Made by a program: the position numbers and the translations under genes. This document shows, piece after piece, positions 1 through 64,000 of a DNA stretch of 64,000 nucleotides. A model generated the notes under the pieces. The model searched no databases. It saw only the letters and a list, made by a program, of their open reading frames with translations, and had not been told where the DNA came from. Each line of letters starts with the position of its first letter. The first letter of the stretch is position 1. This DNA comes from Rapana venosa (taxonomy: Eukaryota; Mollusca; Gastropoda; Neogastropoda; Muricidae): positions 73,943,774-74,007,773 of the forward strand of contig CM054141.1 of assembly GCA_028751875.1 (NCBI GenBank), given 5' to 3'.

Positions 1-1498
1 TGAGCTCATCATGAACGGAGGCCCAGAGATGTCAGGGCATTAACAATTTCATCTGCCAAGCATCTGGACCAGCAAAGAGTGGCCTGAACAGTGGACCCAA
101 TCCATCATAGTTCACTTCCAAAGAAGGAGAGACCTGAAGAAGGTGCCAAAATTACTGGAACAATCAGTCTGATATGCCATCCAAGCAAAGTTATGCTACG
201 CATTGCCTTCGAACAGACTGAAACCACAAGCAGAAGAAATCCTATCAGAAGAACAGGCAGGCGTGATTCAGAACCAGGTCGAACACTGTCGAACAGATCT
301 TCAACATCAGAATGTACATAGAGAAGCATCTCCAAACATCAGCTAAGCTCTACAACAACTTCATTGACTTCAGAAGGCCTTCGACGCTGTGTGGCAAGAA
401 ATGCTCTGTGGCAAGGTTCATGAGAGACTATAGCTTCGACGAGGACCTGATTCAAGTCATCCAGGCGCGGTATGACACGCTCCCACAGTGCAAGTCCTCA
501 TGGGGGGAGAAATCGGGGAGTTCTTCCGGACTTCAGTTGGAGTTCGACAAGGCTGCCCGCTATCCCACGTTTTTTCACACGTGTTCTTTCTCGCTGGAGA
601 ACATATGCAGGAGGCCTCTCTGGCTTCAAGACCACAATCACAATAGGAGGAAGGCCATGTCTGCAATCTTCTCGATTCGCAGACGATATTGATCTCCATG
701 AGCCGCAGTGAAGAAGAAACTCCAGGATCTCCACTACCTGACTGGAAAATCTGCCAATGCCCACGGTATGGGAGATCAGCACGGAAAGAGCAAGATCCTT
801 GTGAACAGTACCACACGACCACTCCCACCAGCATCAAGATGAGTGGCGAGAACACTAGAGGAGGTGGAAACTTTCAAGTATCTTGGAGCATTCATCACAA
901 AAGAAGAGCTCGAGCACCACAAGAGGTGAAGATCGACTTGCTGTGGCACTCTCCTCCATGACTAAGCTGGCGAAAGTGTGGAGAAGAAACCATCAACATC
1001 AGAACCCACACTAAGGTCAGACTCTACAAGGCACTTCGTCACATCCATTGCTTGTACAGCTGTGACAAGCATGGACCACTTACTTGCCGATTTAGAAAAA
1101 CGTCGCATTCAAGCCTTTGAGTTTGAAGTGCCTCAGGCGGATCTGATCATCACCTACAGAGACCGCAAAAACCAATGATACGTCTGCAGCAGATCGAAGG
1201 CACTTGGCTGGAAACAAGAAACCATTGCTAGATACAGTTCAAACGGAGGAGGAAACGAAGTGGTTTGGCACACCACAAGGCATAATCAGCCTTCAAAGGA
1301 CCAGTCCTGCCATGGAATTGTGGAAGGAGCAAGGAGGCAGGGACGACCACGCAAAAGCTGGATATCCAACATCAAGGAGTGGACCGGCCTCACTATACCA
1401 AGCCTCCTGAAAACAGCCCAGGACAGAACCATTTGGCGGTCCACTTGCAGCGTCCGTGCGGGTACCCCAACGGTCGTCCCGACCAAGGGATGAGTGAG
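1..1498 (+). pseudogene. RTE-clade LINE, reverse transcriptase to C-terminus (decayed, 5' end outside window)
   Basis: Relic of a non-LTR retrotransposon polymerase. Broken frames read in order: the 'SHPSKVMLRI' region near 170, 'EEQAG' near 262, 'NFIDF' near 357 with a decayed KAFD motif next to it, 'IGGRP' and 'FADDID' near 640-700 (catalytic YADD-equivalent motif), 'KRRIQAF' near 1,100, and a C-terminal 'RPNGRPDQG' ending at 1,490. This order and the C-terminal RP.RSRD-type ending are those of mollusc RTE-type LINEs. A short (GAGT)n tract follows, a plausible 3' tail. Many stops and frameshifts make it non-functional. It belongs to the left arm of a long direct duplication; a second, worse copy is at about 8,230-9,440. 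Clade assignment is by eye. Confidence 0.85.
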
Positions 1499-3394
1499 TG
1501 AGTGAGAAATAAAATTTGATGCAGCATCCATATATTTTGTCAGCAAAGAATAGGGCACATTTTGAAATGAAAGGGCCAGAGTTGGAAAAATGATCATTCG
1601 TCTTATCTGCGTTGTTTTCCATAAAGTACAACACCTGGAAAAAAAGTACAGGTAATTTTGTTTACAGCCAAGAGTTGGGAACCAGCTGCACCGAAGTTTG
1701 CTGCCTTGTATCTGTTTCAAAGCAACTCATATTCAAAGAGCCTAATCTTGGTTGGAACCACATCACCATTTGAAAGTTGGTTTCAGCTTAAAACTCTTGC
1801 CCGCCATTGCCTGCTGGTTAATGCTATTTACCACACGACGAGCTAAACACACTCGTTTTGGTTTGTTTGTTGTAACTTCATAAGGTCTTGTCCCTCAAAA
1901 ACTTCTGCTTTCAACAGTTAACCGGATTTAGTGCAGTTTTTGCCTGCTTTGTATTTGATGGATACAAAGGCCATCCAACTGGGCGATCAATAAGGTCTTT
2001 TGCTATGACTAATGCACAATCAGAAATCTCTCTCATGTTGTTTATTTCCTACGCGCAATCGCGTTGGATTTGAAACCTTTATTTTTCACACTGAAATGTA
2101 TCTTTGCGTTGGATGTATCCCTTCAAAGCCAAGGTTGTCATCCAAACATCCTTGAATTTACAGCAGGCCCCCAGAATTGATGCCCTCATGCTGGGATGTA
2201 AAGGGGAAAAACTCTGAGAACGTTCCCCTTGAAAGTGAAAGTTGGCTGCACAATGGTAATAAACACTTTTTGTGAAAAACTAGACTGACTCAAAGCTCAT
2301 GTGATTCTGAACAAATTTGGTAGGTTTGAAATTTAATTTTTCAGCAAACACTGTACCCCTTCAGTCCTTTGTTGTCTGCTAGCTTCCTTAGCCCAATATG
2401 CATGCGCGGGGTCAACGCTGTAGGAATACAGGCAAACCTCATTTGATGATTATTTCCAACTTTCTCATGACTACCTGGTATTGCTCTATGTCCTCAAATC
2501 CATAAACAAGTGCACAGTCCATTTTTTCATACTTTAAAAAATCTATGAAAATAACCAACATTTTTTTGGGACTCCCCATCTATTGGAAAATTCTACATGA
2601 CCCCCAAATTAATACTGGTGTGGAGTGAGCCTTATGGCATTGTCAGGATTCATTTTAGATTTTTATTGACTTTGTTCTGTTTGTAGTTGCTTTCTCCTGA
2701 GAAAAAGCACTTCTTAGCAATCACAATAGACCTCTGACAATTTTCAAGCAAGTCAGTTTTCACAAACATTTAAATCCTGGAGAGGTGTCTCATTTCCAAA
2801 GCTTTAGAAATCTTTACAAAGACAAGCATACCCTCTAGATCTATATGACAGGGGCCCCAGCATCCCCACAGGTTGGGGGCCGTGTAAATGTATTCTTGTG
2901 ACTTTTTGTTTTCTGGGTCAACACCTGTCATTGTGAGTTAGAGTGATGTGTGGAAAGGGAAATCATTTTTTCTTTTGTATGTCCATATTAATAGATTATA
3001 TGCATTAACCATTCTGTGACAATCTTGTGTTGGCAAAAGCATCAGATTATCTCATATTATAGTGCCTCACAAAAAGCTGAAAAAATGAAGCGAAACAAAC
3101 CAAAAAGAAAAAACCCAACAGCGCCGCTCCCCACCCCCTCCAAATCTAGGACACAAAAAGACTACGGGCAATATTGTGCAAGTAGGACAAAAAAAACCCC
3201 ACCCAGATGACAGAAGAAAACAAAGAGATGTAAAAGTGACAGAAGAGAGTTTAAGAAACACAATAACCAGAATGTGGGAACACAGGCAACTGCATCATGA
3301 AGTTTATCAGAAACAAAGAGAGAAGAGTAAATAAGTAATTGGCTTTTTCCCTCATTTCAGTGTTTCGGAGATGGGATGAAATAAATCTGGGTGA

Positions 3395-3620
3395 CAATGA
3401 CACATCAGTAGGACAATGCAGACAGCTGGTGACAATGACCCAGAGACCATGAGATGACAGCAGGTGACAATGAATACAGAAAACGAGATGGCAGCTGGTG
3501 ACAATGAACATAAAGGACATGACAGCTGGTGACAATGAACAGAGAAGATAATGAAATGACAGCTGGTGACAATGACCACATTACACTGTGAGACGATAGA
3601 TGGTGACAATGAACACAGTA
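3395..3620. repeat. Degenerate minisatellite, GACAATGA-containing unit (left arm)
   Basis: Six or so imperfect units share 'agctggtgacaatga' followed by a short variable stretch; spacing is 30-40 bp. The minus-strand open frames here are products of the repeat. The same array is present in the right arm at 11,345-11,585 with nearly the same unit order, so it predates the duplication. Confidence 0.7.
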
Positions 3621-3914
3621 AACTTGCCAGGAACTTTTTGGTTTAAAAAAAATCATGGTAATATGCATATTCCTGTCATTTTGGGCCTCCTATCTGACAG
3701 AGATGAAAAAACAGACACAAAACAAACCACTACCCGTATGTGGTTTCCTGCCTTTATACCAATGTACACCCACAAAATAGTCACCAGATCACCAGTACGA
3801 AAAAAATATACACACAGTATGGGTGTGTTAGAAATTATTAGTATTACTATCATTATTACAATTATTGTTTATAGCCCTTTAACCAGAGGCAACATAAATG
3901 AACAAATCTGAAAA

Positions 3915-4290
3915 AAACATTACCATTGTACATTTCTTAAAGGAATCATATTAAACAGATACAGTGACAGTCTATAAAGTCATCCATTACCCAACAAAAT
4001 TTCAGTAAACAATCCACATTATTCATTATAAGGATGTCAATGGACAATTTATACTAACAAATATTCAGTGACAGTTCATATAAGCCATCATATTGTCATT
4101 GATCTTGTAACAATCCATATAACAATCATTCTGAGGACTGTCAGATGACAATTATTTAAACATTCCATATCGACAACAGATCCAAATAATAATTCCACAT
4201 GATAATCAATGATCATACAAAGGCTTAATGATAATACCTATTTCACAACAGATTCAGTGAAATGGATAAACAATCCATATAAACAACGGT
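3915..4290. repeat. AT-rich degenerate tandem repeat (left arm)
   Basis: Loosely repeated words 'aacaatccatat', 'acaacagat' and 'cagtgacaat' recur every 40-70 bp. No coding potential. The homologous array in the right arm is at about 11,870-12,260. Confidence 0.5.
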
Positions 4291-4374
4291 TCAAGGCAAT
4301 GTCTGCATGGGGGTGCACGGTCTTTGAAAAAAAATAGAATGCATGTTATCTTTTTGCCATCAGCATCAAGACCA

Positions 4375-4640
4375 GACTGATGTTTCCTGGTCAAGACCAT
4401 ACTTTGCCTGCATGTGAAACTGAACCATAACAACAGTGATTGAAAGGAGGATACAGCAATGGAGACCGAGATGCTTTTACAGAATCTTGGTATCTCCAAA
4501 ACAAGAGATCCCATAACTAACAAAACTAGAATAGTGAAAATGGCCTTCAGGCCATATGACGAGCTCCTGACTTCAGAGAAAAACACTTGTAAAACTGAAG
4601 TGTTATGGGCACACCACAAGAAACATGTGGACTGGCCAAG
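4375..4640 (+). pseudogene. RTE-type LINE C-terminal fragment (left arm copy)
   Basis: Reads as the post-RT C-terminal domain of an RTE-like polymerase: 'ETEMLLQNLGIS', 'DPITNKT', 'FRPYDELLTSEK' and then 'GHVTR'-like sequence shifted out of frame ('WAHHKKHVDWP'). The copy is cut at about 4,638, the duplication breakpoint. A longer copy at 12,330-12,800 carries the next motif, 'QGT...GGRRR'-like, in broken frames. Confidence 0.75.
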
Positions 4641-4859
4641 GACATTTGACTTATTAAAATGCGTGAGATGGGTACAATTGTTACAATGTGTGAGCGTGCG
4701 TTTGCGCGTGCGCGAGCGACTGTTTGTGAATGTGCGGACGTACGGGATTTAATAGTGCGCACATGAGAAAAAGTGAATTTTGTTGGGGTGGGGTTTGTGG
4801 TGGCTGAGTATTGATGATTTGTGGATGCTTTTTATCTCATGATGGGTGGTGCTGATGTT

Positions 4860-4985
4860 GGACAGTGTGTGTGTGTTTTAAATATTATGTTTTTAAATGT
4901 TTATGTTTTTATGTATGGCGAGTCACCAGCGGATTTCTCTGTCTCTTTGAGGTAATAAACGCTTTTGATTTTGAATTTGAATTTG
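4860..4985 (+). repeat. LINE-like 3' terminus with TTTGAATT-type tail
   Basis: The sequence 'ggtaataaacgcttttgatt' runs into 'ttgaatttgaatttg', a short tandem tail typical of RTE/CR1 3' ends. No coding sequence is attached. It could be a solo 3' UTR fragment or chance low complexity. Confidence 0.4.
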
Positions 4986-5174
4986 TATGTGTGTGCTTGG
5001 GGATGTAAATTGCTTTTGCATTATCTACTAAGTCTGCTATTAATATTTGTCTCGTCTAGTTTACTAGGCGGCGCCTGTGTTCTGTCCCTGTGTTGTTACT
5101 TTCCCATAAAAAAAAACAAAAAACTTGTGATGAATTTGTTGACGTTTCTTTCCGTTAGCTAACATTATATTTTC

Positions 5175-5405
5175 TTGGTTTTTCTCCTTTACATTAGGAA
5201 GGGGGGGAGGGGGTTGTTTGGTTGTTTTGTGTTGTTGTTGGGTGTGGGTTTTTTTTTGTTTTTTTTTGTGGGGGTGGGGGTGGGTGGGGGTGGGGGGGCG
5301 ATTATTTGGTTGTCCCCTCTTCCTTGTTGTTGTTGCTGCTTTTTATTTGGTTCATGGATTCTTTGTATTTTTTTGTTGTTGTTTCTGTGGGGTTTTTTGT
5401 TAGTT
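5175..5405. repeat. G/T-rich low-complexity tract
   Basis: Long runs of G and T with little else. The plus-strand 'hydrophobic' open frames here are composition artefacts. Confidence 0.7.
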
Positions 5406-5409
5406 TTGT

Positions 5410-6120
5410 AGTCTTCAGTGCGTCCGCCCACCTTGCGTTCCAGTCTCCTGGATATCAAGATGTCTTTCTTATTCACCTTATCGATGATGCCCTGTAGTTG
5501 ATTGTAGAATTCCTCTAACGACTTCATCATCGTGATCCGTTGTTGGTGCGTAGCTTGAATCACTGTGATGTTTGAATGGGCTGCCCTGAGGCGGATGGCC
5601 ATAAGCCGCTGTTTACTGGGTAGTATCCTATTAACCGAGTTCTTGATGTTCTTGTTGACAAGCATGCCTACGCCATTAATATGTTTGTCCTGCTCTCCGC
5701 TATAGTAGAGCATATGTCCCTCGTCAGTATGGTTTCACCGTGCTCTTTCCATCTGACCTCACAGAGACCTACCAGATGCCAGGTGTACCTGTCCAGCTCG
5801 TATAGCAGTTCTTGGAGTTTGCCTGTTTGGGCCAGACTTTGACTTTTCCACGTTGCGATGGTGATGTAGTCCCTTCCTCTGATCTTTTTGTAGGGTTCCA
5901 CCAGTAGCACATTTGGGCGCCTCCGCCCTGGTGGCAGACGGAAGGCGTGATCCTTGTTGATCCGGGCGGCGACCGTTCCGGTATATTCTTTATTGTTGTC
6001 CATTCCATGTAGCGTGTCTTGGGCAAAAGTAGCCTGCGGCGCCCATCCCTCTCCAGGCGTGATTTTGGGGTTGGGTTGACTCCCCACATGTCACAGGTGG
6101 TACCGGAGTCCATGGTTACC
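5410..6120 (-). pseudogene. RTE-type LINE apurinic endonuclease domain, N-terminal half
   Basis: On the minus strand, frames read 'ITIATWKSQSLAQTGKLQEL' (the canonical TWN motif has become TWK), 'LVGLCEVRWKEHGET' (the E..W metal/DNA-contact region of APE-like endonucleases), 'YSGEQDKHINGVG', 'RLMAIRLRAA', 'NITVIQ' and 'DKVNKKDILI', where homology stops at about 5,410 just before the D-N catalytic motif. Family behaviour: this domain nicks target DNA before reverse transcription. Frameshifts separate the blocks. The downstream half of the same domain appears in plus orientation from about 7,215, so this may be the inverted 5' part of that insertion. Confidence 0.8.
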
Positions 6121-6291
6121 GGTAGCAGAGGACACCTCTGACCTGACCTGCTCCATGAATGGCAGGTGGCAAATGCGACAGGGTGTTTCTGCGGTACTGT
6201 ACCTTGCAGTTCAGCACAGGGTTCACCATGTTTGTTGATGCTGACATGCCAACTGGTTTCATCTTCATGACGAATAGGATGTTTTCACCTT

Positions 6292-6466
6292 CACCTGTCC
6301 AAATGAAGCAATGTGACCTTCACCTGTCCAAATGAAGCAATGTGACCTTCACCTGTCCAAATGAAGCAATGTGACCTTCACCTGTCCAAATGAAGCAATG
6401 TGACCTTCACCTGTCCAAATGAAGCAATGTGACCTTCACCTGTCCAAATGAAGCAATGTGACGAAA
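6292..6466. repeat. 29-bp tandem repeat, six copies
   Basis: Unit 'cacctgtccaaatgaagc' plus 'aatgtgacctt', at 6,292, 6,321, 6,350, 6,379, 6,408 and 6,437, nearly identical. The low divergence indicates recent expansion or active homogenisation. Confidence 0.95.
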
Positions 6467-6495
6467 CACTGAAAGTAGGCCCTGTTGCCACCGGA

Positions 6496-6669
6496 AGAGA
6501 GTGGAGAGAGAGAGAGAGAGAGAGAGAGTGTGTGTGTGTGTGTGTGTGTGTGAGTGTGTGTGTGTGTGAGTGAGTGTGTGTGTGAGTGAGTGTGTGTGTG
6601 AGTGAGTGTGTGTGTGAGTGAGTGTGTGTGTGAGTGAGTGTGTGTACTGTGTGGTGTGTGTGTGTGAGT

Positions 6670-6700
<31 letters not shown>

Positions 6701-7026
6701 GTGAGTGTTGAGTGAGTGAGTGTGTGTGTACTGTGGTGTGTGTGTGAGTGAGTGAGTGTGTGTGTGTGAGTGAGTGTGAGAGTGTGTTGTGTGTGTGTGT
6801 GTTGTGGAGAGAGAGAGTGTGTGTGTGTGAGTGTGAGTGTGGTGTGTGTGTGTGTGAGTGGTGTGTGTGTGTGTGAGTGGTGAGTGGTGTGTGATTGTAG
6901 TGTGGTGAGTAGTGTTGTGTGTGTGTGTGTGGTGTGTGATGAGTGTGGTGATGTAGTGTATGTGTGAGTGAGTGAGTGCTGTGTGTCGTGAGAGTGAGTG
7001 AGTGTTGTGTGTGTGTGTGTGTGCTG
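6496..7026. repeat. (GA)n / (GT)n / (GTGA)n microsatellite
   Basis: A (GA) run followed by more than 500 bp of GT with GAGT interruptions. The 222-residue His/Thr minus-strand frame across it is an artefact of the repeat. Confidence 0.95.
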
Positions 7027-7214
7027 TGAAGGATAGATAATTTCACTCAGTACTTATAAGCCCAACACCTGAGTCAAAGTGTAGCTGTAAAATTTTGTAC
7101 TTGAATTGGTTTGTATTTTCGGTCCCAAAAAAAACAAACAAAACCCCCCCCCCAAAAAGTTTATTCTTTCCCCTTAAAAAAAATTTAAATTTAAAAACTA
7201 ATCAAATAAAAAGC

Positions 7215-9440
7215 AACTCCAAAGAAGGACTTTCTTGTGATCCGGGCGACTGGAATGCCAAACGGCCTGACGCTTATGCCCAATGGCCGGGGCAGTAGGC
7301 CCGTTTTGGCGTGGAAAACACAAATGATAGAGGTTCAATTTTTGGGAAATTCGCAGCACCCCACTCTTACTGTTCCCAAACACCTTATACCCCACAAGAC
7401 ATAAAGAAGAACGACTGGCACTCACCAAAGGAAAAACTAACCAGTTTGCTACTTTTGGGCCCCCAAACAAATTAAGTCGAGCATCAAAAAAGCCCAGACA
7501 AGAAGTTTCCCTGGCGCTGTACGGCAGTGACCCGACAGGGTATCTGACCCTACAGTCAAGCTAAGACCAAGAACCAGAAGAAAAACCCCCGTTGCGGTTA
7601 AACATGGAAAAGCTGAAGGACCCCATCGCAAAATCTTTAAAGCTGAGATGGGGGCAGTTTTGCAGCATTGAATTTCCTCCAAGATGACATAACAACCCCG
7701 AGACCTTCACAAGACCTTTCAGGGGACAGCGCTGGGACCCTTTGGGGAAAGAGAGAAAAAAAACCCAACCGGGGGTTCCAACGATATTCGGGACCTGTGC
7801 GACCAAACGTGGGGGCAAAACCCATGAAAACAAAACCCCGAAACGGCCGAAGATTTAGAACATAAACAGTAAATAAAGAAAAAGATGCTGGGCCTGGGGA
7901 ACTGGATGTCAGAAAAATGCCCCAAAGGTTGAGAAGGCAATGGCGAAAGAGACAGCAAAGAGCGTACCAGACCATAAAGGTTAACCCAAATCCCAGCAGC
8001 CAAAGACCTCCGTTTTTGAAGACAAAAAGGGGTCACCCCTTACAAGACGCCACTATTATGAAGAGATGGACAAATATTAAGCCCTGTACACTCAACTGAA
8101 GGTGACCCAACAAACTTCACGAGCAAGACCCCAACCAAAAACCCTGAAAGCCACAGGGCTGGAGGAAGAGGTGAAGAACAGTAAGACCCCGAAAGGGGCA
8201 AGTCACCGGGGAATTGACAACACCCCGGCGAGCTCATCAAAAAGGGAGGCCCAGAGATAAACGGGGCATTAAAATCATTCCCAAACGATCTGGCCCAGCA
8301 AAAGGGGCCCTGAACAGGGGCCCCCAACCATCATATTCCATTTCCCAAAGAAGGGAGACCTAAAAAGGGCCCAAAATAACAGAACAACGTCTGAAAAGCC
8401 CCAAGAAGTTACACCATTCCCTTGAAAAATTAAAAACCCAAGCAGAAAAATCCATCAAAGAACAGGCAGGAAGACCGGGGTCGAAGACGCCCCAACAACC
8501 CACCAAACTATAAAACATCCCCCCAAATCCACCCCAGCTCTACCAACTTCATTGACTTCAAGAAGGCCTTCGCCCGAGGTGGCAAAAAGCTTTTGGGGGC
8601 AAGTCATGGGGAACTAAGTCTCAAACGAGACTGATTCAATCATCCCAGGGCTGTAGACAGCTCCCACAGTGCAGTCCTCAGGGGAAAATCGGGATCTTCC
8701 GACTTCATGAGTTCGAAAAGGCGCTATCCCCCTTTTTCCGTTCCTGGAGACACAGCAGAGGCCCTTTGGCTTCAGACACAATCCATAGGAGGAAGGCAGT
8801 CTGCAATCTTGTTGCGAGTATGTGTGTCAGGCGTAGGAAGAACTAGGGATTGCAACCAGAGGATGCAATGGTGTGGAGATGGGTGTGATGATCCTAGTGA
8901 ACAGTCAACTCCCGAGTGAGTGAGTGGCGAGATAGAGATGGGGGTACTTGTATTTGGAGAGTGCAGTAAGTGGCGGCATGAGGAGTGTGAAGAGCTTGTG
9001 TTGACTCTCTGTGTGGGGAAAGTGTGGAGAGTCGACCCAGAGTGTGGTGTTTGTGTATGATGATCTTGTTGTACAGTGGAGCAGGGAAATTGTTGGGATG
9101 AGTGGTGTGGCTTCAAGCCTTGAGATGAGTGTCAGTGGAGTTGAATGACGTTAGAGGCAAACGGACTAGCTGGAGCAGATTGAGGTGGCGGGGAAACAAG
9201 AACCATTGCTGATGTGTAAGTGTGTTATGTGTGTTTGGCCGAGAGAACAACTAACAGCTTATAAGCCCAACCTGAGTGAAATGGTTATGCTGTATAGGAT
9301 GTAGAACTTGAAGTTGTATGCTCGATAACCAAAGAAGACACCAACACACCCCCAAACGTCTAAATTACTTTCCCTAAAAAATTTAAAGGTACAACTACAT
9401 CTCCGTGCGGGATCCCAAGGTTCCGCAGGATGAGTGAGGA
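7215..9440 (+). pseudogene. RTE-clade LINE: endonuclease C-terminal half, linker and RT (heavily decayed)
   Basis: Starts in the endonuclease just before the D-N catalytic motif ('KKDFLVI'), then 'PDAYAQWPG', 'HSPK', 'SIKKAQTRSFPG' and the linker block 'KLRPRTRRK' near 7,560. From about 8,230 it parallels the RT relic at window position 1 onward, with 'NFIDFKKAF' near 8,540. Nearly every motif is interrupted. Runs of A, C and G look inflated or collapsed, so part of the damage may be poor consensus. It is 5' truncated at the point where the minus-strand fragment at 5,410 ends. Confidence 0.75.
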
Positions 9441-12400
9441 GGAGAAATAAATATGCAGCATCCATATTGTCAGCAAAGAATAGGGCACATTTTGAAATGA
9501 AAGGGCCAGAGTTGGAAAAATGATCATTCGTCTTATCTGCGTTGTTTTCCATAAAGTACAACACCTGGAAAAAAAGTACAGGTAATTTTGTTTACAGCCA
9601 AGAGTTGGGAACCAGCTGCACCGAAGTTTGCTGCCTTGTATCTGTTTCAAAGCAACTCATATTCAAAGAGCCAAATCTTGGTTGGACCACATCACCATTT
9701 TGAAGTTGGTTTCAGCTTCAAACTCTTGCCCGCCATTGCCTGCTGGTTAATGCTATTTACCACACGAGGAGCTAAAACACTCGTTTTGGTTGTTTGTTGT
9801 AACTTCATAAGTCTAGCCCTCAAACTCTGCTTTCAACAGTTACACCGGATTTAGTGCAGTTTTTGCCTTGCTTTGTATTTGATGGATACAAAGCCATCCA
9901 ACCAGGGCGATCAATACAGGTCTTTTGCTGACTAACTGCACAATCAGAAATCTCTCTCCTGTTGTTTATTTCATCCGCGCAAACGCGTGCATTTGAACCT
10001 TTATTTTTTCACACTGAAATGTATCTTTGCGTTGGATGTATCCCTTCAAAGCCAAGGTTGTCATCCAAACATCCTTGAATTTACAGCAGGCCCCCAGAAT
10101 TGATGCCCTCATGCTGGGATGTAAAGGGGAAAAACTCTGAGAACGTTCCCCTTGAAAGTGAAAGTTGGCTGCACACTGGTAATAAAAAATCACTCTTTTT
10201 TGTTTTTAAATCTTAATAACTGCACTAAAAGGCTTCATGTGATTCCCGAACAAATTTGGTAGGTTTGAAATTTAATTTTTCAGCAAACACTGTACCCCTT
10301 CAGTCCTTTGTTGTCTGCTAGCTTCCTTAGCCCAATATGCATGCGCGGGGTCAACGCTGTAGGAATACAGGCAAACCTCATTTGATGATTATTTCCAACT
10401 TTCTCATGACTACCTGGTATTGCTCTATGTCCTCAATCCCATAAACAAGTGCACAGTCCATTTTTTCATACTTTAAAAAAATCTATGAAAATAACCAACA
10501 TTTTTTTGGGGACTCCCACTCTATAGAAAATTCTACATGACCCCCAAATTACTACTGGTGTGGAGTGAGCCTTATGGCATTGGTCAGGATCATTTTAGAT
10601 TTTTATTGACTTTGTTCTTGTTTGTAGTTGCTTTCTCCTTGAGAAAAAGCACTTCTTAGCAATCACAATAGACCTCTGACACATTTTTACAAGCCAAAGT
10701 CAGTTTTCACAAACATTTATGATCCTGGAGAGGTGTCTCATTTTCCAAAGCTTTAAGAAATCTTTACAAAGCAAGCAAACCCTCTAGATCTATACTGACA
10801 GGGCCCCCAGCATCCCCACAGGGTTGGGGGCGTAAATAGTATATCTTGTGACTTTTTGTTTTCTGGGTTCAACACCTTGTCATTGTGAGTTAGAGTGATG
10901 TGTGAAAGGGAAATCATTTTTTCTTTCTGAATGTCCATATAATAGATTATATGCATTAACCATTCTGTGACAATCTTGTGTTGGCAAAAGCATCAGATTA
11001 TCACAGTATTATAGTGCCTCACAAAAAAAGCTGAACCAAATGAAGCGAAACAAACCAAAAAGAAAAAACCCAACAGCGCCCGCTCCCCACCCCCCCCAAA
11101 TCTAGGACAAAAAAGAAACGGGCAATATTGTGCAAGTAGGACAAAAAAACCCCCACCCAGATGACAGACAGAAACAAAGAGATGTAAAAGTGACAGAAGA
11201 GAGTTTAAGAACACAATAACCAGAATGTGGGAACACAGGCACTGCATCATGAAGTTTATTCAGAAACAAAGAGAGAAGTAAAATAAGAATTGGCTTTCTT
11301 CCCTCATTTCAGTTGTTTGCGGTGAATGGGACTGAAATAAATCTGGGTGACAATGACCACATCAGTAGACAATGACATGACAGCTGGTGACAATGACCAC
11401 AGAAGACCATGAGATGACAGCAGGTGACAATGAATACAGAAAACGAGATGGCAGCTGGTGACAATGAACATAAAGGACATGACAGCTGGTGACAATGAAC
11501 AGAGAAGATAATGAAATGACAGCTGGTGACAATGACCACATTACACTGTGAGACGATAGATGGTGACAATGAACACAGTAAACTTGCCAGGAACTTTTTG
11601 GAAAAAAAAAATCAGGAATTTTTGCATTAATATATTCCTGTCATTTTGGGCCTCCTATCTGACAGAGATGAAAAAACAGACACAAAACAAACCACTACCC
11701 GTATGTGGTTTCCTGCCTTTATACCAATGTACACCCACAAAACTAGTCACCAGATCACCAGTACGAAAAAACTATACACACAGTATGGGTGTGTTAGAAA
11801 TTATTAGTATTACTATCATTATTACAATTATTGTTTATAGCCCTTTAACCAGAGGCAACATAAATGAACAAATCTGAAAAAACATTACCATGTACAATTT
11901 CTTAAAGAATCATATTAACAGATACAGTGACAGTCTATACAGTCATCCATACTAACAAAATATTCAGTAACAATCCACATAATCATTATAAGGACTGTCA
12001 ATGACAATTTATACTAACAACATATTCAGTGACAGTTCATATAGCCATCCATATTGACATCAGATCTTGTAACAATCCATATAACAATCATTCTGAGGAC
12101 TGTCAGTGACAATTCATTTAACATTCCATATCGACAACAGATCCAAATAATAATCCACATGATAATCAATATCATACAAAGGGCTGTAAATGATAATCCA
12201 TATTCACAACAGATTCAGTGACAATGGATATAACAATCCATATAAACAACAGGTTCAGCAATGTCTGCATGGGGGTGCACTGTCTTTTAAAAAAAATAGA
12301 ATGCACTGTTGTCTTTTTGCCATCAGCATCAAGACCAGACTGATGTTTCCTGGTCAAGTCCATACTTTTGCATGCATGTGAAACATGAACCATAACAACA

Positions 12401-12596
12401 GAGATTGAAAGGAGGATACAGGCAATGGAGACGAGATGCTTTTACAGAATTCTTGGTATCTCAAACAGAGATCACATAACTAACAAAACTAGAATAGAAA
12501 ATGCCTTCAGGCCATATGAAGAGCTCCTGACTTCAGAGAAAAAACTGTAAACTGAAGTGTTATGGGCACACCACAAGAACATGTGGACTGGCCAAG
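8230..12596. repeat. Right arm of the long direct duplication
   Basis: Matches 1-4,640 in order and orientation. The RTE part (8,230-9,440) is far more damaged than its partner, while 9,470-12,596 is very similar to 1,539-4,640. No gene is visible in 9,440-11,345. Confidence 0.85.
11345..11585. repeat. Degenerate minisatellite, GACAATGA-containing unit (right arm)
   Basis: Counterpart of the array at 3,395-3,620, with the same succession of variant units, including the 'acattacactgtgagacgat' unit near the right end. Confidence 0.7.
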
Positions 12597-12800
12597 ACTG
12601 TCCTACAGGGAACAGTACAAGGAGGGAGACGAAGATAACAGGAAGACAACATCAGAGAGAGGACTGGCCTTGAGTGGAATAACTCGTGAAGGAAAACTGA
12701 AAACCGCAAGAAGAGGAAGCTGGATGCAAAATCTTCACTGCTGCCCCAATCCAATCCTATTGTTTAGAGCCCTGCCGACCACAGAGGCCATATCAGGGCT
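12330..12800 (+). pseudogene. RTE-type LINE C-terminal fragment (right arm, longer copy)
   Basis: Broken frames give 'IERRIQAMETRCF', 'RILGIS', 'RDHITNKT', 'FRPYEELLTSEK', a 'GH.TR' equivalent, then 'QEDNRKTTSE'-like sequence corresponding to the GGRRRGRQ..W.DNI.EWTGL stretch that closes this protein family. It extends about 200 bp further than the left-arm copy. The 300 bp after it, to 13,110, shows nothing recognisable. Confidence 0.75.
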
Positions 12801-13127
12801 GTCACCTCTTCAAACTTTGAATCTCAGATAAAAAATGTGCAACTATATACAGATTAAAACGGGGTATAAAACCAACTCTACTGTCATTCCTTGTATCAAC
12901 ACCCTGGTCAACCATAAGGGTCAACCCAGGATGGTCACCACGTTGTGGGAGAAACCACATCAACCACACCATAAAATGAGATAAAACCAAAATCAGATTC
13001 CTTAAAACAACCTTGTTCTTAGTATGTGACACTGTTAACACTTCAATCATAAGACTTCAGAATTAAAAGCGATTCCTCAGGGGTCACTAGATCAGTTAGG
13101 TGAAGGTTCTTTCGGCTGCCTATGTGC

Positions 13128-14050
13128 AGTCAATTTTTAGACTACACTTGGTGTTTTAACTGCACGTGTCTTTTTAGACTGCACTATGTGTTTTAGACTG
13201 ACTGTTTTTGACTGCACTGGTGTTTTAGACTGCACTGTGTTTTTTGGACTGCACTTGTTTTTATGATGTTTTTTTAGACTGCACTGTGTGTTTTGGCTGC
13301 ATGTGTTTATGCACTGGTGCCTTTTTAGGACTGTGCTGTGTTTTTTTAGACTGCAGTGTCCTTTATTGGATGGCTGCACTGTCTTTCAGGCTGCAGTTTT
13401 TTTTTGAAGACTGTCCATGTGCCTTTTTAGGATATGTGCGTCTTTTAAGACTGCATTCCTTTTGGACTGCACTGGTTTTTTAGTCTGTCTATGTGCCTTT
13501 TTATCTTACTATGTGCCTTTTTAGTCATGCACATGTCCTTTTATTGGACTGTATTGTCTTTTTTTAGCTGCACTTTGCCTTGGACTGTATTGTCTTTTTT
13601 TAGTCGCAAAGACCTTTGGTACTCAATAGTGCCTTTTTAGTACTATGTGCCTTTTGTCTGTACTTGCCTTTGTCCCATATGGACCTTTTTAGCACTAGTC
13701 CTTTTTCAAGATGCTAGGTCTATTTTTTAGTCTGACTATGTGCCTTTTGTCTGACTATGTGCCTTTTAGTCTGTCACTATTGTGCCTTTCTAAGTCTGAC
13801 TATGTGCCTTTTTAGTCTGTACTATGTGCCTTTTTAGTCTGCACTATGTGCCTTTTTAGTCTGTACTATGTGCCTTTTTAGTCTGTACTATGTGCCTTTT
13901 TAGTCTGTACTATGTGCCTTTTTAGTCTGTACTATGTGCCTTTTTAGTCTGCACTATGTGCCTTTTTAGTCTGTACTATGTGCCTTTTTAGTCTGCACTA
14001 TGTGCCTTTTTAGTCTGTACTATGTGCCTTTTTAGTCTGCATTGTCTTTT
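13128..14050. repeat. 22-bp minisatellite
   Basis: Unit 'ctgtactatgtgccttttta' plus 'gt'. Units are nearly identical between about 13,785 and 14,040, with only ctgt/ctgc variants, and become increasingly degenerate to the left, where only 'gact..act.tg..tttttag' persists. The gradient suggests expansion from the right end. Confidence 0.9.
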
Positions 14051-14279
14051 TTTAGTCTGCACTATGTGCCTTTCTGGACTGCGCTGTATCTTTTTAGACT
14101 GCATTGTCTTTTTTTGTTTGTTTTGAAACTGCACTATGTCTTTTTTTTTTTTAAAGAGACAGCACTATGTGTCTTTTTGGACTGCAATGTGTGTGTGGGT
14201 TTTTTGGTTTGCTTTTGGTTTAAACAGCACTATGTAATTTTTGGGGACTGCAAAATATGTCCTGTATTTATAGACATGT

Positions 14280-14520
14280 GTCATTTTTTAGACAAGACTA
14301 TATATCTTTTATAGACAGTACTATATAGTTTATCTTTTTAGACAGTACTATACAATTTCTCTTTTTTAGACAGTACTACATAGTTTATCTTTTTTAGACA
14401 GTACTATATATCTTTTTTAGACAGTACTACATAATTTATCTTTTTAAGACAGTACTACATAGTTTATCTTTTTTAGACAAAACTATATAATTTATCTTTT
14501 TTAGACAGTACTACATCCAG
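14280..14520. repeat. 28-bp minisatellite
   Basis: About eight units of 'agacagtactacatagttta' plus 'tctttttt'. The 'tttttagac.gtacta' core resembles the neighbouring 22-bp array, so the two probably share an ancestor. Confidence 0.85.
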
Positions 14521-14554
14521 ATAGACACTGGAAGCAGCAGCCTGAACACTGACT

Positions 14555-15012
14555 GCAGACAGACAGACAGACAGACAGACCCACTACCAGGCCCAGAACC
14601 AGCTCAACACAGGGGAAAGCCACTACAGCAACAGAACCAGCTCAACACAGGGGAAAGCCACTACAGCAACAGAACCAGCTCAACACAGGGGAAAGCCACT
14701 ACAGCAACAGAACCAGCTCAACACAGGGGAAAGCCACTACAGCAACAGAACCAGCTCAACACAGGGGAAAGCCACTACAGCAACAGAACCAGCTCAACAC
14801 AGGGGAAAGCCACTACAGCGACAGAACCAGCTCAACACAGGAAAGCCACTACAGCGACAGAACCAGCTCAACACAGGTGAAAGCCACTACAGCAACAGAA
14901 CCAGTCAAAACAGGGGAAAGCCACTGAAGCGACAGAACCAGCTCAACACAGCGGAAAGCCACTACAGCAACAGACATCAAGCTCAACACAGGGGCAAAGC
15001 CACTAGACGAAA
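14555..15012. repeat. (CAGA)n followed by a 38-bp minisatellite
   Basis: A (CAGA)n run, then units beginning 'cagaaccagctcaacacagg' at 14,594, 14,632, 14,670, 14,708, 14,746 and 14,784 at exact 38-bp spacing, continuing in less regular form to about 15,012. The minus-strand frame through it is a repeat artefact. From 15,012 to 17,000 I find no gene, RNA or clear element. Confidence 0.95.
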
Positions 15013-17219
15013 GCACACGCGACAACAGAGGGAAAGCCACCGCTACAAAACCACCAGACCAACCTATTTTGAACAGAAAAGAAAACAAAAAGAAGGAGCT
15101 TAGCGAGGGAAAACTAAAATTGGGAAGAAAGGAAAAAAGGGTAAAGCACTTTGGAGAAATAAACATTTTAAAAGACAGACGTTTTTTTTGACCCGGAAAA
15201 AAAAAATGGAGGGGCCTTTTTAAAGAAATTAAAAACAGTCCCATGGAGTGTGGGAAACCAGTTTTCACCCAACAGAAGCACATGACGCAAAGCCCACTGG
15301 GGGGAGGGGACGGGGGGCAGTTAAGGGCTTTTCCACGGCCAGGATAAGGGACCACCTATTTGCCCTGTTTTAGGGGGGATCTTTTCCTCTGTGATCAACA
15401 TCGGGTTTTGCTGGAAATACAAAAAAAGGTCCCAAATTGGAACGCATGCAGAACATTTTGGCAATTTAAAACCTTTTTCCTCCTTTTTGGAAGAGTAATT
15501 TGTGCTGGTGTGGAATGGATGATAAAATTGACAAAACCACATGCACACAGGGACTAGATATTAAAATAAAATAAAAATGGATACGAGTGGTTATCCCATT
15601 ATCCTCAAAATTAAGTGATAACCAAAACAAAACCTCAGTCGTTTGAGACATGTATACATTTGCATTTACAGATGATCAGTTTGGGATCTGTTTTGACCTT
15701 TCAGTTTTCAGGAAACTTGTCTGCTGCCTGCTTCACTGTACCAGTGCAGTCAGCGTAAAAGCAGGCAGCGTTCTGTAGAGGGATACTGACCATCTCCACT
15801 CTTACAAGGTACAGATTGTGTAGAACCCACAACATCTAGACAAAATGATGTAACAATGTATACTTTTCCTGTTTCATGTACACACACACACTGACCAGGT
15901 CTTCTGACCAGAGTAAATTAGGTAATTGAAAGATACCTATTTCATCACAATAGTATTAATGGTTTTAGAGGTGTAATGCTTTTAGTGTGCCTCTGCATAC
16001 TGGGTGACCCAGGAAGTCTGGCAGAGTTTAAAATGGTGTGTTGAGATTATCTTCAGCCATGACTGACAAGCCCTTAGCCGCCTAGCAATGAACACTCTCC
16101 TGTGAGGGAGAAAACTCAGGAAATTTTGCAGTATGGCTGTGGAGCACTTAAAAAACAGTCACACAGGCAAATTTCCCTCATCCGTGTGTACTTCCAATTT
16201 CGTAGTGATTCTCAGGGGGGATGATGAGTCAGTGTTCAGCTGGAGAACGCACAGCAACAAATCATGGATTCAGTTGCTCACATTTTCATAAAAAGGGTCT
16301 CCCCAAACACCAAGCATGCCCTGCCGCCCCCCACAAAAAAAAATGCTGCCGAGTCCATTTACAAAGATGCTTGGAAATCTACTGCAGTGAATCCGATTCC
16401 TCTACACCACTCTCCTTCCCCACAGCAAGTCAATTAAGTTCAGGAGAAACCCACAGTGCCTTTCATTCCATCCCAGCTTTGCTCGCACTGGCAGTGATAA
16501 GTCAGTCACTCACTCCCTCTGTCACGGCACCTTTATCTGCCTTTTTTTCCTTCCTGTGTGATCCCCAATGCCTGGGGCCAGCCTTTCCACGTAACTAGTA
16601 TCCCCCCTCTAAAAGTTCTGTGCTAGGAATTCCCTCTGTTCTGCCTTGTTCCTTTTCTTCCTTGTGTATTTTCTGCCTTCTTGGTCCATTATCCTTTTTT
16701 CCAGAAAGACTTAAAAGATAATTCTCTCCCCCACTGAAGTCGGATGTGCTGGGCCTGACTTTTCAGTGCTTAATGGCAGTGCAAGACAGACAGCAATTGC
16801 TGTCCGAGTGTTCAATAAAGAAACAAATCCCTGCACTCTTTTTCTTTTCCATTGTCATTTTATCAACTCGCTGTTCATTTCTTCAGTCAAGGTCTTTCTG
16901 CTGCTTATAAAGATATAGAGCATGCCGGCCTATTTTTCACATTCTGGGGGGGGCAAAAGTAAAAAAAAATAATAAATAATAGCTATTCTCCCCCCGGGGG
17001 ACCCCTGGGTATGCTTGCAAAGAAGCATTGCAAAATAGGATCTCTGCCCCCCAAACCGGGCATGTGTAAAAGGGCTAAGGGGGAACCCTCCCCCCAGGTG
17101 GGGGTTTTAACACGGGCTAAAAAACCCTGTTCTAAAAAAAACTTTTTTGTTCGGAAACGGCAACCAAGAAATCAACACAGGGGGACGGGCTTCAGGTCAT
17201 CGGAAAACTCGCATGAATG

Positions 17220-18030
17220 ACGTGGTGAAAACCGAAAAGGAACCACGACAGGAAGAGGAAGTTTAAGCACCAAAAATAAACCAAAATAGTATTCTGGAAT
17301 GTAAGAAAAACCCTGTTTGAGACAGGGAAAAAGCGCAAGTTACAGCAAGATAAAAAGCACAATTTACAAATTTTCGGAGTCAGTGAAACCGATGGACAGG
17401 GTCAGGCAAAAAAGACCAACAGGGGAAAACAGTGCTGTACAGGGTAGAGATGACGGGCCCCCACCATGAGGGGGGTAAACAATTATCATGAGAAGGAAAG
17501 GGAAAATGCCTGATGGGAAATGGAAACCTACAACACAATGAAAGAGGATAAAAATGAAAGGGAAGTGCTAATACCACAAACATACAGTCTATGCACCAAA
17601 AAACGACAAGTGGGAGAAAAGAAAGCCAAAAATACATTTTATGAAAAAATTAAGGGGAAATGGAAAAAAACACCAAACCCTGACAGAGGATAGTGATGGG
17701 TGACCTAAATGCAAAAGTCGGAAAGACAACACAAACCAAGAAAGGCCAGGGAAAAGAAAGATTTTTTGGCAGCATAAATGAAACGGAGAAAAATTGGTGA
17801 ATTCTGCATCAAACAACCTGGTCATTGGAGGGGCATTATTTGCACACCCTGAATCCCAAGCTTACCGGGTTTCCCCCCAAGGAAGAGACAAAAACCAGTC
17901 GACCCCCTGATGACAATGGGACATGGAGGGGACGCTCCTAGATGTAAAAGTAAGGAGAGAAACTTTTTTTGCTGCCCTACTCCAAAAAGGGCCCAAAAGC
18001 TTTGATGAGAAGTTTTTTCCCAAGTAACTG
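17220..18030 (+). pseudogene. RTE-type LINE apurinic endonuclease domain
   Basis: In broken plus-strand frames: 'FWNVRKTLFETGK' near 17,300 (TWNVRTLFETGK in intact relatives), 'NLQIFGVSET' near 17,360, 'MGDLNAKVG' near 17,695 (catalytic Asp and Asn of the APE fold), 'NNLVIGG' near 17,813 and 'LDVKVRR' near 17,940. Order and spacing fit an almost complete endonuclease domain. No RT follows. The surrounding DNA has many expanded A, G and C runs. Confidence 0.8.
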
Positions 18031-18959
18031 AGGGGCATGACCAATCACATGAAAAACCCTTTTTAGCTGAATCCTTTTTCCCCTTCTCCCCCTCTCTCCT
18101 TCCCTTTTGGGTCGAAAGTGGCATCTGCAAAACAGCGATATGGAGTTTCCCCCGGCCCATTCTACATATTACTTCTTATTGGATCCTTTTGTGAGCGGTA
18201 CAAATGTACTGTTCATTTTTTTTCCTTTGGTTTGATGTTTTACAAAGTATGATCCCCAAAGATGCATTCTGGAGCGAGTCGCACTGTTTTAAATGGCTGC
18301 AGCAGGGGAGAGTGGTCGGGCCCTTGGATGGGGAGCGGGGAAACCTTCGGGGAAAAGGGGTCTGGGGGGACAGTCACACTAAATAGTCTAACCCCAAAAT
18401 GCGCTTACCTCAGCTTTCTTTTTTCCAACCCCTCTCACAAAAAAGAACACTAAATTTCCACGTCTCTATTGTAGGTAGAGTTTTCAGCAATACCACTACC
18501 GGGGTTGCCACCCTCTGTCCAGCTATTCTTTTATTCCTGAAAACCTCTCCCACCCACTGATCTCATGATTTGGCAAAGTAGGGATTTGGGTAAACGCCTC
18601 TTTTCCTTCTGCCCTAAATTTTCCCCTAAGAACTTTTTTCATCAGCCTTGTCTGTGTGTGTTTCTTTTTGGGTCATAAAAGGGGAGACACGCTTTGGCAT
18701 TCAGATTCCTACCCCTATTCCACAGGTCCCCCCCTGTAACCCTAACACTGTACAGGAGAGGGTTCACTTTAAAAGCAATGGCAACCACTGAATAAAAAAA
18801 ATCTCTTTCCAAAAACTCCAAACATGTTACAAAGACCAAAAAAACCCACAAAAACAGAAGAAAAGAAAAACCCCCAAAAACACCCATAAAAAAAACAACA
18901 AAAACAACAACAAAAAAGGGTCCATGATTTTGGAGAAAACTAATAGATCACAAACTGGA

Positions 18960-19005
18960 TTGGGGTTTTTGGTGTGTGTGTGTGTTTGGTGTGTGTGTGT
19001 TTGTG

Positions 19006-19036
<31 letters not shown>
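18960..19036. repeat. (GT)n and poly-G run
   Basis: A GT-rich stretch followed by more than 20 consecutive G. Homopolymer length is unlikely to be accurate. Nothing recognisable in 18,030-18,960 or in 19,036-19,630. Confidence 0.85.
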
Positions 19037-19632
19037 CGTTTAAAAAAAACAATTGAAATAGTAGCATAAACATTTTCAGCTTTTTCATTTCTGTCTGTTC
19101 CTTCCCGTTCCATGCCTCATCATTCCAATCCCCCCACCCCACCAGGGTTAAGCTCATCACTCCCAAACCCTCAGTCAAAGAAATTCGGGGAGAGCTCACA
19201 CAAGTTGGCACATGACTGATCCATCAATAAAAAGGTCTCGCACTGCTGCGGTCACTCGGGTGGGTTCAGGGGTACCTGATCTGAACCATCCTACAAAGGA
19301 CACCACCTACTGAACTTCCACTGACAGTAGTCACTGACCTGACTGAAAACACCCACTGGGGTGGTAACCACCTCAAAAATCCAGAACACAACCTCCAACA
19401 TCAACTTCCCAGCCCTTTGGACTTTGAAAACCATTTCACCACAAGGATGGAAGTGAAGTGTATGAGAAACCAAAACTGAGATCACCATGAGTTCAAAACC
19501 TAACTAGGGCTACTAAACACGAGACAACTTATTTCTATTTGCATTATGATCAAATGTGATGAAGATGATGTAATGAATGAAGCTATGAAAATGCATCAAC
19601 TTTGAGATTTTTTGACATGCTTCCATCATTTT

Positions 19633-19700
19633 AAAATTTTATAAAAAAATAATATATATATATAATAAATATATATATAAAAATATATATATATATATAA
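19633..19700. repeat. (AT)n microsatellite
   Basis: Alternating A/T with A interruptions, directly before the start of an L2 fragment. Confidence 0.9.
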
Positions 19701-19721
19701 TTAGACTGGTTCATCACTATT

Positions 19722-20205
19722 GCTTCATTTAATCTTGTCACACATCTGTTTGTGTCACGATGAACTGCATTCTGACATTCCACCATTCTTTTCTTCCTTA
19801 AACAGCACAAAAACCTGTAAAAAACAGAAGAAATATGTCACCCATCACAATCTCAAGGAAATAGACACTCAAACTTTCTCATTCCCAAGCAAACGAACGC
19901 CCTTTCACAAATCTCTGACCACACTGACCTCTCTGAATACTATAACACAAATTCTCCACCAATTGCTTGACGACATGAACCTCCAACTGACCATCTCCTG
20001 CCTGACAGACTTGTGCACCATGGTAACCCCAAACACTTGAGGCAAAGCGAAAAGGCCAGCAACTAGAAGGGTAGTGGCAGAAATCAAACACTAAAATCAA
20101 CAAACACTTTCTCCGAAAACAAAAAACAAAGTCAAACTTTTAATCCACTCAGCAAAGACAGACTATTACTCTCTCAAGTTCTCTGTGCTAAATCCATAAA
20201 ACTCC
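19722..20205 (+). pseudogene. L2-like LINE fragment (endonuclease end and linker)
   Basis: Aligns with the first 490 bp of the L2 copy at 37,197: same starting word 'gcttcatttaatcttgt', then frames with 'ISDHFSN'-type linker blocks, 'TLTSLN' and the basic stretch 'KRKRQQLE...KSN'. Frames are broken. The RT part is absent. It starts at the same base of the element as the 37,197 copy. Confidence 0.8.
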
Positions 20206-20502
20206 CCCTTAACAACCTAACCCCCCCAAAAAAAAACCCAAAAAAAAAACAAACCCCCAACAACCCTCTATCCTATGGTTGTTTTTCTTTCTTGTTTTTT
20301 GTATGTCTAATACAGAGTTCACTGTTAGTACATTATTTTCCCAGCATAAACCCATAATGTAGCCTGCAGAAGATTTGACTATTTAGTGTTAAAAGAAAAA
20401 GGGTATGTGTATGTACCCAATAAAAAGTATGTGGCAGTTTGTGGATTCCAAGGACTGGCTAGAGAGTATAGTTAGCAATGTGTGTTGGAGACTACCTAAG
20501 CA

Positions 20503-20530
20503 TTTGGGGGGGGGGGGGGGGGGGGGGGGA
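20503..20530. repeat. Poly-G run
   Basis: About 27 consecutive G; length probably inexact. Confidence 0.9.
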
Positions 20531-20534
20531 GGAG

Positions 20535-20870
20535 TAACTTCAAACTCTTCCTTCAAAACCACTAATGCATGCTCACCTGAACTTTACTCCAAAGCCTCCT
20601 GCCCGTCAGACCTGCCTATGTCAGGGCCGGGCACCTCTCTGCCATCAACTGGTCACCTTTCAGCGACGACCTCGATTCTCACCTCCACCTTCACTGCCAA
20701 AAACCACCCGGGACTACCTCCACCACCTTGCTCCTCCTCACAAGGTCTCTCCCTATCCCCCTGCACCCTTGTCAGCTGTTTTGGGGGGCCTCAGCTCCAC
20801 GCAGCTCAATGTGAAAGAAGAACGTGCCGAAAGCAGATGAACAAAACCCAAAATCTGCTGTGCACGTAAC
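20535..20870 (+). other. GC-richer segment with protein-like frames; unidentified
   Basis: Two overlapping plus-strand frames stay open here in otherwise stop-rich DNA. One reads 'ACSPELYSKASCPSDLPMSG'; the other ends 'LNVKEERAES'. Both are Pro/Ser-rich, like a disordered exon. No family is recognised and splice sites are unconvincing. It could be an exon of an unknown gene or chance. From 20,870 to 22,080 I see nothing. Confidence 0.2.
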
Positions 20871-22109
20871 AGTTTTTTTTACTCTGGCAAAAAAATAATG
20901 AACAAATTTCACAAACACTTTTTTTTAAAACAAACAACAAAAAAAAAACCCAAACAAACAAACTTCTTCACAATGCTTAAGTTTCATTCTATAATGCAAA
21001 GATTTGTCTGCTACAAATCCAAACATTTTTTCAATGTTACTAACGCCCTTGTTCTAAAACCAAATGCAGCATTTTAAACCATCTGATATTCTGTCTGCTG
21101 ATTGCCCCTGAAACTTGCTCTGATTTCTTTACCAGTACAATTTCTGACTTTCTTGGACAACTGATCAGAAGGATTTCAACCTCAACCAGCAGCTGAACCC
21201 TTTTTTTCCCAGGAATCTCAGATCACTTCAGCCCATCTCTGAAACTTCTGTCAAGAAAACCATTAAGTCCTATATTACTGGAACTAGTAAACGGGAAATC
21301 CTCTTCTCACCTTCGTCACGACAAAATGTCAAAAAGTTATATTCAACTTCTTTTTTTATTTATTTTTTTACTTCAGTTTAAAAATATTCACTTTAAAGAT
21401 TTTGTCAAGCCTCTTTTAAACCCATAACCTTCGCATATCTTATAGAGAAACTCTCTGTAGTATTCGAAATTCACGCAGTTTTTTTCTGAAAATAAGGTAC
21501 CTCAAGTACACAGAGTGCTGTACAGTTACTATTGTTTGCAGAGCTTTCATTTTTGGGCCCAAGTATAGATGTCATACTTTTTTTCTGCACCCAAGAAGTA
21601 TGTCCTACCTACATGTGTCGTGCTGCGTCCCCCTTTGTCACCAAATGCAGGTAAAATTGCAGTGACATCATGCTGTTTATCTACAACTATCCCTCTAACA
21701 TGCGCAATATTCCGTATGTGATTTAAAATTTAAAAAAGTGTGGTCCTGCCGAATGTGTCCCCAAATCACATCCACCGTCATGGTCATCCACTCGAACATT
21801 CACAATTTCACAAAATTACTGTCACCAAGTATACATTTCTGAGTGGAAAGTATTCAAACATATTAAAAACAATGTTGACTAATGCGCATATATAGGTTAT
21901 TTACAAATATGCTCACGCCTACTTTTTACAAAGACACTAGTGTGTCCTTCACCAATAGCCAGTTACATGGCTGCCCACAATGCAGGTGTCACAGCCCAGT
22001 GTCGTGTCCAGGTGTGTTGGGCGTGTTTCCCCGGGTGAAAATCCCGATTAATTTTGAGAAATCTGGTTTTCGTCATAGTAGTACTGATCCAGACTCAGAA
22101 AATCTCAAT

Positions 22110-22640
22110 CAGTAGACCAGTAGAGATGAATCCTTAGCAAATGCTTGATCCCCATCAGATCAAAATTGACAGGTAAGCCCTAATTTCCTCAGGTTGTTTT
22201 TCTGTCCATAATGGATTCAATGACTAAGCCTTTCACGGTGATCTTTGCCTAGCATAATTGTTAGTTTTCATCCACTGCAGTTTGAAAAAAATGTTGGGGC
22301 ACAAACAAAACAAAGTAATCTAAGGGCTTGGCATTCAGTGGGAGAGTTTGTGCCGGCCCAGTCGGCAGCGTGAAGTCTTGCACTGTGCAAGGCACTTGTG
22401 CGCTGCGCCATGTCGTCTGCTATGAAGCCAACGGAATGTTATCCTCAGCACCACTTTCCGACTCACTACCTTCTCCTATTTCATCTCCTTCTTCTACATC
22501 TACTTCAACATTGTCTTCTCTTTCAAACTGTTCCACTTAGCCAAAATAGCATCAATTTCCACATCAATATATTCCTCCAAAATCGTATCCTTCATCTTTG
22601 CTGCCATTTTTAGCTACAAGAAAGCAAAGGGAAAGACAAA
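22110..22640 (-). pseudogene. piggyBac-type transposase relic (N-terminal part)
   Basis: Minus-strand frames read, in order: 'EEYIDVEIDAIL', an acidic tract 'VEVDVEEGDEIGEGSESESG' near 22,480, 'FTLPTGPAQTLP', 'PLDYFVLFVPQHFF', 'DE' then 'TNNYARQRS' one frame over near 22,270, 'PEEIRAYLSILI' and 'LMGIKHLLRIHLYWSTD' near 22,130. The succession acidic N-terminus, GP..LP, YF.LF, ETN.YA and LMGI..LP...YWSTD is diagnostic of PGBD/DDE_Tnp_1_7 transposases. At least three frameshifts are present. The catalytic Asp region downstream of YWSTD is not recognisable, and no terminal repeats or TTAA pair were found. Confidence 0.85.
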
Positions 22641-22789
22641 GCCATCACGGCCAATTTCTTGTCAACGGGAGGCTGTGTAGCATTTAATTTTTGGGGCCTA
22701 TCCTTCCCTATTTATGCTGACCTCATGGAAGTTCATTCATAGCGTGCGTGTACCAGGAAGAGCTTAGTGCATGAGGAAAAATTCCCTAC

Positions 22790-23480
22790 AAGGCTGAAAT
22801 GATGTCCGCGGGGTGCGGCGGTAAAAAATGGAAGAGGGTTAAAGAATCCTTCACTTGATCCAAATGTCTCAAGAATTATACAAGTCTCTCCAACTTCCTT
22901 TTCTAAGGCAACTAAAGAGATACTTAAACATCTACAGCAAACACCCTTCCCTACCCTGATCAACAGCCTGTCGATCTGACAAACAGCAATGAACCCGCTC
23001 TGTTAAAATTGTAAATGATTTACTTACACACTTGATGATAGTGTCATCATCCTTTCTCTTTTCTCTTAGATCTGCCTGCAGCCTTTGACACTACGACCAT
23101 TGTTTTCTGCTTTGTTGTCCTTTAAAATTCCCTTTTGATATCTTTGGTTTCGCATTGTCTTTGTTGTAGTCTTACCTTCTGACCACACACAAACGTTATC
23201 TGTAAATGCTTCGTCTTCGTCAGCTTTAGTTCTAAGATATAGTGATCCCCCGGGTTCTGCCTTGGGCCCAGTCACTTATATTCTCTATACCCAGCCTCTT
23301 TCACACAATTGTCCTTCAGCACTCTGTGTCCCATCACAGTTTCTTGATGATAATCACTCTTCATGTCAGGTCCCTATTTTTCCCCCAAGTAAACATCATT
23401 GTTCAAACTACTAAAGCCTGAATTGCTAATGTGAAAGACTGGATGACAGGGAAAAAAGCTACAATTAACCTTAGTAGCGC
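22790..23480 (+). pseudogene. L2/CR1-like LINE reverse transcriptase, first part
   Basis: Decayed frames give 'LLKIVNDLLTHLDD' near 23,005, 'DLPAAFDTT' near 23,075 (DLSAAFDTIDH in relatives), 'PPGSALGPVTYILYTQPLS' near 23,250 and 'VKDWMTGKKATIN' near 23,430. This is the palm domain of an L2/CR1-group RT, a family distinct from the L2 copies at 37 kb. The frame breaks off at about 23,480 and appears to resume at about 25,745, on the far side of a nest of other insertions. Confidence 0.75.
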
Positions 23481-23836
23481 AGTTCCCGAACATTTTGGGA
23501 AGACCTTTCAAAGCCACAAGGCAGATCCCAGGATGATGTAGGTGATCGTAACTGATGGCTCATTTTTTTGCTTTCAAAAGTCACCAATGACTGTTAAGGC
23601 CATTGCAGGCTGCAGAAAGGGTTGAAGGCATTCAGCACACATAAGCACAAGGATTTTTTATTGGTTAAAAGATTTTTTTTTTTCCAACCAGTCATGATCA
23701 CCTTCAAGAAAAATGGTGGCCACTGTTTGCACCAGAACTTCTTGAAGTATTTCACAAGCTTTTTGACAAAATTGACAGGAGTTTTAGAGGCGAATTTGGT
23801 TGAATTAAACAGAGACGATGAGGTAAGGATTGTGCA

Positions 23837-24108
23837 TATATGTTCTTTCGAGCCAGAAGGCCATAGAGCCGGGGCTTATCCCGTTTTTGTAGGGGGTTAA
23901 GCGAACGAGGTTTTTTCACCACCCCTGTGACAGGACGCTAGTCTGTCGCCAGAACTTCCCCAGAGAGGGGGACCCACTTTAACCGGGTGGAGTGAGGAAA
24001 AAGGAGGGGAAGTGGGTTTCCCAAGGACACAACACCGGGGCCGAGCGGGGATCGAACCCGCGACCTCTGGATCACGGGGGACCGCCTAAAACCACTCGCC
24101 ACGTGCTT
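23837..24108 (-). repeat. tRNA-derived SINE with 13-bp target-site duplication
   Basis: On the minus strand the element begins with a tRNA-like head containing a perfect B box, GGTTCGATCCC, after 'gaggtcgc', then 'tgtccttgggaaa' and a central core 'cactccacccggttaaagtg' related to the core of the other SINEs here. It is flanked by identical 13-bp direct repeats, TAAGGATTGTGCA, at 23,824-23,836 and 24,109-24,121. Such elements are transcribed by RNA polymerase III and mobilised by a partner LINE. Confidence 0.9.
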
Positions 24109-24649
24109 TAAGGATTGTGCAACACTTTTAAAATTGGTAAAAATTGATCAGATCTGATTGAATCAACGGGGTAGTCTTGTTGGGTGGACTTCTTCGTACT
24201 CCATGATTTGAGTCAGTTTAATTTTTTATTTGACTCATGAGGCTTTGGAAAATGAAGTAGGTCAAATCATAGTGTTGAGTACCTTTTTCAAACGAATCAA
24301 CTCATATTTTTTGTCATAGAAGTACCACTTTGCATGGAATAGTCTTCACGCCAGAATCAAGATGGCATTGACATTTGCTGGATTTCCGAGCATAAATAGA
24401 TAAGCCCACAAAACTCCTCACTTTTCAAACCCAGTTTCATAGATAAAGGGTTTTCCTAACATACCCCTTTCAAAGCCAACAACTTGCTTTTTTGTAAAAA
24501 TCAATCCCGGGCCCCGATGTACGACAGTGATTGGAGTGCACAACTTTTTAAATTTTATTTTCATAGTCTTTAAACACACAAAGCGCTATAAAAATTACAT
24601 CAAAACAAAAGCTTGTTATCTAAGCTTCCCTGATTATATAGCTTTAACA

Positions 24650-24800
24650 CAAATTAGTTCAGTAGACAATAAATTTCATGGTTGTTCCCTCCGTGGGAAG
24701 ACAACATCAGAGGACTGGCCTTGAATGGAAATGATTTGATTAAAACAGGCAAGAAGACCACAGGAGGGAGGAAGCTGTTGCAAAATCTTCATGGGGCCCC
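24650..24800 (+). pseudogene. RTE-type LINE C-terminal scrap
   Basis: 'gggaagacaacatcagagga' matches the tail end of the RTE fragment at 12,640 and runs into 'actggccttgaatggaa' and 'ggaagctg.tgcaaaatcttc'. Only about 130 bp. The surrounding 24,121-25,440 is otherwise unrecognised. Confidence 0.6.
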
Positions 24801-25452
24801 CCTCAGTCCCCAGACATGATTGGGCGGGCAGGATAATATAACACCAAGGGTTTGTATTAATTCACCCTGCTCAAAAAAACAACCTGGCCAAGTTTTTTCG
24901 TTTTTTTAATTTGTTTTTTGCTGTCATTTTGAACGTCCCCGTCCTAATGTTCCATGGTTTTTATCTCCCCCCAAGGCCAAATAGATTTGTTTGTCTTCTC
25001 ATGGGGTCCAGGGCCCAACTTATTCAGGCTGTGTTTGGACACCAAGGGTCCCCTGCAACTCTCTGGTCAATTTTTTGTTTATTTGTTTTTTCTGACTAAC
25101 ATTTTGAGACACCCCTACTTTATCCCCTACTAATTTCCCCGTATTTTTTGCTCTCGTGGGCCAGACTAGTGAGTTCCCACTTCGGGTGACCACCGCAAGC
25201 CCTCAACGCCGTCCCCGTCGAAACCCCCAACCCCCAAGTCTTTGAACACAACTCTCACCCAGGCACATAATTGTAGGTTGAAACTGAAGCGAGGGACCGG
25301 AACCCCCAAGCCAACTTTGGCCAACCGAACAGAGAATTTTTTTTAATTCATAAAGAACAATGAACAATGAGGGAAGACCGAATTTGCTGCTGTGGAAGTG
25401 CATATGCTTTGAGACTATTTACAGTTGTACTCTACGCTTACTATCATAAATA

Positions 25453-25692
25453 ACCCGGCTCAACCGGCCCGAAATACCGACACCTGCAGTGTTGTCAGGT
25501 AATTAGCACACTCTCCAACTCGCATCAGTTTAAGTGGATGAAGCCGACTGTGTGGTCCCAGTCTCCCACTGAAACCCACAGCACACTCACACGGTAGACC
25601 GCGAGTCCCCAAAATCCCTATGACTCTTATGGGATTCAAACCCACGACCTCAACCTGTAACCCAAAGCACTAACCACTGCGCCATGGCAGCT
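25453..25692 (-). repeat. tRNA-derived SINE (second family)
   Basis: On the minus strand: A box 'tggcgcagtggttagtgc', B box 'gggtttgaatcc' 40 bp later, then a 170-bp body ('gggagactgggaccacacag', 'ttaaactgatgcgagttgga'). The spacing is that of a tRNA promoter. The body differs from the SINEs at 23.8 and 39.8 kb. No clear target-site duplication was seen. Confidence 0.85.
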
Positions 25693-25744
25693 GGTTAACA
25701 CTAGCCAATGTTGATTCAGCCAGCAGCACTGAGCCCACAGCTGT

Positions 25745-26420
25745 AAATTCAGCGCTGCCAGGGTTAAAGGAGGGTAAAACTGAAATGTTGGTCATCACAC
25801 AAAAGAAATTTCTTAACTCTGATTCACTTCTATCATACATAGTTTTGAATATGACTGATATAACTCTTTCCAAAAATTGTACAAACATCAGGAGTTTACA
25901 CTGACAATACTCTTAGCTTTCAGCAGCGCATCTCAAACATCTGCTGTCTTTGCAATCTTGAACTGCACAGAATAAGCTCCATCCAACACCTTTTCTCAGT
26001 TGAAGCCACTGAAACCTTTGTCTGTGTTTTCATTCTTTCTTGACTTGACCACCAGTTGCCCTGTTGTCTGGATCTCTTAAGTAACTTGTTGGCAGAATTC
26101 AGAAAGTACATAACCATTTTACTTGTCTTGCTCTTCCAGATTCCATCATTTTTATTCATTGCTTCGTGACATGCACTGGCTCCTTCCTGTAGAGAAATGG
26201 AACCCTGATCCTTCATACCTTTCCAGCATCCTTCAATTCTAGGTCCCATCTTGTAACTTTGCACCAGGGTGCACAACTTTCCTTTTCAAAACTCCTCTTG
26301 CTGGAACTCTCTCCCTTACTCTCTCAGGCAAAGCACAACTTTTCAACCTTTTCAAGCCTAGCCTGAAAACATCTCTTTCAATCCGAAATCTATGTAAAGT
26401 GATGTGTTTTTGTGTGTTTT
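25745..26420 (+). pseudogene. L2/CR1-like LINE reverse transcriptase, second part
   Basis: Frames read 'KTEMLVITQKKFLNS', 'LYTDNTLSFQQRISNIC', 'LHRISSIQHLFSVEATETF', 'FILS.LD', 'HALAPSCREME', 'CWNSLPYSLRQ' and 'FQPFQA.PENISF'. These are the thumb and C-terminal blocks (LGV.LD.TLSF..HI, FILSRLDYCN, LHWLPV, WNSLP..LR, FK..LKTHLF) of the L2 group, and follow on from the part ending at 23,480. Confidence 0.8.
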
Positions 26421-26519
26421 TTAGGGTGTGGGTGTGTTGGTATGTGAGAGAGAGAAAAGGTGTGGTGTGTTCGTGTGTGTGTGTGTGAGAGGAGAGAGTG
26501 TGTGTGTGTGTGTGTGTGT

Positions 26520-26567
<48 letters not shown>

Positions 26568-26585
26568 TTTGTGTGTGGTGTTGTT
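26420..26585. repeat. (GT)n microsatellite
   Basis: GT run with GA interruptions, directly at the 3' side of the L2-like fragment. Frames on either strand are artefacts. Confidence 0.95.
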
Positions 26586-26779
26586 TCTTGTCTTGCATGT
26601 GCCCTTAAGTGCACAGGAGGTGATGCTGGGAGAGTGTGATGCTTTTACACAGGAGGCTGTAAATGATGCGCAAGTGTTTTTTGTTCATAATTGTGTGATG
26701 GTGTGTGCATCATGTTTGTAAGCACTAGAGCTTTCATAAGATATATTATGCGAACAAAACATCCTTACTTATAATAAAC

Positions 26780-27190
26780 CCTTATTGGAGACTAACAGAG
26801 GACATTAACAGCAGACCTATACAGCTATAGTGCAGAATTCAAGCAGTGCAAATGTGATGCTGAAGGAAAATTTATGGCATATCCTTCCTAGACCAAGTGA
26901 CAAATAAGGATGTGTGGAACATATCAGACAGACTGCTATGAAGACCTCTTTACAAAGTCATGAAGAGACTGAAATGGAAATGGTCATGAACAAGATTGGG
27001 CACCTTGCAAAGATATCTTGCATGGCACAGTGCTGGGAGGTAAACAAAAAGGAAGACAGAAAAAGAAACAAGTAAAAAACATCCCGAATGGAGTCCAAGA
27101 AAGCTTTGCTGAAACAGCACTGGCACACAACCACAAAAAGAGAAAGCTGGTGTCCTTGCCCAGTACAGAACCCCACGACCGCTCCAATCA
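26780..27190 (+). pseudogene. RTE-type LINE C-terminal fragment
   Basis: Broken frames: 'IQAVQM', 'LRKIYGISFLDQVTNKDVWN' near 26,860, 'LKWKW' and 'WHVTRLGTL' (GHVTRHDSL in relatives), 'WHSAG', 'GRQKKKQVKNIPNGVQ' and a final 'RTPRPLQ'. The order matches the end of an RTE polymerase. It is a different subfamily from the 12.3 kb copy. Confidence 0.75.
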
Positions 27191-27576
27191 GTTAAGGGGC
27201 TAGTTTAGTGAAGCACAGTAAAACAGAAATGGTGACCAATCAGCAGAAGCACTCGACCTATCAAGACGTGGCAGAAAAACTGTTTGGGCAAGCCCTGCAG
27301 CAAAAAGCGCACGGTGGCTGTGATGGTGGCCCCTTGTGCAGCAAAAGGTGGCGCTGTCTTGTACACTTCTCACCCCGGAGGGCACGTGCACTGCTCCTCC
27401 TTTCCCTTTTTGGGCTCAGGTCACAAAAACCGTGAGAATCCCACGAAGGTGCAGCCTAGAACCAACACTGAGCATACATCACTGGGATATTTCACTCTAC
27501 TAAAGGGATTGATTATACTTATTATTATTAGGTAGGCCAGGTTTTCTGCATTATTTTAAGACAAATTATTTTGAGT

Positions 27577-27822
27577 GGGCTGTGTTTTCTGTGTCAGGGA
27601 TGACAGGCTGAGGGGAGTGGGCTGTGTTTTCTGCTCTCAAGACGACAGGCTGCGCTGTGTTTTCTGTGTCAGGGATGACAGGCTGCGCTGTGTTTTCTGC
27701 TCTCAAGACGACAGGCTGCGCTGTGTTTTCTGCTCTCAAGACGACAGGCTGCGCTGTGTTTTCTGCTCTCAAGACGACAGGCTGCGCTGTGTTTTCTGCT
27801 CTCAAGACGACAGGCTGTCTCT
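27577..27822. repeat. 33-bp minisatellite
   Basis: About seven units of 'tgcgctgtgttttctgctct' plus 'caagacgacaggc', alternating with a 'gtgtcagggatgacaggctg' variant. Because 33 is a multiple of 3, frames stay open on both strands, which explains the repetitive predicted peptides. Confidence 0.95.
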
Positions 27823-28029
27823 GAGCCAGCCCAGAGTGTAGAGTTGCTGCAGCTGAGGAGGGTGAGGAGGGGGTGTTTTTCCTGCGCCACGACACCACCA
27901 TGGAGGGGTTGACTACAAACACCTGGCCCATGGCCGCTGAGGGAGCACCCCACACCCACACCTGCTTCCACACTGGTATCAACAACACCTGCACACTCAC
28001 TACTACTGACACCTACACTTCACTCACAT

Positions 28030-28467
28030 TACCACGATGCCTGTAGCAGTTCCAGGCTGCGCATGACATCATCCGGGGCTGGGGAAGAAGAGGAGGTGGA
28101 GCCATGCGGGACAGAGGATGTGATGGGAAAGCGGGGGACACTGGCCCCCCACACTGCCTCCTGTCTGCAGCAACGGGAACCAGCAGCAGCACTGCAGCTA
28201 CTTTATTGTGCGGGACATCAAAGGGCTGCTGCTGTTCCTTGCTGCAGGAGTCGCAAGCAACATGGACACTGGAGATGTTGGCACATAGTCCGTGCACACT
28301 GTATACCTGGAGCACCCTTCATGCCAAACTCAGTCACACAGTCCATTTCCGTGTCGTCACACAGTCCAGTTCTACTTTCACAGAGGTCACAGAATGAACG
28401 CCGTCACTTCCCCATTCCCCTCCTCCTTCTTGCTGGTGACAGACGTTCCATCTTCACTGAAGTCAAA
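28030..28467 (-). CDS. Candidate IRF 3' coding exons (frameshifted)
   Basis: On the minus strand a good acceptor, 'ctcccatttgcag' ending at 28,468, precedes the frame 'FDFSEDGTSVTSKKEEGNG', which continues in a shifted frame as 'SVTSVKVELDCVTT' and 'CVTEFGMKGAPG'. Nearer 28,075, a second acceptor-like 'ctcttcttccccag' precedes 'PDDVMRSLELLQAS' and a GT at 28,030. Acidic and Ser-rich composition, and the resemblance of DDVMRSLELL to the short helical segment late in vertebrate IRF1, make an IRF transactivation region plausible. Frames are interrupted and exon limits are uncertain. The stretch 27,830-28,012 has another minus-strand frame ('GQVFVVNPSMVVSW') of unknown status. Confidence 0.35.
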
Positions 28468-28559
28468 CTGCAAATGGGAGATTCCGATTTATGCCAAGGC
28501 CACAGATTCTGGGGCCCTGTGCACTGTGTTCTGTGCAAAAGCAGGCTTCACTGAGGCAT

Positions 28560-28685
28560 GTGCAGCAGGCAGGAACTGTTGCCAGCAGGCAGGAAGTGTT
28601 GCCGGCAGGGAGGGAAGTGTTGCCACAGCAGGAAGTGTTGCCAGCAGGCAGGGAAGTGTTTTCCAGCAGGCAGGGAAGTGCTCAC
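28560..28685. repeat. 20-bp degenerate minisatellite
   Basis: Five or six units of 'agtgttgccagcaggcagg'. On the minus strand the units are pyrimidine-rich, and the array lies about 100 bp upstream of the candidate acceptor at 28,468. Confidence 0.85.
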
Positions 28686-28829
28686 AATGGAGGTGATGGG
28701 TAATGTCAAGGGGGTGAAGATCCTGCAGCTGTGGTGACTGTCTGACTCCGGTCTTGATACTGACTTTTCAATGCATTTGGGTCTCCTTATCACAACCAAA
28801 TGTCCCCCTCACACCGACCTTTCTCACAG

Positions 28830-29004
28830 TCTCTGCCCCCTTGGTGCAGTGAGGGAAAAATTTGGCTGTTGGACGTGTCCTTGGCCTGAATGACAGGGAC
28901 AGGGGACTGGGCCTTGAAAGGAGTCCAGAAGGGGTGGTGAGAGCGAGAGGGCTGGGGAGGCCCCACAGTGGACAAGACGGTGGTCCCAGAAGATTTGCAG
29001 CAAG
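28830..29004 (-). CDS. Candidate IRF exon (Ser/Pro-rich)
   Basis: Two strong acceptors stand in tandem on the minus strand: 'ccccctcccttttcag' ending at 29,027 and 'tcctctcttgtcctcag' ending at 29,005. The downstream frame is open for about 60 codons: 'CCKSSGTTVLSTVGPPQPSR', later 'SPVPVIQAKDTSNSQIFPS'. Low-complexity Ser/Pro composition suits a disordered regulatory region. No domain is recognised; its link to the IRF gene rests on strand, order and splice signals. Confidence 0.4.
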
Positions 29005-29064
29005 CTGAGGACAAGAGAGGAGGACACTGAAAAGGGAGGGGGAGGGCAGGGGCCAGAGGTCAAG

Positions 29065-29586
29065 TCAGCCTGGTCTGGCCAGGACAGTGGAATCGCAGGA
29101 ACTCTGCTCTGCCAGATCACAGGGGCGGTTGTGCCGCAAAGGGGAGGGGAAAGGGCAGGGTGTCCATGCGCGCCATGTTGGCCGCTTCCAGCAAGGCCTC
29201 GAAGCCCAGCGGTTGCGAGGGCTGTCCTCGCCCCCCCCGCTCCCTGCCACTGCCGAAACGCCCACCGTCTTCCCCCCGCCCCGTCCTCCCCGGTCAGCAG
29301 TCTGCTGCCCATGCTTTTCCTCCTGGCCTGCTGGCTCTTCAGCGCCGTTTTGTCTCGCCCTTCCCTCCTCTGTCAGGAACACGGGCCTCCCGGGTGCTGA
29401 CTTTGATGGTTTTTTGCCGAGGAGGGGTCCCTGTCCTCTCCACAGGCTGCTTGTGGTCTGGCAGGGAGGAATGTCCAGGGCTTCAGCCAGGGGGGTGGGC
29501 AAGCGAGGAAGCTTAGAATTCTTCTTGGTTTTGATCACACAAACCCCCTGCCGTGTTCTGACAGATCTTTGGTCACAGACCCTCAC
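29065..29586 (-). CDS. Probable IRF exon 3' of the acidic exon
   Basis: A good acceptor, 'ttgttgctgtggttttcag', ends at 29,587 on the minus strand. Entered in phase 0, the phase in which the acidic exon ends, the sequence is open for about 173 codons: 'VRVCDQRSVRTRQGVCVIKT', 'KKNSKLPRLPTPLAEALDIP', then basic, Ser/Gly-rich sequence. Near 29,200 a different frame reads 'LGFEALLEAANMARMDTLPF', which looks more protein-like, so a frameshift error inside the exon is likely. GC content is far above the neighbouring DNA. The true end may be a donor site upstream of 29,065. Confidence 0.5.
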   Translation of the reverse strand: MRVCDQRSVRTRQGVCVIKTKKNSKLPRLPTPLAEALDIPPCQTTSSLWRGQGPLLGKKPSKSAPGRPVFLTEEGRARQNGAEEPAGQEEKHGQQTADRGGRGGGKTVGVSAVAGSGGGEDSPRNRWASRPCWKRPTWRAWTPCPFPSPLRHNRPCDLAEQSSCDSTVLARPG

Positions 29587-29619
29587 CTGAAAACCACAGC
29601 AACAATGTCACACACTCCC

Positions 29620-30560
29620 ACAGGGGCAAAAACTATTGGCATCAAGCTGACATTTCACTTTACAGGGGCAAATCTATTGGGATCAATGCTGACATACACT
29701 TACAGGGGGAAATCTGTTTGGCCATCAATGCTGACCATACACCTACAGGGGCAAATCTATTGGCATCAATGCGACATACACTCTACAGGAGCAAATCATT
29801 GGCATCAATGCTGACATACACTCTACAGGGGCAAATCTGTTGGCATCAATTGCTGACATACACTCTACAGGGGCAAATCTGTTGGCATCAATTCTGACAT
29901 TACACTCTACAGGGGCAAATCTGTTGGCATCAATGCTGACATACACTCTACAGGGGCAAATCGTTGGCATCAATGCTGACATACACTCTACAGGGGGAAA
30001 TCTTGGGATCATGCTGGCATAAAACTCTACAGGGCAAATCTATTGGCATCAATGTGACATACACTTTACCCGGGGGAAATTATTGGCAGCAAAGCTGACA
30101 TACACACTACAGGGCAAAATCTAATGGGATCAATGCTGACATACACTTACAGGGGCAAATCTGTTGGCATCAATGCTGACATACACTTTACAGGGGGAAA
30201 TCTGTTGGGATCAATGCTGACATTAAAACTTTACAGGGGCAAATCTATTGGGAGCAATTTCTGACATAAACCCATTACAGGCAAAAACTATTGATATCAA
30301 TGCTGACATACACTTTACAGGGGCAAATCTATTGGCAGCAATGCTGACATACACTTTACAGGGCCCAAACTTTGGCAGCAATGCTGACATACACTTTACA
30401 GGGGGAAATCTATTGCATCAATGCTGACATAACACTTTACAGGGGAAATCTGTTGGCATCAATGCTGACATACACTTTACAGGGGGAAATCTGTTGGCAA
30501 GCAATGCTGACATACACTTACCAGGGGCAAATCTCCTGGCAGCAATGCTGTCTGCATTTA
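29620..30560. repeat. 41-bp minisatellite
   Basis: About 22 units of 'tacaggggcaaatctgttgg' plus 'catcaatgctgacatacactc', with variants gggga/gggca and one- or two-base indels. It lies in the intron immediately upstream (minus strand) of the exon starting at 29,586. Nothing recognisable between 30,560 and 31,350. Confidence 0.95.
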
Positions 30561-31679
30561 TGTATACAGATAAACATTAAAAAAACAGTAGACAAACTTG
30601 AGTGATTTCAGACAGTTTTTCTATAGAATACATTTCCCGGGGCTCTTGGGGCATACACTTCTCCCTCACCTGCCGGCCATGTTCATGTTCCACATGTCCT
30701 TACAGTTTTATTTATTTTCTCTTCCTCTTCTCTTTGGCCTATCAGGAGTTTTCTGGAGGCTGTTTTCCCCTCTGAGAAGTCGATTTCTCTACAAACACTT
30801 GTGCATTGCTCGCTGCACAAAATCCAGCCAGCAAGCAGTGCTGCAGAAAATGCTCGCCTCCAGACTACAGCTGGACCTCATCCTCTTCATCGCAACTTTA
30901 ATACAGCTTTGAATTATACTCCCAAATAATCAATGTGTGAGAATGCTAAACAGGATGCAAAACATGAATTGTGAGAATGGAAAATACAAGAAAGAAAAAG
31001 AAAGAATGAGCTTTTAAAAAAAGAAAAGAAATGAAAAAAGGAGAGACAAAGAGAGAAAAACAAAGGATTTGGGAAAAGACAGTGGTGGAACACTTACAGG
31101 GGAAACTCCAGAAGCAAAGTAAGTATTCAGATCTTGGCCACTTCTGGGAGCAATTAACAGAATACTTATGATGTGAAAACACAGAAATGTGTTGGCTTTT
31201 TAATGCAATGTTTGTTTGGCAAGTGTGTGAGCTGACAGTGATATTCTGTTGCGTATTTAAAATACTACTTACTAGGTATTCAAATAAGAAAACATAGTTT
31301 TTACCAAAGAAAAAAATAAATAAATAAACTCATATATATATATTATATTATAGATACATATGAGGGATCCATCAGTCTCAAAAAAGGATGAGTTTGCGTC
31401 TAGGCGTCCATTTTTCTCCAGAGAGCAAGCCTGGGTAAGCGATGGAGGCAAGCTGTTACCCATGCAGGACAAACCCCCTCCTCTCCACGTCGCTGAATGG
31501 TTGCATTGAAAGCAATCGCCGACAGACATGGTCCCAGTGCCGTCGCGGGAGCTGCTGCCAGAACGACGCTGTCTACAGCTCTGAAGGTCCGACCCACCTC
31601 CACAACCTTGTCTTAACACGACACCTGTATGCATGCTGGGGGTTGGGTTTCTTTGTCATCCTCTCCTACCGCCACACAA

Positions 31680-31790
31680 TAGCCTACTCTTCCAAAAGGC
31701 AGAACCGGTTTTATTGTGTGTGCAAGATGTTCTGCATGCGTTCGCACACGGGGCCTTTGCTTAGTCTCATCCAAAGGATGTGTGTGTGTG
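31680..31790 (-). repeat. SINE fragment (family of 62.6 kb)
   Basis: Contains 'gcatgcgttcgcacacgggg' with 'tctcatccaaaggatg' and upstream 'aggcagaaccgg', the same block as in the SINE at 62,690-62,780. The tRNA head is missing. The preceding 31,360-31,640 stretch may be another repeat but I cannot identify it. Confidence 0.65.
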
Positions 31791-32134
31791 TGTTCTATTA
31801 GTATAATATATTGGTATTGGTGTGTGCACGGCACACAGACACACACACATACAGATATATATATATATATACACACATACAGTGTTGATTCTAGGATTTC
31901 AAAATAAGGGGCCCAAGGGCCCCCTAAAATGAAAAAAAGGGGGCTTTGCCCCCCCCCCCCCTCAAAAAAAGGGGACAAGCAGTATATGCTTACAGTACCC
32001 TCAGAACTCTTAGTTTCTGCTATTTTTTCAAGGAAGAGAAACAAAACAAACAAGCAGATATGTGGGCAGAAAGGATTAAATATTCACTTTAAATGTTGCA
32101 GTTAATATGCAGTAAGCACTTGTGACACAAAAAA

Positions 32135-32302
32135 AGAGAAAAAAAAAAAGGGGGGGGGGGGGGGGGAGAGAGAGAGAGGAGAAAAGAGAGAGAGAGAGAG
32201 ATCAAAGTTAAATTTGTATTTCCACAATTCAGGGAGATAGATCTAGATGAGACGAGAGGTGAAAGCCAATATCAAAGTTTTTTCTCACCTAGATGGTACA
32301 CT

Positions 32303-32371
<69 letters not shown>

Positions 32372-32437
32372 GAGAGAGCAAAGTCAATTTTATATTTCCA
32401 CATTCAGAGAGAGAGAGAGAGAGTAGAGATGAGAGAG

Positions 32438-32469
<32 letters not shown>

Positions 32470-32550
32470 CCAAATTTGTATTTCCACATTCAGGGAGATA
32501 GATCCAGGTCTAGATAAGTTAAAGCCAATCGCACTGAGAGAGAGAGAGAA
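32135..32550. repeat. Compound (GA)n repeat with a recurring unique spacer
   Basis: Poly-A/poly-G then (GA)n blocks separated three times by 'atttgtatttccaca' and 'ttcagggagatagatct'. The spacers mark the repeated unit (about 90-190 bp). Confidence 0.85.
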
Positions 32551-32909
32551 TTGAATTGAACGTGCCAATAAGACACAAAGGCATTGATGATGATGACTAA
32601 AATTTCACACACACCCACAACAGAAAATTATTTTATTTGCAATGAAATTGGTCAAAACAAACAAAATGAGTGACAGAAATGCAGACAACCATTACTTGAC
32701 ATAATCCCAGAAGAAACAATGTCTCAAGATTTTTGGTGGAAGTGCATGACTGCGGTCCCTCCTAGCCATCCTGCCCCCTCCTCCTTGTCATCCTGTCTAC
32801 TTTTTAAAGCCAGTGTTCTCACCTTCCTGCCTTCCCATTCTGACGGCGTAGTCATGGTCAGACTGTGGGATCACATAGATCTCTCTGTACTGGGCCTCCT
32901 CATCCGTAT

Positions 32910-33800
32910 TCTGCACACACACATCAAACACCTGTATTATACACACATCAAACACCTGTATTATACACACATCAAACACCTGTATTCTGACAACACAACA
33001 CACACACATCAAACACCTGTATTCTGCACACACACAACACATCAAACACCTGTATTCTGCACACACACACACACATCAAAACACCTGTATTCTGCACACA
33101 CACATCAAACACCTGTATTCTGCACACACACACAAAACACACACACATCAAACACCTGTATTCTGCACAACACCCACACTACTCACAAATACAAAAACAC
33201 CTCTATTCTGCACACACACACACATCAAACACCTGTATTCTGCACAACCACCTACACACATTAAACATGCTTCTACTCACTCTAACCCTGTAAATCTCCC
33301 TCCTCACATCAACACTTATCTGCACCTCACAACACTGACCACACACACAAAATCAAACCTACTCCACAAACATTTAAAAACGCTGGGATTACTGTACACA
33401 CCCACACTAGTCAACCTGACTGACCATTCCAGACATCCACGAAACAATTCATCAACACCACTGTAATTGAAATCCCACAGACACATTCAAACACCTGTAT
33501 TCTGCACACAACCACACATCAACACCAATGTATCTGCTCACACAACACACATCAAAACACCTGTATATCACAACACACAATCAAACACCTGTATTCTCAC
33601 ACACACACATCAAACACCTGTATTCTGCACACCACACACCACACACATATCAAACACCTGTATCTGCACACACACACACATCAAACACCCGTATTTGCAC
33701 AACACATCAAAACATCTGATATGCACACACACACATCAAACACCCGTATTCTGCACACACACACACATCAAACACTGTATTCTGCACAAACCACCCTAGT
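32910..33800. repeat. CA-rich tandem repeat (ATCAAACACCTGTATTCTGCA unit)
   Basis: Units of 'atcaaacacctgtattctg' separated by variable (CA)n. The array is interrupted at 33,255-33,475 by a degenerate L2 segment and then resumes, suggesting that repeat and L2 flank were duplicated together or misassembled. Frames here are artefacts. Confidence 0.9.
33255..33475 (+). pseudogene. Short degenerate L2 segment
   Basis: 'attaaacatgcttctactca', 'ctccctcctcac' and 'ctgactgacc' match, with many gaps, the start of the L2 copy at 33,805. Much more eroded than its neighbour. Confidence 0.55.
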
Positions 33801-33804
33801 TCCA

Positions 33805-35165
33805 CCTTAAACATGTTTCTACTTGCTTCTGATCAGTGAAAATCCCCTCCTCACTCTACTTGATTTAAATCTGCACCCTTTCGACACTATTGACCACTCT
33901 ACCCTTTCTCTCCCGTCTTCAAAAAACGTTTTGGCATTACTGGTACAGCCCTACCGGTTTAGGTCATACCTGACTGACCCGATTCCAGACAGTCACAGAA
34001 ACAAGATTCAGTCAGTCCCTGCCAGACGGGAATGTGGAGCCCGCAGGGATCATTTTCTGGCCCTGTTCTTTACTCTCAAACACGCTCCACTGTCACATAA
34101 AATTTAAAAACGTCATCACCTTTTATGCAGATGACTCTCAGATTCTAAGCAGTGACAGTCCTGAAAATCTGTCTTCTCTTTTGATAAATATGGCCTACTG
34201 CTTTCAAGATATCCAAAACTGGATGATAGAGAACAAGTTACAACTAAATGCTGAAAAACTGAAGCCATGCTTGTAGGGACCAAAAACAAACTCCTTTCCA
34301 TTACAACAGCTTCAATAAAATTTTCGGAAAGGGCATCAGTCCCTCTATCCACTGCTGAAAAGTATTAGGGGTCATTATTGACAACACACTCTCATGCAAA
34401 AATTCATCACCCAAAACCTCCCAGCCCCTGCTTCTATCAATTACGGCGTATTAGTGCAATTCAAAAGTCCCTGTCCACAGATGCAAAAATCAAAACTCGT
34501 GGCATCTCTCATTCTTTCATGTCTGGACTATTGCCCAAATTTTCTTTTGGCTGGTCTGCCAGCATCATCTATTCCACTCCCCTTTAACGTAATTTAAAAC
34601 TCTGCAGCTCGACTAGTCCTCAGAAAGAAAAAATCTGAGCACATTACCCCTCTCTTGCGATCTCTCCACTGGCTGGGCCCGTGCCACAAAGAAAAACGAC
34701 AAGATCAGTACCCTCTTTACAAATGTCTCCACAAAACAGCACCCTCCTACCTCTGTGAATGTCTTTCCACCTGTACACCCTTCTCGTTCCCTTCACTCTG
34801 CTGCAGATTACTTGTGCTTACAAATACCTAGATTCAGCCAGTCCACTGTTGGCCGTCGCTCTTTCTCTGTTTTGGTCCATTGATTTGGAATGGCCTCTCT
34901 AATCTCTCTTCGCCAAAGACCTTCTTGTGACACTTTAAATCTGGCCTCAAGACATATTTTTTTCAAACCTAAAATTCTCTCCTGTTTCATTTCATAGCTA
35001 TCCCTGCTTTTCAACAGCCAAAGATTTCCATCACCCTGCCAAAGTGTATACGGGGGTGTTTTGTGTGTGTGCTTTGGACTTGTTAGAACTATTACTTGCT
35101 ATTGGGTTTCATGACTGTGTAAAAATGAGTTGAGGCAAGCGCTTTGATTTGTCTGTGCAAGATAC
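33805..35165 (+). pseudogene. L2-like LINE, RT palm to 3' end
   Basis: Follows the 37,197 element from its 'TLLLASD' block to the 3' end. Readable blocks: 'LLDLNLHPFDTIDHSTL' near 33,850, 'GPVL' region near 34,060, 'ITFYADDSQILSSDS' near 34,125 (catalytic YADD intact), 'IQNWMIENKLQLNAEK' near 34,210, 'SGLLPKFSFGWSASI' near 34,520, and the terminal 'caagcgctttgatttg'. Several frameshifts. It lies in an IRF intron, antisense to the gene. Confidence 0.9.
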
Positions 35166-36191
35166 AGCGTATGTTAGTTCCAGATATTTATTCACGTTGT
35201 CTGTCCACAGGACATCACCTGTCTGTTCGTCCACAGACTCACCTGTCTGTCTGTCCATAGACTACCATGTATGTCTGTCCAGAGTGTCCATTCTGTCTGT
35301 CCACAAGTGTACTACTGCTGTCTGTGTGTAGTGGTGTGTGACTACATGTATGTTGTCCAGATGACTCACCATGTATGTCTGTCTGCAGTGACTCACCATG
35401 CTGTTGTCATGCAGTGACTCACATGTAGTCTGCTTCCCGGGACTCACATGTCGTTGTCTGTCGCAGTGACTCACCATGTCTGTCTGTCCGCGGTACTCAC
35501 TGTAGTCTGCCCGCAGTGATCACCATTTGTCAGTCTGTCCCAGTGACTCCGTCTGTCTGCCACAGTGACTCACACTCTGCTCCCAGCGATACATGTCTGT
35601 CTGCCCACAGTGACTCACCATGTATGTTGCCCCGTGACTCGCCATGTCTGTCCCACAGTGACTCACATGTTGCCACAGTGACTCACCATGTTGTCCACAG
35701 TGACTCACCATGTCTGTCCACAGTGACTCACCCTGTCTGTCTGTCCACAGTGACTCACCCTGTCTGTCTGTCCACAGTGACTCACCCTGTCTGTCTGTCC
35801 ACAGTGACTCACCATGTCTGTCTGTCCACAGTGACTCACCCTGTCTGTCTGTCCACAGTGACTCACCATGTCTGTCTGTCTGTCCACAGTGACTCTCCAT
35901 GTATGTCTGTCCACAGTGACTCACCCTGTCTGTCTGTCCACAGTGACTCACCCTGTCTGTCTGTCCACAGTGACTCACCATGTCTGTCTGTCCACAGTGA
36001 CTCACCATGTCTGTCTGTCCACAGTGACTCACCCTGTCTGTCTGTCCACAGTGACTCACCCTGTCTGTCTGTCCACAGTGACTCACCATGTCTGTCTGTC
36101 CACAGTGACTCACCATGTCTGTCTGTCCACAGTGACTCACCATGTCTGGTCCACAGTGACTCACCATGTCTGTCTGTCCACAGTGACTCAC
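35165..36191. repeat. 27-bp minisatellite made of repeated splice-donor sequence
   Basis: About 38 units at roughly 27 bp; the 18 or so nearest 36,191 are almost identical and the rest degenerate to the left. Read on the minus strand, a unit is 'GTGAGTCACTGTGGACAGAC' plus 'AGACAGG' or 'AGACATG', so each unit starts with a consensus 5' splice site (CAGG or ATG, then GTGAGT). The first unit starts exactly where the acidic IRF exon ends. On the plus strand the same unit ends 'tctgtctgtccacag', which looks like a 3' splice site. Frames stay open on both strands because 27 is a multiple of 3. Confidence 0.95.
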
Positions 36192-36358
36192 CCTGTCATC
36201 AGAATCAGCGTGCTGAGAACTGCTGTCTTCAGACAGTTCCACAGTGGCTTCCTCCTCCACACTCTCCTCCTCCTGCTCCCCCAGCAGGTCAGCTGTCACT
36301 GCCAGGTCAGGACTTGGTTCTGGTATTGACCAACGATATTTACCATCAACCAGGTTGT
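36192..36358 (-). CDS. Probable IRF acidic exon
   Basis: On the minus strand the frame opens after an AG at 36,360-36,359: 'NLVDGKYRWSIPEPSPDLAV', then Glu/Asp/Ser-rich sequence ('EQEEESVEEEATVELSEDSS') ending 'HADSDDR' at a perfect donor, AGG then GTGAGT. Length is 167 bp: two bases completing a codon plus 55 codons, so it enters in phase 1 and leaves in phase 0. Phase 1 matches the donor of the DNA-binding exon at 45,185; phase 0 matches the acceptor at 29,587. Acidic regions after the DNA-binding domain are usual in IRF1/2-type proteins. The acceptor's pyrimidine tract is weak. There is no gene in 36,360-37,110. Confidence 0.6.
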
Positions 36359-37112
36359 CTTCCACAGATCAATGTCTATCCAATTATGATAGATATAAGC
36401 ATAGTGAATGAATATGTCTTAACCTCAACAGTGTGTGTCATAATGAACTATTTCAACCATGTGTAGTATAGTGATTGAAAAATATTAACAGTTTACAGTG
36501 ATTACTGTCATAATGTTCAATATATACAATCAGCAATGTGAACTGTCATAATAAATAACACTTACCAAGAATGGTGCATCCTGTCATAATGAATGCTTTG
36601 ATCTGCACCCCTTTTGGGATGAAATATAAAACCCCTCTTCTCACTATTCACTCTCTAATTCAGACAACACAAAACAAAGTCAAATCAGTCTTTCAAATAT
36701 TAATTTCATACCCATACACCATTCACTCAAACATACACAACTACAAACTCATCTGCAAAATATTGCAACTACTGCCCTTTCAACATCAAGAATGAAAATA
36801 AACACAATTTATATGACAATATCCTTCCTCACAATGATGCCTCAAATTAACAAATCTTTCAGTCAACAAAACCATGTTGGCAATGGTGTAAACACCTCTA
36901 CATAATCAGCATATAATACTGCTGCTGGATTCATTCGCCTCAATCATAATTATCGATACTGAATCATCTTAAAGCAAGAGGGGACATCATTTTTAATTTT
37001 TAATCATAAATGGAAAATGATAGCAGAAAAGGCAAGTCAGAAATCAAGGTCTGATATCTATCTCAAATGACAGGATATAATATGTGCTGGTGAGACACTG
37101 ATGAGCTTAGCC

Positions 37113-37196
37113 TGATATATCATGCTTTACCCAATCAATAAATGCCCTGCCACACACAAAAACCAATTGAATACAGTTAAGACCATATGATAACAT
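37113..37196. repeat. Left flank of an interspersed repeat interrupted by an L2 and a SINE
   Basis: 'tatcatgctttacccaatca' onward matches the reverse complement of 43,605-43,687. Together with 39,678-39,773 and 40,069-40,187 it rebuilds a 280-bp sequence that is uninterrupted at 43,408-43,687. Bases 37,190-37,196 (ATAACAT) are the 5' target-site duplication of the L2 copy. Confidence 0.85.
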
Positions 37197-39493
37197 GCTT
37201 CATTTAATCTTGTTACATCTGTTTCTGTCACTGACGAACTGCATTCTGATCATTCCGCCATTCTTTTCCACCTCAACATCACAAAACCTGTCAGAAAGAA
37301 GAAATATGTTACTCGTCGCAATCTTAAGGCATTAGACATTCATACTTTCTCTTCACAAGCTTCCGAACGTTTTTCACAAACCTCTGGCCACACTAACCTC
37401 TCTGAATACTATAACACTGTTCTCCGCCAATTGCTTGATGAGCATGCACCTCCTACTGACCATCTCCTACCTGACAGACCCAGTGCGCCATGGTATACCC
37501 AAGACATCCTGATAGCGAAGCGCAAACGCCGGCAACTAGAACGGCAGTGGCGGAAATCAAAAACCGAAATCAACAAACAGATTTTCCGAAAACAAATGAA
37601 CAAAGTCAAACACTTAATCCATTCAGCAAAGACAGAATACTACTCTTCCCAAATTCTCTGCACTACATCCATAAAATCTCTTTTTTCCCTCACCTCAAAT
37701 CTCCTTGGGTCTGCAAAAAACATCTCCTCTGCCTACCACCCACAGCCTGTCTGAACTTCCATCCATATTTTCTGCCTTCTTTTCAGACAAAGTTCGAAAC
37801 ATACGCTCCAGACTGGATCAGACTCATTTCCAGCCTGCACCTCCTGATCCCCAGTTCACTGGCACTCCTCTCTTTTCCTTCTGTTCCACAAGTGAAAAAG
37901 AAATCATGACAATTCTGAAGGAAATGACTATAAAATCATGCGACTTGATCCCATACCTGCTCCTGTTTTCTCACAATGCCTTCCACAACTTGTACCTATT
38001 ATCACTAAAATAGTAAACTCATCTCTTCTGTCAGGACATTTTCCACAAGCTCTTAAAACCGCAATAGTCACACCTCTACTGAAAAAGCACGACCTTGATC
38101 CCAACATTCTGAAGAATTATAGACCTGTCTCAAACTTACCCTTTGTCTCTAAAGTACTAGAAAAAGTTGTTCTCAAACAGCTCAACAGTCACCTTCATTC
38201 CAATGATCTCCTTCCCCCTTTTCAATCTGCCTATCGCCCCAACCACAGCACCGAAACCACCCTAGTCCATACTTTAGATACACTTCTACTTGCTTCTGAT
38301 GCAGGAAAAGTCTCCCTCCTCACTCTTCTTGACTTATCTGCAGCCTTCGACACTATAGATCACTCAATTCTTCTTTCTCGCCTCCAAAATACGTTTAGTA
38401 TTAATGGCACAGCCCTCACCTGGTTTACTTCATACCTCACAGACAGATTCCAGAAAGTTATTGTAAACAAAATTCAATCAAAATCTGTCAAAATGGAATG
38501 TGGAGTCCCACAGGGATCAGTCCTGGGCCCCGTTCTCTTTACTCTCTACACTGCTCCACTCTCACATATAATAAACAACCACCATATTGATCATCATTTC
38601 TATGCCGATGACACTCAGCTTCAGTGCAGTGATACTGTTGAAAACTTGCCTTCCCTCCTGACAAATATGTCCTACTGCCTTCAAGACATTCAAAACTGGA
38701 TGACTCGGAACAAGTTACAACTTAATGCCAATAAAACCGAAGCCATGCTCATAGGGACCCAACATAAACTTTCCTCCATCACAACAACATCAATAGAATT
38801 CGGCAGTGCGTCAGTTCCTTTGTCCAACTCTGTAAAGTATCCAGGTGTAGTTCTTGACAACACACTCTCTATGAAAAAATTCATCACCCAGACCTGCCAG
38901 TCTTGATACTATCAACTACGGCGCATAAGCGCGATTCGCAAGTATCTGCCCACTGATGCAACTTCCAAGCTCGTCACATCTCTCATTCTTTCACGTTTAG
39001 ACGACTGTAATTCTCTTTTGGCTGGCCTACCAGCATCATCCATCCATTCTCTCAACGCATACAAACTCTGCAGCTCGACTGGTCCTAAGAAAGAAAAAAT
39101 CTGAACACATCACTCCTCTTCTGCGATCTCTTCACAGGCTGCCAGTCTCACAAAGACTGAAGTATAAGATCAATACCCTCTGTTTCAAATGTCTCCACAA
39201 ATCTGCACCCTCTTATCTCTGTAACTGTCTTCACCTGTACACTCCATCCTGTTCCCTTCATTCAGCCGCAGATACTTTGTGCTTTCGAACACCCAGATTC
39301 AAACAAACCACTGTTGGCTGTCGATCTTTTTCTGTTTCTGGTCCGTCCATGTGGAATAACCTCCCTCTTTCACTTCGCCAAAAACCTTCACTTCATACCT
39401 TCAAATCCAGCCTCAAAACACACTTATTTCCTACCTGACACTTTCCCCTCATATCCGTCTCTACTTTTCAACAGCATCCTTCATCTCCTCTCG

Positions 39494-39525
<32 letters not shown>

Positions 39526-39677
39526 TGTACATACACGTGCATAAATTTGAAATATGTTCTTTATTATATTTGAGGAAAGTTGCATGCGCGTAAATGATTT
39601 GAGTGCAAGCGCTTCGATTTGTTTGTTTTACAAGATTCGGCGCTATATAAATTCCATATATCATTATTATTATTATT
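37197..39677 (+). mobile_element. L2-like LINE, best copy, 5' truncated, with target-site duplication
   Basis: Non-LTR retrotransposon of the CR1/L2 group. It begins in the last part of the endonuclease ('SDHSAI', 37,245-37,262), followed by a basic linker ('KRKRRQLERQWRKSK'), then an RT open from 37,938 to 38,906: 'NYRPVSNLPFVSK', 'SAYRPNHSTETTLV', 'LLDLSAAFDTIDHS', 'GVPQGSVLGPVLFTLY', 'FYADD' (38,598-38,612), 'NKLQLNANKTEAML'. C-terminal blocks continue in other frames to about 39,440. The 3' end has (GCGT)n, 'gcgctatataaat' and an (ATT)n tail, as is usual for L2 elements. ATAACAT repeats flank it at 37,190-37,196 and 39,678-39,684. Frameshifts near 37,750, 37,940 and 38,906 and the 5' truncation make it inactive. 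Confidence 0.95.
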
Positions 39678-39773
39678 ATAACATCATCAAGCTGGTGGGG
39701 AGACTATACCAAACTTATGCACACCAAAAATATGTTGCGTAATCATGAACATTCACATTATTATAGTCTATCC

Positions 39774-40068
39774 GGGGACGGGATAGCTCAGTGGTCGGAG
39801 CACTCGCTTTCCCCCAGCCAAGTTAAGCAGCGTCGAGCGTGGTTACCAGTTGGATGGGTGACCGTTTGCGCGCCTTGGCTTCAGTACAGTTCCCCCAGTT
39901 CACCCAGCTGTAAATGGGTACCTGCCCTCATTAGGGTCAGGGAAGGTAAAGCAGCGAGGGAGAGGAGATGAACGCCGCCCTTAATATGCTGGCCCTAGAG
40001 AAGTGAGGTCTCTGACGCCTCGCTCCCCTACGACCTTATAGGTTATGGGACTCCTTTACCTTACCTTT
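39774..40068 (+). mobile_element. Chimeric tRNA/5S rRNA-headed SINE (best copy)
   Basis: Starts with a tRNA-like 5' part, 'gggacgggatagctcagtgg', including an A box. From about 39,820 it continues 'aagttaagcagcgtcgagcg' and 'ttggatgggtgaccg', which correspond to the internal promoter region of animal 5S rRNA (box A, intermediate element, box C). A core 'cagctgtaaatgggtacc' and a body ending 'ccttataggttatgggactc' follow. TATCC is repeated on each side (39,769-39,773 and 40,069-40,073), and the paralogous site at 43,408-43,687 lacks the insertion. Other copies are at 41,424 (minus) and 59,530 (plus). Confidence 0.9.
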
Positions 40069-40182
40069 TATCCCAAAAAACCAACCCACAAACTATATCA
40101 CAACTCACAATGGAATTGGTTTCTACTTATAAATGGTAAGAAAATCTTTTTTTTCACACAGCACACACAGCACAGGCACATG

Positions 40183-40185
40183 CTC

Positions 40186-40227
<42 letters not shown>

Positions 40228-40246
40228 GGTGGTGGTGGTGGTGGTG
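40183..40246. repeat. (TTG)n(TGG)n trinucleotide repeat
   Basis: About 15 TTG then six TGG units. Poly-Leu, poly-Cys and poly-Gln frames through it are artefacts. Confidence 0.95.
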
Positions 40247-40374
40247 CGTTCCCCAGCTTTATACCCTGGGGGTCACCCAGAACATGCCACACTCTGACTC
40301 GCTCATCCCAACTGGGAATCACTGTGAGATAGGAAGTACACTGGATGAGAAGTTTGCATCATCATCAATGCCTT

Positions 40375-42362
40375 TGTGCCTTATTGGCATGTAGGGCAGC
40401 AACAAATGTTCTCCACTCCTGTCTGTCCTGGGCCAGCTTCTGAATGGTTCCCCAGGTATGTTGGAAGGTCTTCAGCTCTGTTTCGACAGTCCGACGCCAA
40501 GTATTCTTGAGTCGTCCTTGTTTGCGTTTTCCCTCTGGTGGCCAGTGGAGGGCTGTTCGGGCAATGTTTCCCTGTTCCCGATGGCAGATATGCCCTATCC
40601 ATCTCCATCGCCTATGCATGATGATGGTGTCAATGCTTTCCTGGTTGCAACGGGCAAAAAGTTCTTGGTTGGAGATGGTCTCAGGCCAGAAGATGCACAA
40701 GATTCTTCTGAGATTCTTTGTGTGGAATGTGGATAGTTTGTCAAGGTCACTCTCAGTCATCCTCCAGCACTCCGAGCCGTACAAAAGGGTGGAAAGTAAA
40801 ACAGCTCTGGTATAGTCTTAGTTTGGTTCTGGTGCTGTACTGGGACGTTTTCCACACATTGTTCAGTTTTTCTGTAAGCATTTCTTGCTTTGCTAATCGG
40901 TTCTTGATGTCCGCTGCCTGCTCCGCCGTCATGCCTAACAGTGCCCCGGGGTACGTGAACTCTTCGTTGTTGGTAAATCTTCTCCATTCACTGTGACCGG
41001 TGAGGGGTTCTGAACGTTCAGAGTCATCACCTCTGTCTTGTTCGACTGATTTCAGGCCTACTTGCTGTGCGAAAGTGTTGAGACGGGATGTCTTCTCTTG
41101 AATGTGATGGTGGGTATTTTGAGAGCATCCCAGATCTTTCGGCAAAATTTAGGTCTTCAAGCATTGGGAAGGGGGGTCCATCTGATGCCCCGTGATGGTC
41201 AGCTGTTGTCTGTCTCATTCACCCAATCAATTGTCAGGTTGAAGAGTAGTGCTGACATGGGGCAGCCTTGTCTGACGCCGGTTTGTACACTGAAACTGGT
41301 TTTGCTGTTTCCTACTCTGCACGTGAAGTTGTTGTAGAAGCTCTTAATGATTTGGATAATCTCCTGTGGAATTCCATATGCTCGGAGTATGCGCCATACA
41401 CTTTCTCGATGAATGCTGTCAAAGGTGGTGGTGTCCCATAACCTATAAGGTCGTAGGGGAGCGAGGCGTCAGAGACCTCACTTTTCTAGGGCCAGCGTAT
41501 TGAGGGCGGCGCCCATCTCCTCTCCCTCGCTGCTTTACCTTCCCTGACCCTAAAGAGGACAGGTACCCATTTACAGCTGGGTGAACTGGGGGAACTGTAC
41601 TGAAGCCAAGGCGCGCAAACGGTCACCCATCCAACTGGTAACCACGCTCGACGCTGCTTAACTTGGCTGGGGGAAAGCGAGTGCTCTGACCACTGAGCTA
41701 TCCCGTCCCTATGCTGTCAAAAGCTTTTTCAAAATCTATGAAGTTGATATACAGCTGTCTCTGCCATTCCGTGCACTGTTCGATGATGTTGCTAAGGATG
41801 AAGATCTGGTCTATGCATCTTCTTCCTGGTGTAAAACCTGCCTGTTCCTTTCTGAGTTGTTGGTCCACTGCCTCTGAGATTCGTCCGATGATGATCTTTG
41901 CCAGAATCTGGCTGGGAACAGATAGCAGAGTGATTCCTCTCCAGTTGTTACAATTGTTCAGGGCTCCTTTCTTTGGGATCTTCACGATGACTCCTTCTGT
42001 CCAATCTGCTGGTAGCTGTTTTCCTTCCAATTAGCTGCAAAGAGTGGGGTGTAGAAACTTTAGATGCAAACCCGGATCTGCCTTGAAAAGTTCTCTTTCG
42101 TTGAGGTTGTCCTGGCCAGGGCCTTTTCCATTCTTGAGAGAGCTGATTGCTGCTATAACTCTTCCTTCTTTGGTGGTGTGCTGTTCACATTGAGATCGGC
42201 ATCAGGATCTTGTACATCTGCCTCTTCAGTTGGTGGTGGTCTGTTGAGAACTTTGCTGAAATGTTCAGCCATTCTCGCATCTTGTTCTGCTTCTGTGGTA
42301 AGTATTTGGCCTCGTTTATCTAGGATTGGTGTTTCGGTAAGAAGTTTGCATGTATGACTCAT
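40375..42362 (-). pseudogene. RTE-like LINE, reverse transcriptase and C-terminus, split by a SINE
   Basis: Reading leftward: 'ETPILDKRGQILTTEAEQDA' (42,330), 'LPADWTEGVIVKIPKKG' (42,010), 'NNWRGITLLSVPS', 'LRKEQAGFTPGRRCIDQIF' (41,840), 'NFIDFEKAFDSI' (41,730). The frame stops at the SINE (41,710-41,424) and resumes with 'NQIDWVNET'-type sequence, 'LEDLNFAERSG' near 41,160 (a decayed FADD motif), 'EEFTYPGALLG' (40,960), then an intact 139-residue C-terminal part: 'MYGSECWRMTESDLDKLSTF', 'FWPETISNQELF', 'RRWRWIGHICHREQGNIART', 'WRRTVETELKTFQHTWGTI'. This is a common mollusc LINE family. Frameshifts inactivate it, but decay is modest, so the insertion is younger than the RTE copies in 0-18 kb. 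Confidence 0.9.
41424..41710 (-). mobile_element. Chimeric tRNA/5S-headed SINE inserted in a LINE
   Basis: Same family as 39,774-40,068, in reverse. It interrupts the KAFDSI motif of the host LINE. An 11-bp target-site duplication, ATGCTGTCAAA, is present at 41,413-41,423 and 41,711-41,721. On the minus strand the element starts 'gggacgggatagctcagtgg' and ends with a short (ACC)n tail. It is very similar to the first copy, so recent activity is likely. Confidence 0.95.
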
Positions 42363-42619
42363 TTTAAGTACCTTGCCATATAGGCAGCTATACTCCGACT
42401 TCAGAGAATTTTTTTCTCCTTTAAAGGAGAGTGCATATTGTTATGTTAAGACATTATTGCCTTCAGCAGAGACCCTGCATCATGTGGACTTTCATCCCTG
42501 AGCTACTCCTGTCTTCATCCACAACGCAGGCCAGTATCTGTTCTCCAGCTGCTGGCATTGGCCTTCTGGGACCTTCACTTTAATGAAACAGAATATGATG
42601 TGCCTTGCCTTGATTTCTT

Positions 42620-42693
42620 GTCATCCATTCTCTCTCTCTCACTCTCTCTGTCTCTATCAGTCTGTCTGTCTGTCTGTCTTTCTGTCTGTCTGT

Positions 42694-42726
<33 letters not shown>

Positions 42727-42850
42727 TATCTACCTACCTATCTATCTATATATCTGTCTATCTCTCCCTCTCTCTCTGTTTATATCTCTCTCCCTGTCTG
42801 TCTGCCTGTCTGTCTCTTTTCTCTCCTCTCTCTCTCTCTCTCTTTGCATT
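42620..42850. repeat. (CT)n/(CTGT)n/(CTGC)n microsatellite
   Basis: Successive CT, CTGT, CTGC, CTAT and CT blocks. Frames rich in Leu, Ser and Cys are artefacts. Confidence 0.95.
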
Positions 42851-43129
42851 CCTTTTCTTCTATTTTCCATTTACATTATTGAAATAACTTTTCTTTGAAC
42901 TTCATCATTTTGTCTTTATATATATGTGTGTGCATTATGAAATTAATTAGCCGTGCCTATCCTTGCTTGGCTTATTCCTGTTTATGTTTACTTTCAATTT
43001 TCTTTTTTCATGAATGAAATTAGATTGGGGTGAATTTGCATGGAAAGTCCATCATCAATGTATGTATTTTTTCTTTCTTTAAATCATTCTTCATGCTATG
43101 TATTGCACGTTAATTACTTTCGTTTTCTT

Positions 43130-43225
43130 TTTCTTTTCTTTTTTTTCCGCAGAGGGCTGGATGTAAAAAAGCTATTGTTATGCTTATTCTACAACCCTCT
43201 ATAAATAAAATTTGTTCATTTGTTC
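43130..43225 (+). repeat. LINE 3' terminus
   Basis: 'gagggctggatgtaaaaaag' followed by 'tatgcttattc' and 'tctataaataaaatttgttc'. The same terminal block occurs at 61,930-62,005 (plus) and, reversed, at 62,560-62,640. This is the sort of stem and AATAAA-containing end found on Jockey/CR1 elements. No coding part is attached. Confidence 0.65.
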
Positions 43226-43407
43226 ACTGCACATCACTGTGCAGCCCTCTGTGCCTGTGTTTGTCAGAGCTGTAATGAGGGGGAAAGATTCCTGTATTCC
43301 ACAGTGGATTATCATTTCATATGACAACAAGTACCAGTGATGTGCAAGCCAATCTTCTGGTGAAAAAAATAATTGAGCATTATTCTGTGGTGGACTATTC
43401 TGTGTAA

Positions 43408-43687
43408 CAGCATGTGCCAGTGATGTGTGTGCTGTGTGAAAAAAATGATTTTCTTATCATTTATAAGTGGAAACAAATTCCATTGTTAGTTGTGATATAG
43501 TTTGTGGGTTGGTTTTTTTGGATAGCATATAATAATGTGAATGTTCATGATTATGCAACATATTTTTGGTGTGCATAAGTTTGGTGTAGGCTCCCCACCA
43601 GCTTGATGACGTTATTATATGGTCTTAACTGTATTCAATTGGTTTTTTGTGTGCAGGGCATTTACTGATTGGGTAAAGCATGATATA
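43408..43687 (-). repeat. Uninterrupted copy (empty site) of the 37.1/40.1 kb repeat
   Basis: The reverse complement runs 'accatataataacgtcatca' and 'tgctatccaaaaaaaccaac' without the L2 or the SINE that split the copy at 37,113-40,187. It therefore represents the pre-insertion state and fixes both insertion boundaries. The repeat itself is unidentified. Confidence 0.9.
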
Positions 43688-43829
43688 GACCTATAGGTCA
43701 AAGATTAGTCTCCAAGGGGAAAAAAGTCTCCAGGGGTCTGTATAACAACCTACCAAGCAATTTAAACACATTTTTACTAACTTTAAAAAACATGGGTTTT
43801 TTTTTTAGATGGAATAAATGACCTGAGGC

Positions 43830-44770
43830 AATCTCTACTTTTTGAGAATAGCATCATTGTTGATGCAAAAGTTGTCTGTAAGCTTTTCAAGGCAATAAAC
43901 ATTTACATATCTCCTGGACCAAATGGTATATATACAGTAAAACCTTTAAGCTCTGCACCACTGAGCTTGCCAGCATCTTTCAGCACCTGTTCCAAGCCTC
44001 ACTGGACACTAGCTAGATACCAGTTATTTGGAAGACTTCCAATGTAACACCTCTGCAAAAAGAAAGCCCAATCCTTCTCAGCCTAACAATTTTAGACCTG
44101 TAGTCTCACATATCTTGTAATGAAAACACTAGAAAAGATAAGAAATCTCTCACTCTTTCCATAACAGAGAAAGATATTGACCCACTACAATTTGTGTACA
44201 GGCCTGGAAGCAGTGTCAAAGATGCCAAATTATTCATTTTGACCATGTTGTAAAGCCACTAAGCAACACCTGACTCTCACGCCAGAATACTGTTTGCTCA
44301 CTTTAGTTCAGCTTTCAATACAACACAACCTCATGATCTTGTAAATAAATTGCTTTCAAAACTTGACGTAGATGATCAACTTGTTCGTTGGCTGATTTAA
44401 TTTTTATCTATCAGACCATAGTGTATTTTTGCCAACAAACTCTTCATCAGTTAGATTTACCTGCACTGGTTCTCCACAGGATTACATTCTCTCACCACTT
44501 CTATACATTCTATACACAGATGATTGCAGAAGTAGCGATGGAAATTCCTGTCTGGTGAAATTTGTGGACAACACTGCTCTTTTGTCTCTTCTATCTGGAT
44601 AAGTCCTAGACCAAGGTCCAGCCCTCACTCAGTTCGTCCATTTATTTAATAAGGAAAATCTGGAGCTAAATGTTTCTAAAACTAAAAATCTTCCTATTAA
44701 TTTCATATCAGAACACACTTCTGAAAATATTATCCATAAATGGACATAGCAAGTCAAAGCAGTGTTGGAC
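43830..44770 (+). pseudogene. Rex1/CR1-like LINE reverse transcriptase relic
   Basis: Strongly decayed plus-strand frames: 'CKLFKAINIYISPGPNG' near 43,880, 'ATSNVTPL'-type sequence near 44,035, 'NFRPVV' equivalent near 44,090, 'YRPGSSVKDA' equivalent near 44,200, 'FSSAFNT' near 44,300, 'GSPQDYILSPLLYILYTDD' near 44,475, 'KFVDNTALLSLLSG' near 44,560 (the YADD position reads VDNT) and 'NKENLELNVSKTK' near 44,650. KAPGPDG, FSSAFNTIQP and ELNVSKTKE are hallmarks of the Rex1 group. An old copy with no intact catalytic motif. Confidence 0.75.
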
Positions 44771-45184
44771 AAAAGGCGGAATACTCTCAATGTAGACTGC
44801 TAAAGGTCAAAAAGAGCTCTCAGGGTATGTCTGCTTGTTGTGGTGGTGGTAGTAGCTGAAAAAATAGGATGTAGAAATGGGGTGTATGCAAGAGAAAGGC
44901 AAGAACCAGAAGGGGCAGATGTGTTTTTCCACTAAGAGTATTTCTATAAGGGAAACACTTTTTACTCAGCAGCTTGAGGCGACTGTAAACTGGTATTGTA
45001 TAAGTTAAATATGGTAAATACGGTGTGGTACATGACACATCTGATAGTCCTGAAGAGTACATAACAGAAATGACAGGCATGCAGGTGGCAATTGTAAGGT
45101 GTGGTTCAAACAGACAGACAGACAGACAGCAGACAGCTGGGAGGAAAAAGCAGGGACCCCCGCAGCAGTCAGAGCAGCACTGAC

Positions 45185-45391
45185 CGGCGGCAGGCTTGGT
45201 GGCGCCAGGCTTGCGCTTGAGGTGGGTGGCCACCTCGTGGGGCTGCAGGAAGCGGTAGGTTCTGTTGGCGTTGTGGCCGCGCCGCTCCACCGGGTCCGTC
45301 AGCTCCCGCACGTCCGGCAGGCTGTGCAGGGCGCAGCGGAAATTGGCTTTCCATCGCTTGGGCTCCGGTTCATCTCCATCCTTGTAGATGC
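45185..45391 (-). CDS. Interferon regulatory factor (IRF), DNA-binding domain exon, C-terminal half
   Basis: Minus-strand frame 'IYKDGDEPEPKRWKANFRCA', continuing 'LHSLPDVRELTDPVERRGHN' and 'ANRTYRFL', matches the second half of the IRF winged-helix domain. It includes the last conserved Trp, recognition helix 3 (WKANFRCA..SLPD, as in IRF1/2) and the closing Y-R-hydrophobic strand. IRFs bind GAAA-type response elements and drive immune and antiviral gene expression. The exon is 207 bp, enters in phase 1 after an AG at 45,393-45,392 (where HTG|R splits in the family), and leaves in phase 1 at a GTCAGT donor. A basic tail ('HLKRKPGATKPAA') follows the domain. A His replaces the usual DNA-contacting Asn of helix 3. 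The first half of the domain was not found in the window. Confidence 0.9.
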
Positions 45392-45594
45392 CTTCAACAC
45401 ACAGTGCATCAATTCATTCATCATAATAAAGAATTCTAGTTCCTGTCCTCTTGAATACAAAAGCCAAAGGCATACACAATAGTCAATGTATATAATGAAA
45501 CTCAGCAGCATTCAAAAGTGTACCAGTCATTTCACACACACACTCACACACACTGCGTACACCCACCCACAATCATTCTTTGTTGTCAGTATGG

Positions 45595-46000
45595 CCATCA
45601 TATATCTAACCTTGCAAAGCCTATCAGAAAGAAGAAGTGCATTACCCGTAGCAACCTCAAGGCCATAAATATTCAAACTTTTCTTTCCCAAGCTGCTGAA
45701 CACCTATCACAAACCCCTGACCATACTGACCCTTCTAAGCACTACAATACTGTCCTTAGCCAACTCCTGATGAGCATGCTCCTCCTACTGACCATCTCCT
45801 GCCTGATAGGCCCTGTGCACCATGGTACACCCACAACATTCTGGTTGCAAAACGCAAACGCCGACAACTAGAAGCAATGGCGAAAAACAAAAACTGAGAT
45901 AAACAAACAGCTTCTTCGTAAACAAATCAATAAAGTCAAAACCTTAATTCATTCAGCAAAAAGAAAGTATTACTCTTCTCAAGTTCTTGATGCCACGTCT
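45595..46000 (+). pseudogene. L2-like LINE 5' fragment running into the assembly gap
   Basis: 'agaaagaagaagtgcattac', 'actgaccatctcctgcctga' and 'aaacgcaaacgccgacaact' match the linker region of the 37,197 element. It ends at the N run; no L2 sequence is seen on the other side. Confidence 0.85.
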
Positions 46001-46500
46001 NNNNNNNNNNNNNNNNNNNNNNNNNNNNNNNNNNNNNNNNNNNNNNNNNNNNNNNNNNNNNNNNNNNNNNNNNNNNNNNNNNNNNNNNNNNNNNNNNNNN
46101 NNNNNNNNNNNNNNNNNNNNNNNNNNNNNNNNNNNNNNNNNNNNNNNNNNNNNNNNNNNNNNNNNNNNNNNNNNNNNNNNNNNNNNNNNNNNNNNNNNNN
46201 NNNNNNNNNNNNNNNNNNNNNNNNNNNNNNNNNNNNNNNNNNNNNNNNNNNNNNNNNNNNNNNNNNNNNNNNNNNNNNNNNNNNNNNNNNNNNNNNNNNN
46301 NNNNNNNNNNNNNNNNNNNNNNNNNNNNNNNNNNNNNNNNNNNNNNNNNNNNNNNNNNNNNNNNNNNNNNNNNNNNNNNNNNNNNNNNNNNNNNNNNNNN
46401 NNNNNNNNNNNNNNNNNNNNNNNNNNNNNNNNNNNNNNNNNNNNNNNNNNNNNNNNNNNNNNNNNNNNNNNNNNNNNNNNNNNNNNNNNNNNNNNNNNNN
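46001..46500. other. Assembly gap (500 N)
   Basis: Exactly 500 N, so its size is probably a placeholder. L2 linker lies on the left and poly-C/(CT)n on the right, so the gap probably sits in repeat DNA. Confidence 0.99.
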
Positions 46501-46648
46501 CCCCACCTCCCCCCCCCCCACCCCCCCACCACAATGTTGTAATCGTTATACACTTCAGGTGGGAGGAGTGGGGTCCTTCATCGGATTTGGAACCCTTTTT
46601 TCTTTTCAAGGCTATGCGTCTCTCTCTCTCTCCTCTCTCCTCTCTTCT

Positions 46649-46704
<56 letters not shown>

Positions 46705-46890
46705 TCTCTTCTCTCTCTCTCTTTTCTCTCTCTTCTCTCTCTCTCTCTCTCTCTATTATATGTATATAGATATAGATAGATAGATAGATATAGATACATA
46801 GATAGGTATAGATAGATATATAGATATAGATAGATAGATACAAAGGTATAGATAGATATATAGATATAGATAGATAGATAAATATATAAC
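46501..46890. repeat. Poly-C, (CT)n and (ATAG)n microsatellites
   Basis: Poly-C next to the gap, a (CT)n block at 46,617-46,755, then (GATA)-type repeats to 46,890, with about 70 bp of unique sequence near 46,550. Confidence 0.95.
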
Positions 46891-46894
46891 CAAG

Positions 46895-47371
46895 AAGAAA
46901 AGTAAGTGTGTGTTATGTGTGTCCGTTGTGTGTGTATGTGAGTGTAGGTGTTTATGTGTGTGTGTTTGTGTGTGTGTGAGTGTAGGTGTGTTATGTGTGT
47001 GTGTTTGTGTGTGTGTGAGTGTAGGTGGGGTTATGTGTGTGTGTTTGTGTGTGTGTGAGTGTAGGTGTGTTTGTGTGGGGTTTGTTGTGTGAGTGTAGGT
47101 GTGTTTGTATGTGTGGGGTTTTGGGGTGTGTTGTGTGAGTATGTGAGTGTAGGTGTCTTTGTATGTGTGTTGTGTGTGTGTGTTGTGTAAGTAGTATGTG
47201 AGTGTAGGTGTGTTTGTATGTGTGTGTGTTGTTTGTGTGAGTGTAGGTGTGTTTGTATGTGTTGTTGTGTGTGTATGTGGGTGTAGGTGTGTTTGTGTGT
47301 GTGTTGTGTGTGTGAGTGTAGGTGTGTTTGTATGTGTGTTTTGGTGTTTGTGTGTTGTGTGGTGAGTGTGT

Positions 47372-47420
<49 letters not shown>

Positions 47421-47524
47421 GTTGTTGTGTGTGTGTGTGGTGTGTGTGTGTGTGTGGGGTGCTCACGCAGATAATTACGTGTGTGTCTTTGATTTCAGGC
47501 CTCTTTACTTTCAGTGATATCAGC

Positions 47525-47562
<38 letters not shown>

Positions 47563-47588
47563 GTTTTTTTGTGTGTGTGTGTGTGTGT
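46895..47588. repeat. (GT)n array with GAGTGTAGGTGTGTT units and an island shared with 55.8 kb
   Basis: GT-rich DNA with a recurring 'gtgagtgtaggtgtgttt' unit every 40-70 bp, then plain (GT)n. A non-repetitive island at 47,459-47,530, 'gctcacgcagataattacgt' through 'cagtgatatcagccacgtg', recurs at 55,790-55,862, also between GT tracts. Confidence 0.9.
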
Positions 47589-48012
47589 GTCAATGTCAAA
47601 GTCAAAGTCAAAGTCAAACTTTTATTTTCAGATGGTACATTGAATAAGCAGTGCATTTGCTTTTTTCATCAAGCCATCTATCTAAAAAAAGAAAAAAAAG
47701 CGAGAAAAAAAAAGATAATGTATATGCAGACATGGAATAAAAAACTTTATCTATGGTAAACTATACAAATCAAACAAAAAAACCCAGTAACATATGCATA
47801 TGTGGAATTAAAAACAAAACAAAAAACCCAGAAGAATATTAGACCATACAATTCAAATAATTCAAAAATCTTGAAAAAAGTATCCGTCATAACACAAACA
47901 AACAAGCAACAAAGAAAAACCAAACCAAAACAAACAAAGAAGACAAAGCAGAATAAAAAATTTAAAAACCCACACCAACTGCTTCCCTCCCCTCCCCCCC
48001 CCCCCCCCCCCA
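47588..48012 (-). repeat. Jockey/CR1-like LINE 3' UTR with (TTTGAC)n tail
   Basis: Reverse complement of the terminal 420 bp of the element ending at 59,105, including 'gatggcttgatgaaaaa', 'cacatatgcatatgt' and a hexanucleotide TTTGAC tail at 47,590-47,615. It may be the detached 3' end of the minus-strand copy at 51,185-55,000. Confidence 0.9.
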
Positions 48013-48061
48013 TCTCACACACACATATACACACAAATCTTCAACAATACAAACAACTGAA

Positions 48062-49395
48062 TAAATACGTTTGGTATTAACGGCACAGCCCTCACCTGGT
48101 TTACTTCATACCTCACAGACAGGTTCCAGAAAGTTATTGTAAACAAAATTCAATTAAAACCTGTCAAAATGGAATATGGAGTCCCGCAGAGATCAGTCCT
48201 GGGCCCTGTTCTCTTTACTCTCTACACTGCTGCACTCTCACATATAATAAACAACCACCATATTGATCATCATTTCTATGCTGATAATACTCAGCTTCAG
48301 TGCAGTGATACTGTTGAAAACTTGCCTTCCCTCCTGACAAATATGTCCTACTGCCTTAAAGACATTCAAAACTGGATGACTCAGAACAAGTTACAACTTA
48401 ATGCCGATAAAACCGAAGCCATGCTCATAGGGACCCAACATAAACTTTCCTCTATCGCAAAAACTTGAATATAATTCGGCAATACGTCAGTTCCTTTGTC
48501 CAACTCTGTGAAGTATTTAGGAGTAGTTCTTGACAACACACTCTCTATGAAAAAATTAATCACCCAGACCTGTCAGTCCTTGCTACTATCAATTATGGCG
48601 CATAAGCGCGATTCGCAAGTATCTGTCCACTGATGCAACTTCCAAGCTTGTCACATCTCTCATTCTTTCACGTTTAGACTACTGTAATTCTCTTTTGGCT
48701 GGCCTACCAGCATCATCTATCCACTCTCTTCAACGCATACAAAACTCTGCAGCTCGACTGGTCCTAAGAAAGAAAAAATCTGAACACATCACTCCTCTTC
48801 TGCGATCTCTTTTACTGGCTGCCTGTCTCACAAAGACTGGAGTATAAAATCATACCCTCTGTTTCAAATGTCTCCACAAATCTGCACCCTCTTATCTCTG
48901 TAACTGTCTTCATCTGTACAACTCCATCCCGTTCCCTTCGTTCAGCCGCAGATACTTTGTGCTTTCGAACACCCAGATTCAAACAAACCACTGTTGGCCG
49001 TTGCTCCTTCTCTGTTTCTGGTCCATCCACCTGAATGACCTCCCTCTTTCACTTCGCCAGAAGCCTTCACTTGATACCTTCAAATCCAGCCTCAAAACAC
49101 ACTTATTTCTACCTGAGATTTCCCCCCAAATATCTGTCCCTAATTTTCAACAGCATCTTTCACCTTCTAAGTGTTGTTCCGAGTGTGTTGTGTGGGGTGT
49201 GTGTGTGTGTGTGTGTTGTGCTGTGGTGTGTGTGCATGCATGGGGTGCATACGTGCGCGCGCATGGTTTTTGAAATTGTTGTTCATTATGTTTAAGGAGA
49301 TTGCTGCTTTTAAATGATTTAGTGAAAGCGTTCGATTTGTTTTTTTTTTCAAGATTCAGCGCTAAAAATTCCCCTATATTATTATTAATAAAACA
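48062..49395 (+). pseudogene. L2-like LINE, RT palm to 3' end
   Basis: Nearly identical to 38,390-39,670 of the best L2 copy: 'GINGTALTWFTSYLTDRFQK' region, 'GVPQRSVLGPVLFTLYT' (Gly to Arg in the PQG motif), 'FYADNTQLQCSDT' (the second catalytic Asp is Asn), 'NKLQLNADKTEAML', 'WLPVSQRL' region and 'PSLDTFKSSLKTHLF', ending in 'cagcgctaaaaattc' and a short ATT tail. The Asp to Asn change and frameshifts make it inactive. Confidence 0.9.
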
Positions 49396-50220
49396 ACAAC
49401 AAAAAAAATGAAACAGTTCTTGTCCAACCTCTGTGAAGTATTTAGGATAAGTTCTTGACAACCCACCTCTCTATGAAAAAATTATCACACCGACAGAGTC
49501 CCTCCATACTTCATATGACTACCTATTGGTAGTCAAACATAGACGTGGCGGCTTGCATGTAAGCGGAGTATACTCTCACTTCTCTACAGACACTCTACAT
49601 CTCTTCCACTAATCGCGCACAGATCATCACGTTTCCTTATCAGCTTGACTACTCACATTATCCATTATCTAATCCTCTCTATCACACTGTCTTATCTCCT
49701 CTCTTTCTTGCGGTACTCTGAGACACTATCTCGAGGTGAGGATTCACTCAGCTCTTGAGTGCCGTCGACATCATCAGGGTGGTTACTATAGGACACATTC
49801 TCTCCATGCGCTCATTCTATTCAGCTCGGCGTCTCTAGTTCTCCACCTATACAAAACTCTGGCCTCGCACACGCCACTGGAGTGTGCCTGATTGTAAATA
49901 GCAAAATCTTATCTCGGTAACACAGTGATAAGATCGCGACACTCCTGTCAGTAGTCTCTCCCATACTATCACGAGTGAGCTCTAAATTGGGGCCATCACA
50001 TGCCGCTCGAAGTCCGTTGAGAAGGACTCTTAAACTTATCTTATCACACTCAGTTCACTGCATCCCGTGTGTTTGACTAGTCTCCTCTATATACATCTCT
50101 CTACTCAAAGTCACATCTTTGCACCGCTCACAGTCATGCACGATCTTCAAGAGACTCACCTGAGTGAGCTACTCTGCGATCGACTAAGTGACACATCAGA
50201 GCTCACTTGAAATATACGCG
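49395..50220 (+). other. Scrambled L2-derived sequence
   Basis: Starts as a clear repeat of the L2 segment at 48,490 ('ctgtgaagtatttaggat', 'tctctatgaaaaaatta') and then becomes an approximate, indel-filled version: 'tatacaaaactctg' near 49,850 and 'cacgtttccttatcagcttg' near 49,630 keep the L2 order. It looks like erroneous consensus rather than natural decay. The region 50,220-50,720 is unrecognised. Confidence 0.55.
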
Positions 50221-50728
50221 ATTTCACACACACACACACACACACGAGCCGAACACAACTAAGGAGATGCACACATACACACATGGTCTGAGCGGGACAA
50301 CAACCATAACACTCAGTCTTCTATTCACCCTCGGTATGACAGACGCGGAGTGAGGAAGGGTTAGGAAGTGACATACAGACGAGAAGTGCTTGATGTGGAG
50401 GGGCACAATGGGGGACACAAAGAGCCACATGGTAACTAGACGCTAGGCTATAGGATACTAATGGAGACGTGGGGCGCTCTTTTCTATGTGCTACTATATC
50501 ACGGACGGTGACATTACGCAGCTACTGGAGTAAGAGTTGGAAGAGAAGAATTTATGGCAGTAAAATGTTTTGTGAAGTCAGGGGTGGTGTATGGAGTGGT
50601 AAAAAATTTGTTATTTTGTACTTTGTTGAATGCTAAATGTAGTGGGGTGTGTGATCTAGAGCGATGCGAGTATCTATATATACTCTCTAGGACGACGAAT
50701 TATTCAATCTACACACACACAACACATT

Positions 50729-50730
<2 letters not shown>

Positions 50731-50773
<43 letters not shown>

Positions 50774-50900
50774 GGGAGGGGTGGATGATGAGGATTAGGG
50801 AAAATGGGGGGGGGTTTGAGGGGGGGATGGTGGGGGTTGGTTGTGGATGAGGGTTTGTGGGTGTTTGGAGAGTAGTGGGGGGGGAGGGGAGGTATTGTGG
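50731..50900. repeat. Poly-G run (about 60) and G-rich DNA
   Basis: One G homopolymer of about 60, then G-rich sequence. AT-rich unstructured DNA follows to 51,180. Probably not an accurate consensus. Confidence 0.8.
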
Positions 50901-51184
50901 ATGAGAGTGTTTTTGAATGTGTGATGGTTGTGTTTTATTATTATTTTTTTGGTTGATATTGTTATTTATTTAATATTTTAATTGTTTTTTTATGATTTAT
51001 TTATATTTGTATGTTATTATTATTATAGTATTTTTAGTTATTGTATTTTGTTAAGAATATTATTTGATGTTATTTTGTGTAAGTTATTTTTTTTTTTTGT
51101 TAATTTATATAAAAGACAAGAAAATTGATTTAAAAATATAAAATTAATTTATTTTAGGTTATTTTTATCATGTATAAATCACCT

Positions 51185-53929
51185 CCACACACAATAACAA
51201 CAGCAACCAATGGGATATAACTGGGAAAACTGATGTATCATGTAAACACTGTACATACACATTAAATACACATCCTCACCCATATCCCATCACCACAGAA
51301 ATACTCAATATAAGGCAAAACAAGAATAACCAACAGCTATTTGATTCTAAGCAAAGAAGTATAACAAAGACATCCATCCCTCCCTTTCCCGGTCATATAC
51401 ACCATGTACATGTGCTTTTTGATATTTGATGCAGAGCAACGTTAAATCCTTCGATCAAAGAATAAATTCATGCATGTAAACCCACCCAGCAGTACCCAAC
51501 GTCAGCAATAACAATTTAGCGCATCTAATACAATGAAGTAGAAAACAAAACCGCGACAAAACAAATAAATCAGCATATTTTATGTGTAATACAAAAGAAC
51601 ATAAAAAGGCCAAAACAGCAAGAAATAAAAAACCAAAACCGAAGCAATTACACACAACTCACACCACGCCACACAAACACTTGTACAAAAACACACACAC
51701 CACTTGTACACACACACAACACACACACACACGACACACACCACACAAACACACACACACACACAGCCAATTCCAAACGTGCTGGGTGTTGATATCATAT
51801 CAACCCAAATATAGATCAAAGCTTACACAAGTACTCGATATGAATATGAAAACTTGGGTCATATCTGATTTTAATGACAAGAATAACGTCAGTGACACTT
51901 AAAAAATACTCTCTAAAGTTAACAATTCGTGTTCTGTACTTTTAGTCATTAAATATCTTTTAGATGTGTCATAACTGATTTTTGCTTTTAATACATTTCA
52001 AATTTTGAGATAGTTATTCCATAGTCACTGCCTGAATACAAGAGGCTCATTTAATATAGTTATTTCTGGGTCTTGGAAATGTTAGCAAAATGGTTTGTGT
52101 CTATGTTTGGTTAACTTTGAAAGCTTGGTATCTTGGGAGGTGCATTTTGATTACAACTTTTTGCATAAACACAGCTTTATTGAACAAAAGTCGCTTTCGA
52201 AATGTCAGGACATTTATTTTGTTATAATCCCAATTTCAGGTGCTATGTTTTTAACAAAACAAGTTTTTACTGCTCTTTTATATAAACATGATGAATTTTT
52301 TAAGTTCGTTTTCCACTGCAGGTAAATCCAAATAGTTGACGCATAGTCAATGATTGTAGAAGTGATCGCAAAAAAATAGTCTTTCGAGAATGATTAATTA
52401 GAAAGTGTTTAATTTTGGATAATTTGAAGTGCCTGTGAGCAAGGCTTTTACCTAGTGAACATTATGTGAACAGTCCAATCATATTTTTGTCAATGTAACA
52501 CCTAATACTTTATGTGAGTCAACATTCTTCAAACTAATCCGTTATCCATTCAACAGAGGTTAAAACCTATCATTCATTTTTAAACCTTTTCTGTCTTGCT
52601 GAACGAACATACACTTTGTTTTTTGTGCATTTAAGGACATGTGGTTTAATTGAGTCCAAATAATCAATCTGTCAATAACGTATTGAAATTTGCGAGTTAA
52701 TCTGCTGGATCTGAATCACAACAAAAGAGAGTGGTATCGTCAGCAAAACATTTCACATTACATTTAAAAAACAGGGATAAATCATTTACATAGACAGAAA
52801 ACAAGAGTGGTCCCCAATACTGAGCCTTGTGGTACCCTATGTCTAATGGGTAGTAAGTTCTGATCTTGGTTATTTACAGATACAAGCTGCTGCCTATTAG
52901 TCAGAAAATTTCTTTAAAGTTTTGGTAACTTTCAGGTGGCAGTTTTGTACAATTCTATTTACGCAATAACAAAGAGTGTTGATCCCATCAAATGCTTTTT
53001 CAAAGTCAAACAAAAAGGAGGCCAGTACACTTATTGTCATTTATATTGTGTAGGAAGACGTCAGTGAGCTGAGTTATAGCAGTGTACAAGAATAATTGTA
53101 CAAACCCTGATTGATCCACCGTAGGCAATTAGATTGTTTTTTTATTAAGTAAGAATTAGGGAATGTTTTTGTATGTGTTTTTCATGGGTTTAGGATAGTA
53201 AAGAGAGAATTGAAATTGGGACTGTATTTGAAGGAGAAGAGCAGTCACCTGATTTATGACAGGTATAACTTTTGCCTTTTTAAACTTGAGAGGATAACAT
53301 CTTTCTCAATACACAAGTTGCTATAGATATGTCATGTTTCAACAATAACCGAACTAGCGAGTTTTATAATTCGAGCATCATAACTTGTCTAGGCACAGTG
53401 TTTCTAGAATCGTGTGCATTTTTATGCTTTCTAATACGTCAAAGGATGTCATTGGCTGGAGATTAAATGGAAATTAATATGTTTTGAGTTAATATATTGT
53501 TGTAGGTAATGAAGATCCCCCAAAATTTTTCCCCTGCTGACTTGTCTCACATGTTATAACTTATTTGCTACATTAGAAAAATGGCTGTTTAATTCATCAG
53601 TTGATATGTCTTTAATAAACTGTTTGATTTTTGAAACATGTATTATTTAAATAATGTAATTGATGGCTTTTTCAAATCTGGCAGAGTCACTAGTGGTAAT
53701 TAACAATCTGTTTGAAAGTAGATTACGCTTGATCTGCGTTTTAATGTAATTCACTTATTATTCCTTTGTCTCCAAATTTACATGTGCCACCATGGGTTTT
53801 CAGGTGGTTTCTTAGTTTATCTCAGATTCTATGTCTTTTGGTTATTCCATGGAGGTTTGTTTTTTTTTCTTTTAACTCTTTTTTTTTTATTTATAAAGGG
53901 AACATGTTTTGTCATACACTGAGATAAAT

Positions 53930-53960
<31 letters not shown>

Positions 53961-55000
53961 CAACAAAAAAAAACAACATAAAAAATAAAAAAAAAACCTC
54001 ATAGTTGCACAGCAACTTCATTCGGGGTCTCTGATTTGGATACATCGTGTATTGGTGAGTTCATCAGGTCCGCAAGAAAATTAATCACACAGAAGTGTTT
54101 AAATGTCCAATAATATATTTTTATGCCCAACTTTAGGAATTGTTATGCGACGCTTAAACTAAGTACACCAGCAGTCAGGATTATGATCACGCATCCACAT
54201 GATGGAGCCACATACTTCACTATGTGCTCTTTGTGCGTTAGTGTATATATGATCAATTAAAGCTACGCGTTATCTGTTATACGTGTGGGTTTATCTATTA
54301 GTTGTTCCAGACAAAAGCATCATATAGTGTGATTCCCATTCGGTTTAGTTTGAGTAAAATCTTTAAAAAAAATGTAAAATCTCCAAGAATACAGTTTCCA
54401 CAGATTAAAAGTGCAACTTTCATCCATTAGGACAGAATATATCAAACCAATTAGTGGTTTCCTGACGGATTCCTGTAAAATGAATCCTATCAAAGTGGAA
54501 CTACTGTCTTTAAGATTTTATTTCTACCCAAATCGATTTCGATACATATACACATCCTAATTGTATAGCCTTTGACAGCAAATTAAGAATGGCGAAATAT
54601 GATCATAAGCCTGTAGTTTTTGGTTTTGTAGTGATCTTGGCGAAATATTTGGTTCCTGGAATGTGCATGTCTAACATAAGTTTGATTTGAAGAAAGGCGG
54701 GATTCAGCAAAGCCAAATAAATGAAACTCTTCCCATCATTAAATTATATGCTAGCAATGTCATCTGATTTATTGGTTTTGCATTGTCTATGTTGAGTAGC
54801 CTACTCGTATACCCTGTTTTATGGCCATTGTCTGAGGTAAGAGACATGACGTAGAGGGAGGAGTGCGGCTAATAACGCTGTGTTAGAATTTCAGTTTAAG
54901 AAGAAAACGCACAAAGAAAAAACAAACAAAATAAACATATACAGAATTTAAAAAACCCAAAAACAAACACGTAATTGAAATATTAAGACTCACTAAGATA
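51185..55000 (-). pseudogene. Jockey/CR1-like LINE, endonuclease to 3' UTR (old copy)
   Basis: Reverse complement of the element at 56,561-58,350, extending further 5'. Landmarks on the minus strand: endonuclease 'LLICGNCILGDFTF' near 54,400 (an LICGDFN-type motif), 'SAFDGINTL' equivalent near 52,980 (a KAFD motif), 'QGSVLGTTLVF' region near 52,820, 'CEMFADDTTLF' region near 52,750, 'HMSLNAQKTKCMF' near 52,630, 'LRLSFDKAVF' equivalent near 52,180, and the 3' UTR to 51,185. A poly-A tract at 53,936 interrupts it. Stops throughout. The last part of its 3' UTR may be the piece at 47,588-48,012. Clade assignment is tentative. Confidence 0.8.
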
Positions 55001-55711
55001 TACAGGTGTGATCTTACAATAATTGTTCTGTAACAAAATTAACTAATTAACAAAATAAATGTAAACACATACACACACTAATTGAGGATTATTATGTTAC
55101 AATGCAATGCAAAATTCCATAAAGTTTAACAAAAATAATCAGTACAGGAAAGAAAAAGAGATCAAATGGAAAGAAATTAAGGTTTGAAAATAGACTTTCG
55201 GCTTGGAGTAAGTATCCTATTCCGTTTTTCGTAGCTTTTAACTGTTATTGCTCAAAAGTCTCTATCAATATACAATGTTCAATAATCAGCTTGATAATTG
55301 AGCAAAAAACGATTTTACTGTGTAAACCTTGTAAAGTATACTGCAGCATGACACCAATATCATTCCTGAGAGAGAAGGAGAGAGGCAGAGGTTGTGACAG
55401 AGAGACAGGTAGAAAGACAGTCAGAAAGAGGCTTTTAAAAGAGAAGAATATACTAGATTACATAGAGGTATAGAGGGAGACAACTTGACATGGCCAGTAC
55501 TGTAACATGTCATCAGTAGGTTATGCTCTGTGGTGTGAAATGACACAATATTGGAAAATGGGAGGGGGAAGGGGAAATGAATATGTAAAGGTAAAAATCA
55601 CAATATTCAAAGAAAAAAATTGAATATATAAAACTTACTAGGTAATTATAGAAAAACGTGATTTTCACATATATTATGCATGTGAGAACAAGTATGAATT
55701 CACCCTGCACA

Positions 55712-55715
<4 letters not shown>

Positions 55716-55790
<75 letters not shown>

Positions 55791-55871
55791 CTCACGCAGA
55801 TAATTACGTGTGTGTCATTGATTTCACGCCCTCTTTACTTTCAGTGATATCAGCCACGTGTGTGTGTGTGT

Positions 55872-55936
<65 letters not shown>

Positions 55937-56092
55937 TGTGTGTGTTTCTCTGTGTGTAGTGTGTTTCTCTGAATGGGTTTTCTGAAAGTGTGTGTGGTAG
56001 TTGTGTGTGTATGTGTTTCTGTGTATGTGTGTGTTTTTCTGTATGTTTTCTGAAAGTGTGTGTGTAGGGGTGTGTGTGTGTGTGTGTGTGTG
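55716..56092. repeat. (GT)n array with the island shared with 47.5 kb
   Basis: Uninterrupted (GT)n of about 70 bp, the 70-bp island at 55,790-55,862, then more (GT)n with 'tttctgtatg' and 'ttttctgaaagtgtg' interruptions. No gene in 55,000-55,716. Confidence 0.95.
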
Positions 56093-56269
56093 CTTGCTTG
56101 CGTGAGGATATCGTTAAGCATCCATTTGCTGAATGTAGATTATTCCTCTAATTAGTCCAGCTGTTAATTAAGTCGCACGGTCATGGCACACGAAACAGAA
56201 GATGCTGGCAACAGCAGCAGACAAGGCTATATCCCACACTAACTTTGGATTGATTGCAATAGCGTGTGC

Positions 56270-56479
56270 ACACACATACGTACACACACACACACACACA
56301 CAACCTACACAAACACACACACACACCTACCTACACACATACACACTCACCTATACATACACACCATACCACACCATACCTCACCACACACGCACACACA
56401 TACACACACACGCACGCACACACCCACACACCTATACACACACATACAGAGAAACACACACACCCTTACCAAACACACG

Positions 56480-56514
<35 letters not shown>

Positions 56515-56517
56515 GCA

Positions 56518-56549
<32 letters not shown>

Positions 56550-56560
56550 CACACACACTG
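56270..56560. repeat. (CA)n/(GCAC)n microsatellite
   Basis: CA-rich DNA ending in (CACG)n and (CA)n that abuts the truncated 5' end of the next LINE. A His/Thr frame fuses into the RT frame here by chance. Confidence 0.95.
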
Positions 56561-59105
56561 CTCTAACTCAGCTCACTGACAGTCTCCTACACAATATAAA
56601 TGACAATAAGTTTACTGGCCTCCTTTTTGTTGACTTTGAAAAAGCATTTGATGTGATCAACCACTCTTTGTTATTGCGTAAATTAGAATTGTACAAACTG
56701 CCACCTGAAGTTATCCAACTACTAGAAAATTTTCTGTCCAATAGGCAGCAGCTTGTATCTGTAAATAACCAAGCATCAGAACTACTACCCATTAGACATG
56801 TGGTAGCACAAGGCTCAGTATTGGGACCACTCTTGTTTTCAGTCTATGTAAATGATTTACCCTGTTTTATTAAATGTAACTGTGAAATGTTTGCTGACGA
56901 TACCACTCTCTTTTGTTGTGATTCAGACTCCAGCAGATTAACTAGCAAACTTCAATACAGTATTGACAGATTGATTATTTAGACTCAATTAAACCACATG
57001 TCCTTAAATGCACAAAAAACAAAATGTATGTACGTATCAGTAAGACAGAAAAGGCAAAAAATGAATGATAGGTTTCAACCTCTGTTGTTGGATAACGGAA
57101 TAGTTGAAGAAGTTGACTCACATAAAATATTAGGTGTTACCATTGACAAAAATATGACTTGGACTGATCACATAATGTCACTAGGTAAACGCCTAGCTCA
57201 CAGGCTACTTCAATTATCCAAAATAAAACACTTTCTAAATAATCATTCTTGAAAACTATGCGTCAACTATTTGGGATACCTGCAGTGGAACGAACTTGAA
57301 ATTCATTCATCGCTTATATAAAAGAGCAGTAAAACTTGTATTGTTAAAAACAAGAACCCTGACAATTGAGGATTATAAGCAAATAAATGTCCTGACATTT
57401 CGAAACCGACTTTCATTCAATAAAGCTGTGTTTATGCAAAAAGTTGTTAATCAAAATGCACCTCCCAAGATTACCAAAGCTTTCAAAGTTAACATAGACA
57501 CAACCATTTGCTAACATTTCCAAGACCCAGAAATAACCTATATAAATCGAGCCTCTTGTATTCAGGCAGTGACCTATGGAATAAACTCCCCCAAAATTTG
57601 AAATGTATTAAAAGCAAAAATCAGTATAAAACACATCTTAAAAGATATTTCATGAATAAAAGTACAGAACACGACTTGTAACTTAAGAGAGTGATTTAAG
57701 TGTCACTGACGTTATTCTTGTCATTAAAATCAGATATGACCCAAGTTTTCATATTCATATAGAGTACATGTGTAAAACATTGATCTATATATGGGTTGAT
57801 ATGATATCAACCCAGTACGCTTTGAATCTGATGTGTGTGTGTGTTGTGTACAAGTGTGTGTGTACAAGTGTGTGAGTGCGTGTGTGTTGTGTAATTGGTT
57901 CGGTTTTGGTTTTTTACTTTCTTGCTGTTTTGGCCTTTTTATGTTCTTTTGTATTACACATAAATATGCTGATCTATTTAGTTTTGTCACTGTTAGTTTT
58001 CTGGTTCATTGTACTAGATGAGCTAAATTGTTATTGCTGACGTTAGTACTGCTGGGTGGATTTACATTGCCTGAATTTATTCTTTGATCGAAGGATTAAC
58101 GTTGCTCTGCCTCAAACCAAAAAGCACATATACATGTGTGTATATGACCCGGGGAAAGGGAGGAAATGGATGTCTTTGTTATACTTCTTTGCTTTGAATC
58201 CAATAGCTGTTGGTTATTCTTGTTTTTCTTATATATGAGTATATTATGTGGTGAAGGGGATATGGGTGAGGATGCGTATGTGTATGTAAGTGTTTAAATG
58301 ATACATCAGTTTTCTCTGTTTATATCCATTAATTTTGGTGGTTGTTGTTGTTATTGTTGGTAGTAGTGGGGGTGGGATTCTGGTTTATTTTGCCTTTTGT
58401 TTGTTTTGGGTTTAGGGTGGTTTTCTTGGGGAGGGGGAGGGATATTTTGGACTATTTTTTCTCGTCTTTTGTTAGTTCTATATTGTTCTTCATTTGTCTT
58501 GGCTGTTATTCTTGTCCTATGTTAGTTATTGTCGCTGTTGTTGTTGTGTATGTATATTTGTGTTTGTTTGATTGTTTATTTCCTTGTTGTGGTTGTCCTT
58601 GTTGATTCATCCTTTTGTTGTTGTTTTATTCAGTTGTTTGTATGGTTGAAGGTTTGTGTGTACATGTGTGTGTGAGAGGGGGGGGGGTGGAGGGAAGCAG
58701 TTGGTGTGGTTTTTTTTTATTTTTTATTCTGTTTTGTCTTCTTTGTTTGTTTTGGTTTGGTTTTTTATTGTTGCTTGTTTGTTTGTGTTATGACGGGTAT
58801 TTTTTTTTTCAAGATTTTTGAATTATTTGAATTGTATGGTCTCATATTTTTCTGGGTTTTTTGTTTTATTTTAATTCCACATATGCATATGTTATTGGTT
58901 TTTTTGTTTGATTTGTATAGTTTACCATAGATTAGGGTTTTTTTTATTCTATGTCTGCATATACATTATCTTTTTTTTTCTCGCTTTTTTTCTTTCTTTA
59001 GATAGATGGCTTGATGAAAAAAAGCAAATGCACTGCTTATTCAATGTACCATCTGAAAATAAAAGTTTGACTTTGACTTTGACTTTCACTTTGACTTTGA
59101 CACAC
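56561..59105 (+). mobile_element. Jockey/CR1-like LINE, RT and 3' UTR with (TTTGAC)n tail (5' truncated)
   Basis: RT frame from 56,561: 'GLLFVDFEKAFDVINHSLLL', 'QGSVLGPLLFSVYVNDLP', 'MFADDTTLF' (FADD at 56,890-56,901), stop at 56,980, then 'MSLNAQKTKCMYVSVRQKRQ', 'KILGVTIDKNMTWTDHI' to 57,252, a frameshift, 'LKFIHRLYKRAVKLVLLKTR' and 'INVLTFRNRLSFNKAVFMQK' to 57,514. A 1.5-kb T-rich 3' UTR ends in TTTGAC repeats at 59,065-59,105. Few lesions, so this copy is younger than the minus-strand one; catalytic residues are intact but the polymerase is split by a stop and a frameshift. Confidence 0.9.
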
Positions 59106-59124
59106 ACACAACTTTGTAGTAGTA

Positions 59125-59420
59125 TTGGTGGTCGTCTTACCAAACTTCGATCCTTTCACACCATATGCCTCCGAAGAATTCTCCGGATCTGTTGGCCAGA
59201 GAAGATCTCCAATGAAGACCTACTACGGAAATGCAGGCAAGAAGACATGGGAACCACCATCACCAGACGACGGTGGAAGTGAATTGGGAACACCCCCGAA
59301 GAACCCACATCAATCACAAGAACCATTGACGGACCCCAAAAGGGAAGGAGAAAAAAAGGAAGATCAAAGCAACGTGGAGGGGGCCCTGTAGAAAGTGAAT
59401 AAAAAGGGCCATGCACACTC
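59125..59420 (+). pseudogene. RTE-like LINE C-terminal fragment (family of 40.4 kb)
   Basis: 'LTKLRSFHTICLRRILRICW', 'PEKISNEDLLRKCRQEDMGT' and 'ITRRRWKW' followed by 'IGNT', matching the FHTK.LRRI...WPETISNQEL...RRWRWIGH part of the LINE at 40,375. It begins right after the (TTTGAC)n tail of the previous element. The reading degrades after 59,280. Confidence 0.85.
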
Positions 59421-59529
59421 TTGGGGATCGGCCCGGGTTTGGGCCCAGGATAGGCAGGAGGGGGAAAGCATTTTGTTGTCCCCCACACCCCACTGGGTGT
59501 AAGGGTTTAATGACGGTGTGACAGTCAGG

Positions 59530-59812
59530 GTGAGGACAGGATAGGTCAGGGTCGAGCACTCGCTTTCCCACCAAGGTTAAGCGCGCGAGCGTGGGCCCAC
59601 TTGATGGGTGACCGTTTGCGCCCCTTTGGCTTCAGTAATCCCCAGTTCCCCACTGCAATGGGTACCCCCCCTCTTTGGGTGGGGAAAGGGTAAAACAGCG
59701 GGGAAGAGGGGCGCCCGTCAATAGCGGGCCCCCTAGAGAAGTGAGGTCTCTGACGCCTCGCCCCCTTTACGCCTTAAAAGGGTTTTGGGGGCCCCTTTAC
59801 CTTTTTTTTTAC
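59530..59812 (+). repeat. Chimeric tRNA/5S-headed SINE (degraded copy)
   Basis: 'gagcactcgctttccca', 'aaggttaagcg', 'ttgatgggtgaccgtttgcg', 'gaagtgaggtctctgacgcc' and the terminal 'gggtttt' follow the copy at 39,774. The tRNA part and parts of the core are damaged. Confidence 0.85.
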
Positions 59813-60084
59813 AGTGGCGGCCTGTTAAAAAACCTCACAAAAAAATACCATCCTTTTGGGGTTTCCCAAATTTCATAAACCAAACATCTCAAAAAGGGAC
59901 CCAAAAAGACAACGACGATAGTCAGTCATCAGAAGACGACAGACAGATAGCAGTCAGTCAGAAACAGACAGGGGGACACAAAATTTATTTATTTTTTTTT
60001 TTTTTTTTCTATCGAGATAAGGAAAAAAACATCGTTGTTTTTTACATCTCTCTAACCCCGGTTTCCCCTCCCCCACACGCGGCC

Positions 60085-60910
60085 TTTTTGTGTGTTTGTG
60101 TGTGTGTGTGTTTGTGTGTGTGGACGGTGGGATGATGTATTTGGTGGTGTGTGTGTGTGGTAGGTGTGTGTGTATGGGTGTGTTTGGGGTGTGTGTGTGT
60201 AAGTGTTGTGTGTATGTGTTAGTTGTGTGTGTGTGTGTGTGGTGTGTGTGTGTGTTGTGTGGGTGTGTGTGTAAGTGTGCATTGTGTGTGTGTGTGGTGT
60301 TTTAGTGTGTATGTGTGTATGTGTGTGTGTTTGTGTGTGTGTATGTGTGTGTGTATGTTTGTGAATGTGTGTATGTGTGGGTCGTGTGTGGGGTGTGGGT
60401 GGTTAAGTGTGTGTGATATGTTTGTGTGGGGTGTTGTGTGTATGTGTGTGTGTTGTGGTGTATGTGTGTGTGTATGTGTGGTGTGTTATGTGTGTGTGTA
60501 TGTGTCTGTGTGTAGTGTCGTGTGTGTGTTTTTGTGTGTGTATGTGTGCTGTGTGGGTGTGTTGTGTTGTGTGTGTGTGTGTGTGTGTGGTGTGTGTGTT
60601 GTGTATGTGTGTGTGTGTGTGTGTATGTGTGTGTGTATGTTTGTGTGTGTGAGTGTGATGTGTGTGTGTGTGTATGTATGTGTGTGTTGTTTGTGTGTGT
60701 GTAGTGTGGTGTGCGTGTATGTGATGTGTATGTAGTGTGTGTGTGTGAAGTTTGTGTGTGTGTGTGTTTGTGTGTATGTGTGTGTGTGTGGAGCGTGTGC
60801 GTGTATGTGTGGTGTAGTGTGTGTATGTCTGTGTGTGTGTGTCGTGTGTGTGTGTGTGTACTGTGTGTTTATTTTTTTTTTATGGGTGTGTCGTGTGTGT
60901 GTGTTTAGCG
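60085..60910. repeat. (GT)n microsatellite region
   Basis: More than 800 bp of GT with GTAT interruptions. All frames are artefacts. Nothing recognised in 59,812-60,085 beyond a poly-T run. Confidence 0.95.
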
Positions 60911-60959
60911 CGTCTGTGCACACGCATGTGCGTGTGGAAACTGGTGTAGACCTTGGCCG

Positions 60960-61455
60960 TGGCTGATCAGGGTCTATCTGTCTGTCTGTCTGTTTGTCAG
61001 GCTGTCTGTCTGTCTGTCTGCCTCGGTGACCAGGGTCTGTCTGTCTGTCAGTCTGTCTGTCTGTCAGTCTGTCTGTCTGTCTGTGTGCCTCGGTGACCAG
61101 GGTCTGTCTGTCTGTCAGTCTGTCTGTCTCTCAGTGCAGTCTGTCTGTCTGTCTGCCTCGGTGATCAGTGTTGTCGTCTGTCTGTGTCTGTCTGTTGCAT
61201 CGGTGTGGACCAGGGTCTGTCCTGCTCTGTCAGTCGTCTGTCTGTCAGTCTGTCTGTTCTGTCTGTCTGCCTCGGTGACCAGGGTCTGGTTGGTCTGTCT
61301 GTCTGCTGTTGCTCGCCTACCTGTCTGTCTGTCTGTCTGTCTGTTGTCGGCCTGTCTGTCTGCCTGTCTGTCTGTCTGCCTGGTGTCTGTTTATCTGTCT
61401 GTCTGTTTGTCTGTCTGCCTGTCCATCTGCCTGTCTGTCTGTCTGTCTGTCAGCT
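60960..61455. repeat. (CTGT)n with a GGTGACCAGGGTCTG higher-order unit
   Basis: CTGT repeats punctuated about every 65 bp by 'gcctcggtgaccagggtctg' (near 61,020, 61,088, 61,158, 61,203, 61,270), then plain CTGT/CTGC to 61,455. The segment 61,455-61,700 is unidentified. Confidence 0.9.
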
Positions 61456-61924
61456 CAATGCAGAGGCACTGTGCTCAAGCTCCTTACAGGGGAGAGTAAC
61501 CCCTGGGGTGCTGTTTTACATGGGATGGTTTCGAGTGTGTTGCCTCCCCTGTCGACATGGCAGCTGTTAGGAAGTGGACACTGGCGTCCGTTCCTCTGGG
61601 AGAGTCTGCTTCAGCAGGACAGGTTTGGTTTCTCTTTAAAGCAGGGACAGCACAAACCATTCTCTGGAAGTCAGAGTACGGTGCTATATCTTCAGGGGAG
61701 AAGTCTCTTCTCTTTCTCTGTTTTGCTCTTTCTTTTATTTTTGTTGTTGCTGTTTTTTCTCTCTACTCCATTTTCTGGTGTTTGTTTTTGTGGGGATTTT
61801 TGTTGGTGTTTTTTTTTTTTTTTGCGGCGGGGGGTGTTGTGTTTTGGGGGATTCCGTTTACTGTGTGAGTGTATTGGTTTGGCTTTATTTTATTGCATTT
61901 TTATTATTCATATAATGTATCCCT

Positions 61925-62005
61925 AAAGGTGGGGAGTGGATGTAAAAAAAGCACGTGGGTGCTTATTCATTATTCTCGAATAAAAGAATTTGTCATTGTG
62001 GATGT
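61925..62005 (+). repeat. LINE/SINE-type 3' terminus
   Basis: 'gggagtggatgtaaaaaaag' then 'gtgcttattcattattctcg' and 'aataaaagaatttgtcattg'. The same end occurs at 43,130-43,225 and, on the minus strand, closes the SINE at 62,560. Confidence 0.65.
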
Positions 62006-62137
62006 GTGATTGCTTTCTTCTCTTTAACGTCCTTCCCACTATAAGCGCGCAAGTGGCCCGAGTTTGCTTTAGTGTGTATGTGTGTGCGTGTGTGTATTTG
62101 CGTGCGAGATCTGCTTTTCAGGTTTTTCTTGTTCACT

Positions 62138-62290
62138 GTGTCAAGTCAAGTCAAGTCAAAAAACCTTTAATCATCACTGAAGGGCAAATTACATACTGAC
62201 AGGCGACTGATACATTGATACGTATCAACTCTCGACAGAAAGGTTCACTTTCATATGGTTTAACCTCAAAGAATTTTAAGTAAAAGAAAT
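62138..62290 (-). repeat. LINE 3' end with (TTGAC)n tail
   Basis: On the minus strand, 'tgatgattaaaggttttt' precedes a TTGACTTGACTTGACTTGAC tail. The tail is related to, but distinct from, the TTTGAC tail at 59,105. A (CA)n tract follows at 62,290-62,420. Confidence 0.65.
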
Positions 62291-62315
62291 ATCACCACAC
62301 AACACACACACATAT

Positions 62316-62355
<40 letters not shown>

Positions 62356-62559
62356 AACACAACACACCATACACACACTCACACACACACACAACACACA
62401 CACACACACGTTTCTTCAAAATCGTGTGTGTGTGTGTGTTTGTGTGTTTATTGTTTAGATGTGTGGTGGAGTGTGTGCGTGCGTGGTCGTGTGTGTGTTG
62501 ATTTTAATTTTTGTATTCTTTTATTTCTAGGATTTTTTTTTGATTTATTTATTTACTTA

Positions 62560-62893
62560 TTTATTATTTATTGTTCTTTTATATCGTGGATATTTGAATA
62601 AGGCACTTCATGTGCTTTTTACATCCAGTCCCGTGTGTTTGTGGTTTGGTAAAATTTTTGTATATGTTTCCCACAGGAACAATGGCCCTATCTTCGAAAA
62701 GCGGAACAGGATTAACGTGTGCGCAAGAGATTGCATGCGTTCGCACACGGGCTCGGTTTATTAGGTTCTCATCTGGAGGGACTTTGCATTCAGTTTGATT
62801 TTTTTTAATCAAACTGGGAAGAAAAGGGCGAGGTGGGAATTGACCCCAGACTCACGGGTTTACTTGTTGTCAGGCGACCGTCTTACCTTAACA
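62560..62893 (-). repeat. tRNA-derived SINE with a LINE-like 3' tail
   Basis: Minus strand: tRNA-like head with a diverged B box ('gtctggggtcaattcccacc'), the body palindrome 'agtttgattaaaaaaaatca', the block 'cccgtgtgcgaacgcatgca', and a 3' end 'ggactggatgtaaaaagcac', the terminus seen at 61,930. The body type resembles SINEs widespread in caenogastropods. Confidence 0.8.
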
Positions 62894-62924
62894 TCCTGCC
62901 ACCTTCCTTCCTTTGGGATAATAG

Positions 62925-63092
62925 AATATAGACTCATATCCTTATTTTCGTCCAGTCCCCCGTGGTTTTGCAGTGCCGCTACACCACAACGGCATATTTG
63001 GCTACACTTTTCAAAAAGCGAAATGGGTTTGAACGTAGTGCGTAGAAGTCTGCGTTGCGTTCGCACAAGGGACCTCGGGTTTATGTTCCCTG
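62925..63092 (-). repeat. SINE fragment (same family as its left neighbour)
   Basis: Shares 'cgtccagtccccc', 'aaaaagcgaaatggg' and 'tgcgttcgcacaagggacct' with the middle and 3' half of the 62,560 copy, in the same orientation. The head is absent, so two insertions stand in tandem. Confidence 0.75.
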
Positions 63093-63240
63093 TCAAGTCA
63101 GTCAAGTCAGATTGTTTATTACCAGATCGGTAAATGAATAAACAATGCATTTGTTTTTTTTCCTATCAAGCATCTATCTAGATACAAAAAAACTTGATCA
63201 GTATATCTAATACATTACTACCATTACCAAAATAATAACA
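63090..63240 (-). repeat. Jockey/CR1-like LINE 3' tail
   Basis: Contains 'aataaacaatgcatttgttt' and 'tatcaagcatctatctaga', the counterpart of the end at 59,010-59,050, with a GTCAAGTCAGTCAAGTCAG-type tail in place of GTCAAA repeats. Confidence 0.75.
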
Positions 63241-63244
63241 ATAA

Positions 63245-64000
63245 CAAACCTATGTCCACATGGACCTCTCGAGCACTTTTAACACTATTCTAGCAACTCC
63301 TTGATGTGCATGCACTCCTACTGACCATCTCCTCCCTGACAGACCCTGTGCGCTTGGTACAGCTACCAGGACATCCTGATAGGAAGCGCCAAACGCGGCA
63401 ACTAGAACGCTAGTGGCGGAAGTCAAAACTGAAATCAACAAAACGCTTTTCCGAAAACAAATAAACAATGTGAACTCTTATCCATTCAGCAAAGACAGAC
63501 TACTACTCTTCACAAGTTCTCTGTGCCTATATCCATAAATCTCTTTTTTCCACACCTCAAAATCTCTTGGATCGCAAAAAACAACTCCTATGCCTCACAC
63601 CACGCCTGTCCGAACTGCCATCTATATTTTCTGCCTTCTTTTCAAAGTTCGAAAACTACGCTCAGACTGGATCAGACTCAATTCCAGCCTGCGCCTCCTG
63701 ATCCCCAGTTCTCTGGCACTCCTCTCTTTTCCTTCCCATCCCACAGGTTGAAAAGAATCATGACTATTCTGAAGGAAATGACTATAAAATCATGCGACCT
63801 TGATCCCATACTCTGTCTGTTTTCTCACAATGCCTTTCCACAATCTTGTACCTAATTATCACTAAAATAGTAAACTCATATCTTGTGTCAGAAATTTTCC
63901 CATCAGCTCTTAAAACAGCAATATGTCACACCTCTAATGAAAAGACGACCTCGTGCCCACCTTTATGAAGATTATAGGCTGTCTCAACTTACTTTGGTCT
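63245..64000 (+). pseudogene. L2-like LINE, linker to RT start (continues beyond window)
   Basis: Parallels 37,390-38,150 of the best L2 copy: 'actgaccatctcctccctga', 'RQLER' region, 'LDQTQFQPAPPDPQFSGTPL', 'MTILKEMTIKSCDLDPI', then the first RT blocks at the window end. Many single-base indels. Confidence 0.9.

Follow-up and report, generated by a model that had tools for sequence, protein, structure and literature searches.

Here we describe a minisatellite of tandem splice donors at exon 3 of an IRF gene in the neogastropod Rapana venosa, and we consider it quite probable that this array is a junction-spanning minisatellite, or 'mirage', which arose by duplication across exon-intron junctions and expanded neutrally on the intron side, while splicing continues to join position 36,192 to position 32,910. 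The window, by which we mean the whole 64,000-nt stretch of DNA that was analysed, corresponds to C8:73943774-74007773 in a 2.28-Gb genome, and the IRF gene lies on its minus strand. A second array, composed of tandem splice acceptors, adjoins exon 4 at the other end of the same intron, and a third opens at the donor of the first DBD exon of what is probably the same gene, on another scaffold.

The preliminary description of this DNA had named the gene as an IRF, and a genome-wide Pfam search bears this out. PF00605 was matched four times: by the first half of the DBD on scaffold C1, by the second half in the window on C8, and by both halves on C2. The window match, in exon 2, scores 37.7 bits against a cut-off of 27 and the first half on C1 scores 57.4 bits, so that both halves of the DBD stand above the cut-off that marks the family; the same search found no first half on C8, the scaffold of the window. 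Exon 2 (45,185-45,391, minus strand) covers profile positions 56-104, has 53 of 61 aligned residues identical to residues 107-167 of the Babylonia areolata protein P0124, and would end in phase 1 at CCG|GTCAGT. Residues 38-105 of P0124 match the DBD exon on C1 at 65 of 68 positions, compared with 53 of 68 for P0126, a protein of the C2 type, and because of this similarity to P0124 we assign the C1 exon to the window gene as its exon 1. The phases of the two pieces agree, and runs of 500 N lie near both of them, the one upstream of exon 2 at 46,001-46,500. On this sequence evidence the simplest reading is that the C1 and C8 exons are probably one gene split between scaffolds; they may also be two separate loci. 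The gene on C2 is a paralog, whose exon 1 is closest, among five proteins compared, to that of Nucella lapillus (66 of 68 residues identical).

Downstream, exon 4 (32,823-32,910, minus strand; NTDEEAQYREIYVIPQSDHDYAVRMGRQE) ends at the donor GGAAG|GTGAGA and has 24 of 28 residues identical to residues 204-231 of P0124. Exon 5 (27,854-29,586, minus strand) is approximate, with a provisional start, and was delimited by tblastn pieces against P0124 at 29,582-29,156 and 27,931-27,854, some of them weak, which fall in frames -3, -2 and -1 and contain stops. Exons 1, 2 and 4 are well conserved relative to P0124. The frame changes in exon 5 are due either to base-level errors in the consensus or to decay of the gene, and they bear on whether the gene is functional.

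The position of the splice junction after exon 3, the acidic exon (36,192-36,358, minus strand), is established by homology. On the minus strand the exon ends ...GATGACAGG|GTGAGT with 36,192 as its final base, and the earlier placement of its end there, in AGG|GTGAGT, is backed both by the C2 paralog and by the orthologous P0124. A tblastn search with the acidic exon against 60 kb around the paralog found the homologous exon, SEDSGSQQADSDER, which is short, has the acceptor TTTGCAG and the donor AGG|GTAAAC, and terminates ...GATGAGAGG|GTAAAC; the local DNA alignment with the window stops at that GT, and the intron between exons 3 and 4 of the paralog is at the same place as in the window gene. 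A protein search with a gene-length query, restricted to about 508-1615 aa, gave 20 proteins with P0124 (899 aa) at the top, and the gastropod relatives found in it measure 876-1413 aa. Residues 180-203 of P0124 match exon 3 at 16 of 24 positions and the match to exon 4 begins at residue 204; since no residue lies between the two matches, exon 4 follows directly after exon 3 in the gene model of the ortholog. The words VSHC, SHCG, HCGQ, CGQT and GQTD of the peptide that the repeat would encode occur in none of 22 IRF-like proteins (P0122-P0143).

The upstream end of exon 3 is uncertain. Six AGs fit the phase deduced from exon 2, giving starts at 36,358, 36,319, 36,298, 36,292, 36,247 and 36,226, and in each of these candidate acceptors at most 9 of 16 positions are pyrimidines. 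Exon 5 had been considered as the direct splice partner of exon 3 and was ruled out when the Babylonia protein showed exon 4 between them. A doubt over whether the acidic exon belongs to the gene at all was likewise dropped: it came from a search (2 matches among 165 candidates, neither of them aligned to the exon) with an upper length limit of about 661 aa, whereas the ortholog is 899 aa long. Outside the DBD, vertebrate IRFs gave no match in the comparison made.

The donor array extends over the junction of exon 3 and its intron from 35,198 to 36,197 (minus strand; TRF, 27 bp x 39.0), with a clean portion at 35,732-36,197. The array does adjoin the exon, as the preliminary description had it, but it does not begin exactly at the boundary, for as many as 6 nt of the exon are included in the unit; and the interval 36,192-36,358, which that description singled out in one place, is exon, whereas the array goes down to 35,198. 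The last six nucleotides of exon 3 (GACAGG) are repeated before 8 of the 28 later GTGAGT sites, and the remaining 20 share 0 or 1 nt with the exon end. Altogether there are 29 exact GTGAGT between 36,191 and 35,242 on the minus strand, spaced mostly by 27 bp in the right half. With a donor matrix of what we take to be human frequencies, 27 of these 29 reach at least 7 bits, and one other site brings the total in the array of about 1 kb to 28, against 88 in the other 63 kb or so of the minus strand. The dozens of near-consensus donors proposed to follow the exon are thus present, and further details of that proposal hold as well: the first 11 donors, which would add 0-267 nt, are in phase and open; the next six, after a 31-bp unit, are out of phase as predicted; and the plus strand of the unit reads TGTCTGTCTGTCCACAG, a pyrimidine tract followed by CAG. 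The array has 18 donors beyond these; 9 of them are out of phase and 7 come after a stop, which leaves 4 in phase and open. The reading frame of exon 3 stays open into the array as far as 35,523, and a Pfam search with the repeat ORF gave four matches, all under the cut-off.

The right part of the array, 35,732-36,197, is close to perfect, with 451 matches, 11 substitutions (9 of which are the CAGG/CATG variant), 4 insertions and 3 deletions. Within it, a 108-bp block of four units starting at 36,140 is exactly equal to the 108 bp from 36,032, which hints at recent turnover, as seen in one haplotype.

The intron that begins here, 36,191-32,911, is made up of the donor array, a retrotransposon fragment and the array of tandem acceptors, (TG)nCAG|AATACAGGTGTTTGATG, which, with TRF rows as evidence, spans 32,911-33,788 on the minus strand and adjoins exon 4. 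The fragment (33,788-35,188, plus strand) is reverse-transcriptase-like, of a family that we presume rather than establish, and shares 87% identity with a copy close to the C2 paralog. Elsewhere in the window, at 39,778-40,000, lies a repeat that presumably resembles a 5S-rRNA-derived SINE. Exon 4 starts at 32,910 as CAG|AATACGGATGAGG, so that its junction motif is TGCAG|AATAC. The first five nucleotides of the exon, AATAC, recur in 15 further copies between 33,781 and 32,938; 11 of these stand after CAG, one after another AG, and three, including the two closest to exon 4, have no AG before them. The first seven nucleotides of the exon are repeated once. Units measure 24-43 bp between 33,162 and 32,938, and those listed contain TTTGATG or TTTTGATG, a feature that the listing pattern itself required; we take either motif to fit a branch point. 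A garbled piece of the retrotransposon, near 33,204-33,454, interrupts the acceptor array.

The exonic share of the repeat unit is clearest at exon 1 on C1 (L011:9402-9907), where an array of 12.6 copies of a 40-bp unit starts at the donor CAG|GTAATC. Leaving variant copies aside, the array contains 9 further exact CAGACACACAGGTAA sites, of which 7 are preceded by 20 nt of the exon and 2 by 11 nt. The stretch encodes part of KWARHT, which is common to P0124, and we therefore take the exon to be the source of the repeated stretch. Exon-derived nucleotides in the units are thus strong evidence for exon 1 and weak for exons 3 and 4. In 60 kb around the C2 gene, filtered arrays occur from 23.7 kb onward, and none stands beside exons 1-5. 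Scaffold C1 also carries, at L015:5710-6741, an 86-bp x 12 array whose unit combines a strong donor motif with an acceptor-like motif, CTTTGCAG, on the opposite strand; no exon beside it was recognised by eye in the ORF list.

Two calculations address chance. When the 14 arrays of the window were placed at random, at least two of six junctions had an array end within 8 nt in 0.126% of 200,000 trials, and at least one had it in 4.3%, in a test where one of the two coincidences is the exon 3 finding that served as the starting point, the exon 3 acceptor was left out, the exon 5 acceptor is provisional, and the second array end is 32,917 from a TRF row, with just one junction counting under the stricter row, 32,967. 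In the second calculation the donor motifs of 32 arrays in about 187 kb were compared with mononucleotide shuffles. Two arrays gave p of at most 0.05 and none gave p of at most 0.01; the 27-bp array was one of the two (p = 0.012), and the exon 1 array was not significant (p = 0.098). General enrichment was absent, and therefore there is no sign that the local arrays are as a rule donor-derived.

The preliminary description had offered an expansion of the donor region as one explanation, and this is well supported here and can be specified as a junction-spanning minisatellite with a counterpart in amphioxus. A short segment straddling the exon 3 donor would have been duplicated in tandem, and slippage or unequal exchange would then have added further copies toward the intron. 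The same process would have shaped the acceptor of exon 4, at the far end of this intron, and the DBD exon 1 donor of probably the same gene. Selection would keep the outermost, authentic junctions, and the extra copies would therefore be intron that turns over neutrally, with normal splicing expected to join 36,192 to 32,910. That the arrays would leave normal splicing intact is most likely by analogy, because this is the behaviour reported for the amphioxus mirages. Two of the features by which a mirage is known are present: all the arrays have splice signals (GT or AG) in their units, and exonic and intronic sequence are combined in the units at exon 1, more feebly so at exons 3 and 4.

A related explanation, which we judge unlikely, is that these are ordinary minisatellites of the intron, grown without relation to the junctions and halted at the exon edges by selection against encroachment. 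The window is rich in tandem repeats, with 84 TRF rows when microsatellites and overlapping rows are counted. One of them, a 40-bp x 22.7 minisatellite in the intron after exon 4 (29,620-30,550, minus strand), stops some 30 nt upstream of the provisional acceptor of exon 5 and does not span that junction. At exons 3 and 4 the stretch of exon shared with the units is short, and these two arrays, taken alone, could indeed have arisen within the intron and extended as far as the junction. However, encroachment from the intron does not account for the 20 nt of exon that recur in the exon 1 array, and because of this array duplication across the junction is the better reading for the gene.

Quite unlikely, in our estimate, is the use of the tandem donors or acceptors by the spliceosome, yielding IRF isoforms that differ by 9-residue repeats in a repertoire that varies between alleles. 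The arithmetic is on the side of such isoforms, with 28 donor-like sites of at least 7 bits, the first 11 of them in phase and open, and with 12 upstream AATAC copies behind an AG in units that have a putative branch-point motif. To this extent the length-variable isoforms suggested earlier have a basis; but their use is doubtful, for in the nearest ortholog exon 4 is joined straight to exon 3 and the repeat peptide is absent, and most of the donors after the first 11 are out of phase or behind a stop. Mirages in amphioxus are reported to leave regular splicing undisturbed (PMC3087553). More doubtful still is a combined version, in which the two arrays of intron 3 act together and many donors, paired with many acceptors, produce a heritable repertoire of length-variable IRF isoforms with 9-residue and acceptor-side repeats. 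If this were true, minisatellite turnover would be turned into protein diversity in an immune regulator.

It is very improbable that the array, or its copy number, is the product of a bad consensus, although part of the intron is poorly assembled. In a three-way alignment, the window copy of the retrotransposon at 33,788-35,188 has 34 private indel events and 88 private substitutions, compared with 5 and 44 in the C2 copy and 9 and 221 in a second window copy. A garbled second copy of the border between array and retrotransposon lies near 33,204-33,454. The left half of the 27-bp array (35,198-35,731) counts 67 deleted positions over its 534 bases, compared with 3 over 466 in the right, and is probably also poor consensus. 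The region of about 33.2-35.7 kb thus looks like error-prone, unpolished consensus, and array lengths and copy numbers within it are uncertain for that reason. Against an artefact, the right part of the donor array is nearly free of such defects, and similar arrays stand at two other junctions.

We consider it extremely improbable that the repeats are maintained as a cis-regulatory element bound by AP-1, or as dozens of U1 sites that protect a long intron. The unit core GTGAGTCAC contains TGAGTCA, which we take to be the AP-1 heptamer; it occurs 26 times in the array and 9 times elsewhere in the window on both strands, and in the left half the 9 positions of the core have 4 substitutions compared with 33 in the other 18. 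This left half is, however, the part of poor consensus, the intron start of the C2 paralog lacks the heptamer, and TGAGTCA comes free with the duplication because it overlaps the donor consensus. The extra donors may also act as a buffer against donor loss, and no result here favours buffering.

The closest known systems are the amphioxus 'mirages', which are described as exon-intron boundaries duplicated in tandem, in the manner of minisatellites, in Adh3 and in the globins BflGb6 and BflGb9, with similar repeats in TnC and PGBD5 (PMC3087553; PMC3902484). Data on Adh3 and RT-PCR of the globins suggest that these repeats do not disturb regular splicing, even though AG/GT is present in many units (PMC3087553). 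The Rapana arrays resemble mirages in that their units extend across a splice junction and often contain AG/GT, 5' and 3' boundaries can both be affected, units are homogenised within a cluster, and the loci are prone to wrong assembly. They differ in having a mollusc as host, in unit length (24-43 bp here, against 10-72 bp in Adh3 and about 150-160 bp in the globins), in the high copy number of near-consensus donors, and in occupying both ends of one intron together with a third junction of probably one gene, the exon part being short in two of the three cases. Where introns are gained by tandem duplication around AGGT, extra splice signals likewise arise through duplication of AG|GT (PMC4974935); in contrast, no new intron has appeared here, the C2 paralog having an intron at the same place. 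The minisatellites of earthworm metallothionein were considered as a parallel and led nowhere, the accessible portion of that report not describing them as junction-spanning (PMC12783039).

In the open-licence literature we recognised no report of junction-spanning minisatellites outside cephalochordates, the only papers being those on amphioxus; earlier reports may exist. The arrays of the window gene would be a further case of the mirage type, a kind already known from amphioxus, now in a neogastropod, and the presence of such minisatellites at three junctions of probably one gene suggests that cephalochordates are not alone in this process. That the spliceosome should prefer the outermost donor in a series of at least 17 clean, near-identical ones is not a trivial matter. 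The arrays offer a natural setting in which to test its choice among many such donors in succession, and a concrete path for the lengthening of introns from their ends.
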